A DNA stretch of 64,000 bases from Streptomyces sp. WMMC500 (lineage in GTDB: Bacteria > Actinomycetota > Actinomycetes > Streptomycetales > Streptomycetaceae), in NCBI RefSeq assembly GCF_027497195.1, contig NZ_CP114905.1, positions 4,227,001 to 4,291,000 of the forward strand, in the 5' to 3' direction. Position numbers and translations under genes: made by a program. The notes below the pieces were generated by a model, which did not search any database, was not told where the DNA came from, and was given only the letters and a program-made list of their open reading frames with translations. The stretch's first letter is position 1; every line of letters begins with the position of its first letter. This document shows positions 1-64,000 of this stretch, one piece after another.

Positions 1-30
1 GAGGGACTCGATCCCGACGAGAAGATGTGA
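1..30 (+). CDS. C-terminal end of an unidentified protein (partial)
   Basis: Frame 1 is open from the window edge and ends with residues EGLDPDEKM followed by TGA at 28-30. The stop overlaps the GTG start of the next gene (27-29), the tight stop-start coupling usual in Streptomyces operons, so these codons are probably the end of a real upstream gene. Nine residues are too few to assign a function. Confidence 0.5.
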   Translation, partial: EGLDPDEKM

Positions 31-782
31 GGCAGACCGTGTCTTCAGATGCCTACACTCCAGAGCGTAGTTGGCCCTACCGGATCGATCAGTTCGAGCA
101 GACGGCTTCCAAGGGCCGTGTATTGTTGACTGCCGTCGCACTCGGCCTGCTCATATGCGGCCTGTTCGCGCTACTCGTCTTCGGTGGAATCACTACGGAA
201 GACTGGCTTGCATACGCGGTCGGCGGCCCTCTGCTTGCGCTTCTGTGTTTCGGCGTGTGGCGTCTCAATCATTTTGTTCGTAACGGCCTCCTTGTCTTAC
301 TTCTGGTCCTCCCTGCCCTGGCCCTTCTATTGCTCTTCACCGGGGCGAGCGAGGCCCTCGTGCTGCACCAAAGGGGGTACAGGACACACGCCATCGTGAC
401 CGAGGTGGAGAAGCACGCCCGGAATTTTCCCACCTGCAGGCTTGAGGAACCCGACGGAGATCCCGTCCTCGGCTCCATTCGCTGCGGTGATCTCAGGGTG
501 GGTGACCAGGTAACCGTAACCGCCGACCCTCTTGGGCGGATCACCCCTAAGCAAGGCTTCCTGCGGTGGGCGGTGGTCACCGTGGGCTTCGCCGTCTGCG
601 CTTGCCTCATCATGCTCTCCACCGTGCTCGGTGCCGCGATGGGCATCCGCAAGCGCGGGACCGTTCGCCGGTGGTGGCCTCCTGCCGCGCCTCCGCGCAA
701 CTATGGGCAGCCCTCGTCCCCGTTTCCGCCGCCTCCGCCTCCTCCACCGCCCGTCTGGCCGCCGCGAGGGCCGGAAGGGTAG
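27..782 (+). CDS. small multi-pass membrane protein with proline-rich tail
   Basis: A 251-residue protein of unknown function. Hydrophobic segments at about residues 31-55, 62-80, 86-110 and 182-208 predict four membrane helices. Between the third and fourth lies a soluble stretch of about 65 residues with two cysteines (TCRLEEPDG and IRCGD). The C-terminus is an unbroken run of ten prolines within a proline-rich tail. The GTG start overlaps the stop of the preceding gene, so it is the distal gene of an operon entering the window. Codon 91 is TTA (297-299), the codon read by the bldA tRNA in Streptomyces, so expression may be developmentally limited. Base composition is lower in G+C than the neighbouring core genes, hinting at accessory status. 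I do not recognise a family. Confidence 0.7.
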   Translation: MRQTVSSDAYTPERSWPYRIDQFEQTASKGRVLLTAVALGLLICGLFALLVFGGITTEDWLAYAVGGPLLALLCFGVWRLNHFVRNGLLVLLLVLPALALLLLFTGASEALVLHQRGYRTHAIVTEVEKHARNFPTCRLEEPDGDPVLGSIRCGDLRVGDQVTVTADPLGRITPKQGFLRWAVVTVGFAVCACLIMLSTVLGAAMGIRKRGTVRRWWPPAAPPRNYGQPSSPFPPPPPPPPPVWPPRGPEG

Positions 783-995
783 TGCGTGCCGGGCTCGGTC
801 CGGTCGCCGTTGTGAGTGGGTTCAATCCGCCCGGCCGTCGTGCAGTTTCGGCCCGTCGAGGTGGCTACCGGGGTATTGCCGGCCGCGACGCTGTTCGGGC
901 GGCGCTGCCTTCGAGGGCCGGCGTGCGGGAGGACGCCGGGGCCGCTCCCGGCTCGCCTGTCGACCGGTGTCCCCGCGGGTGACCGGCCGGACCCG

Positions 996-1559
996 TCACT
1001 CCCCCGCCGCTCTTGCCTCGTCGCGGCGTTTGACGTAGTCCCACCAGCGCTGTTCCAGGCGGCCGTTCTCCTCCCGGAGGAACGCGAAGAACTCCGTCGT
1101 CTCCTCGATCCGCCGGCCCGCCGGGGTTTCCGGGCCCAGGATGCCGACGCCCGTGTCCAGGGTCTGTTCGAAGCGCCTGATCATGTGCTCCCGCTGGGCG
1201 AAGATCTGGTACCAGCGGTCGCTCTCCATCCGGTACCGCTCGCGCCGCGAGCCCGGTTCGCGTTCGCGGGTGATGAGGCCGACCGCCGCGAGGTAGCGCA
1301 CCGCGCCCGAGACCGCCGCCGGGCTCACGTGCAGGCGCTCGCCCACCTCCGCGGCGGTGAGGGCGCCCGAGTCGTCCGCCAGGAGGCACGCGAAGACCCG
1401 CGAGGCCATGCGCTGCATGCCCATCTCGGTGAGCTCGCCGGCCACTCGTTCCACGTATCTCAGCACGGCCGACTCGTCGCGGGACGCGCGATCCGTGCGC
1501 TCCGCACCGTCGCCGCGCTCTGCGCGCCCACCGCGCTCGTCACGCTGCTGATCTGCCAC
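996..1559 (-). CDS. GbsR/MarR-family transcriptional regulator
   Basis: A 187-residue winged-helix regulator. After a charged N-terminus, residues about 34-60 (a helix ending [10 protein letters not shown]) and the wHTH at about 67-98 ([20 protein letters not shown]) match the GbsR-like branch of MarR proteins; the rest is helical and probably forms the dimer interface. The start is GTG at 1557-1559, with GGGAG about ten bases upstream. It is transcribed divergently from an ABC transporter pair, and a perfect 16-bp palindrome lies in the shared intergenic region. The usual logic for such a pair is that the regulator represses the exporter and itself until a ligand is bound. The ligand cannot be told from sequence. 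Confidence 0.88.
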
Positions 1560-1615
1560 GTTTCTACGTTCTCCCGGTCCGGCACCGTCATGGTCGACCC
1601 TAACGGTTTCTTAAC

Positions 1616-1631
1616 TTCACAAATTTGTGAA
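1616..1631. promoter_or_regulatory. palindromic operator between regulator and ABC transporter
   Basis: TTCACAAATTTGTGAA is a perfect 16-bp palindrome in an unusually A+T-rich patch of a very G+C-rich region. It sits 57 bases upstream of the regulator start and 21 bases upstream of the transporter ATPase start. Size and symmetry fit a dimeric winged-helix repressor; the divergent GbsR/MarR protein is the obvious candidate. Binding is inferred. Confidence 0.75.
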
Positions 1632-1652
1632 TGTTCGTGTAGCTTACACGGT

Positions 1653-2576
1653 ATGACCAAGGCAATCACCGTCTCCGGCCTGACCAAGACATTCGGCCGG
1701 ACCCGTGCGCTCGACGGCCTCGACCTCGACGTGACGACGGGCGAGGTGCACGGCTTCCTCGGCCCCAACGGCGCCGGCAAGTCCACCACCATCCGCGTGC
1801 TGCTCGGCCTGCTGCGCGCCGACACGGGCACCGCCCAGGTGCTCGGCGGCGACCCCTGGGCCGACGCCGTCACGCTGCACCGCAGACTCGCGTACGTACC
1901 GGGGGACGTCGAGCTGTGGCCCAACCTCACCGGCGGTGAGGCCATCGACCTGCTCGCACGGCTCCGCGGCGGCATCGACAAGAAGCGCCGCGACGACCTC
2001 ATCGAGCGCTTCGACCTCGACCCGACCAAGAAGGGCCGGAGCTACTCCAAGGGCAACCGGCAGAAGGTGGCCATCGTCGCCGCCCTCGCCTCCGACGCCG
2101 AGCTTCTCCTGCTCGACGAGCCCACCGCGGGCCTCGACCCGCTCATGGAGGTCATCTTCCAGGACGTCATCATCCAGGCGAAGGCCGAGGGCAAGACCGT
2201 CCTGCTGTCCAGCCACATCCTCGCGCAGGTGGAGAAGCTCGCGGACCGGGTGAGCATCATCCGGCTGGGGAAGATCGTGCAGTCCGGCACGCTCAGCGAG
2301 ATGCGCCATCTGACGCGTACGACCATCGAGGCCGAGACCGAGCGGCCCGCCACCGGCATCGAGGAGCTGCCGGGCATCCACCAGCTCCGTACCGACGACA
2401 GCCGGGTCCACTTCGCCGTCGACGGGGAGCACCTGGACGCCGCCGTGCGGCGACTCGGCGAGTTCGGCATCCGCAGCCTGGTCAGCCACCCGCCCACCCT
2501 GGAGGAGCTGATGCTCCGCCACTACGGCGACGAGCTGGAGCACAACGGCCACCACTCGGAGGCGGGAGCGGCCTGA
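1653..2576 (+). CDS. ABC transporter ATP-binding protein
   Basis: A 307-residue ABC ATPase. Walker [10 protein letters not shown] is at residues 37-45, the signature region SYSKGNRQK (a variant of LSGGQ) near 130-138, and Walker [14 protein letters not shown] near 151-163, followed by the switch region SSHI. The last 80 residues form the accessory domain seen in drug-export ATPases of the DrrA/CcmA type. The ATG at 1653 was chosen because homologous sequence begins there; the reading frame is open far upstream, but that part runs antisense through the regulator gene. The stop overlaps the permease start (TGATG), so the two are co-translated. Together they form an ABC-2-type exporter, probably for a hydrophobic compound or antibiotic. 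Confidence 0.93.
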
Positions 2577-4258
2577 TGTCTGCCACCCCCTCCGCCGCGA
2601 GCGCCACCAGCGCCGCGCAGACCCGATCCCCCGCACCCCCGCGCGCCGCCGAGGGCACCGGGGCGCTGGCCGGCGCCGGGACGCTGTTCCGGTTCGCGCT
2701 GCGCCGGGACCGCGTCCGGCTGCCCGTCTGGGTGCTCGCGCTGTTCCTCGGGACCGTCTCCAGCGTCAGCAGCTTCGACACGTCGTACGACACGGCCGAG
2801 AAGCGCGCCGACATCGCCAAGACCATGGACAGCCCGGCCGGCCTGGCCATGACCGGCCCCGAGCGCTACCTCGACGACTACAACATCGGCTCCATGACCG
2901 GCCACCAGATGCTCGGCTTCACGGCCGTGCTCGTCGGCATCATGAGCGTGCTCATCATCTCCCGGCACACCAGGACCGAGGAGGAGACCAACCGCGCCGA
3001 GCTCGTACGCTCCGCCGTCGTCGGCCGGCACGCCTACCTCGCCGCCGCGCTCGGCGTCGCCGTCGTCGCCAACGTGGCGCTCGGGCTGCTGCTGGCCGGC
3101 GGCATGGCCGGCATGGGCATCGACGGCGTCGACGGCACGGGCTCCCTGCTCTACGGCCTCGCGCACACGGCGATCGGCCTCCTCTTCGCCGCCGTCGCAG
3201 CGATCACCGTGCAGGTCACGGCGTACGCGCGCGGGGCGTCCGGCATGGCCATGGCCGTCATCGGCGCGGCGTACGCGCTGCGCGCCGCCGGCGACGTGGG
3301 CAGCGACTGGGTGTCGTGGCTCTCGCCGATCGGCTGGGTCCAGCGCACGTACGTCTACGTCGACAACCGCTGGTGGCCGCTGCTGCTCGTGCTCGTCGCG
3401 GCCGGGGTCTGCGCGGCGGCCGGCTTCGTGCTCAGCACCCGCCGCGACGTCGGCGCGGGCCTGAAGGCCACCCGCCTCGGCAGCCCGGTCGGCTCCGAAA
3501 CCCTCACCAGCCCGCTGGGCTTCGCGCTGCGGCTGCACCGCGGGCTGCTGTTCGGCTTCGGCGCAGGCGCGCTGCTGCTCGGCGTGATGTACGGGTCGAT
3601 CCTCGGCGACGCCGAGGAGATGATCGACGGCATCGACGAACTGGAGGAGCAGCTCGCCGAGATCGGCGGCGCCAACGTGGCCGAGTCGTTCGCCTCGGTG
3701 GTCATGATCGTCATCGCCGTCGTCTGCTCGATCTACGTCGTGATGGCCGCCCTGCGCCCGCGCGCGGAGGAGTCCGCGGGCCGCGCGGAGCCGCTGCTCG
3801 CCACCGCGCTGTCGCGCGACCGGTGGGTGCTCAGCCACGCGCTCGTCGGCGCGGCCGGCGGCACTCTGCTGATGCTGCTCGCGGGCATCGGCTTCGGCGC
3901 CTCGGGGGCCGCCTCCACGGGCGACGGCGGGCTGTTCCTGGGGCTCGTCGGCGCCGCCCTGGCGTACGCGCCCGCGCTGTGGGTCGCCATCGGCCTGGCG
4001 GTCGCGCTCTTCGGCTGGGCGCCGCGCGCGGTGGCGGCGGCCTGGGTGGTGCCGGTGTACGGGTTCGTCGTCGGCTACCTCGGCGAGATCCTCAAGTTCC
4101 CGGACGTGCTGAACGACCTGTCCCCCTTCGGGCACGTACCGCAGCTCCCGGCGAAAGACATGTCGTGGCCGCCGCTGCTGGTGCTCACGGCGATAGCCGT
4201 GGGGCTGGTGTGGGTGGGCCTGCTGGGCTTCCGCCGGCGGGATCTGGAGACGAAGTAG
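2576..4258 (+). CDS. ABC-2 type exporter permease (polyketide-antibiotic type)
   Basis: A 560-residue integral membrane protein with about twelve predicted helices in two similar halves; the second half starts near residue 310 (GFALRLHRGLLFGFGAG). This matches the two-module permeases of Streptomyces annotated as tetronasin- or polyketide-antibiotic transporters. The soluble loop after the first helix (SSFDTSYDTAEKRADIAK) is characteristic of that group. It overlaps the ATPase gene by one base and would assemble with two copies of that protein in the cytoplasmic membrane. The substrate is unknown. A strong hairpin follows the stop. Confidence 0.9.
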   Translation: MSATPSAASATSAAQTRSPAPPRAAEGTGALAGAGTLFRFALRRDRVRLPVWVLALFLGTVSSVSSFDTSYDTAEKRADIAKTMDSPAGLAMTGPERYLDDYNIGSMTGHQMLGFTAVLVGIMSVLIISRHTRTEEETNRAELVRSAVVGRHAYLAAALGVAVVANVALGLLLAGGMAGMGIDGVDGTGSLLYGLAHTAIGLLFAAVAAITVQVTAYARGASGMAMAVIGAAYALRAAGDVGSDWVSWLSPIGWVQRTYVYVDNRWWPLLLVLVAAGVCAAAGFVLSTRRDVGAGLKATRLGSPVGSETLTSPLGFALRLHRGLLFGFGAGALLLGVMYGSILGDAEEMIDGIDELEEQLAEIGGANVAESFASVVMIVIAVVCSIYVVMAALRPRAEESAGRAEPLLATALSRDRWVLSHALVGAAGGTLLMLLAGIGFGASGAASTGDGGLFLGLVGAALAYAPALWVAIGLAVALFGWAPRAVAAAWVVPVYGFVVGYLGEILKFPDVLNDLSPFGHVPQLPAKDMSWPPLLVLTAIAVGLVWVGLLGFRRRDLETK

Positions 4259-4270
4259 CCGTCCACGCTC

Positions 4271-4312
4271 CGGGGGCGGGCGTCCTGCCGGCAGGCGGGG
4301 CGCCCGCCCCCG
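4271..4312 (+). terminator. strong GC hairpin after ABC exporter operon
   Basis: A perfect 12-bp inverted repeat (CGGGGGCGGGCG at 4271-4282 with its complement at 4301-4312) encloses an 18-base loop that itself contains the palindrome CCTGCCGGCAGG. It begins 13 bases after the permease stop and lacks a U-tract, as is common for terminators in high-G+C actinobacteria. Confidence 0.7.
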
Positions 4313-4428
4313 GCGCGTGCGGTGCCGGGCCCACGCGCCCGGGCCCGTACGGCCCGTGCCCGTACGGACCGCGCCCCCGCCGAAATTCGCTCGCGCCGCC
4401 CCGTCCCGCGCTGCTTGACTCCCCCACC

Positions 4429-5160
4429 GTGACCGTATTCAACGACCCCGCGTTCTTCGACCGTTACGCCCACGAGTACGACCACGCCGACCTCTACGAG
4501 CCCACCCCCACCGTCGACTTCCTCGCCGGCCTGGTCCCGGCCGGCGCGCGCACCCTCGAACTCGCCGTCGGCACCGGCCGCGTGGCGCTGCCGCTGGCCG
4601 CCCGCGGTGTCGCCGTCGAAGGCATCGACGGCTCCCCGGCCATGGTCGAGCACCTGCGTGCGAAGCCCGGCGGCGCCGACATCCCCGTGACCCTCGGCGA
4701 CATGGCCGACGTGCCGGTGGACGGCCCGTTCCACATGGCCTACCTGGTCTTCAACACCCTGTTCAACCTCCCCGACCAGGACCGGCAGGTCGACTGCTTC
4801 CGCAACGTCGCCGCGGTCCTGGAGCCCGGCGGCCTCTTCGTCATCGAGTGCTTCGTCCAGGACCTCACGGAGTTCGACCGCAACCAGCGGGTCGCCACCC
4901 GCGCGCTGACCGTGGACGCGGTGAACATGGAGTTCCTGCTCCACGACCCCGTCGCGCAGGCGGTCACGTACCAGCGCGTAACGTTCGACGCGAACGGGAC
5001 CTCGCTGCGTCCGCTGCGGCTGCGCTACTGCTGGCCGAGCGAGCTGGACCTGATGGCACGGCTCGCGGGGATGCGGCTACGGGAACGCTTCGCCGGATGG
5101 GACCGCCGCCCCTTCGACGCGACCAGCCGCTCACACGTCTCGGTCTACGAGAAGGTGTGA
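4429..5160 (+). CDS. class I SAM-dependent methyltransferase
   Basis: A 243-residue cytosolic methyltransferase. Motif I, LELAVGTGRVALPLA, is at about residues 43-57, followed by the acidic loop end of the second strand (VEGIDGSPAMV) that would bind the ribose of S-adenosylmethionine, and the post-motif FNTLFNLPDQDRQ near 105-117. The family has broad substrates; nothing here identifies the acceptor. The GTG at 4429 was chosen because it precedes the conserved start of the domain (FNDPAFFDRYA); upstream in-frame sequence overlaps the exporter gene and the terminator. It stands alone, convergent with the next gene. Confidence 0.85.
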   Translation: MTVFNDPAFFDRYAHEYDHADLYEPTPTVDFLAGLVPAGARTLELAVGTGRVALPLAARGVAVEGIDGSPAMVEHLRAKPGGADIPVTLGDMADVPVDGPFHMAYLVFNTLFNLPDQDRQVDCFRNVAAVLEPGGLFVIECFVQDLTEFDRNQRVATRALTVDAVNMEFLLHDPVAQAVTYQRVTFDANGTSLRPLRLRYCWPSELDLMARLAGMRLRERFAGWDRRPFDATSRSHVSVYEKV

Positions 5161-5193
5161 TCACCCCCTCCGCGCAGGCCGGCGGGCGGGGGG

Positions 5194-5724
5194 TCATTCT
5201 TCGAAGTCCTGATAGCCGTATGCGGCGGTCTCCTCGAAATGGCCGGGCAGCGGGTGCAGCGCGACCACGTCTCCGTCACGGACGACCTCCCCGCCCAGAG
5301 CCGGCACCTCGATCCGGTCCCAGTGGACGGCGACCTTGCACGCGTCTCCGAGGTCCCCTGCGAACATGCGGTGGGACAGGGTCGTCGTCTCGTCCTCTGC
5401 CTCCTCATCCGCCTCGAAGTCGTACCCGACCGGCTCCCCGGGACCGGTGAACGTGATGTCCGGGTAACCCGCGATCGAGATCGTGAGAAACGGATGCAAG
5501 TCGATCGAGTCGGTCTTCTTCCCCTCCTGGTAGACATCCAGAGTCAGGCGGGCGCCATACCAGCAGAGCAGGTACAGGTTGATGTCCTCGGCGAGCTCCG
5601 CGGCGAGATCGCGCCGCACCTCCTCAAGGCTGCCCCGCACGTAGTGGGCGTCCTTCCTGGCTCCCCCGGGATCCACACCGAAGGCCAGGTCGTAGAAGCT
5701 ACGCACCAGTCGATCATCAGTCAT
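5194..5724 (-). CDS. hypothetical acidic protein
   Basis: A 176-residue soluble protein with no signal peptide or membrane segment and an acidic stretch at about residues 103-112 (DFEADEEAEDE). I see no recognisable motif. It begins with ATG and ends 33 bases from the convergent methyltransferase stop. Its A+T content is somewhat higher than its neighbours. Isolated acidic proteins of this size in Streptomyces are often immunity-like or SMI1-like, but nothing here proves that. Confidence 0.6.
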   Translation of the reverse strand: MTDDRLVRSFYDLAFGVDPGGARKDAHYVRGSLEEVRRDLAAELAEDINLYLLCWYGARLTLDVYQEGKKTDSIDLHPFLTISIAGYPDITFTGPGEPVGYDFEADEEAEDETTTLSHRMFAGDLGDACKVAVHWDRIEVPALGGEVVRDGDVVALHPLPGHFEETAAYGYQDFEE

Positions 5725-5817
5725 GTGCGGACCCTAACCGCCGGCACTGACAGCCCGGTTGCCCGCCGATCCACGCATCGGACAGTCGAGCGCGCCCGGA
5801 GCTGACGAACACCTGCC

Positions 5818-7011
5818 TTACGCCGGCCGGCCCTCCTTCAGCCGCCGCACCGCCTCCGCCAGCACCTCGTCCTTCTTGCAGAAGGCGAACCGCACGATGC
5901 TGCGCCCGGCCTCCGGGTCGTCGTAGAACACCTGCGTCGGCACCGCGACGACACCGCACCGCTCGGGCAGGGACAGGCAGTACGCGACGCCGTCCTTCTC
6001 GCCGAGGGGGGTGATGTCGGCGGTGATGAAGTACGTGCCGGAGGGGCGGAAGACGCGCAGGCCCGCCTCCGTCAGCCCGGCGGCGAGCAGGTCGCGCTTG
6101 CGCAGCAGGTCGGCGCGGAGGCCCGCGAGGTAGGAGTCCGGCAGCGCCAGGGCCTCGGCGACGGCGTACTGGAAGGGGCCGGAGCTGACGTACGTCAGGT
6201 ACTGCTTGGCGGTGCGCACGGCGGCGACCAGCGGCGCGGGGGCGGTCACCCAGCCGACCTTCCAGCCGGTGAAGGAGTAGCTCTTGCCGGCGGACGAGAT
6301 CGACACCGTGCGCTCGCGCATGCCGGGGAGGGAGGCGAGCGGGATGTGCGCGCCGTCGAAGACGAGGTGTTCGTAGACCTCGTCGGTGACGACGAGGAGG
6401 TCGCGCTCGCGGGCGAGGGCGGCGACGGCTTCCAGCTCGGTGCGGTCCAGGACGGTACCGGTGGGGTTGTGGGGGGAGTTGAGGAGGATGAGGCGGGTGG
6501 CGGGGGTGACGGCCGCGCGCAGCTCGTCGAGGTCGAGACGGTACGCGGCGGGCTCGGCGGGCGCGGCGCCCGTGTCGGGGCGCAGGGTGACCGGGACGCG
6601 GCGGGCGCCGGCCATGGCGATGCACGCGGCGTACGAGTCGTAGTACGGCTCCAGGGCGATCACCTCGTCGCCCGGCTCCAGCAGCGCGAGCAGCGCCGCC
6701 GCGACGGCCTCGGTGGCCCCGGCGGTGACGAGCACCTCCGACTCGGGGTCCCACTCCAGCCCGTACCACCGCCGCTGATGCGCGGCGACGGCCCGGCGCA
6801 GCTCGGGGATCCCGGGCCCGGGCGGGTACTGGTTGCCGCGGCCCTCCCGCACGGCCCGTACGGCGGCCTCGGCGACCTCCGCGGGGCCGTCGGTGTCGGG
6901 GAAGCCCTGGCCCAGGTTGATCGCCCCGGTGCGCACGGCGAGGGCGGACATCTCGGCGAAGATCGTGGTCACGAAGGGGGTCAGGCGGCTGCTGAGCGGT
7001 GGGCGTCCCAT
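5818..7011 (-). CDS. PLP-dependent class I/II aminotransferase
   Basis: A 397-residue fold-type I aminotransferase. The N-terminal INLGQGFPDTDGP is the hallmark of the KAT/DapC/YbdL-like subgroup. NSPHNPTG contains the residues that contact PLP, VTDEVYEHLVFDG supplies the aspartate for the pyridine nitrogen, and SSAGKSYSFTGWKVGW carries the Schiff-base lysine. Likely activity is transamination of an amino acid with 2-oxoglutarate; members act as N-succinyldiaminopimelate, methionine or kynurenine transaminases and the sequence does not decide. The internal ATG at 7009-7011 was preferred over the ATG at 7062 because homologous proteins begin near it. Kynurenine-pathway genes lie 8 kb away but not in the same operon. 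Confidence 0.87.
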   Translation of the reverse strand: MGRPPLSSRLTPFVTTIFAEMSALAVRTGAINLGQGFPDTDGPAEVAEAAVRAVREGRGNQYPPGPGIPELRRAVAAHQRRWYGLEWDPESEVLVTAGATEAVAAALLALLEPGDEVIALEPYYDSYAACIAMAGARRVPVTLRPDTGAAPAEPAAYRLDLDELRAAVTPATRLILLNSPHNPTGTVLDRTELEAVAALARERDLLVVTDEVYEHLVFDGAHIPLASLPGMRERTVSISSAGKSYSFTGWKVGWVTAPAPLVAAVRTAKQYLTYVSSGPFQYAVAEALALPDSYLAGLRADLLRKRDLLAAGLTEAGLRVFRPSGTYFITADITPLGEKDGVAYCLSLPERCGVVAVPTQVFYDDPEAGRSIVRFAFCKKDEVLAEAVRRLKEGRPA

Positions 7012-7112
7012 GGGGACATGCTTGCACGGCGGAGGGTTGAGGTGGCCGTGCGCCGGGCACATCCGGGGGTACAGCGGACCTCCGCGGGGGCGGGGGAGAT
7101 TAGGAGGGTCCG

Positions 7113-7343
7113 ATGGATTTCCTCATCTTTGGCGTGGTCGCGATCGGTTTGGTCACCTTTCTGTCCGCCGCCGTCTCAGGAGGCAGCACCCACCGCGGCG
7201 CGTCCGGCGCGCGGCGCAGGGGCCGCGCGGGCGGTTCCACCGGCGGGACGGACGCGGGCGGTTGGGGCGGAGACACGGGCGGCAGCGGTGGCGGGGACAG
7301 CGGCGGGGGTGGCGGCGGTGACGGAGGCGGCGGCGGGTGCTAG
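7113..7343 (+). CDS. small membrane protein with glycine-rich tail ending in Cys
   Basis: A 76-residue protein preceded by an excellent ribosome binding site (AGGAGGG, four bases before ATG). Residues 3-22 (FLIFGVVAIGLVTFLSAAVS) form one membrane helix. The remainder is basic (ARRRGRAGG) and then almost purely Gly with Ser, Thr and Asp, ending GGGGGC. Composition is that of a flexible surface or scaffold tail. Function is unknown. It is divergent from the aminotransferase gene. Confidence 0.7.
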   Translation: MDFLIFGVVAIGLVTFLSAAVSGGSTHRGASGARRRGRAGGSTGGTDAGGWGGDTGGSGGGDSGGGGGGDGGGGGC

Positions 7344-7570
7344 TTGTCAGAAAGTGAACAACTGACCAGTCGCGCGCCCGCGCGATGGAAACCCGGTGAA
7401 GAAGGGTAAAAACGCTGTCGGCGGGCCGCACTTCGTGATTCCGTATTTCCCGGGCGCATTTCCTTCTGCCGGAGCGTGCCCGCACGCTTCTCGGCCTGCG
7501 CCCGTACCCGTGGTCCCGCCATCAGGGCGGGCGGCCCGACGTCTTTCCACCCTGCCTGCGGAGCCGACCC

Positions 7571-8089
7571 ATGCTCACCACTCTCAAGACCTCGTACACG
7601 GATACTCGGGCCCAAGACCTGGCATGGCGGCTCGGGATGGACCCCATGCCGGCCCTCGCGGTGCTCGACCTGCGCCTCGGCTCCGCCGACGTGCAGCTCA
7701 GACTGCTCGGGGCCTCGCATCAAGTGCTGCTCAGAGACGGCGACTCGGCCTGTTCCGAGACCGTCGCCTGCCTGGCCGGCAGCAGCACCCCGCTCCCCCT
7801 CGGCGTGGCCAAGCAGGTCGCGGGGTGGGAGTACGAGTTCGCCGCCCGGGTCGAGACGCTGGCCCGGGGGGCGTTCGAGTCCCGGGCGCAGGAGCTGCTG
7901 GCGCTGGTCGCCGACCATCCGCGCGGCCTCGCCGGCACGTTCCCGGGCAGCCCGCACGCGTTCACCGCGCTGCTGGTGCACCGCCAGGGCGACATCGTCT
8001 GCTGGCGCACGTGGCACGCGTATCCGCAGGAAGGACGCCTGGTGGCGACGCGGACGACGATGGCCACGCGGGTCGCGGAGCCGGCCTAG
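7571..8089 (+). CDS. DUF2617 family protein
   Basis: A 172-residue soluble protein that I recognise as DUF2617, a family largely restricted to actinobacteria and typically encoded just before a spermidine synthase-like gene, as here. Conserved features include the early LDLRLGSADVQLRLLGASHQ region and the C-terminal FTALLV and WRTWHAYPQ segments. No catalytic motif is visible. The conserved pairing suggests a role linked to polyamines or to a small molecule made by the neighbouring enzyme, but no activity is established. Confidence 0.85.
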   Translation: MLTTLKTSYTDTRAQDLAWRLGMDPMPALAVLDLRLGSADVQLRLLGASHQVLLRDGDSACSETVACLAGSSTPLPLGVAKQVAGWEYEFAARVETLARGAFESRAQELLALVADHPRGLAGTFPGSPHAFTALLVHRQGDIVCWRTWHAYPQEGRLVATRTTMATRVAEPA

Positions 8090-8220
8090 GACGGTCGTCG
8101 GACGCCGCCGGTGTTGCCGTGCAGTGTTGCCGTGGACACGGTCAATTCACCCGTGTCCGGGACATATTGCACACGTGTGGGTGACAAGGGGCGGCACCGG
8201 CGCAAACGTATCGTTCCTCC

Positions 8221-9789
8221 GTGATCGAACCGTACGAGCAGACGACGCGCGCCCCCGGCCGCGCCCCCGCGCCGCCGGGCACGCCGCCGCCCGCCCTCCC
8301 GGTGCCGCCGGCCACCGGGCGGTTTCTCGTGCTCGCCGCGGTCTTCGTCTGCGCCGCCTGCGGGTTGGTGTACGAGCTGGAGCTGGTCGCCCTCGGGTCG
8401 TACCTGATCGGCGACTCGGTCACCCAGGCCTCGGTCGTGCTCTCCGTCATGGTCTTCGCGATGGGCGTCGGATCGCTGCTGGCCAAGCGGCTGCGGATCC
8501 GTGCCGCCGTCGCCTTCGGCGCGGTCGAGGCGGTGCTCGCGCTGCTCGGCGGGCTCTCGGCGATCGCGCTGCACGCGTGCTTCGCGTGGTTCGGGCAGCC
8601 GCGGTTCGTGCTCGTGGCGTACGCGCTGGCGATCGGCGTGCTGATCGGCGCGGAGGTGCCGCTGCTGATGACGCTGATCCAGCGCGTCCGGCGGCAGGAC
8701 CCGGGCGGCGCGGTGGCCGACCTCTTCGCCGCGGACTACGTGGGGGCGCTGGCCGGCGGGCTGGCGTTCCCGTTCGTGCTGCTGCCGTGGCTCGGGCAGC
8801 TCTCCAGCGCGCTCATCACGGGGGCGGTCAACGCCACGGCGGGGAGTGCGCTCGTGCTGTACCTCTTCCGGCACGACCTGAGCCGGCGCGCGCGCTGGGC
8901 GCTGTTCGCGGCGAACGCGACCGTCCTCGCACTGCTCGCGCTCACCGCGCTCCTGTCCGCCCCCTTCGAACGCGCGGCCAGAAACGCGGTCTACGGCTCG
9001 GACGTGCGCGTCGCGGAGCGGACCGACGTCCAGGAGATCGTGCTCACGGCGGACGAGAACGGCTCCGTGGCGCTCTACCTCGACGGGCAGTTGCGCGTCG
9101 ACTCCGCGGACGAGCGCCGCTACCACGAGGCGCTGACGCAGCCGGCGCTGGCCGCGCCGGACTCGCGGCGGCGGGTCCTCGTCCTCGGCGGCGGCGACGG
9201 GCTGGCGGCCCGCGAGGCGCTGCGGCACGCCGACGTCGCGGAGGTGACGGTCGTCGAGCTGGACGAGGAGCTGAGCCGGCTGGCGGCCGAGGACCCGCGC
9301 CTGACCCGGCTCAACGAGCACGCGTACGGGGACCCGCGGCTGCGGGTGGTGCAGGCGGAGGCGTTCGACTGGCTGCGGCGGTCGGCGCCGCGGGGGCGGT
9401 ACGACGTGATCGTGTCGGACCTGCCGGGGCCGGAGAACACGGGGAGCACGAAGCTCTACTCGCAGGAGTTCTACGGGCTGGCGGGGCGGGCGCTGGCGGA
9501 CGGGGGACGGCTGGTGGTGCACGCGGCCACGTGGGCGGGGTCGGGCACGGCCGGGGGGTCCGGGGACGCGGCGCACAGCCTGTGGACGGTGGCGTCGACC
9601 GTACGGGCCGCGGGGCTGGCCCCGTCGGCGTACGAGGCGGGGGACGGCGACGACCGCTGGGGCTTCGTGCTCGCCGCCCGCCGGCCCCTCGCCCCGACGC
9701 TGCCCCCGGGCGCCGGCGTGCTGGCGGCGCCGCCGGAGGCGGCGGACCTGGCGCCGTCGACGCTGCTGCACCCGAGGTATACGGGGTGA
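8221..9789 (+). CDS. membrane-anchored polyamine aminopropyltransferase (spermidine synthase-like)
   Basis: A 522-residue protein starting at GTG. Residues about 35-250 contain roughly seven membrane helices (including [20 protein letters not shown]). Residues about 255-490 form a spermidine-synthase fold: the dcSAM-binding motif [15 protein letters not shown], the acidic VVELDEEL, and [19 protein letters not shown], which covers the aminopropyl-transfer region. In classical enzymes the residues equivalent to SDLPGP are SDSTDP, so substrate use may differ. Such fusions of a transporter-like membrane domain and a synthase domain are widespread in actinobacteria. The partner DUF2617 gene lies 131 bases upstream in the same direction. 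Confidence 0.85.
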
Positions 9790-9944
9790 GCGCGGGCCGG
9801 GTGCGGTGCGGGAGGCGGTCCCTCGCGCGTACTTTCTGCTGGTCGGGGCCGGTGCGAAGGGTTTCGGGGGCGGTGGAGTGACCTCTTCCGCCACCCGCCG
9901 CAGAACCCTGTGCCGCGCAGTTCCCCGTGGGTAGGCTCCGCTCC

Positions 9945-10895
9945 ATGGAGCGAGAGGTGTACGTACCGCAGCCCGCAGAAACCGTTCGCCGCGCCCTGTC
10001 CGACCCCGAGCGGGTCGCCCGCAGCGTCCCCGGGCTGACGCTCGACGAGGACCAGGCGGAGGAGCGGGGCACGCTGCGCGGCCGGCTGCGGCTGCGCGTC
10101 GCCGGCTCCAGCATCACGTACCGCGGCACGCTGCGGCTGACGCCGCTGGGCGACTCCGTCGCCGTGGAGGCGGAGGGCGGGGAGTCGCGCGGCAGCGGGG
10201 CGGTGACGGCGTCGCTCACCCTCACGCCGCGGGACGCGGACGAGGCGGGCACGACCTCGCTGGTGTGCGCGGGGACCGTGTCGAGTACGGGGCGGCTGGC
10301 GGCCGTCGAGGCGGCGCAGGCGGAGGCGGCGGGCGGACGGCTGCTGGAACGCTTCGCGGAGAGCCTGGCGGCGGACCTGGAGGCGGAGCCGCTCGCGGAG
10401 GCGCCCGGGGAGCCGGCGGGGACGGCGGAGGCAGCGGAGGCGCCGGAGCACCCGGACGACGCCGTGCAGCCGTCGGACGCCGCCGACGTCGGGCTCGGCG
10501 ACGACAACGAGCGCGCCATCCCCGGCATCCCGGCCCCCGAGCAGTCCGGCGAGACCCCGCCCGGCGAGGGCAGGGCCTTCGACGCCGAGGTGCCGCCGCC
10601 GTCACTCGACCCGCTGGCCGACGACATGCTGGACGCCCTGGCCGACGAGGAGGAGGACGCGGACGAGCCGGCCGACGACCTGCTGGAGGAGCCGGAGGCC
10701 GCGCACGCCCGGCGCACGATGATCGGCCGCAGCGCGGAGGAGGTCGACCACGCCCCGCCGCGCGGCCGGTACGCCCCGGAGCCGGCCGCCGACGCGCCCG
10801 TACCCACGTCGAGTCTGCGCTGGCTGGCACCGGCCGCGGCACTGGCGGTGGCCACGGCGGTCATCGTCGGCCGCGCCCTGCGCCGGCGCCACTGA
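9945..10895 (+). CDS. tail-anchored SRPBCC / CoxG-like protein
   Basis: A 316-residue protein. Residues 1-about 145 match the SRPBCC (START-like) fold of the carbon-monoxide-dehydrogenase subunit G type: EVYVPQPAETVRRALSDPERVARSVPGL is the usual opening. Residues about 150-280 are a low-complexity acidic linker rich in Glu, Asp, Ala and Pro. The extreme C-terminus (LAPAAALAVATAVIVGRALRRRH) is a single helix with a basic tail, so the ligand-binding domain is tethered to the inner face of the membrane. CoxG itself anchors molybdenum hydroxylases, but none are encoded nearby. The ATG at 9945 was preferred to the GTG at 9927 because the domain begins there. Confidence 0.82.
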   Translation: MEREVYVPQPAETVRRALSDPERVARSVPGLTLDEDQAEERGTLRGRLRLRVAGSSITYRGTLRLTPLGDSVAVEAEGGESRGSGAVTASLTLTPRDADEAGTTSLVCAGTVSSTGRLAAVEAAQAEAAGGRLLERFAESLAADLEAEPLAEAPGEPAGTAEAAEAPEHPDDAVQPSDAADVGLGDDNERAIPGIPAPEQSGETPPGEGRAFDAEVPPPSLDPLADDMLDALADEEEDADEPADDLLEEPEAAHARRTMIGRSAEEVDHAPPRGRYAPEPAADAPVPTSSLRWLAPAAALAVATAVIVGRALRRRH

Positions 10896-11336
10896 CCGGC
10901 TCCGCCGAGGGCCGCGGACGAAGGGACCGGCGCCGCCGGGCCCGGCGATACGGACACACCCGCCAGCCCGCGATCAGTAAGGACCGGGGCCCCGAGGGCC
11001 TTTGCGCGCTCCTGGGCACGGAGCCACAGGTCCTGCCCGCTGTGCCGCCGGCCGGGTCCGCCGGGCGGGCACCCCGAAGGGCCGCGCTCCGCACCGGGCC
11101 CGGGCCCCGGGCCCCGGGCCCGGAGAACCGAGCGCGTTCGGGCGGCACGCGCGCGTCTGTGCCGGCGGCGCCCCACCCCCGCGCGCCCGCGACGACCCGA
11201 CGCCGCCACCGCCGCCCGCACCACCCCCTCGCGACCCCGCTCGCGCCCACCCCGCAGCCGCTGCCCGGCCTGCACCGGCGCCGCCCGCAGGGCGTCCCGC
11301 GTCCGGTCGCCCCGGCCCCTCGTCTAGGCTCGACCC
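10896..11336. other. 441-base non-coding spacer, very GC-rich
   Basis: No convincing gene on either strand: the open frames here are G+C artefacts without a recognisable protein. The most visible structure is a run of overlapping GGGCCC/CCCGGG palindromes at about 11095-11122. The promoter for the downstream epimerase-pyrE genes presumably lies in the last 100 bases, but I see no clear consensus. Confidence 0.5.
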
Positions 11337-12149
11337 GTGCCCACACGTCTCACCGCCGGTGACGCCGAGTTGACGATGGATCCCCGCAACGGCTGCCGGG
11401 TCGCGAGCCTCCGCGTGGCCGGTGCCGAGCTGCTGCGGGCCGGGGAGCGCTACGGCTGCTTCCCCATGGTGCCCTTCTGCAGCCGCCTGGAGCGGGGCGA
11501 GTTCCGCAACGGCGCCGTCAGACACCGCCTCCCCGCCGACGCCCCGCCGCACGCCATCCACGGCACCGGCCGCGACACCGCCTGGCGCACCCTGCGCGCC
11601 GCCGGCGCCGACGACAAGGCAGTCGCGGCGTTCTCGTACGACCTCGCCGACCCCTGGCCGTACCCGGGACGCGTGACCCAACTGGTCGAGCTGGAGCCGG
11701 ACAAGGTGACCCTCACGCTCGCCGTGGAGACCGCCGGCGACTCCTTCCCCGCGCAGGCCGGCTGGCACCCCTGGTTCGTACGCGACCTCGACGGGCGAAG
11801 GCCCCCCGGGGACGCCGGCGTGCGCATCGACTTCTCCGCCGCCTGGCAGGAGGAGCGCGGCGCGGACCACCTCCCCACCGGCAAGCGCATCGAGCCGCGG
11901 CCCGGCCCGTGGGACGACTGCTTCGGCATGCCCGACGGCGTCGAGGTGACGCTGACCTGGCCCGGCCGGCTGGAGCTGACCGTCACCAGCCGCGCGGAGT
12001 GGGTCGTCGTGTACGACGAGCAGCCCGAGGCCGTCTGCGTGGAGCCGCAGTCCGGCCCGCCGAACGGGCTCAACACCCATCCCCGCCTCGTCACCCCCAT
12101 CGATCCGCTGGAGGTCTCGACCACCTGGGCGTGGCGGACGCTCGGTTAG
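11337..12149 (+). CDS. aldose 1-epimerase family protein
   Basis: A 270-residue galactose mutarotase-like enzyme that would interconvert sugar anomers in the cytosol. The beta-sandwich family is recognised from the early FPMVPFCSRLERGEF motif (sugar-binding Asn/Arg region), the catalytic-His region HAIHGTGRDTAWR, QAGWHPWFVRD with the second histidine, and the C-terminal VCVEPQSGPPNGLN with the conserved glutamate. It starts with GTG. The pyrE gene begins 10 bases downstream, so the two are probably co-transcribed; the pairing is positional rather than metabolic. Confidence 0.87.
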   Translation: MPTRLTAGDAELTMDPRNGCRVASLRVAGAELLRAGERYGCFPMVPFCSRLERGEFRNGAVRHRLPADAPPHAIHGTGRDTAWRTLRAAGADDKAVAAFSYDLADPWPYPGRVTQLVELEPDKVTLTLAVETAGDSFPAQAGWHPWFVRDLDGRRPPGDAGVRIDFSAAWQEERGADHLPTGKRIEPRPGPWDDCFGMPDGVEVTLTWPGRLELTVTSRAEWVVVYDEQPEAVCVEPQSGPPNGLNTHPRLVTPIDPLEVSTTWAWRTLG

Positions 12150-12159
12150 GCTCACCGCC

Positions 12160-12717
12160 ATGAGCGACGCACATGCCGACCTGCTGGGTCAGATCAAGGA
12201 CAAGGCCGTCGTGCACGGCAAGGTGACCCTCTCCTCCGGCATCGAGGCCGACTACTACCTCGACCTGCGCCGGATCACCCTCGACGGCACCGCCGCGCCG
12301 CTCGTCGGCCGCGTCATGCTCGACCTGGCGAAGGACTTCGCGTACGACGCCGTCGGCGGCCTCACCCTCGGCGCCGACCCCATCGCCGACGCCATGCTGC
12401 ACGCCTCCGCCACCGCGGGCGACCGCGCGCGCCCGCTGGACGCCTTCGTCGTGCGCAAGGCGAGCAAGACGCACGGCATGCAGCGCCGCATCGAGGGCCC
12501 GGACATCGCGGGCCGCCGCGTGCTGGTGGTCGAGGACACCTCGACGACCGGCGGATCCGCGCTGACCGCCGTGGAGGCGGTGCGCGAGGCCGGTGCGGAG
12601 GTGGTCGCCGTCGCCACGATCGTGGACCGCGACACGGGCGCCGCCGAGCGGGTGCGCGACACGGCGGGCGTGCCGTATCTGTACGCCTACGGGCTCGCCG
12701 ACCTGGGCCTCGGCTGA
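12160..12717 (+). CDS. pyrE: orotate phosphoribosyltransferase
   Basis: A 185-residue enzyme transferring the phosphoribosyl group of PRPP to orotate to give OMP, the fifth step of pyrimidine synthesis. The PRPP-binding motif VLVVEDTSTTGGSALTAVEA is at about residues 124-143. The flexible catalytic loop with FVVRKASKTHGMQRRIEG is near 103-117, and VTLSSGIEADYYLDLRRI near the N-terminus is typical of the actinobacterial form. Length is normal. It follows the epimerase by 10 bases and precedes the aldolase by 170. Confidence 0.95.
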   Translation: MSDAHADLLGQIKDKAVVHGKVTLSSGIEADYYLDLRRITLDGTAAPLVGRVMLDLAKDFAYDAVGGLTLGADPIADAMLHASATAGDRARPLDAFVVRKASKTHGMQRRIEGPDIAGRRVLVVEDTSTTGGSALTAVEAVREAGAEVVAVATIVDRDTGAAERVRDTAGVPYLYAYGLADLGLG

Positions 12718-12887
12718 GCCGTACGGGCCGGACGCACGGGCCGACGCGGGGTTGTCCACAGGGCCGGGAAGCGCGGGCGCACATCTGGGAGGATGGGGGC
12801 ACTCCAGGGGCGCCACGGCAACGGAGCCGGCCGCACTCGTACTCGTACACGCACGCAGACACCCGCACGTCTCCAAGGAGCGGACAG

Positions 12888-13910
<1,023 letters not shown>

Positions 13911-14067
13911 CGCGGCGCGGACACCGCCCCGGGCGGACACCGCCCGGGCGGACCGCGGCCCCGGTCGACGGTTCCTGGTGCGGAGCCTCGGCCGGGGCGG
14001 TGCCGACCCCGCCCCCGACCGGCAGCGACCGGTCGAAACGGCGTGTCAGTGGGCCGTGCACATGGAC

Positions 14068-14115
14068 GAACTCGGCGTCGGAGCCTGCCCTGTTGGGCAC
14101 GCCGACGCCGAGTTC
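14068..14115. terminator. nested bidirectional hairpin between convergent genes
   Basis: GAACTCGGCGTCGG at 14068-14081 pairs perfectly with 14102-14115, and an inner stem TGCCC/GGGCA (14086-14090 and 14095-14099) closes on a TGTT loop. It lies between the aldolase stop (13910) and the convergent secreted-protein stop (14163), and can serve both. Confidence 0.8.
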
Positions 14116-14162
14116 TGTTCCATCAGACCTCTTCCCGAGTAAAGGTCTACGGCTGCAAACCC

Positions 14163-14573
14163 TCAGAGAAGGTCCAGCAGGTCGCCCTCGTTCTCGGTCT
14201 CGGCCTCGCTGTCGCTCTCGTTCTCGTCGTTGCCGATGCCGCACACGTTCTGGCTGGCCGAGGAGTCGGCGTTGCCCGAGCCGAAGATCGGCACGGTGAC
14301 GTCGCCCACGTTGACCAGGCCGTACTGGCGACGGTCGACGCTGTTGTCGATCTCCTGGTCGCAGTCGATGACGGTGGTGATCTTGTCGCCACCCTTGTCG
14401 TGCTTGCCCTTGGACGTGGGCGCAGCCTGGGGTGCCGCCGTCTCCTCCGTGGACGTGACACCGTGCTTGGCCGGGGCCTCCGCGGTGTCGTCGGCCGCGG
14501 CAACACCGGCGCCGAGCATGGTGATGCTGCCGAGCATCGCGCCCACAACCACGGCCTGACGAAGCTTGCGCAT
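14163..14573 (-). CDS. small secreted acidic protein
   Basis: A 136-residue protein with a clear signal peptide: basic MRKLRQ, hydrophobic AVVVGAMLGSITMLGAG, and cleavage at VAAA before DDTAE. The mature part has a Lys-rich spot (SKGKHDKGGDK), two cysteines (IDCDQEI and QNVCGIGN) that could form one disulfide, Asn/Ser/Gly stretches (FGSGNADSSASQN) and a strongly acidic tail (DENESDSEAETENEGD). The Cys spacing and NVCGIGN segment recall small actinobacterial surface proteins such as chaplins and rodlins, but it matches neither consensus. The start has AGGGA five bases upstream. A longer in-frame extension to 15044 overlaps DUF3151 and was discarded. Confidence 0.8.
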   Translation of the reverse strand: MRKLRQAVVVGAMLGSITMLGAGVAAADDTAEAPAKHGVTSTEETAAPQAAPTSKGKHDKGGDKITTVIDCDQEIDNSVDRRQYGLVNVGDVTVPIFGSGNADSSASQNVCGIGNDENESDSEAETENEGDLLDLL

Positions 14574-14597
14574 GCCATCCCTACTTTCTGTGTTTGG

Positions 14598-14619
14598 GTG
14601 TGAATGCGATTCATCACAC
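14598..14619 (-). promoter_or_regulatory. operator-like inverted repeat upstream of secreted protein
   Basis: An almost perfect dyad: GTGTGAAT, then GCG, then ATTCATCACAC with one bulged base, 25 to 46 bases upstream of the ATG of the minus-strand secreted protein. The surrounding 60 bases are A+T-rich for this genome. It is a plausible repressor site overlapping the promoter; the regulator is unknown. Confidence 0.4.
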
Positions 14620-14768
14620 CACTTGGTGCCCTTTCTACCCTTTTTTTCGCTACTGCGTCCTGAAGACACGCCGCGTCGCCGAGTGCGTCGTCGACTGCGT
14701 CGTCGAGAACTGCCTCCATTCCGACCGCGGCGGTCACCCCCTGCCGCGGTCGTGGCAGGCTGGAACCC

Positions 14769-15182
14769 ATGGCGATTCACGAGAACCTCCTCGGCGGACC
14801 ACCCCCCACCCACCTGCCCGAGGACCCGGGGCCGCGCGACCTGCTGGCGAGCGGCGCAGCCCCGTCCGAGGTGGCGGCGAAGTTCCCGGCGTCCTCGCTG
14901 GCCTGGGCGCAGCTCGCGGACGAGGCCTTCGAGGCCGGCCGCGCCGTCGAGTCGTACGCGTACGCGCGCACCGGCTACCACCGGGGCCTGGACGCCCTGC
15001 GCCGCAACGGCTGGAAGGGCCAGGGCCCGGTGCCGTGGGAGCACGAGCCGAACCGCGGCTTCCTGCGCGCCCTCGCCGCGCTCGCCCGCGCCGCGCAGGC
15101 CATCGGCGAGACGGAGGAGTACGAGCGCTGCAGCACGTTCCTGCGCGACAGTTCGCCGACCGCCGCGAAAACACTCTCCTGA
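14769..15182 (+). CDS. DUF3151 family protein
   Basis: A 137-residue soluble protein recognised as DUF3151, conserved across actinobacteria and often found beside the class II aldolase gene, as here. Characteristic parts are LPEDPGPRDLLASGAAP at the N-terminus, SLAWAQLADEAFEAGRAVE in the middle and GYHRGLDALRRNGWKGQGPVPW, a tetratricopeptide-like helical stretch. It ends with a short variable tail. The biochemical role is unknown. Confidence 0.88.
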   Translation: MAIHENLLGGPPPTHLPEDPGPRDLLASGAAPSEVAAKFPASSLAWAQLADEAFEAGRAVESYAYARTGYHRGLDALRRNGWKGQGPVPWEHEPNRGFLRALAALARAAQAIGETEEYERCSTFLRDSSPTAAKTLS

Positions 15183-15194
15183 CGGGCGGCCGAA

Positions 15195-15246
15195 GGGCTG
15201 ACCCGCGGCCGCACCCGGGCTGACGGCGGGCTGACGCCGGGCTGAC
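15195..15246 (+). repeat. four copies of GGGCTGAC, last three at 11-base spacing
   Basis: GGGCTGAC starts at 15195, 15217, 15228 and 15239 on the plus strand. The last three are spaced by exactly 11 bases, about one helical turn. The array lies just after the DUF3151 stop and 160 bases upstream of the kynurenine operon. It could be a regulatory array or a simple tandem duplication. Confidence 0.5.
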
Positions 15247-15404
15247 GCCGCCGGAGGGGCTGCTCTTGCCTACCGCCGCGGCTCCGCGGATGATGCGAAG
15301 TGGGTACGGCGCACCGATGCCGCCGTACCCGAGGGGACCGGGGCCCTGTTGCCGGCAGGAAGGGGCGGACCGCTACCCGGTGGCTCTTGTGTGGGAGACA
15401 GCTC

Positions 15405-16265
15405 ATGGACAGCCGTGCTCACAACCCCCTGCCCGACGGCGGTCAGCCGGACGGGCACCAGCCCCCGAACCTGGATTTCCGGGGCACCACTCCGTACGAG
15501 GACTACGTCCAGGCGGACGTCCTCACCCATCTGCAGCGCCCGCTCTCTGACGACCCCGGCGAGCTGGTCTTCCTGGTGACCACGCAGGTCATGGAGTTGT
15601 GGTTCACCGTCATCGTGCACGAGTGGGAGACCGCGGCCGGGGCGCTGCGCCGCGACGACCTCCCGGTCGCGCTGGCGGCACTGGGGCGCAGCACGCACGA
15701 GCTGCGTGCGCTGAACGCCTCCTGGGAGCCGCTGGCGCGGCTCACGCCGCAGCAGTTCAACTCCTACCGCGCCGCGCTCGGCGAGGGCTCCGGCTTCCAG
15801 TCGGCGATGTACCGGCGGATGGAGTTCCTGCTCGGCGAGAAGTCCGCGTCGATGCTCGTGCCGCACCGCGGCGCCCCGCGGGTGCACGACGAGCTGGAGA
15901 AGCAGCTCGGCGAGCCCAGCCTCTACGACGAGGTGCTGCGCTACCTCGACGCCCAGGGCCACCCGCTGTCCGCCGCCGTCCTGGACCGCGACCCGGCGCT
16001 GCGGTACGAGCCGCACCCCGAGGTGGAGGCCGCCTGGGCGGCGGTGTACGCGGGGCCGCAGGACTCCGGCCTGGTCAGGCTCGGCGAGGTGCTGACGGAC
16101 ATCGCGGAGCTGGTGTGGCGCTGGCGCAACGACCACCTGGTGGCCACCCGCCGCGCGATGGGTGGGAAGGTCGGCACGGGCGGCTCCGCGGGGGTGGCGT
16201 GGCTGGAGAAGCGCGCGGCGAAGCAGGTGTTCCCCGAGCTGTGGACGGCGCGGAGCCATGTCTGA
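15405..16265 (+). CDS. kynA: tryptophan 2,3-dioxygenase
   Basis: A 286-residue haem enzyme that opens the indole ring of L-tryptophan to give N-formylkynurenine. Family features: FRGTTPYEDYVQ near the start, VTTQVMELWFTVIVHEW (substrate pocket), LTPQQFNSYRAALGEGSGFQSAMYR, and the C-terminal WRWRNDHLVATRRAMGG with KVGTGGSAGVAWL, where the histidine is the expected proximal haem ligand. The ATG at 15405 was chosen over the GTG at 15300 because GGGAGA precedes it and the family begins there. It overlaps the kynureninase start by eight bases. It is the first of three consecutive kynurenine-pathway genes. Confidence 0.95.
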   Translation: MDSRAHNPLPDGGQPDGHQPPNLDFRGTTPYEDYVQADVLTHLQRPLSDDPGELVFLVTTQVMELWFTVIVHEWETAAGALRRDDLPVALAALGRSTHELRALNASWEPLARLTPQQFNSYRAALGEGSGFQSAMYRRMEFLLGEKSASMLVPHRGAPRVHDELEKQLGEPSLYDEVLRYLDAQGHPLSAAVLDRDPALRYEPHPEVEAAWAAVYAGPQDSGLVRLGEVLTDIAELVWRWRNDHLVATRRAMGGKVGTGGSAGVAWLEKRAAKQVFPELWTARSHV

Positions 16266-17637
16266 GGCGTACGGGCCCGGGGCGGCCCCGGCCGGCGCCG
16301 GGGCGGTGGCAGGTACCGGTGCGGCGGCGGGTGCCGGGGCGCAGGCCGGCCTCGGCACGACGGCGGAGTTCGCGGCGCTGGCGAAGCGGGCGGCGGCGCT
16401 GGACCTGGCGGACCCGCTGCGCGGGAAGCGGGCGGAGTTCGTCCTCGACGACGCGGAGCCCGGCGCCGCGGAGTCCCACGCCGGGGAGTCCCGCGCCGGG
16501 GAGTCCGGCCCGCCGGTCGTCTACCTCGACGGCAACTCCCTCGGCGCCCTGCCCGCCGCCGTCCCCGCCCGGGTCGCGGACGTCGTGGCGCGGGAGTGGG
16601 GGCGGCTGCGGATCCGGTCATGGACGGAGTCCGGCTGGTGGACCGCGCCCGAGCGGGTCGGCGACCGGATCGCGCCGCTGCTGGGCGCCGCGCCGGGTCA
16701 GGTCGTCGTCGGCGACTCCACCAGCGTCAACGTCCTCAAGGCCGTCGTCGCCGCGGTGCGCGTCGCGCAGTCCGGCGCGGGGGCGGCCCGGGACGAGGTG
16801 CTGGTCGACGCGACGACGTTCCCCACCGACGGCTACGTCGCCGAGTCCGCCGCCCGGCTGACCGGCTGCGCGCTGCGGGCCGTGGAGCCGCACGAGATCG
16901 CCGCCACCGCCGGCCCGCGGACCGCCGTCGCGCTGGTCAACCACGTCGACTACCGCACCGGCCGGCTCCACGACCTGCCCGGCACCACCGCCGCGCTGCA
17001 CGCCGCGGGCGCGCTCGCCGTGTGGGACCTGTGCCACAGCGCCGGCGCGCTGCCGGTCGGGCTCGACGTGCACGGAGTGGACCTGGCGGTGGGGTGTACG
17101 TACAAGTTCCTCAACGGCGGCCCGGGCGCGCCCGCGTACCTCTACGTACGGCGCGACCTCCAGTCCCTCTTCGACTCCCCGCTGCCCGGCTGGAACTCGC
17201 ACGCCGACCCCTTCGCCATGTCCGCCGGCTACCGCCCCGCGGACGGCGCCGTGCGCGGGCGCGTCGGGACGCCGGACATCCTGTCGATGCTGGCCCTTGA
17301 GGCGGCGCTGGAGGTGTGGGACGGCGTGGCCGTCGAGGCGGTACGGGAGAAGAGCCTGGCGCTGTCGGACTTCTTCCTGGAGTGTGTCGCGGCCCTCCCC
17401 GGCGGGCCGTCGCTCACGCCGCTGACCCCGCTGCCGCACGCCGAGCGCGGCAGCCAGGTCGCGCTGCGCTGCCCGGACGCGGAGGCGGTGATGGGGGAGC
17501 TGATCGCGCGCGGCGTGGTCGGCGACTTCCGGCCGCCCGATGTGCTCCGTTTCGGCGTGACGCCGCTGTATACCTCGTTCTCGGACGTGTACCGCGCTGC
17601 CGGAGTGCTGGGAGAGGTGCTGGATGACCGCCGTTGA
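16258..17637 (+). CDS. kynU: kynureninase
   Basis: A 459-residue PLP enzyme that cleaves kynurenine to anthranilate and alanine. Hallmarks: VYLDGNSLGALP, the residues SWTESGWWTAPERVGDRIAPLLGA near the cofactor site, VGDSTSVNVLK, VNHVDYRTGRLHD, WDLCHSAGALP (Asp to the PLP ring), and YKFLNGGPGAPAYLYV with the Schiff-base lysine. The N-terminus carries an extra 30-residue Ala/Gly-rich leader. A repeat-like insertion near residues 70-82 (SHAGESRAGES) lies just before the conserved VYLDGN and looks like a local tandem expansion. Start ATG overlaps the dioxygenase stop; its own end overlaps the hydrolase start by 14 bases. Confidence 0.94.
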   Translation: MSEAYGPGAAPAGAGAVAGTGAAAGAGAQAGLGTTAEFAALAKRAAALDLADPLRGKRAEFVLDDAEPGAAESHAGESRAGESGPPVVYLDGNSLGALPAAVPARVADVVAREWGRLRIRSWTESGWWTAPERVGDRIAPLLGAAPGQVVVGDSTSVNVLKAVVAAVRVAQSGAGAARDEVLVDATTFPTDGYVAESAARLTGCALRAVEPHEIAATAGPRTAVALVNHVDYRTGRLHDLPGTTAALHAAGALAVWDLCHSAGALPVGLDVHGVDLAVGCTYKFLNGGPGAPAYLYVRRDLQSLFDSPLPGWNSHADPFAMSAGYRPADGAVRGRVGTPDILSMLALEAALEVWDGVAVEAVREKSLALSDFFLECVAALPGGPSLTPLTPLPHAERGSQVALRCPDAEAVMGELIARGVVGDFRPPDVLRFGVTPLYTSFSDVYRAAGVLGEVLDDRR

Positions 17638-18463
17638 CGAAAGAGACGACGAGGCCCGCACGCTGTTCGCCCTGAAGCGCGTCGCGCCCACGCGCACGCT
17701 GGCGTACGGGGACCACCCGTCGCAGGTCGTCGACTTGTACGGGGACGAGTCCGCGCGGCCGGTCGTGGCGCTGCTGCACGGCGGCTTCTGGCGGGAACGC
17801 TACGACCGCGGCTACCTGACCCCGCTGGCGGCGGCGCTCGCGGCGGACCTGGGCCGGTGCGTGGCACTCGTCGAGTACCGCCGCGTGGGCCGCCGGGGAC
17901 CCGGCGGCGCCGGGCCGGGCGCACCCGGGGAACCGGCCGGCGACGTCACCGACAGCGCCTCCGGCGACGCGGCCGCGGGCGCCGACGGCGGCGGTGGCTT
18001 CCCCGCGACCTTCGACGACCTGCCGCCGGCGCTGGCCGCGCTGCCCGGTGCCGGGCCCGTGATGCTCGTCGGGCACTCCGCGGGCGGCCACCTCGCGCTC
18101 TGGACCGCCTCGCGGTGCCCCACGGCCGTCTCCCGCGTCGTCGGCGTCTCCCCGGTCGCGGACCTGGCCCGCGCGCACGAACTGGGCCTCAGTGACGGCG
18201 CCGTCGCCGAACTCCTCGGCGGCGCCGAACGGGTGGCGGAGCGGCTCGACGAGACGGACCCGATGCGGATGCCGGCCCCGGCGGCGCCGGTCGTGCTGCT
18301 CCACGGCGAGGCCGACGCCGACGTGCCGGTGGAGCTGTCCCGCCGCTACGCCCACGCCGTGGGGGTGCACCTGCGGGAGCTGCCCGGCACCGGCCACTAC
18401 GCGCCGGTCACGCCCGGCACCCGGGCGTACGAGGCGCTGCTCGCCGCGCTGACGGAGAGCTGA
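17624..18463 (+). CDS. alpha/beta hydrolase, probable kynurenine formamidase
   Basis: A 279-residue alpha/beta hydrolase. HGGFW at about residues 51-55 is the HGGxW oxyanion motif of arylformamidases. GHSAGGHLALW near 148-158 carries the nucleophilic serine, and late GEADADVPVE and GTGHYAPV supply the likely Asp and His. With dioxygenase and kynureninase overlapping upstream, hydrolysis of N-formylkynurenine to kynurenine is the natural role and completes the route to anthranilate. A Gly/Ala/Asp-rich insertion of about 35 residues (near 88-125) is unusual for the family. Assignment rests on motif plus context. Confidence 0.8.
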   Translation: MTAVDERDDEARTLFALKRVAPTRTLAYGDHPSQVVDLYGDESARPVVALLHGGFWRERYDRGYLTPLAAALAADLGRCVALVEYRRVGRRGPGGAGPGAPGEPAGDVTDSASGDAAAGADGGGGFPATFDDLPPALAALPGAGPVMLVGHSAGGHLALWTASRCPTAVSRVVGVSPVADLARAHELGLSDGAVAELLGGAERVAERLDETDPMRMPAPAAPVVLLHGEADADVPVELSRRYAHAVGVHLRELPGTGHYAPVTPGTRAYEALLAALTES

Positions 18464-18516
18464 CGGCCCGGGGGACCCCGCCGACCACCGACCACCGACA
18501 GCCGGCAGCCGCGCTC

Positions 18517-19116
18517 TCAGCTCTCCTTCGGCCCCTCGTCCCCGGAGCCCCCGGCGCCGTCAGGCCCGCCCTCGCCCGCACCGCCGTCCGCACCGTCGTC
18601 CGGCTTGTCCGTGTCCAGCTCCTGCTGCAGCCCCAGCGTCTCCACGAGCCACTTGTCGAACTCGATCGACGCCCGCACCCAGCTCACGGTGCTCGACACG
18701 AAGTGCTCCAGCGCCACGCCCGTGCCGATCAGCATCTGCGCCTCGCCGATCAGCCGGACGGAGCCGTCGTCGTGCGTGTGCGTGTAGAGCTTCGGCCACA
18801 GCGTGCGCCGGTTCCAGTCGTCGATGGCCTCCAGCAGCTCCGGCTTGTCGTCCAGCGAGTGCTGCCGGTCGTAGAACGTCCGCACCGAGTAGAGCTGCTG
18901 GTCTCCCTCGCCGCGGAACATGAAGTACGTACGGAACTGCTCCCATGGCGCCGCGAGGTCTCCCTCGTCGTCGACGACGTACTTCAGCTCCATCTGGTCC
19001 AGGAGCTGCTTGACCAGATCCTGGTCGGGCACGATGGGCCCCTGCGGGCCACCGCTGCCGCTGGATTCGGGCTGCTGGCCCCCGAAGTTCGGAATCGAGG
19101 ACGGGTCGATGCTCAC
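18517..19116 (-). CDS. YbjN domain-containing protein
   Basis: A 199-residue cytosolic protein of the YbjN family (putative sensory-transduction or chaperone-like fold related to type III secretion chaperones). The domain spans about residues 32-160: DLVKQLLDQMELKYVVDDEGD at its start, RTYFMFRGEGDQQLYSVRTFY in the middle and EAQMLIGTGVALEHFVSSTVSW towards the end. The last 35 residues are a disordered Asp/Gly tail. The GTG at 19114-19116 was chosen because AAGGGA precedes it; in-frame sequence further upstream lacks family similarity. Homologues sit near clpB in related genomes, and the function is unproven. Confidence 0.82.
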   Translation of the reverse strand: MSIDPSSIPNFGGQQPESSGSGGPQGPIVPDQDLVKQLLDQMELKYVVDDEGDLAAPWEQFRTYFMFRGEGDQQLYSVRTFYDRQHSLDDKPELLEAIDDWNRRTLWPKLYTHTHDDGSVRLIGEAQMLIGTGVALEHFVSSTVSWVRASIEFDKWLVETLGLQQELDTDKPDDGADGGAGEGGPDGAGGSGDEGPKES

Positions 19117-19229
19117 GTGGGGTTCCCTTCGAACGGTTCCCGCCCATCCTCCCCCACCGGGGGCCCGTGCCCGCAACCCGGCGACGACACCCTGTGGACA
19201 ACCCCCATCGGGCCGCAGCCGGGCGGTTC

Positions 19230-21836
19230 CTACTGCGCCGCACCGACCAGCAACTGGTCGCCGAACACGTCCACCCGCACGGTGTCGCCGTCCCGCACCT
19301 CGCCCGCCAGGATCTCCTTCGCGAGCTGGTCGCCGATCGCCGTCTGCACCAGCCGCCGCAGCGGCCGCGCCCCGTAGCTGAGATCCGGCTCCGGCTCGTC
19401 CTCCGGAACGCCGAGCCGCGCGAGCCAGGCCAGCGCCGCGTCGCTGACCTCCAGCGTGAGCCGGCGCTCGGCGAGCCGTTCCTGCAGACGGGTGAGCTGG
19501 ATGGCGGCGATGCGCTTGAGCTGGTCCCCGCCGAGGGCGTTGAAGACGACGAGGTCGTCGAGCCGGTTGAGGAACTCGGGCCGGAAGACCTTCCGCACCG
19601 TCTCCAGCACCCCCTCCCGCTTCTGCTCGTCCTTGATCATCGGGTCGACGAGGAAGGTGGAGCCGAGGTTGGAGGTGAGGATGAGGATGGTGTTGCGGAA
19701 GTCGACCGTACGGCCCTGACCGTCCGTCAACCGCCCGTCGTCCAGCACCTGCAGCAGGATGTCGAAGACCTCGTTGTGCGCCTTCTCCATCTCGTCCAGC
19801 AGGATGACCGAGTACGGGCGCCGCCGCACGGCCTCCGTGAGCTGGCCGCCCTCCTCGTACCCGACGTATCCCGGGGGCGCGCCGACCAGGCGGGAGACGG
19901 AGTGCTTCTCTCCGTACTCACTCATGTCGATGCGGACCATGGCCCGCTCGTCGTCGAAGAGGAAGTCGGCGAGCGCCTTCGCCAGCTCGGTCTTGCCCAC
20001 GCCGGTGGGGCCGAGGAAGAGGAACGAGCCCGTCGGCCGGTTGGGGTCGGCGATGCCGGCGCGGCTGCGGCGCACGGCGTCGGAGACGGCCCGTACCGCC
20101 TCGTCCTGGCCGATGAGGCGCCTGCCCAGCTCCTCCTCCATGCGCAGCAGCTTCTGCGTCTCGCCCTCCAGCAGCCGGCCCGCGGGGATGCCGGTCCAGG
20201 AGGAGATGACGTCGGCGATGTCGTCGGAGCCGACCTCCTCCTTGACCATCGTGTCCCGCTTGACCTCCTCCTCGGCGGCGGACGCCTCCTCCAGCTCGCG
20301 TTCGAGGGCGGGCAGTTCGCCGTAGAGGAGCTTGGAGGCGGTGTCGAAGTCGCCGTCGCGCTGCGCGCGCTCGGCGGTGCCGCGCAGCTCGTCCAGGCGC
20401 TCCTTCAGCTCGCCGACGCGGTTGAGGCCCTGCTTCTCCTTCTCCCAGCGCGCGGTGAGGCCGCGCAGCTCCTCCTCCTTGTCGGCGAGGTCGCGCTGCA
20501 GCCGCTCCAGGCGCTCGCGGGAGGCGACGTCGGACTCGTTCTTCAGTGCCAGCTCCTCCATGCGGAGCCGGTCGACGGCGCGCTGGAGTTCGTCGATCTC
20601 GGTGGGCGAGGAGTCGATCTCCATGCGGAGCCGGGAGGCGGCCTCGTCGACGAGGTCGATGGCCTTGTCGGGCAGGAAGCGGGAGGTGATGTACCGGTCG
20701 GAGAGGGTGGCGGCGCCGACGAGCGCGGAGTCGGCGATGACGACCTTGTGGTGTGCCTCGTAGCGCCCCTTGAGGCCACGGAGGATGGCGATGGTGTCCT
20801 CGACGGTGGGCTCGGCGACAAGTACCTGCTGGAACCGGCGCTCCAGGGCGGCGTCCTTCTCGATCCGCTCGCGGTACTCGTCGAGGGTCGTCGCGCCGAC
20901 CATGCGCAGCTCGCCGCGGGCGAGCATGGGCTTGAGCATGTTCCCGGCGTCCATGGCGGACTCGCCGCCCGCGCCGGCGCCGACGACGGTGTGCAGCTCG
21001 TCGATGAACGTGATGACCTGGCCCTCGCTCTCCCGGATCTCGGCGAGCACGGTCTTCAGCCGCTCCTCGAACTCGCCCCGGTACTTCGCCCCGGCGACCA
21101 TGGCACCGAGGTCGAGCGCGACGAGCCGCTTGTTCTTCAGGCTCTCCGGTACGTCACCCTTCACGATCCGCTGCGCGAGCCCCTCGACGACGGCGGTCTT
21201 GCCGACGCCGGGCTCGCCGATGAGGACGGGGTTGTTCTTCGTCCGCCGGGAGAGCACCTGCACGACGCGGCGGATCTCCTGGTCGCGCCCGATGACGGGG
21301 TCGAGCTTGCCGTCGCGGGCGGCGGCGGTGAGGTCGGTGCCGAACTTGCCGAGGGCCTGGTACGTGCTCTCGGGGTTCTTCGTGGTCACCCGCCGGTCGC
21401 CGCGAATCTTCTCGAACGCCTGCACGAGCGCCTTGGCGTTCGCGCCCTGCTTCTTCAGCAGCTCCTTGGCCGCCCCGCCCTCGGCGGCGACCGCGATGAG
21501 CAGGTGCTCGGTCGACACGTACTGGTCCCCGAGCTTCTTCGCCCGCGCGGCGGCGTCGGCGACGACGGCCAGCAGCTCCCGGTCCGCCTGCGGCGGCGAC
21601 ACGGTGGCCCCCTGCACGCTGGGCAACCCGCCGAGCAGCGCCTCGGCCCCGGACCGTACGGCGGCCTGGTCGGCGTCGACGGCGGCGAGCAGGTCCTGGA
21701 GGTTCTCGTTGTCCGCCACGTCGAGCAGCGAGAGCAGCAGGTGCACAGGGGTGATGTCCGGGTGCCCGCCGGACACCGCGCGGCTGTTGGCGCCGGCGAT
21801 CGCTTCCTGGCTCTTGTTGGTCAGCTCCGCGTCCAC
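19230..21836 (-). CDS. clpB: ATP-dependent disaggregase ClpB
   Basis: An 868-residue Hsp100 disaggregase that works with DnaK-DnaJ-GrpE to resolubilise aggregated proteins. Order: Clp-N repeat domain (1-145), NBD1 with Walker [11 protein letters not shown] near 205 and Walker [12 protein letters not shown], a coiled-coil M-domain (about 400-520, rich in Leu/Glu/Arg heptads), NBD2 with [10 protein letters not shown] near 605 and [11 protein letters not shown], and the C-terminal small domain with [12 protein letters not shown]. The GTG at 21834-21836 was chosen because [13 protein letters not shown] is the normal start; the frame is open further upstream, through the operator. A perfect HspR site lies 85 bases upstream, so heat-shock control through HspR is expected. 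Confidence 0.97.
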
Positions 21837-21920
21837 TGCTGTGTGCTCCTCCTTGCCGGGGTGCCGGTCGTGGGTACGGCCTCGGGCCACCCTCGGCGTG
21901 CCTGAGACCACGTAAGCTAA

Positions 21921-21941
21921 GTTGAGTCTACTCCACTCAAC
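21921..21941 (-). promoter_or_regulatory. HAIR operator (HspR-binding) of clpB
   Basis: GTTGAGT-N7-ACTCAAC, a perfect seven-base inverted repeat with seven-base spacer, matches the HspR-associated inverted repeat (consensus CTTGAGT-N7-ACTCAAG). It is 85 bases upstream of the clpB start, in the only A+T-rich patch, and would overlap the promoter. Confidence 0.9.
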
Positions 21942-22006
21942 CTCAACCCAGCACCGGCAACCGGCGACACGACCGCCCCCTAAGCATGCGCGTCCGCGCA
22001 CGCAAA

Positions 22007-22046
22007 AGCGGTGCCATCGCGGGGTTGCGTCCGCGATGGCACCGCT
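22007..22046 (-). terminator. intrinsic terminator for the minus-strand gene at 22.1-22.4 kb
   Basis: AGCGGTGCCATCGCGG (22007-22022) pairs perfectly with 22031-22046 around an eight-base loop. Read on the minus strand the 16-bp stem is followed by TTTT, the classical layout, 43 bases after the stop of the Rieske-like fragment gene. On the plus strand there is no T-tract. Confidence 0.85.
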
Positions 22047-22088
22047 GGTGTGCCTTCGGGCGATCTGGACACGGGGGATACCGCCCGG

Positions 22089-22385
22089 TCAGGCACAGTG
22101 GGGGGTGATGCTCTCGCTATCAGGTACGCCGTCGGCTGCTACGAGCACGTGATCCTCTTCGCCAAGATTGACGAAGATCACGCCGCAGCGAACCACGCAG
22201 CGTACATAGCGCCTTGACCTCCGGCGGAAGGCCCGGACGCTCCCACCCCGGTCACGGAGGATGGTGATCGGCTCGCCCAGCAGGGCTACCGCCATCCTGT
22301 CCCCGGGTTGGGGAACCGCCGTAGCGAGATCGACGGAGTACCAGTGGTTCTCCATCTTTCGGCGGTCGTCTGAAGTCATCGCCAT
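22089..22385 (-). pseudogene. truncated Rieske-type oxygenase-like protein
   Basis: A 98-residue open frame. Residues about 11-49 (ENHWYSVDLATAV, AVALLGEPITILRD, GGSVRAF) resemble the first strands of the Rieske domain of ring-hydroxylating oxygenases, where WYPVAL and LGE-VVLFRD are typical. Residues 58-73 (YVRCVVRCGVIFVNLGE) resemble the strand after the Rieske cluster (YPVVERYGLVWVWLGD). The central CxH...CxxH cluster motifs that should lie between are absent, so it reads as an internally deleted remnant. It may still be expressed, because a good terminator follows. An unrelated small protein cannot be excluded. Composition is less G+C-rich than the core genes. Confidence 0.4.
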
Positions 22386-22441
22386 ACCTATGTCTGCATT
22401 GGCCGCTTTAACTTAGGTTTGCCCAGCATGCGCGCCCTTAC

Positions 22442-22591
22442 TCAGTCCCACGCCGGATCCTGCTGAACCAGTACTACAGTTGACGCCTCGGGCATGTCGG
22501 CGGCATGCACCTCGGCCTCTTGGAAGTCAACACCCAGGCTCACCACCACGGTGGCGCCCAGGGCGACGACCCAACCGACGAGCTTCTTCAT
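22442..22591 (-). CDS. small secreted peptide precursor (49 aa)
   Basis: A 49-residue product starting MKKLVGW. Residues 4-20 are hydrophobic (LVGWVVALGATVVVSLG), followed by VDFQEAEVHA and a possible signal-peptidase site VHA before AD at residue 30, leaving a 19-residue acidic peptide ADMPEASTVVLVQQDPAWD. Without cleavage it would be a small membrane-tethered peptide. The ATG at 22589-22591 has a weak GGGA upstream; a longer in-frame start at 22723 would overlap the divergent regulator start. It is transcribed away from the array of four paralogous regulators, 117 bases from the first. I do not recognise a family. A signalling peptide read by the neighbouring regulators is an attractive but untested idea. 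Confidence 0.6.
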   Translation of the reverse strand: MKKLVGWVVALGATVVVSLGVDFQEAEVHAADMPEASTVVLVQQDPAWD

Positions 22592-22667
22592 TGGGATTCC
22601 CGGCTTCCCTTTTCGCTTCCCTGTGAAGAAGGTGCCGCACAAGACCGCCACACACCACCTCCGCATT

Positions 22668-22684
22668 GCATCATGTTCCTGAAA
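22668..22684. promoter_or_regulatory. shared 17-bp element, copy A
   Basis: GCATCATGTTCCTGAAA lies between the secreted-peptide gene and the first regulator, ending 24 bases before the regulator ATG. An almost identical sequence (16 of 17) occurs at 27244-27260 on the other side of the array. It contains the short dyad TTC-CT-GAA. It may be a binding site for one of the local regulators; this is inference. Confidence 0.5.
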
Positions 22685-22689
22685 CACAG

Positions 22690-22703
22690 CTTCCTGTGGG
22701 AAG
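22690..22703 (+). promoter_or_regulatory. hairpin covering the ribosome binding site of regulator 1
   Basis: CTTCC-TGTG-GGAAG can fold so that the Shine-Dalgarno GGAAGGA of the first regulator is paired. The SD is three bases from the ATG at 22709 and twelve from a second in-frame ATG at 22718, so the true start is uncertain, and translation might be tuned by the fold. The stem is only five base pairs. Confidence 0.3.
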
Positions 22704-22708
22704 GATAA

Positions 22709-23713
22709 ATGGGCGTAATGCATGACGAATCAGACCATTCGCATGGGTATACGGACCTGTGCGAGGCGGGCTCGGAGCTCTACGCCAAGGCGCTGCGAGC
22801 AGGCCGGATCCTCCGGTCCGAGGTAGAAAGCACGCCGTGTCTGATCGACCTGCTGCTGCTCCACCCCGACCCCGACGACCCACGCTGGCTGCACCCGCTC
22901 CCGCCCGCCACCGTGCTTGCGCGGCTGGGCAGCCCGCTGGAGCGAGAGATCCTGGATCGGCGGAAACAGACCCTCGCCCTGGCCGATGCCTTCGAGCCGT
23001 TTCTCGCCATCAGTCGCGAAGAACAGCCCACAGTCGGCCGTGTGATCGCCGAACTGAGCGGTGTGACGAATATCGACGAGACCATCGGCCAGGCCACAAC
23101 GGAGTGCGAAAAGGAACTGCTGACGGTGCAGCCCGGGGGAAGCCGGCCCCCGGAATCTCTGAACAGGTCCGTGGGACGGGTGCGTCCGCTGGTCGATCGC
23201 GGTGTACGGATACGCAGCCTGTACCAGCACACGGCCCGTCACAGCTACGGTCTGCTCGCCTATCAGGAGCAGGTCGGCTCCAGCCGCATGGAACTGCGCA
23301 CGCTCGAAGAACTCGTGGACCGCCTGATCATCATCGACCGGCGCAAAGCCTTCATCCCGGCTCAGCGCGACCTGCCGGTGAAGACCAACCGGAAGGCCGC
23401 GCTGGAGATTCGGCACCCCGGTCTCATCGAGTACCTGGTCGGCGTCTTCGAGCACCTGTGGCAGCATGCCGTCCCGCTCGACGAGGAGGTGCACTACGAC
23501 TCGCAGGAGCCGGACGGCATCTCGGGCGTCCAGCGCAGCATCGCCAAGCTTCTCGTGGAGGGCCACGTGGACGAGGTCATCGCCGACCGGCTGGGGATGA
23601 ACGTCCGCACCTGCCGCGCCCACATCGCCAAGCTCGCCACCACCCTCGGCAGCAATGGGCGGGGCCAACTCGGCTATCTCATCGCCCGCTCCGGCATCCT
23701 CGACCGGACCTGA
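22709..23713 (+). CDS. TrmB-like/LuxR-type regulator, array member 1
   Basis: A 334-residue cytosolic regulator. Residues about 18-65 (SELYAKALRAGRI, PCLIDLLLLHPDPDD, WLHPLPP) form a winged-helix-like N-terminal unit. Residues about 130-235 resemble the phospholipase-D-like effector domain of TrmB-type proteins (ELLTVQPGG, VRPLVDRGVRIRSLYQHTAR, ELRTLEELVDRLIIIDRRKA, FIPAQ). Residues about 272-328 are a LuxR-type HTH (VQRSIAKLLVEGHVDEVIAD, MNVRTCRAHIAKLATTLGS). It is the first of four consecutive paralogues and carries a short extra insertion (DLPVKTNRKAA) after FIPAQ that the others lack. Likely role: sensing a small ligand or peptide and binding DNA. Start at 22709 or 22718. Confidence 0.85.
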   Translation: MGVMHDESDHSHGYTDLCEAGSELYAKALRAGRILRSEVESTPCLIDLLLLHPDPDDPRWLHPLPPATVLARLGSPLEREILDRRKQTLALADAFEPFLAISREEQPTVGRVIAELSGVTNIDETIGQATTECEKELLTVQPGGSRPPESLNRSVGRVRPLVDRGVRIRSLYQHTARHSYGLLAYQEQVGSSRMELRTLEELVDRLIIIDRRKAFIPAQRDLPVKTNRKAALEIRHPGLIEYLVGVFEHLWQHAVPLDEEVHYDSQEPDGISGVQRSIAKLLVEGHVDEVIADRLGMNVRTCRAHIAKLATTLGSNGRGQLGYLIARSGILDRT

Positions 23714-23731
23714 GCGTCGGAGAGTACTGAG

Positions 23732-24706
23732 ATGCCCACCAGGCACGACCACACCCACGCACTCGACGAGCCGTGCCCGGCGGCCCAGGCGCTCTACGCC
23801 GACGCGCTGCACGACGGCCGCGTCACCCGCTCCTCCGTCGCGTCCGTCCCCTGCCTCACCGATCTGGCGCTCTTGGAGCCGGACCCCGAGAACCGCGAGT
23901 GGCTGCTGCCGGTCTCCGCGTTCGACGCGATGACCCGGCTACTCCACTCCCACGAGAAGCACATCACCAAACGCCAGCGGTCCTCGGCCAAGCTCACCGA
24001 AATGTTCACGGCCTTCATGGACATCAGCGCCGCGGCCGGTTCCGACGACTCACCGATCACCGTCCTGGAGGGCCTCGGTACGATCAACACCGCGCTGGAC
24101 CTGGCGGTCAGCGAGTGCTCGCACGAACTGCTCACCATCCAGCCGGAGGCCACCAGCCGCGGCGCCCGCGCTCTCGGCGAGGCCCTGCAGCGTGTACGCC
24201 CCTTGGTCGAGCGCGGTGTGCGGATGCGTACCCTCTACCAGCACGCCGCACGGGAAGCCCCGATGACTCTGGCGTATCTACGCTTCGTCGGCCCGCAACG
24301 GGTCGAGGTCAGAACGCTGGAAGAGATCATCGAACGGCTGATCATCGTCGACCGTGAGGTGGCGTTCATCCCGGCCCAGGCGGACCGCCAGGTTGCCCTG
24401 GAGTTGCGTCATCCCGGTCTCGTGGCCTATCTCGTCGGCGCCTTCGAGCAGTTCTGGCAACTCGCCACCCCCATGGAAGAGGCGGCCTACCGGGAGGCGG
24501 ACCACGAAGGAATCACGGGCGTGCAGCGCAGTATCGCCCGGCTGCTGGTCGAGGGCCACCTCGACCAGAACATCGCCCGCCGCCTCGGCATGAGCGTACG
24601 AACCTGCCGGGCCCACATCGCCAAGCTCGCCACCCTCCTTGGCAGCAGCAGCCGCACCCAACTCGGCTATCTCATCGCCTGTTCCGGCATCCTCGAGGAG
24701 ACTTGA
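23732..24706 (+). CDS. TrmB-like/LuxR-type regulator, array member 2
   Basis: A 324-residue paralogue of its three neighbours with the same layout. The N-terminal unit reads ALYADALHDGRVTRSSVASV-PCLTDLALLEPDPEN and WLLPVSAFDAM. The middle domain has ELLTIQPEATSR, VRPLVERGVRMRTLYQHAAR, VEVRTLEEIIERLIIVDREV and AFIPAQADRQ. The C-terminal HTH has VQRSIARLLVEGHLDQNIAR and MSVRTCRAHIAKLATLLGS. The linker between N-terminal and middle domains (about residues 72-115) is the most divergent part among the four and could hold specificity. It begins 18 bases after member 1 and ends overlapping a possible TTG start of member 3, so the genes form one operon. Confidence 0.85.
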   Translation: MPTRHDHTHALDEPCPAAQALYADALHDGRVTRSSVASVPCLTDLALLEPDPENREWLLPVSAFDAMTRLLHSHEKHITKRQRSSAKLTEMFTAFMDISAAAGSDDSPITVLEGLGTINTALDLAVSECSHELLTIQPEATSRGARALGEALQRVRPLVERGVRMRTLYQHAAREAPMTLAYLRFVGPQRVEVRTLEEIIERLIIVDREVAFIPAQADRQVALELRHPGLVAYLVGAFEQFWQLATPMEEAAYREADHEGITGVQRSIARLLVEGHLDQNIARRLGMSVRTCRAHIAKLATLLGSSSRTQLGYLIACSGILEET

Positions 24707-24714
24707 GACCGCAT

Positions 24715-25680
24715 ATGGCCCACCCCCACCACACCAACGGCCTCTGCGCCTCGGGCAGGAAGCTCTACGCCTCCGCCCTGCGCTCCGGCCGCATCTCGCA
24801 CGAGGCGACGGCGACCGCGCCCTGCCTCTTCGACCTGGAACTCTTACGCCCCGAGCCCGGCGACACCCAATGGCTGGTGCCGACGCCTCCGACGCAGGCG
24901 CTCGCCGGGCTCGTCAAGCCCCTGGAACGGGAGCTGAGCGAGTACCGCCTCTTCGTGGCGGCAATCGCCGACACCGTCGAGCAGGTGACGGCCCTCGACC
25001 TGGACGACCCGGCCGCGGCAGCGTTCACCGTCTGGACCGGTAAGGAGCGGATCGACGACGCGCTCGTGCGGGCCCTGGAGGACTGCACTCAGCAGTTCCT
25101 CGCGATCCAGCCGGCCAGCGGACGGACCAACTGGAACGCCGCGACGATGCGCACCACCACCCACCGCGTACGGCGGATGAGTGAACGCGGTGTCTCCCAG
25201 CGAACCTTGTACCACCACACCTACCGGCACCACCCCGCGCAGCTCGCCTACCTGGACGAGTTGAGCGACACCGGACTGGAGGTACGCACCCTTGAGGAGA
25301 TGCCGGAGCGGGTCCTTATCGTCGACCAGCAGGTCGCCTTCATCCCCGCGCAGCCCGACCGCGAGGTGGCAATGGAGATCCGCCACCCAGGCTTGGTCTG
25401 GTTCCTGCTCGCCATCTTCGAGCACTTCTGGCACCTCGGCGTCCCCTGGGAACACCGGCTTCCCGAGCAGGACACCCCTGAAGGCATCACCCCGGTCCAG
25501 CGCAGCATCGCCCGGCTGCTGGTCGAGGGCCACCTCGACGAGGCCATCGCCCGCCGCCTCGGCATGAACGTCCGCACCTGCCGCTCCCACATCGCCAAGC
25601 TCTCCACCGCGGTCGGCAGCAACAGCCGCGCCCAACTCGGCTACCTCATCGCACGCTCCGGCATGCTCGAGGAGGTCTGA
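24715..25680 (+). CDS. TrmB-like/LuxR-type regulator, array member 3 (contains TTA)
   Basis: A 321-residue paralogue. Distinctive parts: LYASALRSGRISHEATATA-PCLFDLELLRPEPGD, a middle domain with FLAIQPASGRTN, VRRMSERGVSQRTLYHHTYR and EVRTLEEMPERVLIVDQQVA, then FIPAQPDRE, and the HTH VQRSIARLLVEGHLDEAIAR with MNVRTCRSHIAKLSTAVGS. In the middle domain SERGVSQRTLYHH departs from the ERGVRIRSLY consensus of the others, which may change ligand recognition. Codon 44 is TTA (24844-24846), so translation should depend on the bldA tRNA. The ATG at 24715 was chosen over the TTG at 24703. It ends three bases before the start of member 4. Confidence 0.85.
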   Translation: MAHPHHTNGLCASGRKLYASALRSGRISHEATATAPCLFDLELLRPEPGDTQWLVPTPPTQALAGLVKPLERELSEYRLFVAAIADTVEQVTALDLDDPAAAAFTVWTGKERIDDALVRALEDCTQQFLAIQPASGRTNWNAATMRTTTHRVRRMSERGVSQRTLYHHTYRHHPAQLAYLDELSDTGLEVRTLEEMPERVLIVDQQVAFIPAQPDREVAMEIRHPGLVWFLLAIFEHFWHLGVPWEHRLPEQDTPEGITPVQRSIARLLVEGHLDEAIARRLGMNVRTCRSHIAKLSTAVGSNSRAQLGYLIARSGMLEEV

Positions 25681-25683
25681 GTC

Positions 25684-26634
25684 ATGGGACACACCCCCCA
25701 CCCCGCCTCGCGCGTCTGCACGACGGGCCGGAAGCTCTACGCCAAGGCGCTGCAGGGCGGTCGCATCGAGACGACGACGAGCACCGCCGCGCCCTGCCTG
25801 GTCGAGTCCGGTCTTCTGCGCCGCGACGGCGACTGGCTCGTGCCGGCGCCGCCGACGGAGGCCATGGCGCAGCTCTTCGAACTCGTGGCGAGCGAGATCG
25901 GCGGCTACCGGGACCTCGCTCTCACCCTCGCCGGCTCCGTCGGCCGGGCCGCACCGCCCGATGCGGATCCGGCCGCGGAACCCGCGATCACGGTGTGGGA
26001 GGGCAAGGAGCGGATAGACGCCGAGCTGGTGCGCGCCCTCCAGATGTGCACATCGGAGTTGCTCACCGCCCAGCCCATGGGCAACAGGTCGGCGTGGGTG
26101 TACGAAGCCGCCATCCAGCGCGTGCTGCCCCTGGCGGAACGGGGAGTCCGCATTCGCAGCCTGTACAGCCACACCGCGCGGCACACCCCGCAGGCGCTGG
26201 ACTACCTGGCGCGCGTGCAGCACACGGGCCTGGAAGTCCGCACCCTCGAAGAGAACATCGAGCGGGCCATCATCATCGACCGCGAGACCGCCTTCATCCC
26301 CGCACAGGAGGACAACGCGGTCGCCATCGAGGTCCGCCATCGCGGCGTGGTCTGGTACATCGCCGCCACGTTCGACCGTTTCTGGCAACTCGCCACACCC
26401 TGGGGCGAGGACGTCGAGAACCGGGACACCCCGGAGGGGATCACCGGTGTCCAGCTCAAGATCGCCCGGCTTCTCGTGGAGGGCCACCTCGACGAGGCCA
26501 TCGCCCGCCGGCTCGGCATGAACGTCCGTACCTGCCGCTCCCACATCGCCAGGCTCAGCACCGCACTCGGCAGCGACAGCCGCGTCCAGCTCGGCTACCT
26601 GCTCGCCCGCTCCGGAGTCGTCGACGACCCCTGA
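25684..26634 (+). CDS. TrmB-like/LuxR-type regulator, array member 4
   Basis: A 316-residue paralogue closing the array. N-terminal unit LYAKALQGGRIETTTSTAA-PCLVESGLLRRDGDWLVPAPPTEAM, middle domain with ELLTAQPMGNRS, LPLAERGVRIRSLYSHTARH, LEVRTLEENIERAIIIDRET and AFIPAQEDN, and HTH VQLKIARLLVEGHLDEAIAR with MNVRTCRSHIARLSTALGS. The C-terminal 60 residues are the most conserved region across the four, so related DNA sites are likely. It shares with member 3 the segment VWxGKERIDxxLVRAL (about residues 103-118), so 3 and 4 look like the most recent duplicates. It is followed by 166 bases and a convergent HTH gene. Confidence 0.85.
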   Translation: MGHTPHPASRVCTTGRKLYAKALQGGRIETTTSTAAPCLVESGLLRRDGDWLVPAPPTEAMAQLFELVASEIGGYRDLALTLAGSVGRAAPPDADPAAEPAITVWEGKERIDAELVRALQMCTSELLTAQPMGNRSAWVYEAAIQRVLPLAERGVRIRSLYSHTARHTPQALDYLARVQHTGLEVRTLEENIERAIIIDRETAFIPAQEDNAVAIEVRHRGVVWYIAATFDRFWQLATPWGEDVENRDTPEGITGVQLKIARLLVEGHLDEAIARRLGMNVRTCRSHIARLSTALGSDSRVQLGYLLARSGVVDDP

Positions 26635-26800
26635 CGGGCGCCGGCGGCGCGCAGCGGGGCGAGGCGGGGGGAACGGAGACGCTGGTGCGTATGAGGCCGG
26701 GAAGCGAACGCACCAGCGCTCCGTCCGAGGGGTGCCGCGGGCGCCGCGGACGGCGATGGCCGGTCGCGTCCGGGTCGGTCCGGAGGGCACACGCCCCACA

Positions 26801-27118
26801 TCATTCCCTACCGTGCTGGCACCGGCTATTGCCTCTTCCGGCAGCCCGGTCCCCGTCCGATCCGGGCGGCAGCAGGGCCCGTCGGTTGCGGTCGGCGACC
26901 AGGGCGGCCTGGACGCGTGACTCCACCTTCAGCTTGCGGCAGATGTTCGTCAGATGGGCGCGGACCGTACGCTCCGCGACCCCCAGTTGCGACGCGAGCC
27001 GGCGGTTGGTCGGACCGTCGGCGAGCAGGAGAAGCACCTCGCGTTCCCGGTCGGAGAGCAGCGCGAGACCGACCGGGGGAGCCTGTCGCGCCGTGTTGCC
27101 CGAACTGTGAGACCTCAC
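26801..27118 (-). CDS. stand-alone LuxR-type HTH protein
   Basis: A 105-residue protein consisting mainly of a GerE/LuxR helix-turn-helix: LSDREREVLLLLADGPTNRRLA then LGVAERTVRAHLTNICRKLKVESRVQAAL, about residues 21-72. There is no receiver or ligand domain, so it is a constitutive or partner-controlled DNA binder. The GTG start at 27116-27118 has GGGAG about ten bases upstream. It faces the regulator array (convergent) and is divergent from the NACHT gene. Its HTH is closer to the classical LuxR consensus than to the array members and is not another copy of them. Confidence 0.85.
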   Translation of the reverse strand: MRSHSSGNTARQAPPVGLALLSDREREVLLLLADGPTNRRLASQLGVAERTVRAHLTNICRKLKVESRVQAALVADRNRRALLPPGSDGDRAAGRGNSRCQHGRE

Positions 27119-27243
27119 CGTAAGAACTCCCAGACCAACTCGGCCGGACGCGGGCCCACCTCCACGGACCGCGTCCGGCGACCTGTCCCCCGGTCTTCAC
27201 CTGAAGACTGGCCTACCGTTCGTATCAACTCCACCCGAAACCA

Positions 27244-27272
27244 GCATCATCTTCCTGAAATTCATGATGATG
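27244..27272. promoter_or_regulatory. shared 17-bp element, copy B, within a dyad
   Basis: GCATCATCTTCCTGAAA at 27244-27260 matches copy A (22668-22684) in 16 of 17 positions. Here it is also half of a dyad: CATCATC (27245-27251) and GATGATG (27266-27272) around 14 bases. It sits between the divergent LuxR-HTH gene and the NACHT gene, 126 and 93 bases from their starts. Confidence 0.5.
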
Positions 27273-27352
27273 AGGGTGTACATACCCGAACGAACCGGAC
27301 CATCGGCGAACACCTCCGGTGACGCCTCACCACCCGCTATATCGTCAGCCGC

Positions 27353-30300
27353 ATGGAACCCGCAGCCGTCGGCATCAGGCTCGCGTCCGCCGTCGTCGCG
27401 CCCCTCGTCCGGCGGCTGTTCCGCAGCGAGGGGCCCGGGGCCGGGCTGGTGGAGCGGCCGGTGCGAATGGCGGCGCTGGTGTCGTTCCGCGGCGAGCGGC
27501 GGGAGCTGGACGAGGGCGATCTGCGTACGCTCGCGGACACCCTCGTACGGCGCGCCCTCCGCGGCACCGACGGGGAGGGCCACCGCGAGACCCCCGTCCC
27601 CGCCGACGAGGCCGCCCCCGTCGCCGACGCACTCGCCCGCAGCCTCGCCGCCCTCGGCGACCTCGACCTCGACGACGTCCAGGCCGTCCAGCTCGGCCCC
27701 GAAGCCCTCGCCCGCCGGCTCCGCCGGGCCGCCGCCCGGGACGCCGCCGCCCGGGGCGGCGGCGATCCCGTACGCGACCTGTCCGCCGACGCCGCCGCCT
27801 TCCACGACGCCCTCCTCGACACCGCCTGCCTGCACATCCTGCACTTCTTCAGCCAGCGCTCCACCTTCGTCGCCCGCACCCTCGTCGAGCAGTCCCGCCG
27901 CCAGGCCGACCAGATCGCCCGCCTCGACGCGCTCCTCGCCCGCACCCCCCTCCCGGCCGCGCGGGACGCGGCCTTCGAGCGGGAGTACTTCGCGTACGTC
28001 GCCAAGAAGCACGGCAAACTCACCATCTACGGCGTCGACCTCGCCGACTCCCCCGCGAAGTGGCCCCTGGACGTGGCGTACCTCCGGCTGGAGGCGTCCG
28101 CCGAGCACCACGCCGGCAACTCGCCCGAGGCGCTGTTCCCCACTGACGAGTACGCCGAGAGCGACCCCCTCCCCGCCCCCGCCCTCCCCGCCGACCAGGC
28201 CCTCGCCACCCACGACCGCGTCCTCCTCCGCGGCGCCGCGGGCTCCGGCAAGACCACCCTCGTGCAGTGGCTCGCCCTCTCCGCCACCCGCGCGGACACC
28301 CGCGCCGAAAGCCGGGAGGCGAGCACCATGGACTACCTCGCCGGCCGCGTCCCCTTCGTCCTCCCCCTCCGCACCCTCACCCGCCACGGCCAGCGCCTCC
28401 CCGCCCCCCGCGACTTCCTCTCCGCCACCGGCAGCCCCCTCGCCGGCGCCCAGCCCGACGGCTGGGAGCACCGCGTGCTCACCGCCCGCCGCGGGCTGCT
28501 CCTCGTCGACGGCATCGACGAGGTCCCCCGCGCCGAGCGCGACCGCGCCCGCCGCTGGCTCTCCGACCTCATCGACGCCTATCCCGGCAACCGCTGGCTC
28601 GTCACCTCCCGCCCCTCCGCCGTCGGCGAGGACTGGCTCGCCGCCGAGGGCTTCACCGAGCTGACCCTCGCCCCCATGCGCCCCGCAGACCTCGCCCGCT
28701 TCATCGCCCGCTGGCACGCCGCCGTCCGCACCGGCGCCCCCGCGGCGGACGACGCGCAGCTCACGGCGTACGAACAGCAGCTCACCGCCGCCGTACGGCA
28801 CACCTCCGACCTCGGCCGGCTGGCCACCAACCCGCTGATGTGCGGCCTGATGTGCGCGCTCAACCGCGCCCGCCGCGGCCACCTCCCGCGCGGGCGCAAG
28901 GAGTTGTACGAGGCCGCCCTGTCGATGCTGCTCACCCGCCGCGACCGCGAGCGCGACATGGCCGTCCCGGACCTCCGCGAGGAACCCCAACTCCAGGTAC
29001 TGCAGCGCCTCGCGTACTGGCTGATCCGCAACGGCCGCACCGAGCTGGACCGCGCCCGCGCCGAATCCCTCGTCGCCGCCGCCCTCCCCGCCGTCCCGGA
29101 GGTCGCCGCCCTCGGCGACGCCGGCGCCGTGCTGGAGCACTTCCGCGACCGCAGCGGACTCCTGCGCGAACCGGGCCCGGGGGCCGTCGACTTCGTCCAC
29201 CGCACGTTCCAGGACTACCTGGGCGCCCGCGCCGCGGTGGAGGAGGGCGACATCGGCGTGCTGGCCGCGCACGCGGCGGACGACCAGTGGGAGGACGTCA
29301 TCCGCATGGCCGTCGCGCAGTCCCGCCCGCGGGAGCGCGAGGAGATCCTGCGGGAGCTGCTGGCGGCGGCGAAGGCGCGCGAGGGGGTCGAGGGCGTACG
29401 CATCCGGCTGCTCGCCACCGCCTGCCTGGAGCACGCGACGGAGCTGGCGCCGGCGGTACGGGAGGCCGTGGAGCGGGAGACGAAGGCGCTGGTCCCGCCG
29501 CGGACGGTGGTGGAGGCACGGGCGCTCGGCGCGGCCGGGCCGCTGGTGCTGGACCTGCTGCCGGGCCCGGAGGAGACGGACGACGCGACGACCACCCTGG
29601 TCGCCATAGCCGCGACCTACGTGGAGTCGGACCGCGCCATCCCGTTCCTCGCCCGGTACGCCACCCATCCCTCCCTGGACGTGCGCCGGCAACTCGTCTG
29701 GGCCTGGCAGCGCTTCGACACCGAGGAGTACGCCGACGACGTCATCGCCCGCCTCGACGTGGACGAGTTGTACTTCACCGTCACCTCCGACGCGGAGCTA
29801 CGCGCCCTGCGCAGACTCGGCGGCAGGCCGGGGATAGACGTGCGCGGCGGCCCGCTCGACCCCTCCGCGCTGCACGACGGCCTCGCCGCGACCCGCCTCA
29901 CCAAGCTGATCATCCGCGGCCAGCACGGGCTGCGGGACCTGGACTTCCTGGGCGGCCAGCGCGAGCTGCGCGAGCTGCGGCTCACCGAGTGTCTCGGCCT
30001 CCGCGACGCCTCCGCCCTGTCCGGGCTGCCGCTGCGCTCCCTCATCCTCGACAAGGTGCCGGAGCTGGCCGCAGGCGTCCCCGAACTGCTCGCCTCACTG
30101 CCGCAGGTGGAGCATCTGTCCCTCTCTCCGGACCGGCGGCGCCCGCTGGACCTCGACGCACTGCCGGAGCTGCCGGCTCTGAAGACGCTGAACCTGCTGA
30201 CCGGCCACACCGCCAACCTGCGACCGCTGGCCAGGCACCCCGAGCTGGCCAACGTCTATCTCGGCTGGCGCCACGCAGCCGCTGCGGACGACTGGCCGGC

Positions 30301-30625
30301 GCTGGCCGCGCTCCCCCGACTCGACGGGCTGCGGTCCCGGCCGGACCTGCTGGCCGTCGCCTCCGACGACGCCGCGCTGCCGGGCGTCCTGTTCCTCGGC
30401 CTGGTCAACGACCGGCCCGTTGACGCACGCGACCTGGCCCGGCTCCCGGAACTCTTCCCGCGGCTCAGCCGCCTCGTACTCGACATGCCCCGCGGCGACC
30501 GGCCGTTGGACCTCTCCCCCCTTGCCGGCCACGGCTCCCTGCGCCACGTCACCTTGCGGGAGCACACGAGAGACCTCCACGCCGGGCTCCCGCCCCACGT
30601 GGAGGTCTCCTACCTCGCCGACTGA
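27353..30625 (+). CDS. NACHT NTPase with C-terminal leucine-rich repeats (bacterial NLR-like)
   Basis: A 1090-residue STAND NTPase. Residues 1-about 230 are a helical N-terminal domain (MEPAAVGIRLASAVVAPLVRRLF opening) like the NACHT N-terminal helical domains of actinobacteria. Walker A GAAGSGKTTLVQW is near 293-305, Walker B GLLLVDGIDEVPRAERD near 380-396, and the sensor WLVTSRPSAV near 419. Winged-helix and helical domains follow, with LEHFRDRSGLLREPGPGAVDFVHRTFQDYLGARA near 600-634, a typical NACHT arginine/His region. Residues about 850-1085 hold leucine-rich repeats (LRELRLTECLGL, LPALKTLNLL, FPRLSRLVLDM). Such proteins are often antiphage sensors that kill the infected cell, but no separate effector gene is evident. 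There is no clear Shine-Dalgarno. Confidence 0.88.
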   Translation: MEPAAVGIRLASAVVAPLVRRLFRSEGPGAGLVERPVRMAALVSFRGERRELDEGDLRTLADTLVRRALRGTDGEGHRETPVPADEAAPVADALARSLAALGDLDLDDVQAVQLGPEALARRLRRAAARDAAARGGGDPVRDLSADAAAFHDALLDTACLHILHFFSQRSTFVARTLVEQSRRQADQIARLDALLARTPLPAARDAAFEREYFAYVAKKHGKLTIYGVDLADSPAKWPLDVAYLRLEASAEHHAGNSPEALFPTDEYAESDPLPAPALPADQALATHDRVLLRGAAGSGKTTLVQWLALSATRADTRAESREASTMDYLAGRVPFVLPLRTLTRHGQRLPAPRDFLSATGSPLAGAQPDGWEHRVLTARRGLLLVDGIDEVPRAERDRARRWLSDLIDAYPGNRWLVTSRPSAVGEDWLAAEGFTELTLAPMRPADLARFIARWHAAVRTGAPAADDAQLTAYEQQLTAAVRHTSDLGRLATNPLMCGLMCALNRARRGHLPRGRKELYEAALSMLLTRRDRERDMAVPDLREEPQLQVLQRLAYWLIRNGRTELDRARAESLVAAALPAVPEVAALGDAGAVLEHFRDRSGLLREPGPGAVDFVHRTFQDYLGARAAVEEGDIGVLAAHAADDQWEDVIRMAVAQSRPREREEILRELLAAAKAREGVEGVRIRLLATACLEHATELAPAVREAVERETKALVPPRTVVEARALGAAGPLVLDLLPGPEETDDATTTLVAIAATYVESDRAIPFLARYATHPSLDVRRQLVWAWQRFDTEEYADDVIARLDVDELYFTVTSDAELRALRRLGGRPGIDVRGGPLDPSALHDGLAATRLTKLIIRGQHGLRDLDFLGGQRELRELRLTECLGLRDASALSGLPLRSLILDKVPELAAGVPELLASLPQVEHLSLSPDRRRPLDLDALPELPALKTLNLLTGHTANLRPLARHPELANVYLGWRHAAAADDWPALAALPRLDGLRSRPDLLAVASDDAALPGVLFLGLVNDRPVDARDLARLPELFPRLSRLVLDMPRGDRPLDLSPLAGHGSLRHVTLREHTRDLHAGLPPHVEVSYLAD

Positions 30626-30645
30626 CTCACCGACCGAGCCGGAGG

Positions 30646-31113
30646 CTAACCGCGCTTCTTCTTCGGCTTCCACACCACCAGCGCGCTCGTCTGCTGCACC
30701 TGCTGGTACGGCACCAGATCCCGCCGGTACGACGCGTGCACCTGCGCCTCCCGCTGCGCCATCGCAGACGCCGCGCCGTCCACCGCGTCCGTCAGCTCCG
30801 CCACCTTCGCCTGCAGCGCCGCGACCTGGTTCTCCAGCTCGATGATCCGCTTGATCCCGGCCAGGTTGATGCCCTCGTCCTGGCTCAGCGCCTGCACCTG
30901 CCGCAGCAGCGCGATGTCCCGCGCCGAGTACCGCCGGCCGCGCCCGGCCGTGCGGTCCGGGGAGACCAGGCCGAGGCGGTCGTACTGGCGGAGGGTCTGC
31001 GGGTGCAGGCCCGAGAGTTCGGCGGCTACGGAGATGACGTAGACCGGCGTCTCCTCGGTCAGCTCGTACGGGTTGCGGCCGCGGGCGCCGCGTCCGCCGT
31101 TTCTGCCGTTCAT
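30646..31113 (-). CDS. hspR: heat-shock repressor HspR
   Basis: A 155-residue MerR-family repressor. Residues about 23-95 form the winged HTH (VYVISVAAELSGLHPQTLRQ, YDRLGLVSPDRTAGRGRRYS), followed by a coiled coil (IELENQVAALQAKVAELTDAV). HspR binds HAIR elements, with DnaK as co-repressor, and controls the dnaK operon and clpB. The ATG at 31111-31113 lies five bases past the dnaJ stop, so it is the last gene of dnaK-grpE-dnaJ-hspR, the standard streptomycete autoregulatory arrangement. The basic C-terminus (WKPKKKRG) is typical. The open frame continues upstream antisense to nothing recognisable. Confidence 0.95.
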   Translation of the reverse strand: MNGRNGGRGARGRNPYELTEETPVYVISVAAELSGLHPQTLRQYDRLGLVSPDRTAGRGRRYSARDIALLRQVQALSQDEGINLAGIKRIIELENQVAALQAKVAELTDAVDGAASAMAQREAQVHASYRRDLVPYQQVQQTSALVVWKPKKKRG

Positions 31114-31118
31114 CGTCG

Positions 31119-32315
31119 TCAAGCTCCCTTCGCGGCCTTGAACAGCTCCGCGCGCGGGTCCTCGCCCGCGGTCGCCTCCCGGTACGACTCCAGCGACTCG
31201 CGCGCCGTACCGTCCGTATCCTTCGGCACCGCCACCTCGACGGTGACGAGCAGGTCCCCGCGCGTGCCGTCCTTGCGGACGGCGCCCTTGCCGCGGGCGC
31301 GCATCGTGCGTCCGTTGGGGGTGCCCGGCGGCAGCTTCAGGGTGACCGGCGGGCCGCCGAGCGTGGGCACCTTGATGTCCGCGCCGAGTGCCGCCTCCGG
31401 GAAGGAGACGGGGACCGTCACCATCAGATTGTCGCCCTTGCGGCCGAAGACGGGGTGGCCGTCGACGTGCACGACGACGTACAGGTCGCCGCCGGGGCCG
31501 CCGCGTTCGCCCGGACCGCCCTTGCCGCGCAGCCGTATCCGCTGCCCGTCCTGAACCCCCGCGGGGATGCGGACCTGCATCGTGCGGGACGACTTGGCCC
31601 GGCCGCTGCCCTTGCAGACGTCGCAGGGGTCCTGGGCGATGAGCCCGCGGCCCTTGCAGTCCACGCACGGGTCGGTCAGCGAGAAGCCGCCACCGCCGCC
31701 GCGGGAGACCTGGCCGGTGCCCACGCAGGTCGGGCAGACCCGCGGGGAGCCGTTCTTGTCGCCCGTGCCGGCGCACGTCTTGCAGGGGGCCGACGACGAC
31801 ATCCGCAGCGGGACCGTGGCGCCCTCGATGGCCTCCGTGAAGCTGAGCGTGACCTCCGACTCGATGTCCTGGCCGCGGCGCGGCTGCGTACGCCCGCCGC
31901 CGCGGTTGAACAGCCCGCCGAAGACGTCGCCGAGGCCGCCGCCGAAGCCGCCGGTGCCGGTGCCGGTCTGGCCGCCGGGGCCGCCGCCGCCCGGACCCGA
32001 GCCGCCGAAGAGGTCGCCGAGGTCGAAGTTGAACGAGCCGCCGCCGCCCGCGCCGGGGCCCGGGCGGAAGCCGCCGTTGCCGAAGAGGGTGCGCGCCTCG
32101 TCGTACTCCTTGCGCCGCCGGGGGTCGCCGAGCACGTCGTTGGCCTCGGAGACCTCCTTGAAGCGCTCCTCGGCCGCGGCGTCGCCCTTGTTGGCGTCCG
32201 GGTGGTACTGGCGGGCGAGCTTGCGGTACGCCTTCTTGATCTCGGCCTCGGTGGCGTCCTTCGGGACGCCGAGAACCTTGTAGTAGTCCTTCTCGATGAA
32301 GTCCTTGGTGCTCAT
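31119..32315 (-). CDS. dnaJ: molecular chaperone DnaJ
   Basis: A 398-residue type I J-protein that delivers substrates to DnaK and stimulates its ATPase. J-domain residues about 10-75 with HPD (YHPDANKG), then a Gly/Phe-rich region from about 78 to 145. Four zinc-binding CxxCxGxG repeats follow (CKTCAGTG, CPTCVGTG, CVDCKGRG, CDVCKGSG) and two C-terminal beta domains. All cysteines are present. It follows grpE by 42 bases in the HspR-controlled operon. Confidence 0.97.
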   Translation of the reverse strand: MSTKDFIEKDYYKVLGVPKDATEAEIKKAYRKLARQYHPDANKGDAAAEERFKEVSEANDVLGDPRRRKEYDEARTLFGNGGFRPGPGAGGGGSFNFDLGDLFGGSGPGGGGPGGQTGTGTGGFGGGLGDVFGGLFNRGGGRTQPRRGQDIESEVTLSFTEAIEGATVPLRMSSSAPCKTCAGTGDKNGSPRVCPTCVGTGQVSRGGGGGFSLTDPCVDCKGRGLIAQDPCDVCKGSGRAKSSRTMQVRIPAGVQDGQRIRLRGKGGPGERGGPGGDLYVVVHVDGHPVFGRKGDNLMVTVPVSFPEAALGADIKVPTLGGPPVTLKLPPGTPNGRTMRARGKGAVRKDGTRGDLLVTVEVAVPKDTDGTARESLESYREATAGEDPRAELFKAAKGA

Positions 32316-32357
32316 TCCCGGCGTCCCTCCTCTCGTCCCTCGGCGGCTGCTACGGCG

Positions 32358-35124
<2,767 letters not shown>

Positions 35125-35258
35125 TTTTGTGCGTAAGAGCAGGTCGGAGCCGGTTTTCGGGCTACGGACCGGGCCCCGCAGAGCCCCCGGGGGCGCGACG
35201 CACATCACCGGCCGGGCGGCTGCGAGGGCCGGGGGCGCCCGGGTACCCTCAGGCGGAG

Positions 35259-35277
35259 AAGCGGTAAGTTACCGCTT
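35259..35277 (+). promoter_or_regulatory. TetR-like operator dyad before Fe-S oxidoreductase
   Basis: AAGCGGTAA-G-TTACCGCTT is a perfect nine-base dyad around one base, 111 bases upstream of the oxidoreductase start and in a short A+T-rich patch. Size and symmetry fit a TetR-type repressor. No such regulator gene is in the window. Confidence 0.65.
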
Positions 35278-35388
35278 AGTAGTAGGAGCTGGGTAAGCCG
35301 ACTGCAGGGCAGGTAGCGGCACGTACGCAGCACCCGCACGCAGCAGTTCAGAGCAGACACGCACAGCAGACTGGCCGAGGAGCCCTCC

Positions 35389-37695
35389 ATGCAGCTCGCC
35401 GCCATCGTCGTATCGCTGGTGATCACCGCGGTCGGCACCGCGCTCTTCGCACGCGCCATCGGGCAGATCATCGACCTCGTCAAGCTCGGCAAGCCCGTCC
35501 CGGCGGGCAGCCGCACGAACGACCCGGTCGCCCGCAGCATCACGCTGACCAGGGAGTTCCTCGGTCACACCCGGATGAACCGCTGGGGCGTCATCGGCTT
35601 CGCCCACTGGTTCGTCGCGATCGGCTTCCTGACCCTGGTGCTGACCCTCGTCAACGCCTTCGGGCAGTTGTTCGTCGCCGACTGGCTGCTGCCGGTGATC
35701 GGCGACTGGATCGTGTACGAGGTGTACGTCGAGTTCCTGGCGCTGATGACCACGGTCGGCATCCTCACGCTCATCGTGATCCGGCAACTGAGCCTGCCGT
35801 CGAAGGCGGGCCGCAAGTCGCGCTTCACGGGCTCGACGATGTGGCAGGCGTACTTCGTCGAGTACGTCATCCTCGCCATCGGCATCTGCATCCTGGTGCT
35901 GCGCGGGCTGGAGGGCGCGCTGCACCACGTCGACGGCTATGAGGCCGCCTACTTCGTGTCGTACCCCCTCACCGCCGCGGTCGACGGGCTGAGCACCGGC
36001 ACCGTCCAGAACCTCGTCTACCTCGTCGCGATGATCAAGATCTCGGTCTCGTTCATCTGGGCGATCGTCCTCGGCCTGAACTTCACCATGGGCGTGGCCT
36101 GGCACCGTTTCCTCGCCTTCCCCAACATCTGGTTCAAGCGCAACGCCGACGGCGCCCCCGCGCTCGGCGCGCTCCAGCCGATGGTCTCCGGCGGCAAGCC
36201 CATCGACTTCGAGACCGTCTTCGACGACGAGGACGGGGACGGCGAGGAGGCCGTCTTCGGCGTCAGCCAGGTCGAGCACTTCTCGTGGAAGGGCATCCTC
36301 GACTTCTCCACCTGTACGGAGTGCGGGCGCTGCCAGTCGCAGTGCCCGGCCTGGAACACCGGCAAGCCGCTGTCGCCCAAGCTGCTCGTCATGTCGCTGC
36401 GCGAGCACGCCGCCGCCAAGGCGCCGTACCTGCTCGCCGGCGGCGGCAAGTCGGCCGAGGGCGAGGAGAAGGCCACCGCGGAACAGCTCGCCGGCGTACC
36501 GGCCGAGGCGCTCGCCGAGGCCGAGCGCGCGCTGGTCGGCACCGCGGCGGAACAGGGCGTCATCGACCCCGACGTGCTGTGGTCGTGCACCACGTGCGGC
36601 GCGTGCGTCGAGCAGTGCCCCGTCGACATCGAGCACGTCGACCACATCGTCGACATGCGCCGCTACCAGGTGATGATCGAGAGCTCGTTCCCGTCCGAGG
36701 CGGGCACGATGCTGAAGAACCTGGAGAAGAAGGGCAACCCCTGGGGGCTCGCCAAGAAGCAGCGGCTGGAGTGGACCAAGGAGCTGGCCGCCGACACGGG
36801 CATCGAGATCCCGGTCGTCGGCAGGGACGTCGAGGACCTCTCCGAGGTCGACTACCTGTACTGGGTCGGCTGCGCGGGCGCGCTGGAGGACCGGGCGAAG
36901 AAGACCACCAAGGCGTTCGCCGAACTGCTGCACATCGCCGGCGTGAAGTTCGCGATCATGGGCGGCGACGAGAAGTGCACCGGCGACTCGCCGCGGCGCC
37001 TGGGCAACGAGTTCCTCTTCCAGCAACTGGGCGAGGAGAACGTCGCGATGCTCAACATGGCCTTCGGGGAGGACGAAGAAGAAGGCGTGACGGTCGAGAA
37101 GGCGAAGAAGAAGATCGTCGCCACCTGCCCGCACTGCTTCAACACCATCGCCAACGAGTACCCGCAGCTCGGCGGCCACTACGAGGTCATCCACCACACG
37201 CAGTTGCTCCAGCACCTCGTGGACGAGGGCCGGCTGGTCCCGGTGACGCCGGTCGAGGGGATCATCACCTACCACGACCCCTGCTACCTGGGCCGGCACA
37301 ACAAGGTCTACACGCCGCCGCGCGAGATCATCGCCAGGGTCCCGGGCGTACGGAACGAGGAGATGCACCGGCACAAGGAGCGCGGCTTCTGCTGCGGCGC
37401 GGGCGGCGCGCGCATGTGGATGGAGGAGCGCATCGGCAAGCGGATCAACGACGAGCGCGTGGACGAGGCGCTGTCGCTGAACCCGGACATTCTGTCCACT
37501 GCGTGCCCTTTCTGCCTCGTGATGCTTACGGACTCCGTAAACGGCAAGAAGAACGCGGGAACGGCAAAGGAGTCGCTGGCGGTCGTGGACGTGGCGCAGC
37601 TCCTGCTGGACTCGGTGAGGACGCCGGCGGAGGAACCGCCGGCCGAAGGCACCGCGGCGGCGGAGAGCGAGCCGGAGCCGCAGCCGGCGACGTAG
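35389..37695 (+). CDS. membrane-bound Fe-S oxidoreductase (heterodisulfide-reductase/GlpC-like)
   Basis: A 768-residue respiratory-type oxidoreductase. Residues 1-about 235 contain five or six membrane helices (nitrate-reductase-gamma-like haem domain). Two 4Fe-4S motifs follow: CTECGRCQSQCPAWN near 308 and CTTCGACVEQCPVDIEH near 399. Two CCG domains bear CAGALEDRAKK...CPHCFNTIANEYP and HDPCYLGRHN...CCGAGGARM, as in HdrB/GlpC. It probably transfers electrons from a cytosolic flavoprotein dehydrogenase into the quinone pool; homologues are encoded near fatty-acid or glycolate oxidation genes, but no partner is adjacent here. The C-terminal 30 residues are a disordered Ala/Glu/Pro tail. GGAG precedes the ATG. 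Confidence 0.9.
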   Translation: MQLAAIVVSLVITAVGTALFARAIGQIIDLVKLGKPVPAGSRTNDPVARSITLTREFLGHTRMNRWGVIGFAHWFVAIGFLTLVLTLVNAFGQLFVADWLLPVIGDWIVYEVYVEFLALMTTVGILTLIVIRQLSLPSKAGRKSRFTGSTMWQAYFVEYVILAIGICILVLRGLEGALHHVDGYEAAYFVSYPLTAAVDGLSTGTVQNLVYLVAMIKISVSFIWAIVLGLNFTMGVAWHRFLAFPNIWFKRNADGAPALGALQPMVSGGKPIDFETVFDDEDGDGEEAVFGVSQVEHFSWKGILDFSTCTECGRCQSQCPAWNTGKPLSPKLLVMSLREHAAAKAPYLLAGGGKSAEGEEKATAEQLAGVPAEALAEAERALVGTAAEQGVIDPDVLWSCTTCGACVEQCPVDIEHVDHIVDMRRYQVMIESSFPSEAGTMLKNLEKKGNPWGLAKKQRLEWTKELAADTGIEIPVVGRDVEDLSEVDYLYWVGCAGALEDRAKKTTKAFAELLHIAGVKFAIMGGDEKCTGDSPRRLGNEFLFQQLGEENVAMLNMAFGEDEEEGVTVEKAKKKIVATCPHCFNTIANEYPQLGGHYEVIHHTQLLQHLVDEGRLVPVTPVEGIITYHDPCYLGRHNKVYTPPREIIARVPGVRNEEMHRHKERGFCCGAGGARMWMEERIGKRINDERVDEALSLNPDILSTACPFCLVMLTDSVNGKKNAGTAKESLAVVDVAQLLLDSVRTPAEEPPAEGTAAAESEPEPQPAT

Positions 37696-37855
37696 TGACG
37701 CAGTACCGCACGCACGACGGCCGGGCGGGTCGTCGGGCGCGCGGCGGACGCGACGGAGAACGGACGCCCACAGGCCACCCCCCACGGCGGCCGGCCCCGT
37801 GAGCCATACGGGGCCGGTCGTGGGGCGTCAACCGCGCGTGCCGGCACGGCGGTTG

Positions 37856-37885
37856 GTACAACCATCGCCGGGTGGGGCGGGTCGT
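37856..37885 (+). promoter_or_regulatory. ECF-type promoter of FG-GAP gene 1
   Basis: GTACAACC at 37856-37863, 17 bases, then GTCGT at 37881-37885. The same -35 element and the same 17-base spacing to GTC occur before both following FG-GAP genes. AAC and GTC elements are typical of ECF sigma factor promoters. Start codon 56 bases downstream. Confidence 0.65.
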
Positions 37886-37940
37886 ATGACGCGGGAGTGA
37901 ACGCAACCCGCTCGTCGGACCGCCACCGGAAGGACCCCCC

Positions 37941-39485
37941 ATGCGCATCCGCACCCTCGCCGCCCTGACCGCCTGCCTCGCCACCGCCGGCACGGCGGCC
38001 GTCACCGCCCCGGCGACGGGGGCGGAGGACCGGGGCACGGCGGCCCGTACGGCACCGGCGGCACCGCCGGGGGCGGGTGTGGGCGCGGGTGCGGCAGACT
38101 CCCGTGCCGCCGCCGACACCCGTACCGTACGGGCCGACTTCGACGGCGACGGCTACGACGACCTGGCCACCGGCGCCCCCGGCGGCACCGTCGCCGGCCA
38201 CGCCGAGGCCGGCTACGTCCTCGTCAGCTACGGCTCCGCCGACGGCGTCGCCGCCCCGGCCTCCACCGTGCTCAGCCAGCGCACCGCCGGCGTCCCCGGC
38301 GCCCCCGCCGCCGACGACCGCTTCGGCGACCGGCTCGCCGCCCGCGACCTCGACGGCGACGGGCTCACCGACCTCGCGGTCACCGCCCGCGCGGAGGACG
38401 GCGACTGGGCCGGCTCCGTCACCGTCCTGTGGGGCCGCGAGTCCGGCCTGACCGGCGCCGGCGCCGCCCGCGCGCAGGTGCCCGGGGGCGGCGGCCTCGG
38501 CGTCGACCTGCACGGCGGCGACTTCGACGGCGACGGCACGGGCGACCTGCTGGTGCCCAACACCCGCGGTGAGGCCGGCCAGGCGTACAGCGTGCTCTAC
38601 GGCCCGTTCACTCGCGCCGGCGCACCCGCGCGGGAGAGCGCGCTCGTCGAGATGAAGCCCGAGGACGACGTCGACGGCATGGCGGTCGGCGACGTCACCG
38701 GCGACGGCGCGGACGACCTCGTGGCGTTCTTCAGCTTCCAGGGCAACGCCGAGGGCGGCTGGTTCTGGCAGGGCGGCCCGGACGGGCTGACGCAGAGCGG
38801 CACGCTGCCCAGCGGCGGTTCGCCGGCGATCGGGGACTTCGACGGCGACGGCAGGGGTGACGTCGCGTACCGCTCGATCGGCGCGAGCGTCGAGGACTTC
38901 CCGTACGACGAGGGCACGGTCAAGGTCGTCTACGGCACGGCCGGCGGCCCGAGCCAGACCCGGCGCCAGACCTTCACCCAGGACACCGCGGGCGTGCCGG
39001 GCACGGGCGAGCGCGGCGACCAGTTCGGCGCCCGCCTCGCCGCGGGCGACGCGAACGGCGACGGCCGCGACGATCTCGCGGTGGGCGTGCCGTACGAGGC
39101 CATCGGCAGCAAGCGGTGGGCGGGTTCCGCGGTGCTGCTCCAGGGCGGTTCCGGCGGTCTCAAGGCCCGCGGCGCGCAGGCGTTCCACCAGGACACCGCC
39201 GGCGTGAAGGGCGTGGCGGAGGCCGGGGACCGGTTCGGCGCCGCGCTGGCGTTCCGGGACGTGACGGACGACGGCCGGGCGGAGCTGGCGGTGGGCGCGC
39301 CGGACGAGAACGGGACGGGCGCGATCTGGTCGCTGCGCGGCGCCGCGGGCGGGCTGTCGGCGACGGGGTCCGTGGCGTTCAGCCCGGACAACTTCGAGGT
39401 GCCGGGCGGTACGGGCGCGGGGTCGCGGTTCGGCACGGGCTTCGCGGGCGAGGACGCGGGTCACTACCTGAGGGGCGCGGAGTGA
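37941..39485 (+). CDS. secreted FG-GAP repeat protein 1 (integrin-alpha-like propeller)
   Basis: A 514-residue exported protein. The signal peptide MRIRTLAALTACLATAG to about residue 35 is followed by an Ala/Gly-rich stretch and then about seven FG-GAP blades. Each blade starts with a calcium-binding DxDGDGxDDL loop (DFDGDGYDDLATGAPGG, DLDGDGLTDLAV, DFDGDGTGDLLV, DANGDGRDDLAVG) and most contain the GVPG...GDxFG segment. A seven-bladed beta-propeller stabilised by calcium is expected, acting outside the cell in adhesion or as a scaffold; no catalytic domain or anchor is visible. First of three consecutive paralogues. Confidence 0.88.
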   Translation: MRIRTLAALTACLATAGTAAVTAPATGAEDRGTAARTAPAAPPGAGVGAGAADSRAAADTRTVRADFDGDGYDDLATGAPGGTVAGHAEAGYVLVSYGSADGVAAPASTVLSQRTAGVPGAPAADDRFGDRLAARDLDGDGLTDLAVTARAEDGDWAGSVTVLWGRESGLTGAGAARAQVPGGGGLGVDLHGGDFDGDGTGDLLVPNTRGEAGQAYSVLYGPFTRAGAPARESALVEMKPEDDVDGMAVGDVTGDGADDLVAFFSFQGNAEGGWFWQGGPDGLTQSGTLPSGGSPAIGDFDGDGRGDVAYRSIGASVEDFPYDEGTVKVVYGTAGGPSQTRRQTFTQDTAGVPGTGERGDQFGARLAAGDANGDGRDDLAVGVPYEAIGSKRWAGSAVLLQGGSGGLKARGAQAFHQDTAGVKGVAEAGDRFGAALAFRDVTDDGRAELAVGAPDENGTGAIWSLRGAAGGLSATGSVAFSPDNFEVPGGTGAGSRFGTGFAGEDAGHYLRGAE

Positions 39486-39554
39486 CCCGCTGATTCCGGA
39501 ACTACGCCTATTGAACAACAAGTTGCCTGAAACACGGATGTAAGGCGGTTGTTC

Positions 39555-39584
39555 GTACAACCCCGGGTGAACGTCAGGTGTCTC
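39555..39584 (+). promoter_or_regulatory. ECF-type promoter of FG-GAP gene 2
   Basis: GTACAACC at 39555-39562, 17 bases, then GTCTC at 39580-39584; start codon 61 bases downstream. Same arrangement as the promoters of FG-GAP genes 1 and 3. Confidence 0.7.
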
Positions 39585-39644
39585 ACAGGGTGAGAGGCCC
39601 ACCGAGTCACCGCACTTCTCCGCACCGACGTTCAGGAGCCCGAC

Positions 39645-41120
39645 ATGCCACGCAACCGCCGTACGCCCACGGCCGCCACCGCCTTAGCGGCCTCTCTGGC
39701 CGTCGTCGCCGGCGCCGCCCTCGCGGGCGGCGCCGCGCCGGCCGCGGCAGCACCCGCGGAAGCCGCCGCCGCCGCGAAGCACCACGACGACTTCGACGGC
39801 GACGGCTATCGCGACCTCGTCGTCTCGGCCCCCTCCGGCACCGTCAACGGCGTCAAGCGCGCCGGGTACGTCGCCGTGCTCTACGGCTCCGCCGGCGGCC
39901 TCGACACCGCCCGGCGCACGGTCGTCAGCCAGTCCACCGCCGGCGTCGCCGGCACCTCCGAGACGGGCGACGCCTTCGGCGCCACGCTCGCCTCCGCGGA
40001 CTTCGACCGCGACGGGTACGCCGACCTCGTCGTCGGCGCCACCGGCGAAGACCTCGGCGGCGTCGCGGACACCGGCCGCGCCGTCGTCCTGTACGGCTCG
40101 GCCGGCGGCCTGTCCGGCAGCGGGGCCGAGGACATGCGCCCCGCCTCGCTGATCGAGGGCAACGCGTACGCGACGGGGCTGGCGGCGGGCGACTGGTTCC
40201 ACGACGGGTCACAAGCGCTGGCGATTCTCTCCAAGGACCACCTGGAGCTGTACGGGGGCTGGGGCGCGGCCCGTACCCCCGCGCGCGCCACGACCGGCCA
40301 CCCCTTCGCCGACTTCCCGGCGGACTTCACGCCCACCGGCCTGGTCGGCGGCGACTTCGAGGGCGACGGCAACGACGACCTGGTGGTCACCGGCTCGAAG
40401 TGGTCCCTGGAGACCCTGGAGGGCCACTGCCTGTATCTGAAGGGCGGCGGCCCGGAGGGCTACACGCGCACCGAGTTCGCCGGCGGGCCCGTCGGCGTCG
40501 CCGGCGACATCGACAAGGACGGCGCCGACGACCTCGCGATCGGCGACCCGACGGTGCTGGAGCACGGCCAGTGGGACCTGTCCGGCGGTGCCGTCGAGGT
40601 CTGGTACGGGGCCGCGGGCGGCCCGGGCGCGGGGGAGCCCGAGGTGTGGCAGCAGGGCAGCGGGGGCGTCCCCGGTGCGTACGAGCTGGAGGACCGGTTC
40701 GGCAGCGACGTGTCGCTGGGCGACGTGAACGGCGACGGCCACCTCGACCTGGCGGCCGGCGCCGAGGGCGAGGCGATCGGCGAGGCCGATGACGCGGGCG
40801 CCGTCTGGCTGCTGCGCGGGTCGGCCGGCGGGCTGACGACGAGCGGGGTGCAGCACTTCAACCAGGACACCGCAGGCGTCCCGGGCGCCGCGGAGGCCGG
40901 CGACCTCTTCGGCTCCGACGTCCGGCTGCACGACGCCGACCGCGACGGCCGGTCGGGCCTGGTCGCGGGCGCGCCGGGCGAGAACGCGGGGCAGGGGTTC
41001 GCGTGGGTGCTGCCGACCCGCGGCGGCGTGCTGACGGCGGACGGGTCGTGGACGTTCGGCGGGGCTTCGGTGGGCGCCAACGGGGCGAACGCGAGGTTCC
41101 CGGAGACCCTCGCGGAGTAG
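39645..41120 (+). CDS. secreted FG-GAP repeat protein 2 (contains TTA)
   Basis: A 491-residue paralogue. An Ala-rich signal peptide (MPRNRRTPTAATALAASLAV to about residue 38) leads into seven blades with calcium loops DFDGDGYRDLVV, DFDRDGYADLVVG, DFEGDGNDDLVV, DIDKDGADDLAIG, DVNGDGHLDLAAG and DADRDGRSGLVAG. Codon 14 is TTA (39684-39686), within the signal peptide, so this member alone should need the bldA tRNA and be made mainly during differentiation. Expected to be a calcium-stabilised beta-propeller on or outside the cell surface. The gene has its own promoter and terminator and is not co-transcribed with its neighbours. Confidence 0.88.
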   Translation: MPRNRRTPTAATALAASLAVVAGAALAGGAAPAAAAPAEAAAAAKHHDDFDGDGYRDLVVSAPSGTVNGVKRAGYVAVLYGSAGGLDTARRTVVSQSTAGVAGTSETGDAFGATLASADFDRDGYADLVVGATGEDLGGVADTGRAVVLYGSAGGLSGSGAEDMRPASLIEGNAYATGLAAGDWFHDGSQALAILSKDHLELYGGWGAARTPARATTGHPFADFPADFTPTGLVGGDFEGDGNDDLVVTGSKWSLETLEGHCLYLKGGGPEGYTRTEFAGGPVGVAGDIDKDGADDLAIGDPTVLEHGQWDLSGGAVEVWYGAAGGPGAGEPEVWQQGSGGVPGAYELEDRFGSDVSLGDVNGDGHLDLAAGAEGEAIGEADDAGAVWLLRGSAGGLTTSGVQHFNQDTAGVPGAAEAGDLFGSDVRLHDADRDGRSGLVAGAPGENAGQGFAWVLPTRGGVLTADGSWTFGGASVGANGANARFPETLAE

Positions 41121-41136
41121 CCGGCGAGGCGGGGCG

Positions 41137-41177
41137 GGGCGGGGGACCGCGGACGGGGAGCCCGCGGTCCCCCGCCC
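41137..41177 (+). terminator. hairpin after FG-GAP gene 2
   Basis: GGGCGGGGGACCGCGG (41137-41152) pairs perfectly over 16 bp with 41162-41177, loop nine bases, 17 bases after the stop. No U-tract. Confidence 0.75.
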
Positions 41178-41245
41178 TTCCCCACCTCCGCCATGCGCAC
41201 ACGGAATGACACCTTCTGTCACTGTACGAACCAACTAGCCGTATT

Positions 41246-41275
41246 CGTACAACCTTTGACCGCGGCACGGGGTCT
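41246..41275 (+). promoter_or_regulatory. ECF-type promoter of FG-GAP gene 3
   Basis: GTACAACC at 41246-41253, 17 bases, then GTCTC at 41271-41275; start codon 42 bases downstream. A partial second copy (GTACGAACC) lies about 25 bases upstream. Confidence 0.7.
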
Positions 41276-41316
41276 CCTGATCACCGTCTCCGCCCACAGG
41301 CCCCGGGAGTTGCCGC

Positions 41317-42795
41317 ATGCGTCACCCACTCCGTACCGCACTGGCCGCGGCGACCGCCGCGGCCGTCACCGGCGGCCTGCTCGCGGTCGCCACCGCCCCC
41401 GGCGCCGCGGCCGCCGAACCGCCCGGCGCGGTCGTCAACTTCAACGGGGACGGGGTGCGCGACGCCGCCGTCTCCGCGCCCGGCGCGTACGTCGCCGGGG
41501 TAAGGGCCGCCGGCCAAGTCGTCGCCCATTACGGGACGAAGAACGACGGCACCGTCGCCGGCATCTCCGGCAGCCGCGCCAAGCGGCTCAGCCAGCACAG
41601 CGCCGGCGTCCCCGGCACCGCGGAGGACGGCGACGGCTGGGGCGGCTGGACCGCCGCCGCGGACTACGACGGCGACGGGTACACCGACCTCGCCGTCGCC
41701 GCCCCCGGCGAGGCGGTCGGCGGCGACGTCCTCGGCGGCACGGTCCAGCTCCTGTGGGGCGGGCCGAGCGGCCTCGCGGGCGGCACGACGCTGCCCGACC
41801 CGCGCCCGTACGACCACGACCTCTTCGGCCACGCCCTCGCGGCCGGCGACTTCGACGGCGACGGCGCCGCGGACCTGGCCGTGGCCTCCACGAGCGCGTC
41901 CGTGGACGTCTTCACCGGCGGCTTCGGCCGTACGAAGGGCGACTACGGGGTGTGGGACACCGTGGCGGTGCCGCTCGACAACGGGAAGATCTGGGGCCCG
42001 CACGACCTCGCCGCGGGCGACGTCGACGGCGACGGCGCGGACGACCTCGTGGTCGCGGGCAGCGTGGACGAGGCGTACCGCAGCACGTGGGTACCAGGCT
42101 CGGCGGACGGCCTGACCGGCGCCGGGCAGCGGCCGGTGCCGGGCGGCGAGACCACCGTCACCGGGGACGTGGACGGCGACGGGCGCGCCGACATCGTCAC
42201 CGGGCTGGCCCGCGACGACGCGACCAACCCCGGCGCGGAGCCGGGCGGCAAGGTCTTCGTCACCCTCGGCTCCGCGGCCGGCCCCGCCGCCACCACGGAG
42301 CTGAGCCAGGCCACCCCCGGCGTCCCCGGCACCCCCGAGCAGGGCGACTCCTTCGGCGGCGAGCTGGCCCTCGGCGACGCCGACGGCGACGGCCACACGG
42401 ACCTGGCCGTCGCCGCGGCGAACGAGACCCTGGGCGACGCCGGTCAGACCGGCACCGTCACGGTCCTGCGGGGCGCGGCGGACGGCTCGGGCTTCGGCGG
42501 CGCGGGCGCCACCCTGGTCCACCAGAACGCCCCGGGCGTCCCCGGCACCAACGAAACCCGCGACCGCTTCGGCACCGCGCTGCTCCTCGCCGACCTCAAC
42601 GGCGACGGCGTCGACGACCTGACGGTCGGCACGGCCGGCGAGGACGCGGGCGACGGCGCGGTCTACGCCCTGCGCTCGGACGCGGCGGGAGCGGCCGACG
42701 GGGCGGCGGCGGACGGGGCGGTGGCGATCCGTCCGTCGTCCGTGGGGATGCCGACGGCGGGGAGGCCGGGGTACGGGGCGGAGTTCGCGGGCTGA
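41317..42795 (+). CDS. secreted FG-GAP repeat protein 3
   Basis: A 492-residue paralogue. Signal peptide MRHPLRTALAAATAAAVTGG to about residue 33 (GAAAAEPPG), then blades with NFNGDGVRDAAVS, DYDGDGYTDLAVA, DFDGDGAADLAVA, DVDGDGADDLVVA, DVDGDGRADIVTG, DADGDGHTDLAVA and DLNGDGVDDLTVG. The first loop has Asn in place of the usual first Asp. Several blades have the GVPGTxEQGDxFG segment that gives the family its name. No sorting signal or catalytic domain is visible, so it is probably released. It ends in an Ala/Asp-rich tail and a strong hairpin. Confidence 0.88.
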   Translation: MRHPLRTALAAATAAAVTGGLLAVATAPGAAAAEPPGAVVNFNGDGVRDAAVSAPGAYVAGVRAAGQVVAHYGTKNDGTVAGISGSRAKRLSQHSAGVPGTAEDGDGWGGWTAAADYDGDGYTDLAVAAPGEAVGGDVLGGTVQLLWGGPSGLAGGTTLPDPRPYDHDLFGHALAAGDFDGDGAADLAVASTSASVDVFTGGFGRTKGDYGVWDTVAVPLDNGKIWGPHDLAAGDVDGDGADDLVVAGSVDEAYRSTWVPGSADGLTGAGQRPVPGGETTVTGDVDGDGRADIVTGLARDDATNPGAEPGGKVFVTLGSAAGPAATTELSQATPGVPGTPEQGDSFGGELALGDADGDGHTDLAVAAANETLGDAGQTGTVTVLRGAADGSGFGGAGATLVHQNAPGVPGTNETRDRFGTALLLADLNGDGVDDLTVGTAGEDAGDGAVYALRSDAAGAADGAAADGAVAIRPSSVGMPTAGRPGYGAEFAG

Positions 42796-42822
42796 GCACG
42801 TACAGCCGAAGCCGCAGAGACG

Positions 42823-42857
42823 GCCAGGGCCCGGACCTCCCCCGGCCGGGCCCTGGC
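42823..42857 (+). terminator. hairpin after FG-GAP gene 3
   Basis: GCCAGGGCCCGG (42823-42834) pairs perfectly with 42846-42857 around 11 bases, 28 bases after the stop. Confidence 0.75.
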
Positions 42858-43062
42858 TCATGCCCGGGGGCGGGGCAAGGGAACAGACAAGACAGGCAGA
42901 AAGTCCCAAAACCACCAAACCAGACTCCCGTACTCACCCGCCCCCTCCCGCCCCACCCCCTAAGGCGAAACCCTTACGGGACGTACCGTCTTGGCCATAA
43001 ACATCCCCCGTATTCCCGGCCCCCGGTGACCCCGGCGGGCAAGACCGGGTACGTTCGATCGC

Positions 43063-43959
43063 GTGGCAGGATTCAGAATGGGCCGGGGACGCCAGTCCCA
43101 CGGCAGTCGGCAGCCGGGGCGGCCGCAGGGCCCGCCGCAGGGCGGACCCCCGCCCTACGGCGGACCGCAGTACGGCGGTCCCCCGCCGCCCCACGGGCAC
43201 GGACAGGGGCCGGGGCAGCCGTACGGCGGCCAGTGGCAGCAGCCCCGCGGCGGCCACGGCCCGGGGCCCGAGTACTACGGCGGCGGCCACGACCCGTACG
43301 CCGCCGACCGCCCCGGCAACACCCAGCCGTACGGCGTCGGCGTCGGACCCGGCGACTACGGCCCGTACGACGACGGCCAGGTCTACCGCGCCGGCGAGTC
43401 GGCGGCCCCGCCCGTAGGCCCGCGGCTGCACTGGAAGGACCTGCTCCGCGGGATCGTCTTCCACCCGAACCGCACGTTCTGGCAGATGCGGGACCACAGC
43501 ATGTGGGGCCCCGCGCTGACGGTCAGCTTCCTCTACGGCCTGCTGGCCGTCTTCGGCCTGGAGCAGGCGCGCGACGAGGTGCTCGACTCCACGATCTCCG
43601 CGAGCATCCCGTGGATCATCGTGACGGGCATCGCGGTCACGATCAGCGGCCTGGTGATGGGCACGGTCACGCACACCCTCGCCCGCCAGTTGGGCGGCGC
43701 GGGCGCGCTGGCGCCGACGGTGGGTCTGGCGATGCTGGTCGTGGCGGTCACGGACGCCCCGCGGCTGCTGGTCGCGATGTTCATCGGCGGCGAGGACACG
43801 TTCGCGCAGGGCGTGGGCTGGCTGACGTGGCTTGCCGCGGGGGTGCTGCTCACGTCGATGGTGAGCAAGTCGCACGACCTGCCGTGGCCGCGTGCGCTGG
43901 GGGCGTGCTCGATCCAGTTGGTCGCGCTGGTGGCGCTTTTCAAACTGGGCACGCTCTGA
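43063..43959 (+). CDS. YIP1 family membrane protein
   Basis: A 298-residue protein. The first 125 residues are a disordered Gly/Pro/Gln/Tyr-rich segment (PYGGPQYGG-type repeats). The rest is a YIP1 domain with five membrane helices, beginning LHWKDLLRGIVFHPNRTFWQMRDH and including LTVSFLYGLLAVFG and IIVTGIAVTISGLVMGTVTH. Role unknown; in streptomycetes this gene commonly lies convergent to dcd, as here. The GTG at 43063 gives the longest form; an ATG five codons downstream is equally possible. Confidence 0.82.
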   Translation: MAGFRMGRGRQSHGSRQPGRPQGPPQGGPPPYGGPQYGGPPPPHGHGQGPGQPYGGQWQQPRGGHGPGPEYYGGGHDPYAADRPGNTQPYGVGVGPGDYGPYDDGQVYRAGESAAPPVGPRLHWKDLLRGIVFHPNRTFWQMRDHSMWGPALTVSFLYGLLAVFGLEQARDEVLDSTISASIPWIIVTGIAVTISGLVMGTVTHTLARQLGGAGALAPTVGLAMLVVAVTDAPRLLVAMFIGGEDTFAQGVGWLTWLAAGVLLTSMVSKSHDLPWPRALGACSIQLVALVALFKLGTL

Positions 43960-43963
43960 GGCG

Positions 43964-43987
43964 GATCCCGCGATCCCGCGATCCCGC
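43964..43987. repeat. three tandem copies of GATCCCGC
   Basis: Exact 8-base unit repeated three times in the gap between the convergent YIP1 and dcd genes, touching neither coding sequence except near the dcd stop. It is a likely slippage tract. Confidence 0.8.
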
Positions 43988-43988
43988 G

Positions 43989-44564
43989 TCAGACGGCGGT
44001 GCGGTGGAAGTTCAGGTACGACCGCGAGGGCGTGGGCCCGCGCTGCCCCTGGTACCGGGAGCCGTACTTGGCGGAGCCGTAGGGGTGCTCGGCGGGTGAG
44101 CTGAGCCGGAACATGCAGAGCTGCCCGATCTTCATGCCCGGCCAGAGCTTGATGGGCAGCGTGGCGACGTTGGAGAGCTCCAGCGTCACGTGCCCGCTGA
44201 ACCCGGGGTCGATGAATCCGGCGGTGGAGTGCGTGAGCAGCCCGAGCCGGCCGAGGCTGGACTTTCCTTCGAGCCGGGAGGCGATGTCGTCGGGCAGGGA
44301 CACGACCTCGTACGTCGAGGCCAGCACGAACTCCCCGGGGTGCAGGATGAAGCACTCGTCGCCCTCGGGCTCCACGAGCCGCGTGAGATCGCTCTGTTCG
44401 ACGGCGGGGTCGATGTGGGGGTAGCGGTGGTTCTCGAAGACCCGGAAGTAGCGGTCGAGGCGTACGTCCACACTGGACGGCTGGATCATCACGTCGTCGA
44501 AGGGCTCGATCCGCACCCGCCCGGCGTGGACCTCGGTCCTGATGTCCTTGTCAGAGAGCAGCAC
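43989..44564 (-). CDS. dcd: dCTP deaminase
   Basis: A 191-residue enzyme that deaminates dCTP on the route to dUMP and thymidylate. Conserved: [28 protein letters not shown] (nucleotide site), [39 protein letters not shown] with the catalytic glutamate region, and the C-terminal [18 protein letters not shown] that folds over the triphosphate. Actinobacterial members are often bifunctional, also hydrolysing the dUTP. Length is standard. Confidence 0.96.
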
Positions 44565-44585
44565 GCCCCGACCCTACCTGCCGCC

Positions 44586-44756
44586 CTACCGGGCCTCGCC
44601 CTTCCCCACCGGCACGACGTTCCGCAGCCGCGCACACCGCGGACACCGCACGAGCCCGCCGGACCCGATCCGGCGGGCGGCGCCGACGTTCTGCATCGGG
44701 AGCGAGGTGGTGCGGAAGACGTGCCCCTCGGCACATCGGACGACGGTGGTTTCCAT
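44586..44756 (-). CDS. small zinc-ribbon-like protein
   Basis: A 56-residue protein, METTVVRCAEGHVF at the start and VRCPRCARLRNV near the end: C8 with H12 plus a CxxC pair suggest one zinc site. I recognise it as a small streptomycete family (RCxxGHxF...RCP) often found beside a tRNA-Gly gene. GGAAGGAG lies five bases before the ATG. Its upstream region on the coding strand is an exceptionally G-rich tract. Function unknown; it ends 22 bases before the dcd start, so the two may be co-transcribed. Confidence 0.75.
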   Translation of the reverse strand: METTVVRCAEGHVFRTTSLPMQNVGAARRIGSGGLVRCPRCARLRNVVPVGKGEAR

Positions 44757-44796
44757 CAGGCTCCTTCCCCGTAACGCAACAAAAGCCACACTACGG

Positions 44797-44867
44797 GACC
44801 AACCACCCCACCCCAACGCCACCCCCACCCACCGTAACCCCAACTCCCGCCCCCACCCCCCGTATCC
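44797..44867 (-). other. G-rich tract (quadruplex-prone) upstream of zinc-ribbon gene
   Basis: About 70 bases almost free of G on the plus strand, with nine or more runs of three to five C, so the minus strand carries G-runs separated by one to six bases. This fits the G-quadruplex pattern. It lies 41-111 bases upstream of the minus-strand zinc-ribbon start, on its coding strand. Confidence 0.55.
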
Positions 44868-44957
44868 ACCCCGCAACACCAAGCAGCCCCCCGACGACCT
44901 CGCCGGGGGGCGCACATACGGTAGAGTGACAGCGAAGCGCCCTTCGGGACGCTCTAC

Positions 44958-45031
44958 GCGGGCGTAGTTTAATGGTAGAACATGAGCTTCCCAAGCTCAG
45001 AGCGCGGGTTCGATTCCCGTCGCCCGCTCCA
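44958..45031 (+). tRNA. tRNA-Gly (anticodon CCC), integration target
   Basis: Cloverleaf by eye: acceptor GCGGGCG/CGCCCGC, D-loop TTTAATGGTAGAA, anticodon stem TGAGC/GCTCA with loop TTCCCAA giving anticodon CCC, T-arm GCGGG-TTCGATT-CCCGT, discriminator T, and encoded CCA at 45029-45031. The 3' 45 bases (44987-45031) are duplicated at 49822 and 50885, so the gene has been used as an attB site. Confidence 0.97.
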
Positions 45032-45036
45032 TAACG

Positions 45037-45063
45037 AATCCCCAGGTCGGCGATCTGGGGATT
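45037..45063 (+). terminator. hairpin after tRNA-Gly
   Basis: AATCCCCAG (45037-45045) pairs with CTGGGGATT (45055-45063), followed by ATTGGTTTTCT. Counterparts follow the other two att copies. Confidence 0.7.
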
Positions 45064-45090
45064 ATTGGTTTTCTGGACCAATTGAAGCCG

Positions 45091-45108
45091 CGTGCCATCC
45101 GCGTGCCA
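45091..45108. repeat. att arm-like repeat, copy 1
   Basis: CGTGCCATCCGCGTGCCA, itself a double CGTGCCA half-site, located 60 bases inside the island from the tRNA. Exact copy at 49694-49711. Placement at both ends of the segment is what integrase or excisionase arm sites look like; binding is inferred. Confidence 0.5.
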
Positions 45109-45473
45109 TAAACCCCGAGGCCGACACAAGTCGCCCCTGGCCACAGGTCAGGCTTACTTCCTTCGATCTTCGTCCTGACGATCATCCCACCGTCAGGACC
45201 CAGTACGTCGACGGCCAGGATCCAGCTCCACGATGGGCTCACTGCCGGAAGCATTTACGCAAGCACCGCTTCGCGCTATACAGATGGGAGCGCTCCCAAA
45301 AAGTGGCCGCTCTCTCTGACTCCCCGCCAGCGAGGCATCGGCCATGCATAGGTCGTCCGGCAGCAGCGGTGGAACGGACTGGCCCTGCTCGAGGCCGCGA
45401 GATCACCTTGACCGTCCCCGACGACAGCGTCTGGGCAGCGACCATCCGACCTCCCGAGAGGAAGCGACCACAC

Positions 45474-46223
45474 GTGTTACGACGCAGGCACGCTCTCGCC
45501 GGCTTGATCACCCTGCTGGCGCTCATTGCAGCCCTGGTGCCCACCTCCGGCGCCGCCCATGCCCAGCCCGGTGCCGGAGTGCGGGTCATGCCGCTCGGCG
45601 ACTCGATCACCGACGGCTTCACGGTCCCCGGCGGCTACCGCATCGACCTGTGGGAGAAGCTCGTGGCAGGCGGTCAGGACGTCGACTTCGTCGGCTCCCA
45701 GTCCAACGGCCCCGACAGCCTCGGCGACAAGGATCACGAAGGCCACTCCGGATGGACGATCTCTCAGATCGACCAGAACATCTCGGCCTGGCTGGCCACT
45801 TACACCCCTGACACCATCCTGCTCCACATCGGCACCAACGACATGTACGGCGGCGACCCCGCTGGAGCGCCGCAACGGCTCGCCGGTCTGGTCGACCACA
45901 TCACCGCGCAGGCGCCAGACGCGGACCTCTACGTGGCGACGATCATCCCGCTGGGCTTCAACGACTCCGTCGTGCGGGCGTTCAACGCGACGATTCCGGG
46001 AATCGTGGAGAACGCGGCCAACGCCGGCAAAAACGTGCACCAGGTCGACATGTACAGCGCGCTGACCACAGCCGACCTGGCCGACGGCGTCCACCCCAAC
46101 GCCGGCGGCTACAGCAAGATGGCCACGGTCTGGCACGGCGCTCTCCTCCCGGCACCCGGCCACGTCGGCGACTCCGCGGCCCCGACCGCATGTGCCACAC
46201 CTGCGCACGTGCTGTGCGCCTGA
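45474..46223 (+). CDS. secreted SGNH/GDSL hydrolase (TTA at codon 2)
   Basis: A 249-residue exported esterase/lipase-type hydrolase. The signal peptide runs to about residue 32 (VLRRRHALAGLITLLALIAALVPTSGAAHA). Block I PLGDSITDG at about 42-50 has the nucleophilic serine, block III has LLHIGTNDM with the oxyanion Asn, and block V DGVHPNAGGY has the catalytic Asp and His. The second codon is TTA (45477-45479), directly after the GTG start, which makes translation strongly dependent on the bldA tRNA if this start is right. The GTG was chosen because the signal peptide begins there; the frame is open upstream as far as the tRNA gene. First cargo gene of the tRNA-Gly island. Confidence 0.85.
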   Translation: MLRRRHALAGLITLLALIAALVPTSGAAHAQPGAGVRVMPLGDSITDGFTVPGGYRIDLWEKLVAGGQDVDFVGSQSNGPDSLGDKDHEGHSGWTISQIDQNISAWLATYTPDTILLHIGTNDMYGGDPAGAPQRLAGLVDHITAQAPDADLYVATIIPLGFNDSVVRAFNATIPGIVENAANAGKNVHQVDMYSALTTADLADGVHPNAGGYSKMATVWHGALLPAPGHVGDSAAPTACATPAHVLCA

Positions 46224-46537
46224 CCGCGGGACTGCACGAGGTGGACCGCCGGTGATGTGATCACGAACGCGAGAACTGGTGCCAGTCTCCATCGACAGGC
46301 TTGCGGAGGGACGTTGAGCCGGCCGATCAGGCTGTCGTCCGGGTATGGAGCCGTGAGGGAAGTCTCAGCCCCGGGTCGCAGTCGGCCGCGCGGGGCCGTC
46401 TCCATGGCGGCGCGTCGCTCTCACAGCCCCGACGTCGAGGTGGTCGCAGTGGCGTCGCGCAGCTTCCACACAGGTCCGTTCCAGGTGCACGCCCGCGGGC
46501 GCCGGCGGGCCTCGGACGCCGCACAGGCATTATGGCC
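46224..46537. other. 314-base spacer inside the island
   Basis: Between the SGNH hydrolase and the convergent nuclease gene. Both strands have short open frames (for example minus 46109-46405), but none has a recognisable protein or ribosome binding site. It may be a decayed gene. Confidence 0.4.
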
Positions 46538-48121
46538 CTATCGCGGTTTGCGCTTGGGTGGCACGGGGCCGGGGATGACGTCGAGGTTCATGTGCTCCTT
46601 GAACAGGTGGACGAGATTCGCGCCGTCGAGGAGTTCCAGGCGGCCGTGGTCGTTGGCGAATGCCTCGCTGGCGCGGCCGAACCAGGAGGTGGTGACGAGG
46701 ATGCCCTTGGCCGCGCGTTTGTGTTCCACGACGCCGGCCAGCGCCGAGACGGTCTCGAATGGCACGACGTTTTTGGTGCGCTTGGCCTGGATGATGCACA
46801 GACCCTTCATCACCGGGTCGGTGTTCATCGCGATGGCGTCCACGCCCTCGTCCTTGGACGGCTGGGTGTTCACGCTGTCGAGTCCGATGGCTTCGAAGAG
46901 CTGGCGGATGAGGTGCTCGAACTCGGTGGGGGTGAGGTCCATCAACACCGGCCGGCTGTCCAGACCGGCCACGACGTCGAGGCTGTCCATGAGCCGGAAC
47001 TTGCTCAGGTCGAAGGTGACCAGCGGGCGCACCGGCTCCAGTTCGTAGGGATTGGGTGAGATCAGCGAACGCAGCCGCTTCAGACAGGCTCTGGGGTCCA
47101 CGTGGGTCAAGACCAGTTGTTGGAACTCCTCCCGGCTGGTCTGGAGGGTGATCAGGCAGGGGTGGACCTCGCGGCCAGTGGCACGGTCGATGGTTGCCAC
47201 GTGTCCGTTGAGGGCGATGGACTGCACGGTGCCCTCGACGTCGGCGGCGAACAGCTCGTGGACGGTGCGCAGGGCAGTCTGGGCAAGGACGGAGGCGTAG
47301 AGCTCCTTGCGGTCCTTGTCCGGGCGGGGCATCGGGGTGATCTCGTCGCGGGATTTGGTGTAGCGATATGCGCGGGCGGCCGGTACCACGTCCTCCAGCG
47401 GGAGGTCGATCTCCACCAGCAGGTCACCGGTGTCGGCCTGGAAGGAGACCCGGTGGGCCTTGGGGAAGCCGTGCGGATACTTCGAGGCCGCGAGGACCTG
47501 GTCGATGAACCACTCGACGGCATCGACGTCCCGCTCACGGTAAGCGGCACGCCGCGCCTCGATGCCGGCGTTCCACGCTGCAACCCGGGCAGCCTCCCGC
47601 CGGTTGCGCTCCTCGTGCCGCGTCCGCGCTGCATCGTCGCCCTGTGCGCGCTCCGTCTCCGCCCGCGCGTGATCCCGTAGCGCTTGGTCGAACCGTTGCC
47701 GGGCCGCCTCGACCTCCTCGTCGTAGCCGCGGCGCCCGAACCCGAGTGCGCCGAGCAGCCCGCTTGGGGGTTCCGGCTCAAAATCGGCCCAGCGCGGCTG
47801 CGGAACGGGCTTGCTCCGTCGCTTGGACGGGGCGAATGCCTTGGGCGAGAACTCCTGCTTCAGCCGGTCGAAGGTGAGAACGGCGTCTTCACGTACCGCG
47901 CTCACCAGCAGCGTGGATAACTGCTCAACGTCGTTCTCGACGACGTAGGTGCGATCGACCGCCTCTTGTGCCCGGGCCGCCTCGTAGGCGAGCTTGTCCT
48001 CGCGGGCCTTGCGTTTGGCCGCAGCCTCGGCGGCCCGGCGCTCCTTCTCCTGCTCGCGTGCCTGCCGCGCCAGTTCCCTGGCGTACGGATCACTCCCGCC
48101 CGCCCTGTATCCGCCTGCCAC
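46538..48121 (-). CDS. Mrr-type restriction endonuclease family protein
   Basis: A 527-residue protein. Residues about 8-60 and 140-185 are charged helices with coiled-coil character (REQEKERRAAEAAAKRKARE; RQRFDQALRDHARAETER), the middle (about 205-380) is a mixed domain of unknown type, and residues about 405-515 form an Mrr-like PD-(D/E)xK nuclease. The segment LTPTEFEHLIRQLFEAIGL opens the fold, KDEGVDAIAM supplies D428 and IIQAK supplies Q445 and K447. VVPFETVSALAGVVEHKRAAKGILVTTSWF is the typical following helix-strand. Mrr-type enzymes cleave modified foreign DNA, so a defence role is likely. GTG start. It lies on the minus strand of the tRNA-Gly island. Confidence 0.85.
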   Translation of the reverse strand: MAGGYRAGGSDPYARELARQAREQEKERRAAEAAAKRKAREDKLAYEAARAQEAVDRTYVVENDVEQLSTLLVSAVREDAVLTFDRLKQEFSPKAFAPSKRRSKPVPQPRWADFEPEPPSGLLGALGFGRRGYDEEVEAARQRFDQALRDHARAETERAQGDDAARTRHEERNRREAARVAAWNAGIEARRAAYRERDVDAVEWFIDQVLAASKYPHGFPKAHRVSFQADTGDLLVEIDLPLEDVVPAARAYRYTKSRDEITPMPRPDKDRKELYASVLAQTALRTVHELFAADVEGTVQSIALNGHVATIDRATGREVHPCLITLQTSREEFQQLVLTHVDPRACLKRLRSLISPNPYELEPVRPLVTFDLSKFRLMDSLDVVAGLDSRPVLMDLTPTEFEHLIRQLFEAIGLDSVNTQPSKDEGVDAIAMNTDPVMKGLCIIQAKRTKNVVPFETVSALAGVVEHKRAAKGILVTTSWFGRASEAFANDHGRLELLDGANLVHLFKEHMNLDVIPGPVPPKRKPR

Positions 48122-48396
48122 CGCACCCCCAGGTCGATGTAATCATCCAGCCGAACGTCAGCCGCAATGCGCCCGTACGACAGCGTCAGGTGTCACCCGA
48201 AAACGCGCAAGAGCCACATGGCACGCGCATGGGTAGATCGTCCGGCGCGACCGGCCACCCGCCGCAGACCTCGATGGAGAGGTCGTGAAGACCGTCCCCG
48301 AACCCAAGATCGTCGACTGCCCCGCCGGAAAGGCCCCGAAGCAGAGGGAACTGGATACGCGGCCGACTGACAGCACGGACAATCCCGCCGGCCGTA

Positions 48397-49572
48397 TCAG
48401 TCCTGCTCGTTGACCACGTCTGCGTCGCCAGGCTCGTCAGGCGGTTCAGGCGACTCGTCGGCGGCGTACGGATGCACGTAGCGGCCGTCGTTGAAGGGCT
48501 TGAACCAGTCGCCGAGCTGCATCGTTGCGACGCCCAGCACATCTCCGACAGGGCTGTCATCGATGCCGTCCATGGCGTCGTCGTACAGCAACTCGTGGTC
48601 CATGTCCTCATAGACCAGGTCGGCAAAGCAGTCGAGAGCACTCGAGACACCGTCATCGAGCAGGTCGAAGGTCTCAAGGCTAGCCTTCGCCTGGGCGAGC
48701 AGGAGTCGCAGCGCCAGTTCTTCCGCCACACAGCTCAACTGCGTGAAGGTGCCCTGGGTGAACCGGGTGGTCATGGCGATCACGGTGACGAGGAAGCGCC
48801 GGGCGAACCGCGCGTCGTAGCGCAGCGCGTAACGGCCTGGCAGCTCCTCCAGGTGCCAGAGCACGCCTTCACATTCGGCAACGTCGGTGTCTGCCTCGGC
48901 CAGTGTCTGCACGTCCATGAAGAGCTGATCCACCATCACATCGGTAGCCCACACGAGAGACCCTGCAGCCAGCCGCGCGTCTTCCTCCGCGGTGCCTTCG
49001 TAGCCGCAGTCCTCCTCGACATCCTCGTCGTCCTCGGACACCACGCCGAACATCTCCGGGCCGAAAGCCCTGAGCTGTCCCGCCAAGTCCAGCATCTGCC
49101 TCCGGGCCCTCTCGGCGTCCGCCGCCAGTTTCTCCTCGCTCGGAGCTGACGACTCAGGCCGCCGGGCCAGGTGTGCTCGTCGTTCCTCCAGGTCAGCCGG
49201 CGGAACGTCCGGCCCCTCGGCAGCATCCAGACTCTCCTTGGCGAGATCCGGATGCAGTTGCACCTCGCACTGTTCGACGGTCCACTCGGCCAGGAGCTCC
49301 GTGCGCCCCAGCAACTCGCCCACCAGCGACCGCATCGCGTCCTCGGCGAACTCCAACGCCGGCGCGTCCACGAACACCTTCAGCAACGCGCCCCCGGGAT
49401 ACACGGCCACGACGGTGTCGAGGACCTCGACCTCCACCCCGTCGGGACCATCGATCCCTTCCACCGCTTCGAACCCCTGCTCCAGCAGCGCGATCGCTCC
49501 CACCCGCTGCAGCTCATCCATCTCCGGAGCACCCTGCGCAATCTGGGCATCCACCGTCACGACGTACGTCAC
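48397..49572 (-). CDS. hypothetical acidic island protein
   Basis: A 391-residue soluble, very acidic protein (ESSAPSEEKLAADAERAR, EDDEDVEEDCGYEG, DMDHELLYDD). I do not recognise a family. Residues 1-110 look like a compact mixed domain, followed by a charged linker and a mainly helical C-terminal half (RFARRFLVTVIAMTTRFTQ, EELALRLLLAQAKASLETFDLL). The GTG at 49570-49572 (VTYVVTVDAQ) was chosen because protein-like composition begins there. It lies upstream of the nuclease gene on the same strand with 275 bases between. It could be a partner of the nuclease; there is no direct evidence. Confidence 0.65.
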   Translation of the reverse strand: MTYVVTVDAQIAQGAPEMDELQRVGAIALLEQGFEAVEGIDGPDGVEVEVLDTVVAVYPGGALLKVFVDAPALEFAEDAMRSLVGELLGRTELLAEWTVEQCEVQLHPDLAKESLDAAEGPDVPPADLEERRAHLARRPESSAPSEEKLAADAERARRQMLDLAGQLRAFGPEMFGVVSEDDEDVEEDCGYEGTAEEDARLAAGSLVWATDVMVDQLFMDVQTLAEADTDVAECEGVLWHLEELPGRYALRYDARFARRFLVTVIAMTTRFTQGTFTQLSCVAEELALRLLLAQAKASLETFDLLDDGVSSALDCFADLVYEDMDHELLYDDAMDGIDDSPVGDVLGVATMQLGDWFKPFNDGRYVHPYAADESPEPPDEPGDADVVNEQD

Positions 49573-49693
49573 ACCGCCAGCCTGACAGGACCGGCACCGC
49601 GGGCGGGAGCAAACGCCCAGTCTCCCGACACACTGCAGCAACACCTCCATCGAGCCACGGCCACGCGCACACCCCGGCCGGAGGTGCTGCCCT

Positions 49694-49711
49694 CGTGCCA
49701 TCCGCGTGCCA
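49694..49711. repeat. att arm-like repeat, copy 2
   Basis: CGTGCCATCCGCGTGCCA, identical over 18 bases to 45091-45108, 111 bases before att copy 2. Confidence 0.5.
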
Positions 49712-49821
49712 CACGCCGTGGCAAAGACGGGTCGACAAGGGTCAGGAGAGTGCTTCACCGATGCCCGGAAGACACACGTCACCGCAGGTCAGGACCATAT
49801 AGCCGCGTCGAAGCCGCGGGA

Positions 49822-49865
49822 TTCCCAAGCTCAGAGCGCGGGTTCGATTCCCGTCGCCCGCTCCA
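49822..49865 (+). repeat. att site: second copy of tRNA-Gly 3' end (44 bp)
   Basis: Identical to 44988-45031 over 44 bases, from the anticodon loop to CCA. It lacks the 5' half and cannot make a tRNA. It marks the distal end of the 45.0-49.8 kb insertion. Confidence 0.92.
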
Positions 49866-49870
49866 CGACA

Positions 49871-49898
49871 AACCCCCAGGCCAGAAGCCCGGGGGGTT
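49871..49898 (+). terminator. hairpin after att copy 2
   Basis: AACCCCC (49871-49877) pairs with GGGGGTT (49892-49898), followed by GTTTG. Analogous in position to the tRNA-Gly terminator but different in sequence. Confidence 0.65.
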
Positions 49899-50094
49899 GT
49901 TTGCTGGGTGGGGTCAGCGCGGGTCCGCCGGAACAGCACAACGCCGCCCCGCCGTCCATGACGTACCCCCCTCAATCCGCCGTCTGCGACGATCGCTTCC
50001 GTGGACTACCCGCACGACCAGCACCCGGCGTCCCCGACGAGGGACGCCGTTGCTCCGGGAGGGGTCCCAACACGGCGGGACTAGCTTCCTCCTC

Positions 50095-50736
50095 GTGACC
50101 CGAGCAGACGATGATGCATCCACCAGGAACCGCCCGGGCCGGGCAACGGCTTTGGCCGTGGCCCTGCTCCTGGCGTCGGGTGCGGCGGCCGCGTGCGACG
50201 CGGGTGGGGAAAACAAGGCAGGCGGGGGCAACCCCCGCCCGCGCGATGCCTCCGCTACGCCGAGCGGCGCGGGCACCTCGGCAGCGACCGGTTCCACAAC
50301 ACCGCCCAGCACCGTGTCTGGCGGTCCGCTCACCCTTGCCGAGCTGGCCCGGCGTCCCTGCCGCGCGATCGACGACGAAGACACCGGCTCCAGCAAGCTT
50401 GGGATCTTCACCGATGCGACGGAAACGAACTACGACGCCAAGTCCTGCCAGTGGGGCGCACGAGGCGGGCTGGTGTCCTTCACCCCCTATACGTCGACGG
50501 ATCAGACGAAGGCCGAGAAGTTCAAGCACCTCACACAGAAGAACATCAGCGGTAACCGGGCGCTGCTGGGCGGCATCACGGATCACGGCAGGGAGACATA
50601 CGTCCTGCTCGTCTCCGTAGGCGGAAATCAGTCCTTCAGGCTCATGGTCGTCCCCTTGGGCGAGGACGCCCCAGGCCCGGACGCCCCGACTCTGGCCACT
50701 AATTTCGCGAAAGCGATCCTCACCCACCTCAAATGA
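50095..50736 (+). CDS. putative lipoprotein, DUF3558-like
   Basis: A 213-residue exported protein. The N-terminus ATALAVALLLASGAAAACDAGG contains a lipobox-like AAAC (cysteine at about 34), then a Ser/Thr/Pro-rich linker. The mature domain has two cysteines (ARRPCRAIDDED and AKSCQWGAR) spaced as in DUF3558 lipoproteins, and GLVSFTPYTS, LLGGITDHGRETYVLLVSVGGNQSF. A surface lipoprotein of unknown role. The GTG at 50095-50097 was chosen as the start of the signal peptide. It is the only gene between att copies 2 and 3. Confidence 0.75.
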   Translation: MTRADDDASTRNRPGRATALAVALLLASGAAAACDAGGENKAGGGNPRPRDASATPSGAGTSAATGSTTPPSTVSGGPLTLAELARRPCRAIDDEDTGSSKLGIFTDATETNYDAKSCQWGARGGLVSFTPYTSTDQTKAEKFKHLTQKNISGNRALLGGITDHGRETYVLLVSVGGNQSFRLMVVPLGEDAPGPDAPTLATNFAKAILTHLK

Positions 50737-50884
50737 GAGGGTGAGGCACGTCAGCCCCGTGCCCGATGCGTGCCCGTCAGGGTGGTCATCGACGGGCAAC
50801 AGCGGTCACCAGAGGCGTGCCGAGTGCAGGCGGAAAAGTCGCGTCCTTACTGGTCAACCTCTCGGATACCGTAAAGAGTCCGGT

Positions 50885-50929
50885 GCTTCCCAAGCTCAGA
50901 GCGCGGGTTCGATTCCCGTCGCCCGCTCC
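50885..50929 (+). repeat. att site: third copy of tRNA-Gly 3' end (45 bp)
   Basis: Identical to 44986-45030 over 45 bases; the final A of CCA is replaced by G. The 55 bases that follow resemble those after the intact tRNA (GAATCCCCAGGTC, TGGGGATT, GACCAATT), so this copy and the tRNA junction come from related att sites. Confidence 0.92.
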
Positions 50930-50935
50930 GTATCG

Positions 50936-50962
50936 AATCCCCAGGTCAGCAACTTGGGGATT
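50936..50962 (+). terminator. hairpin after att copy 3
   Basis: AATCCCCA (50936-50943) pairs with TGGGGATT (50955-50962), followed by CTTTGTTGTCT. Homologous to the hairpin after the intact tRNA-Gly. Confidence 0.7.
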
Positions 50963-51190
50963 CTTTGTTGTCTAGACCAATTTAGGCGTGATGGGCAAGC
51001 AAGCGACCCCGCCACGCCGCCAAGCCCCGCCCGGCCGCCGAGCCCACCATCCCCAGGAGCCGGGTGCTCCCGCCCCGGGCGATACGCGCCCGGGGCCCGG
51101 GTCACCCGACTTCCGCGATCCGTGGCGCGACGGACCTCGCGACGGGCCCGCCGACCCGCCGCGCGCGGCGTAGCCCGCGTTCGCGCCTGG

Positions 51191-52090
51191 TCACCTGGAG
51201 GAGGACCCTCGGGGCCGTCCTGACCGGGCAACACGTGACCAGTCGCGGTAAGCGACTTGCCCGCGGCCTCTGTTGCCGGTGTGGGTGATGTCGTCGTCGG
51301 ACGAGGAGTCGTACTCGTGCTGCGCGGAGGTCAAGGGAGGGGCGTAGGCCGGATGTCCGGCGTCGACCGGGTTCTCTGCGCGGTAGTCGCCGCTGTAAGT
51401 CGCCTGCGGGTGGCTGCTGCTGCCGGCGTAGGCCGGGCCCTGGGCCGTGCTGTAGGCAGACGGCTGGTGGTACGGGTACCCGTACTGGCCGGGGGTGTCG
51501 GTGAAGCTCTGGCCGTAGGCGGCGCTCGGGTGGAAGGTGAGGTCGGCCGGATTCACGTACACAGGGTTCTGCGGAACGTGAGGCAGCGCCGGCGCGGCGG
51601 GCGCGGCGATGGACATCTCGCTGAACTGCTGCGACATCGCTGTCTGCCACGCGGGCGGAGGCGGTGGCACGGCCCGGGACGGGCCCGCAACAGCCGTCCC
51701 AGGCGCGCCCGTCGCTGAGGGCTCTGCGGAAGAGCCCCTGAAAAGACCGGCGAGATTCCTGTCTAGGTCTTCACTGTTCTGCAGGTAGAGTTGACCGGTT
51801 GCTTCAGCGCCCTGCCGCTTGCGTTCAGTGGCAGCGGTGTGCCGGTTACGCTCCTGCTCGGCTTTAGACGCGAGTCGCTTCGCGCGCTGCTCGGACGTCT
51901 CCGTCTCATTCCGCCTAGCCCTCTGTCGCTGTTTCCGCTCCCTCTCATACCTGCGCCGCTCCTCAGCCCCCTCGGGGGTCTCCTCCTCCCTCTTCTTGGC
52001 CCGATGCTTCTGTGAAGACCTACGTGAAGTATCGCGTCGGGTCCGCGCCCGCCGCTCTTCGGCGGTCTCCTCAGGCTGTCCGTCAACCAT
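51191..52090 (-). CDS. hypothetical protein: basic charged N-terminus, Pro/Tyr-rich tail
   Basis: A 299-residue protein that appears largely disordered. Residues 1-110 are extremely rich in Arg, Lys and Glu (EERRRYERERKQRQRARRNE) with long-helix or coiled-coil character. Residues about 125-170 are Pro/Ala-rich, and 180-290 are rich in Tyr, Pro, Ser and Gln (GQYGYPYHQPSAYSTAQG). No domain, signal or membrane segment is visible. The ATG at 52088-52090 has GGGGGAC upstream; a longer form to 52180 is possible. Composition resembles nucleic-acid-binding or phase-separating proteins, which is only an analogy. G+C is below that of core genes, in keeping with an accessory region. Confidence 0.55.
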   Translation of the reverse strand: MVDGQPEETAEERRARTRRDTSRRSSQKHRAKKREEETPEGAEERRRYERERKQRQRARRNETETSEQRAKRLASKAEQERNRHTAATERKRQGAEATGQLYLQNSEDLDRNLAGLFRGSSAEPSATGAPGTAVAGPSRAVPPPPPAWQTAMSQQFSEMSIAAPAAPALPHVPQNPVYVNPADLTFHPSAAYGQSFTDTPGQYGYPYHQPSAYSTAQGPAYAGSSSHPQATYSGDYRAENPVDAGHPAYAPPLTSAQHEYDSSSDDDITHTGNRGRGQVAYRDWSRVARSGRPRGSSSR

Positions 52091-52213
52091 GGCGTGCTTG
52101 TCCCCCTCGTTCCACAGATCTGATAAGCCGTTTGCTGTACGAGTACCAACGTGCCCAGCCATCAGCCGGTTCACCGGCAAAGGGCGAGGAAGCTGTCAAC
52201 TGAACGTTTCTCA

Positions 52214-52306
52214 TCCTGTGTCGAAGGGGTGAGAGTGGGGACGTGACGCGGCAGGGCCCCTGGTCCTTGCGCTGGTGATCTCACTCATCAACGTTTCGAC
52301 ACAGGA
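52214..52306. repeat. 12-bp perfect inverted repeat before transposase remnant
   Basis: TCCTGTGTCGAA at 52214-52225 and its exact complement at 52295-52306 enclose 69 bases; each arm is also near a direct copy of AACGTTTC. Seven bases after the second arm the transposase remnant begins. It may be an element end or a small inserted hairpin. Confidence 0.5.
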
Positions 52307-52312
52307 GCCCTG

Positions 52313-52702
52313 TTGGTTCTGTATCGAGCCATGCTCGATGTCCCGCCCTGGTCCATCTGCGTACGAACACCACGCTTGCCGGAGTCGCAGCCGGGTTCGA
52401 CGTGTCGACCGCGACCGCCGGCCGCTACGTGGCCGAGACCGTCGAGCTGCTCGCCGAGCGCGCGCCCAGCCTGCATGAGGCCCTGCACGACCTGCCACCC
52501 GAGGATTTCGTCATCCTCGACGGCACGCTGATCGCCACCGACGGGTGGCCGCAGATGAGCCGTACTACTCCATGAAGCACCGCAGGCACGGGATGAATGT
52601 GCAGGTCCTGGCCGCCCTGGACGGGGCACCCCTGTGGCTCGCGCGGGCCCTCCCGGGACGCACACACGACCTGACGGCCGCCCGCGCGCACGGCGTGGTC
52701 CA
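52313..52702 (+). pseudogene. IS5-type DDE transposase remnant
   Basis: Parts of one transposase appear in successive frames: LVLYRAMLDVP (TTG at 52313), then after a missing stretch LVHLRTNTTLAGVAAGFDVS and YVAETVELLAERAPSLHEAL up to FVILDGTLIATD with a catalytic Asp. After a one-base deletion near 52549, AADEPYYSMKHRRHGMNVQV and LPGRTHDLTAARAHGV follow. The homology ends at about 52702, so the C-terminal third is lost. The internal deletion, frameshift and truncation show that it is dead. No terminal repeats could be paired. Confidence 0.8.
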
Positions 52703-52850
52703 ACGCAGGCCGGAAATTGGAGAGGAGGAAGCTGTCGACCGAGTAGGCAACTGCCAGGTAGATGAGCAGCAGCGAGGCAGTGGCGGCCGGCATCCGCCAG
52801 TCGCCGGCCTCCAGGAGGGAGGCGAGGACGAATCCGGCCGCCCTGCCATG
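52703..52850 (-). pseudogene. truncated membrane protein fragment
   Basis: On the minus strand one frame reads AAGFVLASLLEAGDWRMPAA and LLLIYLAVAYSVDSFLLSNF, two credible membrane segments with a charged turn, but has no start codon and runs directly into the reverse of the transposase remnant. An ATG nearby lies in a different frame. It is best read as the stub of a membrane protein cut by the insertion. Confidence 0.4.
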
Positions 52851-53020
52851 GTCTGGTCGTACGTGACGCTCACGGCGCCCTGCTCGGCACCCGCGCGCTC
52901 GCCGAGCACGTTGCATCCGGCCCCGGGCCAAGCCTCCGAGCGGGAGAACGATGTCTGTACCCGCGCCGTGGCGTGCCGGACGAGGTCGGTGGGGGAACCG
53001 CTGCGGAAGGCCGGTCCGGG

Positions 53021-53242
53021 TCAGTTCTGTCGTTTGAGTTCGCGCACGGCCGCTGGCAGTGCGAGGCACAGAGCGAAGGAGGTCGCGAAGCCGCCTCCCC
53101 CTGCCAGAACGACATCTGCGGTGCCAGCGCCTGATCGGAGTACCACATGGCTCACCAGGAGGCCGACCACCATGGAGCATGCAACGCACAGCGCCAGCCA
53201 CAACTGCCACGTACGTCCGGAACGGGCTGTCGATTCGGGCAT
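53021..53242 (-). CDS. small two-helix membrane protein
   Basis: A 73-residue protein: MPESTARSGRTW, helix LWLALCVACSMVVGLLVSHVV, a loop with RSGAGTADV, helix GGGGFATSFALCLALPAAV, and a basic end RELKRQN. The ATG at 53240-53242 has AAAGGA nine bases upstream; another ATG eight codons earlier is possible. It lies downstream of the hsdS remnant on the same strand. Function unknown, possibly a survivor in a decaying segment. Confidence 0.55.
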   Translation of the reverse strand: MPESTARSGRTWQLWLALCVACSMVVGLLVSHVVLRSGAGTADVVLAGGGGFATSFALCLALPAAVRELKRQN

Positions 53243-53315
53243 GGACTCGATCCTTTCGAGGGTCATGGGTGGGAGAAAGGGAGGGACGGCGGAAGAGGCC
53301 GGCGGTGGCAGGCCG

Positions 53316-54139
53316 TCACAGCGGCTCGACCGACCCGTGCAGCAGGTGTTCGGCGAGTTCGGCCCGCAGCCGGCCAAGTGCTGAGACGTACGAGGCGTAC
53401 GCATCGGCGCGTCGGCCAAGCCCACGGAGAAGATCCACGCTCCGCCGCTGCTGCCCGATCGGCGGAAAGCGCACGGGAAGGTGCTTCAGAGCCGCAGAGC
53501 TCAACGAGGGGGCTGCCGTGGCCGCGGCACGGTGGGACATCCACTCGCGCGCGTAGCTGAGGCCCAGGTAAGCGTGGAGGTACAGGGGGTCGATCCCAGC
53601 ATCCGGACGTACGCGCAGGCGCATCACGTTCGAACTGAGCAGCCATCCAGCCTGCGGACCGCACACCAGCGCGGGTTGTTGTTGCGCGCCCGTGCGCACG
53701 CAGACGATGTCGTTCGGGAGCAACCCGAACTTCTTCTTGAAGCGCTCGGCCGTCTCCGGCGGCACGCGGTTCCGGGGCTCGTCCGCGATCTTCCCTTCGC
53801 CGAGATCCTGCGGGAAGACAAGCGGAACGCCGGCGTCTGCCGTGCGTGTCTCTGCTGGCAGGCGGGCGTACGACGGACCGGGCTGGATCTCACACAGGGC
53901 ACCGAGCACCGCCTTGTTCCAGCCGCCAGGTCCCGAACCCGTGTGGTAGCCGTGCCCCGTTTCCCTCGCCCGCTGCTCCAGCAGGCGGAGCATTTCGTCT
54001 GCTCCGCCACCGCCACGCCGGCTTCGTGCAACTCGGCCGGGACCGGAGCAGCACCGTAGCTTCCGCTCCCGAGGTAGTCGGCGGGGCGGAGCGAACACTC
54101 CCCGTCGGCAACGACTGCGCGGGCCACGACGACGGCCAA
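53316..54139 (-). pseudogene. type I restriction specificity subunit (HsdS) remnant, frameshifted
   Basis: The last 230 residues (from about 54005 to 53316) resemble one target-recognition domain and conserved helix of HsdS: LGALCEIQPGPSYARL, DEPRNRVPPETAERFKKKFG, LLSSNVMRLRVRPDAGIDPLYLHAYL, HRAAATAAPSLSSAALKHLPV and VDLLRGLGRRADAYASYVSA. The preceding part (GECSLRPADYLGSGSYG, VPAELHEAGVAVAEQ) is in another frame, giving one frameshift near 54000. There is no start and no first recognition domain, and no hsdM or hsdR in the window. A non-functional restriction-modification relic. Confidence 0.7.
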
Positions 54140-54641
54140 ACCCAGCCGCGAGACCCGCTACCGCCTCATCGACCCGTACCTGCGTTTCTGGCTCTCCTTC
54201 ATCGGCCCCGGCATCACGGCGGTCGAGCGCGGCCGTGGTGACCGCGTCCTCGACACCATCCGCGCAAGCTGGACGTCCTGGCGGGGCAGGGCCGTCGAGC
54301 CCGTCATCCGCGAAGCCTTGTGGCGGCTGGGCGCCGACGAAGGACAGCTCCCCGCGGGTACCGAGGCGATCGGCGGCTACTGGACCCGCACCAACGACCC
54401 GGAGATCGATCTCGTCGGCGCTGACCGCGCCCCCATCGCCAAGAAGATCACCCTCGTGGGTTCGGTCAAGTGGCTGGAGAGGAAGCCCTTCGACGACCGC
54501 GACCTCGCCCGCCTCCTCACGCACCGATCCCAGCTTCCCGGCGCCGACGACACCACCCCCTTGCTCGCCGTCACCCGCAGTGGCCGCACAGCCGACATCC
54601 CCGCCCTCACGCCCGAGGACCTCCATGCCGCCTGGGCCTGA
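54135..54641 (+). pseudogene. C-terminal remnant of a DUF234-type ATPase
   Basis: The frame reads SRETRYRLIDPYLRFWLSFI, then GRAVEPVIREALWRLGADEG, IGGYWTRTNDPEIDLVGADR and VGSVKWLERKPFDDRDLARL. This is the DUF234 domain that ends archaeal-type AAA ATPases (RYRLxDPYLRFWFxFV; a PD-(D/E)xK-like NDxEIDLV...GSVKW). The ATP-binding N-terminal 250 residues are missing. Its 5' edge abuts the opposite-strand hsdS remnant at about 54135, a recombination junction. Confidence 0.75.
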
Positions 54642-54726
54642 ATCCGTGACCGGCCCTGCCGCTACGTGCCGGTCTGGGCGGTAGTCCACCGAGTCGGCCC
54701 GTGAAGTCCTCGGCGACGGCGCGCCG

Positions 54727-55116
54727 TTACGGCTGACGGGGTGCGGGCTCGAAGAGTTCGACCGCATTGCCGGCGGGGTCGTCGAGCAGGATCTGCCGGC
54801 CGCCTCTGCCGGTGACGACGTCGTTGCGGAATACCGCCCCGGCCGTACGCAGCGCGGCCACCGTGGCGTCCAGGTCGTCGACCGTCAGTTGGATGCGGTT
54901 CCAGCCGCCCGGCTCGGGCCGCCGCCCGTCGGGCATGGCCTGCGCCGCGCCGCCCGGGCCCGTCGGGGCGGACAGCAGCAGGTACAGATCGCCGCGGGCC
55001 AGGGCGGCGAACCCCGGCGCGGGCCGTTGGTCGAGTGTGAAGCCCAGACGGGTGGTGTAGAAGTCGACCGCGTCGTCGACGTCGTCGACGATATAGCGGA
55101 CGGATACGCGACTCAT
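54727..55116 (-). CDS. VOC/glyoxalase family protein
   Basis: A 129-residue vicinal-oxygen-chelate protein made of two beta-alpha-beta-beta-beta units: VSVRYIVDDVDDAVDFYTTRLGF, and NRIQLTVDDLDATVAALRTAG with the closing LLDDPAGNAVELFEP. Metal-ligand positions look only partly conserved (the usual first His is replaced by Arg in VRYIV), so it may be a binding or resistance-type protein, not a glyoxalase. GGAAGGA lies eight bases before the ATG. It follows the immunity gene by 38 bases and may share its transcript. Confidence 0.85.
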   Translation of the reverse strand: MSRVSVRYIVDDVDDAVDFYTTRLGFTLDQRPAPGFAALARGDLYLLLSAPTGPGGAAQAMPDGRRPEPGGWNRIQLTVDDLDATVAALRTAGAVFRNDVVTGRGGRQILLDDPAGNAVELFEPAPRQP

Positions 55117-55154
55117 GGACGTCGGTCCTTCCCGGGGGTTCAGGTCCTGGCGGT

Positions 55155-55451
55155 TCAGGTCGAGAGGAAGTCCAGGGTCGCCCGGACCGCTCTCTCCAGG
55201 TCCTCGGGGCCGCACGCCACCCGCAGGATGCGGCCGTCCGCGGATCTGTGCAGCCAGGAACCGTCGATGCCTTCCTCCTGTTCGGGCGCAAGGGTGACGC
55301 CGTCCTTGCTCGTGCCGGGCAGGTCGACCTGGATAAGCCATCCGGGGTTGTCCAAGGTCTCGATCTTCACCCCGAACTCGTGCTCCCAGTCACCGTCGCA
55401 CTGCTCTGCATACCAGGCCCCCAGCGCGCGCAGCAGATCACGGGTTTCCAC
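55155..55451 (-). CDS. Imm53-type immunity protein
   Basis: A 98-residue acidic protein of the Imm53 family: LGAWYAEQCDGDWEHEFGVK and IETLDNPGWLIQVDLPGTS are its hallmarks, followed by a region ending SADGRILRVACGPEDLERAV. Immunity proteins bind and block the toxin domain of the cognate polymorphic toxin in the producing cell. The start overlaps the end of the RHS toxin gene by 14 bases, ensuring co-expression. The pairing with this toxin is inferred from position. Confidence 0.85.
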   Translation of the reverse strand: METRDLLRALGAWYAEQCDGDWEHEFGVKIETLDNPGWLIQVDLPGTSKDGVTLAPEQEEGIDGSWLHRSADGRILRVACGPEDLERAVRATLDFLST

Positions 55452-58400
55452 CGGGGGTTATCTCCCAGGGTTCGGCCGGCCGGGCAGAGCCGTCCGGCAG
55501 GTTGACGTGGGGTGTGGGGACGACCTGACCCGTCTTCTTGTCGAAGTGCGGCTGGCCCTGCATGTCGGCACGTTTCACCATCTCCCACGGCGCCGGGTTC
55601 TTGGGGTTGGACTGGGGAGCCCACTCCGCGTAGTGAACCACGCGGCCGGTGGAGGCGTCGCGCCGGAACGTCGTGTGCGGGCCGGTCGCGTCAGGGTCCG
55701 GTCGCAGCCCCTTCTTGCGGCCCTTCCCCCCGTTGCCGGCCGGCGGGCTGTGCGCGGCGAGGCCGAGGGGGTCGGTCCAGGTGGTGGGGTTGTGGGGGTA
55801 GGTGTACGGGTTGGGGGCGGGGGTCAGGCCCAGGGGGTCGAGGGTGGCGTAGCGGCCGGTGGCCGGGTCGTAGTGGCGGAGGACGTTGTAGTGCCAGCCG
55901 GTTTCGGCGTCCGCGTACTGGCCGGGGAAGCGCAGCGGCATCTCGTGGGCGTCACCGCTCGTCGCCAGCGGCAGTCCCCAGAGCGTGGACCTCTGCCGCC
56001 ACGCCGTCGCGCCGTCCTCGTCGACGAGTTCGGTGGGTGTGCCGACGAGGTCGGTGACGATGGCGTAGAACTCGCGGTCGATCTCGTCCTGGCCCGGGGT
56101 GTGCCGGGTCTGGGTGAGCGGCTGCAGTGCGCGGTGGTTCCAGGTCAGGGTGACCGGATCCGCGGACTCGCCGCCCGCGGTGGCCTGTTCGACGAGCGTG
56201 GATCCGTCCCAGGTGAAGTCGGTGCGTTCCGCCGCCGCGCCGGTGGTGTCGAGGCGCTCCTTGGCGACGCGGCGGCCGAATCCGTCGTAGTGGTAGCGCC
56301 AGGTGGCGCCGTCGGGGGTGACGACGTGGGTGAGGCGGTTGTCGGCGTCCCAGGTGTAGCGCCAGGTCTCGGGCCTCTTCGACAGCCGGCGGCGCTGCCG
56401 CAGGACGACGCGGCCGGCGGCGTCGTACTCGTAGCGGACACGTCCGGCGCGGGTGAGGAGGGTGCCCTGGAACGCGCGGTCGCCGACGGCGTCCGCGGCG
56501 TCCGCCACGGGCGGGACCGGCGGGTCGCCGGCGGTCGGCCAGTGGGCTTCGGTCTGGTTGCCGGCGGCGTCGTAGGTGTACGTCTCCCCGAAGGCGGCAC
56601 CCCCGGCATCGGTGGCGGCGAGCACCCGGCCCAGGGCGTCGAGATCATACGTCCGGACGCCGGCGAAGCCGTCGTCGCGTGCGGTGAGGTGGCCGTCGGC
56701 GCGGTAGCGGTACTCGCGTACGGCGGCGGCCCGGCCCGCGGGCCCGTCGACCGTCTGGCGGGTGAGGCGGCCCGCCGGGTCCCACTGCTGGGTGTACGTC
56801 AGCCGGTCACCGACCCTGCGCGCGGTCTCGCGTCCGAGGGGGTCGTGGTCGAAGGTGAGGGTGCGCCCGTCGGTGGTGAGGGTGGCTGCGAGGCCGTCGG
56901 GGGTGTAGGTCCACGCGCTGTGGTGCCCGGAGGGTGTGGTGCGGGTCAGCAGCCGGTCGGCGGCGTCGTAGGTGAAGGTGAGCGTGCGGCCGTTGGTGGT
57001 CTCGGTGAGGAGGTTACCTAGCCGGTCGTAGGTGCGGGCGAGTTCGACGCCCGGGGTGAGGGCGCGGGTCACGCGGCCCAGCGCGTCGTGCTCGTAGCGG
57101 CTGACGCCCTGCTCCGAGGTCGTGGCCGTCACCCGCCCCAGGAGGTCGTAGTCGTGGGACAGCTTCTGTCCCGCGGCGTTGGTGCGGGTGCGTATCTGGT
57201 CGGCGGCGTCGTGGGTGTAGCGGGTGACGCGGCCGTCGAAGTCGGATTCCACTACCAGGCGGCCCGCTTCGTCGTAGTCGTAGTCCCAGGTGCGGCCGGC
57301 CGGATCGGTGACGCGGAGGAGGTTGAGCTCGGTGTCGCGGGTGTAGCGGTAGGTGGCGCCGTCCGGGTAGGTGGTGGAGGCGAGCTGGTCGAAGGCGCCG
57401 TACGTGTACGTGGTGGTGGCCCCGCCGGGCTCGTGCCTGGCGAGCAGGTTGCCCTCCGGGTCCCAGTCGAGCGTCTCCGCGCCGCCGAGCGGATCGGTGC
57501 GCTCAAGCAGACGTCCCTCCACCGACCACCGGCTTCGGGTACGCGCGCCGAGCGGATCGGTCAGCGTGACGGGCCGGCCGAAGGCGTCCCGCGTGAGGGT
57601 GGTGGTCTCCCCGACGGGATCGGTGACGGCGATCGGCAGGCCGGCCGCGTCGCACCGGACCCGGGTTTGCCCGCCGGCGGCGTCGGTGACCGAGGTCAGC
57701 CCGCCGTGCGCGTCGTAGCCGAAGCGGCTGCGGCGGCCCGCGGGGTCGAGGGTCGTGACGCGGTTGCCGCGGGCGTCGTAGGCGAACTCCCAGCGGGAGC
57801 CGTCGGCCTCCACCAGTTCCACGGGCAGGCGCAGCTCGTTGTAGACGGCCTGCTTCCGGCTGCCGTCGGGGAGCACCAGGGCGGCCAGGTCCCCCCTGGT
57901 GTCGTACTCGTAGCGTGTGGTGCGGCCGAGGGAGTCGGTGTAGGCGCTGAGCCGCTCGTCGAGGTCGTACTCGCGCCGGATGGTACGGCCGTGGGCGTCG
58001 GTCTGCGCGACGAGCTGGAAGCCGGCGTTGAACTCGTACACGGTGCTGTGGCCGCGCGAGTCGGTCGCGGTGGTGCGCAGATGCTCCGGTTCGTAACGGT
58101 AGGAGTACTCCAGGGCCCGGTCCGTTCCCGTGGAGAACACGCAGCGGCCGGCGTCGTCGTACTCGTAGCGGTACCAGGTCCCGTTGCGGTCCTCCCAGCG
58201 GGTCAGCCTCGCCTCCTCGTCGTAGGAGAAGAGCAGGGGCAGTCCGGAGGAGTTGAAGACCTTCTCCAGCAGGCCGTCGGCGTCGTAGTCGCAGGCGAGC
58301 AGCACCGGTTCCGCAGGGTCGGACAGCAGCCGCAGGGAGGTCACGCGGCCGTCGTAGACGGCGACACCGACGCGGTAGCCGCCGGAGTGCGCGAGCTCGT

Positions 58401-59910
58401 GGAGCTCGCCGTCGTCGCGGTAGCGGAAGTCGAGGCGGTTGCCGTTGCGGTCGATGACCGCCGAGACCGGCAGGTCGTTGCCGGGCCGGTTCGGGACCGG
58501 CGCGAAGAGGAGGACCCGTCCGGTCTCCGGCTGGTCCACGACGAGCGGTGTGCCCGGCCTGCCGTCCCATGTGAGGCCCCAGCGCGGTCCGGCGACGGGG
58601 AAGACGGCGGTCTCCCCGTCGGCGAGAGGCGTCGGGTAGACGAGGGTCATGCCGTCGGCGGTGAGGAGGTGCACCGCGTCGTCGGTGAGGAACAGCCGCT
58701 GATCCAGCGTGGACGCCCACGAGCTGCCGAAGCAGCGGCCCTCGGTGTACGTGGTGATGTGGTGGCGCTCAAGGACCAGGGGAAGCACCCCGGGCAGCTC
58801 GACGTCGGTGGCCGAGAGGGTCATCTCGCCGGTGGCGAGGTCGACGGGGTCGCCGCAGCCGTTGCGCTTGAACATCTGCACGGCCTTCTGGCGGAACGTC
58901 TTGCCCATGCCCTTCACGCCCGCGGACATGGCCTTCAGGCCGCCCTTGGCGACCGCCTTGAGGCCGCCGGCCATCTTGCCGAGCTTGGCGAGGGAGGTGA
59001 TGCCCTTCAGGCCGGGGATGCAGTCCAGGGCCGCGAAGGCGACGTCCCAGAGGCTCGCCTGGCCGTTCATGTACTTGTAGAGGGTGTCGGCGAGGACGAC
59101 GAGGGCGGCGGCCAGCACGACCCAGGCCAGCGGCCCGCCGATGATCAGGACAACGATCCCCAGGACCGCGACGATCACCTTGCAGACGTTGACTATCGTG
59201 TCCCAGTTGTCCTTGACCCAGTCGACCGCCTTCTCCCACCACTTCCGGTTCTGAATACCGGCGTCGGAGGCGTCTTCGAGCTTGTCCTTGGCTTCGGAGG
59301 CGGCGTCCTCGCGCATCTTCTTGGCGTCGGCGGCCATCTTCTTGGCGGCTTCGAGGCCGGCTTCGGCGTTGTCGACGGCCGACTGCGCGGAGGACTGGGC
59401 GGACTTGGCGTCGGTGGCGTTACGGGTGGCGGCCCGTACCTCGGACTCGTCGGGCTTCTCCCTGCCCTCCTTCTCGTCGTACTCCTCGGTCTTCGCCGTC
59501 GCCCGCTCGACCCACGAGTTCGCCGAATCCAGGCGGCCGGCGGCGGCGGTCAGGTCGTTCCGCGCCTCTCGTCCGTTGGCGAGGGCCCTGTCGGCGAGGG
59601 ACTGGGCGCGCTCCAGCTTCGGCCAGTACGCGGCCAGCGCGTCACCTGCCAGGTCGTACGAGCGCTGGAGCTTCTTCAGGTTCTTGGGGACTTCCTCGAA
59701 CTCGTCCTGGAAGGCCTTCGCCGTCTTCCCCGCCCACCGCAGCAGCGCGTCCTCGCCCGCCATGCCCTTGATCTGCCGCAGCGCATCGGCGACATCGTCG
59801 GCGAAGTCGTGCAGCTCACGCGCCAGTTGCTTGACCCGCTCCGGATCCCCCGGCACCGGATCCTCGTCCAGATCGAGCACATGCCAGTCCGTCGGGCGAT
59901 TCCCCACCAT
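55438..59910 (-). CDS. RHS-repeat polymorphic toxin
   Basis: A 1490-residue toxin. Residues 1-about 235 are helical, WXG-like and coiled coil (LARELHDFADDVADALRQIK, SAQSSAQSAVDNAEAGL). Membrane helices at about 250-290 (IVNVCKVIVAVLGIVVLIIG) are followed by a Gly/Lys-rich link and, near 345, CGDPVDLATGEMTLS, the opening of the RHS region. About 40 YD repeats (YDEAGRLVVESDFDGRVTRY-type) form the cocoon. The core ends near 1360-1410 with HYDPATGRYATLDPLGLTPA and WTDPLGLA. The last about 80 residues are the variable toxin, with GPHTTFRRDASTGRVVHYAE, NPAPWEMVKRADMQGQPHF and TPHVNLPDG, most like the polymorphic-toxin type 24 (Ntox24) family, probably a nuclease. Start chosen for GGAGGGG before the ATG at 59908-59910; another ATG lies five codons upstream. 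Confidence 0.9.
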   Translation of the reverse strand: MVGNRPTDWHVLDLDEDPVPGDPERVKQLARELHDFADDVADALRQIKGMAGEDALLRWAGKTAKAFQDEFEEVPKNLKKLQRSYDLAGDALAAYWPKLERAQSLADRALANGREARNDLTAAAGRLDSANSWVERATAKTEEYDEKEGREKPDESEVRAATRNATDAKSAQSSAQSAVDNAEAGLEAAKKMAADAKKMREDAASEAKDKLEDASDAGIQNRKWWEKAVDWVKDNWDTIVNVCKVIVAVLGIVVLIIGGPLAWVVLAAALVVLADTLYKYMNGQASLWDVAFAALDCIPGLKGITSLAKLGKMAGGLKAVAKGGLKAMSAGVKGMGKTFRQKAVQMFKRNGCGDPVDLATGEMTLSATDVELPGVLPLVLERHHITTYTEGRCFGSSWASTLDQRLFLTDDAVHLLTADGMTLVYPTPLADGETAVFPVAGPRWGLTWDGRPGTPLVVDQPETGRVLLFAPVPNRPGNDLPVSAVIDRNGNRLDFRYRDDGELHELAHSGGYRVGVAVYDGRVTSLRLLSDPAEPVLLACDYDADGLLEKVFNSSGLPLLFSYDEEARLTRWEDRNGTWYRYEYDDAGRCVFSTGTDRALEYSYRYEPEHLRTTATDSRGHSTVYEFNAGFQLVAQTDAHGRTIRREYDLDERLSAYTDSLGRTTRYEYDTRGDLAALVLPDGSRKQAVYNELRLPVELVEADGSRWEFAYDARGNRVTTLDPAGRRSRFGYDAHGGLTSVTDAAGGQTRVRCDAAGLPIAVTDPVGETTTLTRDAFGRPVTLTDPLGARTRSRWSVEGRLLERTDPLGGAETLDWDPEGNLLARHEPGGATTTYTYGAFDQLASTTYPDGATYRYTRDTELNLLRVTDPAGRTWDYDYDEAGRLVVESDFDGRVTRYTHDAADQIRTRTNAAGQKLSHDYDLLGRVTATTSEQGVSRYEHDALGRVTRALTPGVELARTYDRLGNLLTETTNGRTLTFTYDAADRLLTRTTPSGHHSAWTYTPDGLAATLTTDGRTLTFDHDPLGRETARRVGDRLTYTQQWDPAGRLTRQTVDGPAGRAAAVREYRYRADGHLTARDDGFAGVRTYDLDALGRVLAATDAGGAAFGETYTYDAAGNQTEAHWPTAGDPPVPPVADAADAVGDRAFQGTLLTRAGRVRYEYDAAGRVVLRQRRRLSKRPETWRYTWDADNRLTHVVTPDGATWRYHYDGFGRRVAKERLDTTGAAAERTDFTWDGSTLVEQATAGGESADPVTLTWNHRALQPLTQTRHTPGQDEIDREFYAIVTDLVGTPTELVDEDGATAWRQRSTLWGLPLATSGDAHEMPLRFPGQYADAETGWHYNVLRHYDPATGRYATLDPLGLTPAPNPYTYPHNPTTWTDPLGLAAHSPPAGNGGKGRKKGLRPDPDATGPHTTFRRDASTGRVVHYAEWAPQSNPKNPAPWEMVKRADMQGQPHFDKKTGQVVPTPHVNLPDGSARPAEPWEITPGGNP

Positions 59911-59979
59911 TCGCCACCCCTCCATGCCACCAGGTCAGCGGTTGCACGAGCATCGGGACAGGCTACTTCGCCACGGCCG

Positions 59980-60207
59980 TCAGTGGCGGGACGCGTGGGC
60001 GAAGCGGTGGGCGAGGGTGTGGAACGCCTCCTTCGGTTCCCAGTGCCAGGGGGACGCCGGGTCGTCCCGGTCGTCGCGGATCGATTTCACGAGGGCGTAG
60101 CTCGCCTTGTCCTCGTCGCGGGCCGGGTCCGCCGACCTCCGCCTGGTCCACCCCCGCCCCGCCTGACCGGCCAGCCGGCGGGCCTTGCCGAGGGACGCTC
60201 CCCGTCT
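59980..60207 (-). pseudogene. orphan C-terminal fragment downstream of pentapeptide gene
   Basis: From the stop of the pentapeptide gene the same frame stays open for 75 codons: SLGKARRLAGQAGRGWTRRR, DKASYALVKSIRDDRDDPAS, then WHWEPKEAFHTLAHRFAHAS and TGA at 59980. It has no ATG and no ribosome binding site. Codon usage looks protein-like and the C-terminus resembles a conserved actinobacterial tail, so it may be a gene that has lost its 5' part. Low confidence. Confidence 0.3.
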
Positions 60208-61488
60208 TCACCCGTCGTCGGGGCGCGGCGTCGTTTCGGCTTCCACTTCGTCGATCCGTGCCTGCACCGCCGGGTCCTCCCGGATGTGCGGCGGCAGCCC
60301 GGTGAGCGAGGTGATGCGAGCGGACACGACCTGCCGTACGGTCACCTGCGTCCCGGCGAGGTTCGCGAACCGCAGGTCCGCCCCCGTGAAGTCCGCCCCG
60401 GTGAGGCGCGCGCCCTTCAGGTTCGCGAGTCTGAGGTCCGCGCCCCGCAACGTCGCACTCCGCAGGTCCGCGTGCGTGAGGTCCGCCTCGGACAGGACAG
60501 CGCCGGTCAGGTTCGCCCTGGGGGCGATGGCGCGCTTCAGGTTCGCGTCGGTCAGGGCCGCACGCGTCAGATTCGTGCGGGCCAGGAACGCCCCGTTCAG
60601 GTTCGCTTCGTACAGGAACGCGCCGTACATGTCGGCTTCCCCCAGGTACGCGCCCTTGAGGTTCGCCCCCCACAGGTCCGCCCGCCGCAGGTTCGCCGTG
60701 ACCGGTGACGTACCGCTCCGGTCCTCTTCCGGCTCGTCGCGTCCCCGCCCGCTCAGCTCCCCCAGGAACGCCCCCTCCAGGTTGGCCTCGTTCAGGCTGG
60801 CGCCCCTCAGGTCGGCCCCGGCCAGGACCGCGTCCGTCAGATCCGCGCCGCCCAGCTTCGCGTGGGCGAGCCGTGCGCCGTGGGCTGCGTTCGCGCCGTC
60901 CAGAACGGCGCGGGGTAAGTGGGCACCGGTCAGGTCGACCCTTGCGGTGCCGTCGTGTGCGGAGTCGCGGGTGGTCAGGATGGTCAGGGCCGCATGGACG
61001 TCGGTCGGGACGTCCTCGTCCTCGGCGAGGGGTTCGTCAGCGTGGGTGCGCACGTATGCGGACAGGACGTTGACCAGGGTGGGGTGGTCGCGAGGGGAGT
61101 CCTCCATGATGCGCTGAAGGGCGTACAAGCCACCGAGGCGGACGTCGATCGCGTCCTCGCCGAGGTTGGCGATGGCGGCCGTGTAGCGGTCCGTGATCTG
61201 CCCCTCCTCGGAGAGGGACAGTTCCTGCCGCACCTGGTTGACCTGAACGTTGGAGTACCACAGGCCGGCCACGGCCACCACGGCGGTGACCAGCACCGTC
61301 ACCAGCTCGATTCTGCGCAGCATGTCCGGTCCCGACCCGGCGGCCCCCGCCGCCACCGGCCGGGCGGGCGTACGGGCGCGAGCGCGTCGGCCCGCACGGG
61401 TCCACGGCGGCCGGCCGGAGGATGGCCAACCGCGCGCGGCGCGACGTGCCCGGGCACGGCGGAGTTGCTGACTGCGGCGGTACGACAT
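60208..61488 (-). CDS. membrane-anchored pentapeptide-repeat protein
   Basis: A 426-residue protein. A basic N-terminus (first 50 residues rich in Arg/Ala) precedes one membrane helix, LVTVLVTAVVAVAGLWYS, at about 63-80. A segment common to such proteins follows (ITDRYTAAIANLGEDAIDVRLGGLYALQRIMEDS), then from about 180 to 385 a run of A(D/N)LxX pentapeptides (ANLKGAYLGEADMYGAFLYE type) forming a right-handed quadrilateral beta-helix. A 20-residue acidic insert (SGRGRDEPEEDRSGTSPV) interrupts the helix near 250. Function unknown; relatives are membrane-associated scaffolds. The downstream frame is open beyond the stop. Confidence 0.85.
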   Translation of the reverse strand: MSYRRSQQLRRARARRAARGWPSSGRPPWTRAGRRARARTPARPVAAGAAGSGPDMLRRIELVTVLVTAVVAVAGLWYSNVQVNQVRQELSLSEEGQITDRYTAAIANLGEDAIDVRLGGLYALQRIMEDSPRDHPTLVNVLSAYVRTHADEPLAEDEDVPTDVHAALTILTTRDSAHDGTARVDLTGAHLPRAVLDGANAAHGARLAHAKLGGADLTDAVLAGADLRGASLNEANLEGAFLGELSGRGRDEPEEDRSGTSPVTANLRRADLWGANLKGAYLGEADMYGAFLYEANLNGAFLARTNLTRAALTDANLKRAIAPRANLTGAVLSEADLTHADLRSATLRGADLRLANLKGARLTGADFTGADLRFANLAGTQVTVRQVVSARITSLTGLPPHIREDPAVQARIDEVEAETTPRPDDG

Positions 61489-61863
61489 AGCCCTATTCGA
61501 CCGGCCCCGAACAGCCGCCGGGGACGGTTTGGCTCACCTGGAGGGAGTCAGCACGCGGTCGGCACCTCTGCGGTGACCCCGGGCACGATGCCCGGCCCGA
61601 TGACCGGCGTCAGGTTCTTCCAGGCCACGGCCACGTCGATCCGCACGCGCGCCGGCCGCCACCGCGCCGGGGCGCGGGTCCGCGACGTGCCGGTGTGGCC
61701 TGCCGCGGGCGGCGGGCACGCGGACCGTACGCCTTGCCGGTGACGGCGCCCGGCTCCGCGGCGGCGTCTGGCCTGGACCGCGGCCCGGGCGTGGTACGGC
61801 TGGGCCTGGTCGTCGGCGTGTGCCGGGCGACACGTGCCGGCACCGTCCCTCAGGAGATCGCCG
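61489..61863. other. 375-base spacer before the kdp operon
   Basis: No clear gene. On the minus strand a short open stretch ending at about 61549 reads VRIDVAVAWKNLTPVIGPGI, protein-like but without a start, perhaps a remnant. The kdp promoter must lie in the last 100 bases; I see no clear consensus or riboswitch. No kdpD/kdpE genes are upstream. Confidence 0.5.
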
Positions 61864-61947
61864 ATGGCCGATGTGGTCTTCGTCGCCGTGACCGTCGCGT
61901 TCTTCGGTCTGCTGGTCCTGGTGGTGAAGGGGGCCGAGCGCCGGTGA
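61864..61947 (+). CDS. 27-residue membrane peptide preceding kdpF
   Basis: ATG at 61864 encodes [20 protein letters not shown] followed by VKGAERR: one membrane helix with a basic C-terminus. Its stop overlaps the kdpF start in GTGA (61944-61947), so it is translationally coupled to the kdp operon, and GGAG lies about nine bases upstream. It is not KdpF itself, which follows. The coupling suggests an extra small subunit or assembly peptide of the potassium pump. Confidence 0.65.
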
Positions 61948-62033
61948 ACGCGGAGAACACGGTCGGCCTGATCGCCTCGGCCGGCCTGCTGCTCTACCTC
62001 GTCCTCGCCCTGCTCTTCCCGGACCGGTTCTGA
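61944..62033 (+). CDS. kdpF: K+-transporting ATPase subunit KdpF
   Basis: A 29-residue peptide ([20 protein letters not shown] then LALLFPDRF) with one membrane helix and the FPDRF ending typical of KdpF, which stabilises the KdpFABC complex. GTG start; TGATG overlap with kdpA. Confidence 0.88.
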
Positions 62034-63694
62034 TGAGCGACGCCGCCGCCGGTCTGACGACGATCGGCGTGCTGGTGGTCGCGCTGGCGGTGGCCCACGT
62101 GCCGATGGGCGAGTACATGGCGCGGGTGTACACCGGCCGGCGGCACCTGGCCGTCGAGCGGCTGGTGTACCGGGTGGTGCGGGTCGCTCCGGACAGCGAG
62201 CAGCGGTGGACCGCGTACGCGCTGTCGCTGCTGGGGTTCTCCGCGGTGTCGGTGCTCTTCCTGTACGCCTTCCTGCGGGTGCAGGGCGTGCTCCCGCTCT
62301 CGCTGGGATTCGGGGCCGTCCCGGCCGCCGGGGCGTTCAACACCGCCGTGTCGTTCGTGACGAACACGAACTGGCAGTGGTACGCCGGAGAATCCACGCT
62401 GGGCCACCTGGTGCAGATGGCCGGTCTCGCGGTGCAGAACTTCCTGTCGGCGGCGGTCGGCATGGCGGTGGCCGTCGCCCTGGTGCGCGGGCTGGCCCGG
62501 TCCCGGACCGACCAGATCGGCAACTTCTGGGTCGACCTCGTGCGCGGCACGGTGCGCATCCTGCTGCCGCTGGCGTTCGTGGCCGCGGTCGTGCTGGTCG
62601 CCGGGGGCGTGGTGCAGAACTTCGCCGGCCCCGAGGAGGTGCGTACGGCGGGCGGCGGGGTGCAGGCGCTCGTCGGCGGGCCGGTCGCCTCGCAGGAGGC
62701 GATCAAGGAGCTGGGGACGAACGGGGGCGGGTTCTTCAACGCCAACTCCGCGCATCCCTTCGAGAACCCGAACCCGTTCACGAACCTCTTCGAGATCTTC
62801 CTCCTGCTGCTCATCCCGAGCGCGCTGCCCCGGACCTTCGGGCGGATGGCCGGCAGCACCCGTCAGGGATGGGCGGTCCTGGCCGCGATGGCGGTCCTGT
62901 GGGCGGGCGGGCTGGCGGCGGTGACCGCCGCCGAGGTCGCGCATCCGGGCAGCGTGCCGCAGGCCGTGGGCGCGTCCCTGGAGGGCAAGGAGCAGCGCTT
63001 CGGCGTGTGGAACTCGGCGCTGTTCGCCCACGCGACGACCATGACCTCCAGCGGGGCGGTGGACTCGGCCCACGACAGCTACACCGCGCTCGGCGGCGGG
63101 GTGCTGCTGCTGAACATGCTGCTGGGGGAGGTGTCGCCGGGGGGAGCGGGATCGGGCCTGTACGGAATGCTCGTCATGGCCGTGCTGGCGGTGTTCCTGG
63201 CGGGGCTCATGGTGGGCCGCACGCCCGAGTACCTGGGCAAGAAGATCCGCGGCCGCGAGATCACGTACGTCGCGCTGTACGTGCTGGCGATGCCGCTCGC
63301 GGTGCTGCTGGGCACCGGACTGGCCCTCGGTTTCCCCGGGCCGCGCGAGTCCCTCCTCAACCCCGGGCCGCACGGCCTGTCCGAGGTGCTGTACGCCTTC
63401 GCCTCGGCCGGCAACAACAACGGCAGCGCCTTCGCCGGGCTGAGCGCGGACACCGACTTCTACAACGCCGCGCTGGGTCTTGCCATGCTCGTCGGCCGGT
63501 TCCTGCCGATCGTCTTCGCCCTCGCCCTCGCGGGCTCCCTGGCCCGCGGGCGGCCGGTCCCGGTCGACGAGGGCACGCTGCCGACCCACCGGCCGCTCTT
63601 CGTCCTCCTGCTGGTCGGCGTCGTGGTCATCGTGGCCGGGCTGGCCTTCTTCCCCGCGCTCGCGCTCGGCCCGCTCGCGGAGGGGCTGTCATGA
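62033..63694 (+). CDS. kdpA: K+-transporting ATPase subunit KdpA
   Basis: A 553-residue channel-like subunit of the high-affinity KdpFABC potassium pump, with about ten membrane helices. Selectivity-filter segments are visible: [40 protein letters not shown] (GTNGG), and later [12 protein letters not shown] and [12 protein letters not shown]. Length is standard. It overlaps kdpF by one base and kdpB by four (ATGA), so translation is coupled. Usually induced by potassium limitation or osmotic upshift via KdpDE, which are not in the window. Confidence 0.97.
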
Positions 63695-64000
63695 GCCCGG
63701 GCACACCCCCGCCGCCGGGAGCGGGCCGGGTCACGGCCGGTCTCTTCCACCCGAGGCAACTGCTGGTCTCACTCCCGGACGCGTTCCGGAAGCTGGACGT
63801 ACGGCACGTGGTGCGGGCCCCGGTGATGTTCGTGGTGTGGGTGGGCTCCGTCCTCGCCACGGTCTTCGCCATCCGGCACGCCAGTGCCTTCTCGGTGGCC
63901 ACCGCGGTGTGGCTGTGGGCCACGGTGGTCTTCGCCAACCTCGCGGAAGCGGTCGCCGAGGGGCGGGGACGCGCGCAGGCGGCCACGCTGCGGAAGGCCA
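63691..64000 (+). CDS. kdpB: K+-transporting ATPase subunit KdpB (5' part only)
   Basis: The first 103 residues of the P-type ATPase subunit that powers the pump. [20 protein letters not shown], then [20 protein letters not shown] (first membrane helix) and [20 protein letters not shown] are typical of KdpB. The gene runs off the window edge. ATGA overlap with kdpA. Confidence 0.95.

Follow-up and report, generated by a model that had tools for sequence, protein, structure and literature searches.

A divergent peptide gene and a TrmB-like/LuxR-type receptor array in Streptomyces sp. WMMC500 resemble an expanded peptide pheromone system

Members of the Actinomycetota are held to signal typically by means of enzyme-made small molecules, as stated in PMC10075063. 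For Streptomyces, gamma-butyrolactone (A-factor/ArpA) signalling, featuring a cytosolic receptor and an extracellular autoregulator, is described in PMC4748050, and BldK of S. coelicolor, as outlined in PMC11303876, imports an extracellular signal oligopeptide acting on development. Furthermore, RRNPP systems (Rap, NprR, PlcR, PrgX, Rgg and ComR of Bacillota) are characterized in PMC10075063 by a small secreted propeptide encoded next to a cytosolic regulator of 250–500 aa.

The window analyzed here is a stretch of 64,000 nucleotides of the Streptomyces sp. WMMC500 chromosome, in which a small gene lies divergently to four consecutive regulator genes (Table 1) between clpB and the heat-shock genes hspR-dnaJ-grpE-dnaK. 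Based on genome comparisons, it is considered likely that such loci encode a peptide pheromone and its cytosolic TrmB-like/LuxR receptor, reminiscent of RRNPP and arbitrium systems but lacking TPRs, and that the window represents an expanded form of this genus-wide system. Common to RRNPP systems is the small propeptide gene adjoining the regulator gene (71/72 core loci), and the array receptors (316–334 aa) lie within the RRNPP size range. In contrast to RRNPP systems, the Streptomyces receptor combines a TrmB-like/PLD-like part with a LuxR HTH and contains no detectable TPR, the precursor is divergently encoded and usually carries several peptide copies, and the host belongs to the Actinomycetota. 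Archaeal TrmB/TrmBL2 regulators share the wHTH, the long helix and the PLD-like domain, whereas the C-terminal LuxR HTH and the linked peptide gene are additions of the Streptomyces receptors. ArpA is a TetR-type protein; the putative system resembles gamma-butyrolactone signalling in its cytosolic receptor for an extracellular autoregulator, but its signal would be ribosomally encoded and its receptor is of another family. The BldK-imported signal is likewise an imported extracellular oligopeptide, its identity with the pentapeptide described below being a lead only. No description of a pentapeptide-receptor system was found in the papers searched (preprints were outside the search).

Table 1. 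Features of the receptor array and its surroundings (window coordinates)
Feature	Position	Strand	Basis
Putative pheromone precursor gene, 49 aa, ends VLVQQDPAWD	22442..22591	-	Translation; divergent homologues at 71/72 core loci
Codons of putative pheromone core DPAWD	22445..22459	-	Family motif [D/E]-x-x-W-x; mature ends inferred
Operator 1 (putative), GCATCATGTTCCTGAAACACAGCTTCCTGTGGGAAG	22668..22703	+	Between precursor and R1 genes; 14-mer core conserved
R1, TrmB-like/LuxR receptor (putative), core orthologue, 334 aa	22709..23713	+	ORF translation, paralogue comparison, profile, model
R2, paralogous receptor (putative), 324 aa	23732..24706	+	ORF translation, paralogue comparison
R3, paralogous receptor (putative), 321 aa	24715..25680	+	ORF translation, paralogue comparison
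R4, paralogous receptor (putative), 316 aa	25684..26634	+	ORF translation, paralogue comparison
Solo LuxR-type HTH protein, 105 aa	26801..27118	-	GerE 4e-20; divergent from NLR gene across operator 2
Operator 2 (putative), GCATCATCTTCCTGAAATTCATGATGATGAGGGTGT	27244..27279	+	Upstream of NLR gene; 0 mismatches to 21-nt pattern
NNH1-NACHT-LRR STAND NTPase (NLR-like), 1090 aa, candidate target gene	27353..30625	+	Pfam NNH1 2e-54, NACHT 5e-28

An initial annotation of this DNA had described four consecutive genes of one architecture; their coordinates and lengths were verified, and recomputation of the intergenic spacing again gave 18, 8 and 3 nt. R2–R4 are paralogues of R1 (47–53% identity). As had been claimed, their HTHs are alike (75–87% identity) and the remainder is divergent (linker 13–30%, PLD-like domain 41–55%), and the motif VWxGKERIDxxLVRAL is restricted to members 3 and 4. 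Moreover, the proposed order of wHTH, PLD-like domain and LuxR HTH is backed by the family profile, which matches TrmBL2 at profile positions 42–240 (2.4e-6) and, with its C-terminus, DevR/NarL-type HTHs (1.9e-6), as well as by an AlphaFold2 model (pLDDT 79, pTM 0.55) featuring wHTH, long helix, PLD-like domain and LuxR HTH. TrmBL2 was the best Foldseek match of this model (E 1.8e-13, with a whole-chain TM-score of only 0.34–0.45), followed by TrmB and PLD-fold proteins. In Pfam searches, the GerE HTH exceeded the cut-off in R2 and stayed below it in R1, R3 and R4, and no TPR family was obtained for the receptors at E ≤ 1. The PLD HKD motif is missing from all receptors inspected (0/98; array members 0/4), and PADLOC returned no match for R1, R4 and the NLR protein at E 0.01. 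G047, a related genome, retains the solo LuxR gene (82%), which was not encountered in the remaining Streptomyces neighbourhoods inspected.

The N-terminus of the window precursor is basic and hydrophobic according to a simple score of such residues, suggesting putative secretion, and the protein carries a single pentapeptide copy, DPAWD. Homologous named loci encode a divergent secreted-looking precursor with the motif [D/E]-x-x-W-x beside the core receptor in 71 of 72 cases, the remaining locus (L054) being situated at a contig edge and left out of the precursor count. Homologous loci lacking a peptide gene had been named in the initial annotation as the case against its grouping of peptide and regulators; the near-constant presence of the gene upholds this grouping. 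The precursors of relatives comprise 50–123 aa as called, with one to six pentapeptide copies per precursor (e.g., EPSWE, DPGWS, DTVWS). At least two motif copies occur in 67/71 precursors, compared with a mean of 5.2 and a maximum of 13 after shuffling, and of the 262 Trp residues located after residue 20, 254 belong to [DE]xxW. When run on the upstream regions of a further 602 called genes from the same loci, the motif detector reported five with at least two copies, of which two proved to be core receptors at loci whose coordinates were shifted and three were chance frames; in this control run, it missed 4/68 core receptor genes as called by the crude gene caller. Pentapeptide copies are 95% identical and their flanks 33%, with different codons in 548 of 1803 identical residue pairs between copies (30%). 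Nonsynonymous differences amount to 5.2% in the leader, 10.5% in the motif and 24.2% in the spacer, i.e., the leader is more conserved than the motif. Pfam and NCBIfam provided no convincing family for the precursors, the window precursor being without match. As judged from these sequences, the tiny gene encodes a secreted-looking protein with pentapeptide repeats across Streptomyces that looks like an undescribed chemical language. The initial annotation had included neither the pentapeptide repeats of relatives nor the shared operator nor the NACHT-LRR gene located at 27353.

Position 3 of the pentapeptide covaries with residue 154 of R1 (R1-154) in the PLD-like domain: among 92 distinct receptors, Thr was paired with Gly in 21/21, Ser with Ala in 33/35 and Gly with Ala in 23/24 cases. 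This pair obtained the top score among the column/label tests, and all five informative independent pairs agreed, for which the sign test gives only p = 0.0625. Exceptions are peptide Ser with receptor Gly (2/35 distinct), Thr with Ala in G047 and Gly with Gly on the viral contig L203; motif positions 1, 2 and 5 showed no covariation as clear as that of position 3. The set comprised 98 rows, six of them with a receptor identical to another row, partly because two genome collections overlap. L016, L054 and L101 were left out, as their best-scoring receptor has no precursor immediately upstream; for L101 and G047 (the genome of L016), the precursor was read separately.

Mobile elements also carry the gene pair. 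Phage Chymera and three viral contigs encode a receptor plus a precursor with two DPGWG copies; in Chymera, the pair lies beside an integrase gene and its receptor aligns with the TrmB-like/LuxR receptors at 22–27%. It looks, from sequence, as if at least one virus of Streptomyces has picked up the peptide language. The arrangement of a receptor and a secreted-looking pentapeptide-type precursor by an integrase gene is shared with the arbitrium system (AimR-AimP) of Bacillus phages, whereas the receptor fold is unrelated (TrmB-like/LuxR, not AimR/TPR family) and the genes are divergent with two DPGWG copies per precursor. Furthermore, the pair occurs on plasmids, the copy of the S. globosus plasmid adjoining NRPS/MbtH genes. 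This neighbourhood would suit a multi-copy ribosomal peptide product of antimicrobial or structural function with the LuxR proteins as pathway regulators, as would the divergent regulator, usual in biosynthetic clusters, and the spacer-separated repeats, since some RiPP precursors carry repeated cores separated by spacers. Such a product is nevertheless considered improbable: the window has no modification or export gene between clpB and hspR, because this interval holds only the listed genes and a 98-aa Rieske-like ORF (in other neighbourhoods, gene calls came from a crude script and were identified in part), a single precursor remains paired with a single receptor at a core location of the chromosome throughout the genus, and the receptor covaries with position 3 of the peptide. 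Archaeal TrmB binds sugars, and the TrmB/TrmBL2 fold and the heat-shock neighbours (clpB, hspR-dnaJ-grpE-dnaK) would also agree with receptors for a sugar or other metabolite, the peptide being an unrelated, merely co-regulated envelope or stress product. This explanation appears very unlikely, as it does not account for the concerted change of peptide copies, the covariation and the phage-borne copies of both genes.

Between precursor and receptor genes, 73/73 loci (the window and 72 others; one base off in one) contain a partly palindromic operator with the core GCATCATGTTCCTG. According to a tally over the genus, 84/97 genomes that have a core receptor (best E ≤ 1e-120) contain exact GCATCATGTTCCTG, compared with 1/24 of those without; among the 13/97 genomes without the exact 14-mer, G012 has it at one mismatch. 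The reversed pattern matched five times in 121 genomes. Within the 8.6-Mb genome of strain WMMC500, operators 1 and 2 are the two sites within one mismatch; a genome-wide operator regulon was rejected, as only two further weak matches at three mismatches were found. From the scan of the genus, four GCATCATG sites away from a receptor were inspected, of which two lie inside coding frames, one is intergenic without palindrome and one belongs to G063, which has kept the home operator and precursor and lacks the core receptor. Of the GCATCATC 14-mers away from the receptor, those of the window and G047 were examined. The second operator occurs in four species (that of the window and three related ones), with the NLR gene visible downstream in three; in S. 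phytophilus and S. aculeolatus it begins with CCTCATC instead of GCATCATC. The NLR homologue at the same place in G047 shows 84% identity. Members of the NLR family are present in 70/199 genomes, including that of WMMC500. The idea that the operator generally accompanies this family was rejected, since 10/10 further homologues examined elsewhere lack it, and the link was seen in the window's species group only.

The initial annotation had regarded the array as a multi-sensor system. Its link between regulators and peptide was retained, whereas the array itself is not the essence of the system, because in 52/72 named loci, the retrieved stretch contains only one family member. Two to five receptor-family matches per genome (E ≤ 1e-40) are common in the genus; the tandem comprises four genes in the window's lineage and five in S. 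aculeolatus, other lineages having expanded separately. No precursor was found beside extra receptors at the 20 loci checked, and hence several ligands could only be peptides from elsewhere. Competition of the paralogues for similar DNA sites is plausible from the HTH identities and the two near-identical operators. Among distant homologues, a divergent ORF that looks secreted and contains a Trp motif of this kind was recognized at only 17/41 loci (by eye, no matched control); the three in the WMMC500 genome have none (0/3). The missing precursors and the variation of arrays among lineages would also fit R2–R4 as neutral or decaying duplicates, with the NLR operator inherited by chance from a duplicated promoter. 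This is regarded as rather unlikely given that orthologues with open frames exist for R2, R3 and R4 in both S. aculeolatus and S. phytophilus, and for R2 and R3 in G047 as well, and that the second operator was kept in four species. A lineage-specific receptor expansion tied to the NLR gene is the best explanation of the array.

In the proposed pheromone system, the small gene would yield a secreted precursor from which Trp-centred pentapeptides, here DPAWD, would be released outside the cell and re-imported by an oligopeptide permease, for which 19 SBP_bac_5 matches in the WMMC500 genome are candidates. The pentapeptide would be bound by the PLD-like domain of the divergently encoded cytosolic regulator, as the covariation supports, and binding would change occupancy of the conserved intergenic operator, with feedback on both precursor and receptor genes. 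In the window's lineage, the receptor gene has expanded to four copies and a second operator precedes the NLR-type gene, so that density or kin information probably sets the NLR level. R1 is probably the receptor for the strain's own peptide; R2–R4 come without a precursor and are different at the covarying residue, and they probably modulate the response or detect related peptides. More tentatively, a genus-wide Trp-centred pentapeptide language could be envisaged, in which some temperate phages speak or listen by means of DPGWG modules and the window array, composed of a self receptor and eavesdropping paralogues, sets an NLR-type defence gene.

If true, Streptomyces would possess a ribosomal peptide language read by a non-RRNPP receptor fold, which would constitute a new class of peptide signalling in bacteria, and the candidate peptides can be synthesized and tested at once. 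For the free pentapeptides, calculated [M+H]+ values are 603.24 (DPAWD), 647.27 (EPSWE) and 531.22 (DPGWG). The system offers a lead on the imported signal oligopeptide of S. coelicolor, in which the orthologue of the core receptor is probably SCO3664. According to PMC6585502, disruption of this gene, among others, increased actinorhodin by more than 50-fold, and the peptides may therefore touch antibiotic production. Moreover, the modules carried by phages point to a dialogue of the arbitrium type in actinophages, and a putative immune gene may be linked to cell-cell signalling through the operator of the NLR gene.

The peptide gene is the key to the locus. Within the genome, represented by a single contig of 8.6 Mb, the clpB-hspR interval comprises the divergent precursor gene, the receptor genes R1 to R4, a solo LuxR HTH gene and a gene for a 1090-aa NNH1-NACHT-LRR protein (NLR); the four-gene array with flanking genes described in the initial annotation was confirmed. 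For the receptors, sequence and fold comparison support an architecture in which a TrmB/TrmBL2-like wHTH and a PLD-like domain precede a LuxR HTH; they lack the PLD catalytic motif. Close relatives, with their R1 identity, are Streptomyces phytophilus (95%) and S. aculeolatus (78%). Many of the Streptomyces loci inspected also encode a relative of a 98-aa Rieske-like protein in the space separating clpB from the precursor gene.

Features of the locus and of two related loci
Feature	Sequence	Position	Strand	Remark
clpB	window	19230-21836	-	Pfam: Clp/AAA with ClpB D2
98-aa protein	window	22089-22385		weak similarity to start of Rieske domain (E 0.002)
Precursor gene	window	22442-22591	-	49 aa, single DPAWD
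Operator 1	window	22668-22703		between precursor and R1
R1	window	22709-23713	+	core orthologue
R2	window	23732-24706	+	
R3	window	24715-25680	+	
R4	window	25684-26634	+	
Solo LuxR HTH gene	window	26801-27118	-	
Operator 2	window	27244-27279		
NLR gene	window	27353-30625	+	no PADLOC match at E 0.01
hspR-dnaJ-grpE-dnaK	window	30646-35020	-	Pfam: MerR HTH, DnaJ, GrpE, Hsp70; HspR label from sequence and place
Precursor and operator, genome G063	L132	~3000-4300		DTGWG x2
gp29 receptor, gp30 precursor, phage Chymera	L193	1855-3130		two DPGWG

The pairing of precursor and receptor is conserved. In a scan of named species genomes, of which the best 80 of 85 loci were considered, 72 (L044-L115) contained the core orthologue, and 71 of these encoded, in divergent orientation, a small ORF whose N-terminus is basic and hydrophobic and which carries one to six copies of [D/E]-x-x-W-x (one copy in 4 loci, two in 9, three in 20, four in 21, five in 14 and six in 3). 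No two precursors were identical; examples are DPGWS x5 (S. narbonensis), EPSWE x4, EPTWD x5, DVTWE x3, DSHWD x4 and DTVWS x2, and the L030 precursor carries seven copies of DSGWT. Of the 262 Trp residues beyond position 20, just 8 lie outside [DE]xxW. At least two copies were observed in 67 loci versus 5.2 on average with shuffled tails (maximum 13). As a control, the detector was run on the upstream regions of 602 further genes called in these loci; it returned five cases with at least two copies, of which two proved to be core receptors whose locus coordinates were shifted and three were chance frames. Applied to script-called core receptor genes, it found at least two copies in 59 of 68, one in five and none in four, a lower count than in the 72-locus scan because start positions were called differently. 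No convincing Pfam or NCBIfam match was obtained for the precursor, and the 12 database relatives of one precursor were named hypothetical, uncharacterized or secreted protein, or were nameless. The clpB locus of G063 retains precursor and operator; no core receptor was found there or elsewhere in that genome.

The repeated peptide is maintained at the residue level. Within one precursor, the copies share 95% identity, against 33% for the five residues after each copy. Different codons occur at 548 of 1803 identical residue pairs between copies, which argues that the peptide, not a DNA repeat, is kept. In 39 pairs of related precursors that align without gaps, nonsynonymous changes affected 10.5% of motif, 24.2% of spacer and 5.2% of leader codons. 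On the receptor tree, motif positions 1 (D or E) and 2 (Pro or not) changed five times each, and positions 3 and 5 changed 21 and 22 times.

Peptide and receptor covary, with exceptions. Position 3 is tracked by the receptor residue aligned with R1-154, located in the structure model at residue 151 of the chain, within helix 145-160 of the PLD-like domain. Among 98 receptors with precursors, peptide Thr was paired with receptor Gly in 21/21, Ser with Ala in 36/39 and Gly with Ala in 24/25 cases (21/21, 33/35 and 23/24 in 92 distinct receptors). Other residues were less clear; peptide Ala, for instance, occurred with receptor Ala five times and with Ser once (S. phytophilus/window type). Among the column-by-label tests made on independent pairs, of which 4203 were set up, this combination scored highest (2.33; best other column 1.43). 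Five of six supported independent pairs agreed, none disagreed and one was uninformative (p = 0.0625, the minimum possible with five pairs). Exceptions are two distinct Ser-Gly pairs, DPTWG with receptor Ala in G047, and DPGWG with receptor Gly on viral contig L203. Since the aligned residues of R2, R3 and R4 are Ala, Thr and Ala, these proteins are suspected to read other ligands than R1.

In the tree, R1 groups with core receptors of other species. Orthologues of R2, R3 and R4 are encoded by both S. phytophilus and S. aculeolatus, and those of R2 and R3 by G047 as well; the expansion is therefore older than this species group. Deeper branches are weakly supported. Separate expansions occurred in other lineages, e.g., five tandem receptors plus one convergent in L109/L143, one sequence present in two collections. 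No own precursor was found beside extra receptors in 20 loci checked.

The operator is likewise common to the loci. GCATCATGTTCCTG was present at 73/73 loci (the window and 72 others), one with a single base different, and continues into a partly palindromic arm and then an invariant GGG; the L106 operator, CATGTTCCTGTAATACAGGAACATG, is a near-perfect palindrome. GCATCATGTTCCTG was missing from eight distant loci. GCATCATSTTCCTG was detected in 91 of 121 genus genomes, and exact GCATCATGTTCCTG in 84 of the 97 that encode a core receptor (best E <= 1e-120) versus 1 of the 24 that do not. In the genome containing the window, a 21-nt operator pattern occurs within one mismatch at 22668 and 27244, the latter upstream of the NLR gene, and twice more with three mismatches each. 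Operator 2 separates the divergent solo LuxR and NLR genes, just as operator 1 separates the divergent precursor and R1. Operator 2 recurs in S. aculeolatus and S. phytophilus, both with one mismatch in a 13-nt core, and in G047. An NLR gene is visible downstream of it in G047 and in S. aculeolatus, while the contig of S. phytophilus stops at this point. Members of the NLR family occur in 70 of 199 genomes, the window's own among them and some with several copies; operator 2 was missing from 10/10 homologues examined elsewhere.

Precursor and receptor copies also reside on mobile elements. P0001 matched 114 plasmid records, and four of seven plasmid loci fetched show a DxxW-type motif in a divergently oriented ORF: one on an S. 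globosus plasmid (DTGWG x3) adjoins NRPS/MbtH genes, two adjoin AfsA-like genes, and one further locus was found. Receptor/precursor-like pairs directly adjoining AfsA-like (butyrolactone synthase-type) genes on the plasmids L196 and L198 hint that peptide and butyrolactone signals may interact. Chymera, a phage of S. venezuelae and the only matching one among 50,697 records, carries a receptor and a divergent precursor adjoining an integrase gene, an arbitrium-like layout; given the annotated integrase, it is presumably temperate. Three viral contigs (L201-L203; receptor identities 100, 88 and 68%) encode a receptor and a two-copy DPGWG precursor, the spacers differing in the latter two. By eye and with no matched control, 17 of 41 distant homologues adjoin a divergent secreted-looking ORF with a Trp motif, near the end in 15 (e.g., DSQWGP, DSSWGG, DQGWN, NISWD, DLTWG, CxxCW type) and internal in two. 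The CxxCW-type ends of the divergent secreted-looking ORFs at L163, L165, L168, L169, L172 and L173, beside distant receptors from another family of the order, perhaps represent a second peptide class.

Judging from gene order at L138 and the locus numbers of clpB and hspR, SCO3664-SCO3666 of S. coelicolor are presumably orthologues. SCO3664 is among genes whose disruption raised actinorhodin >50-fold, as stated in PMC6585502, which also lists a complementing plasmid, and a table in PMC3282765 assigns SCO3665 and SCO3666 to the LuxR family. Signals of Actinobacteria are typically enzyme-made small molecules according to PMC10075063, the source of the RRNPP criteria applied to the locus; no system of the present kind was found in the excerpted text of a quorum-sensing review on this phylum (PMC4748050). 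Uptake of a signal oligopeptide via BldK is described in PMC11303876. For the present locus, a peptide that would be secreted, processed and imported is proposed; we infer its binding to the receptor and the direction of regulation, and R2-R4 and the NLR protein may have roles in this system.
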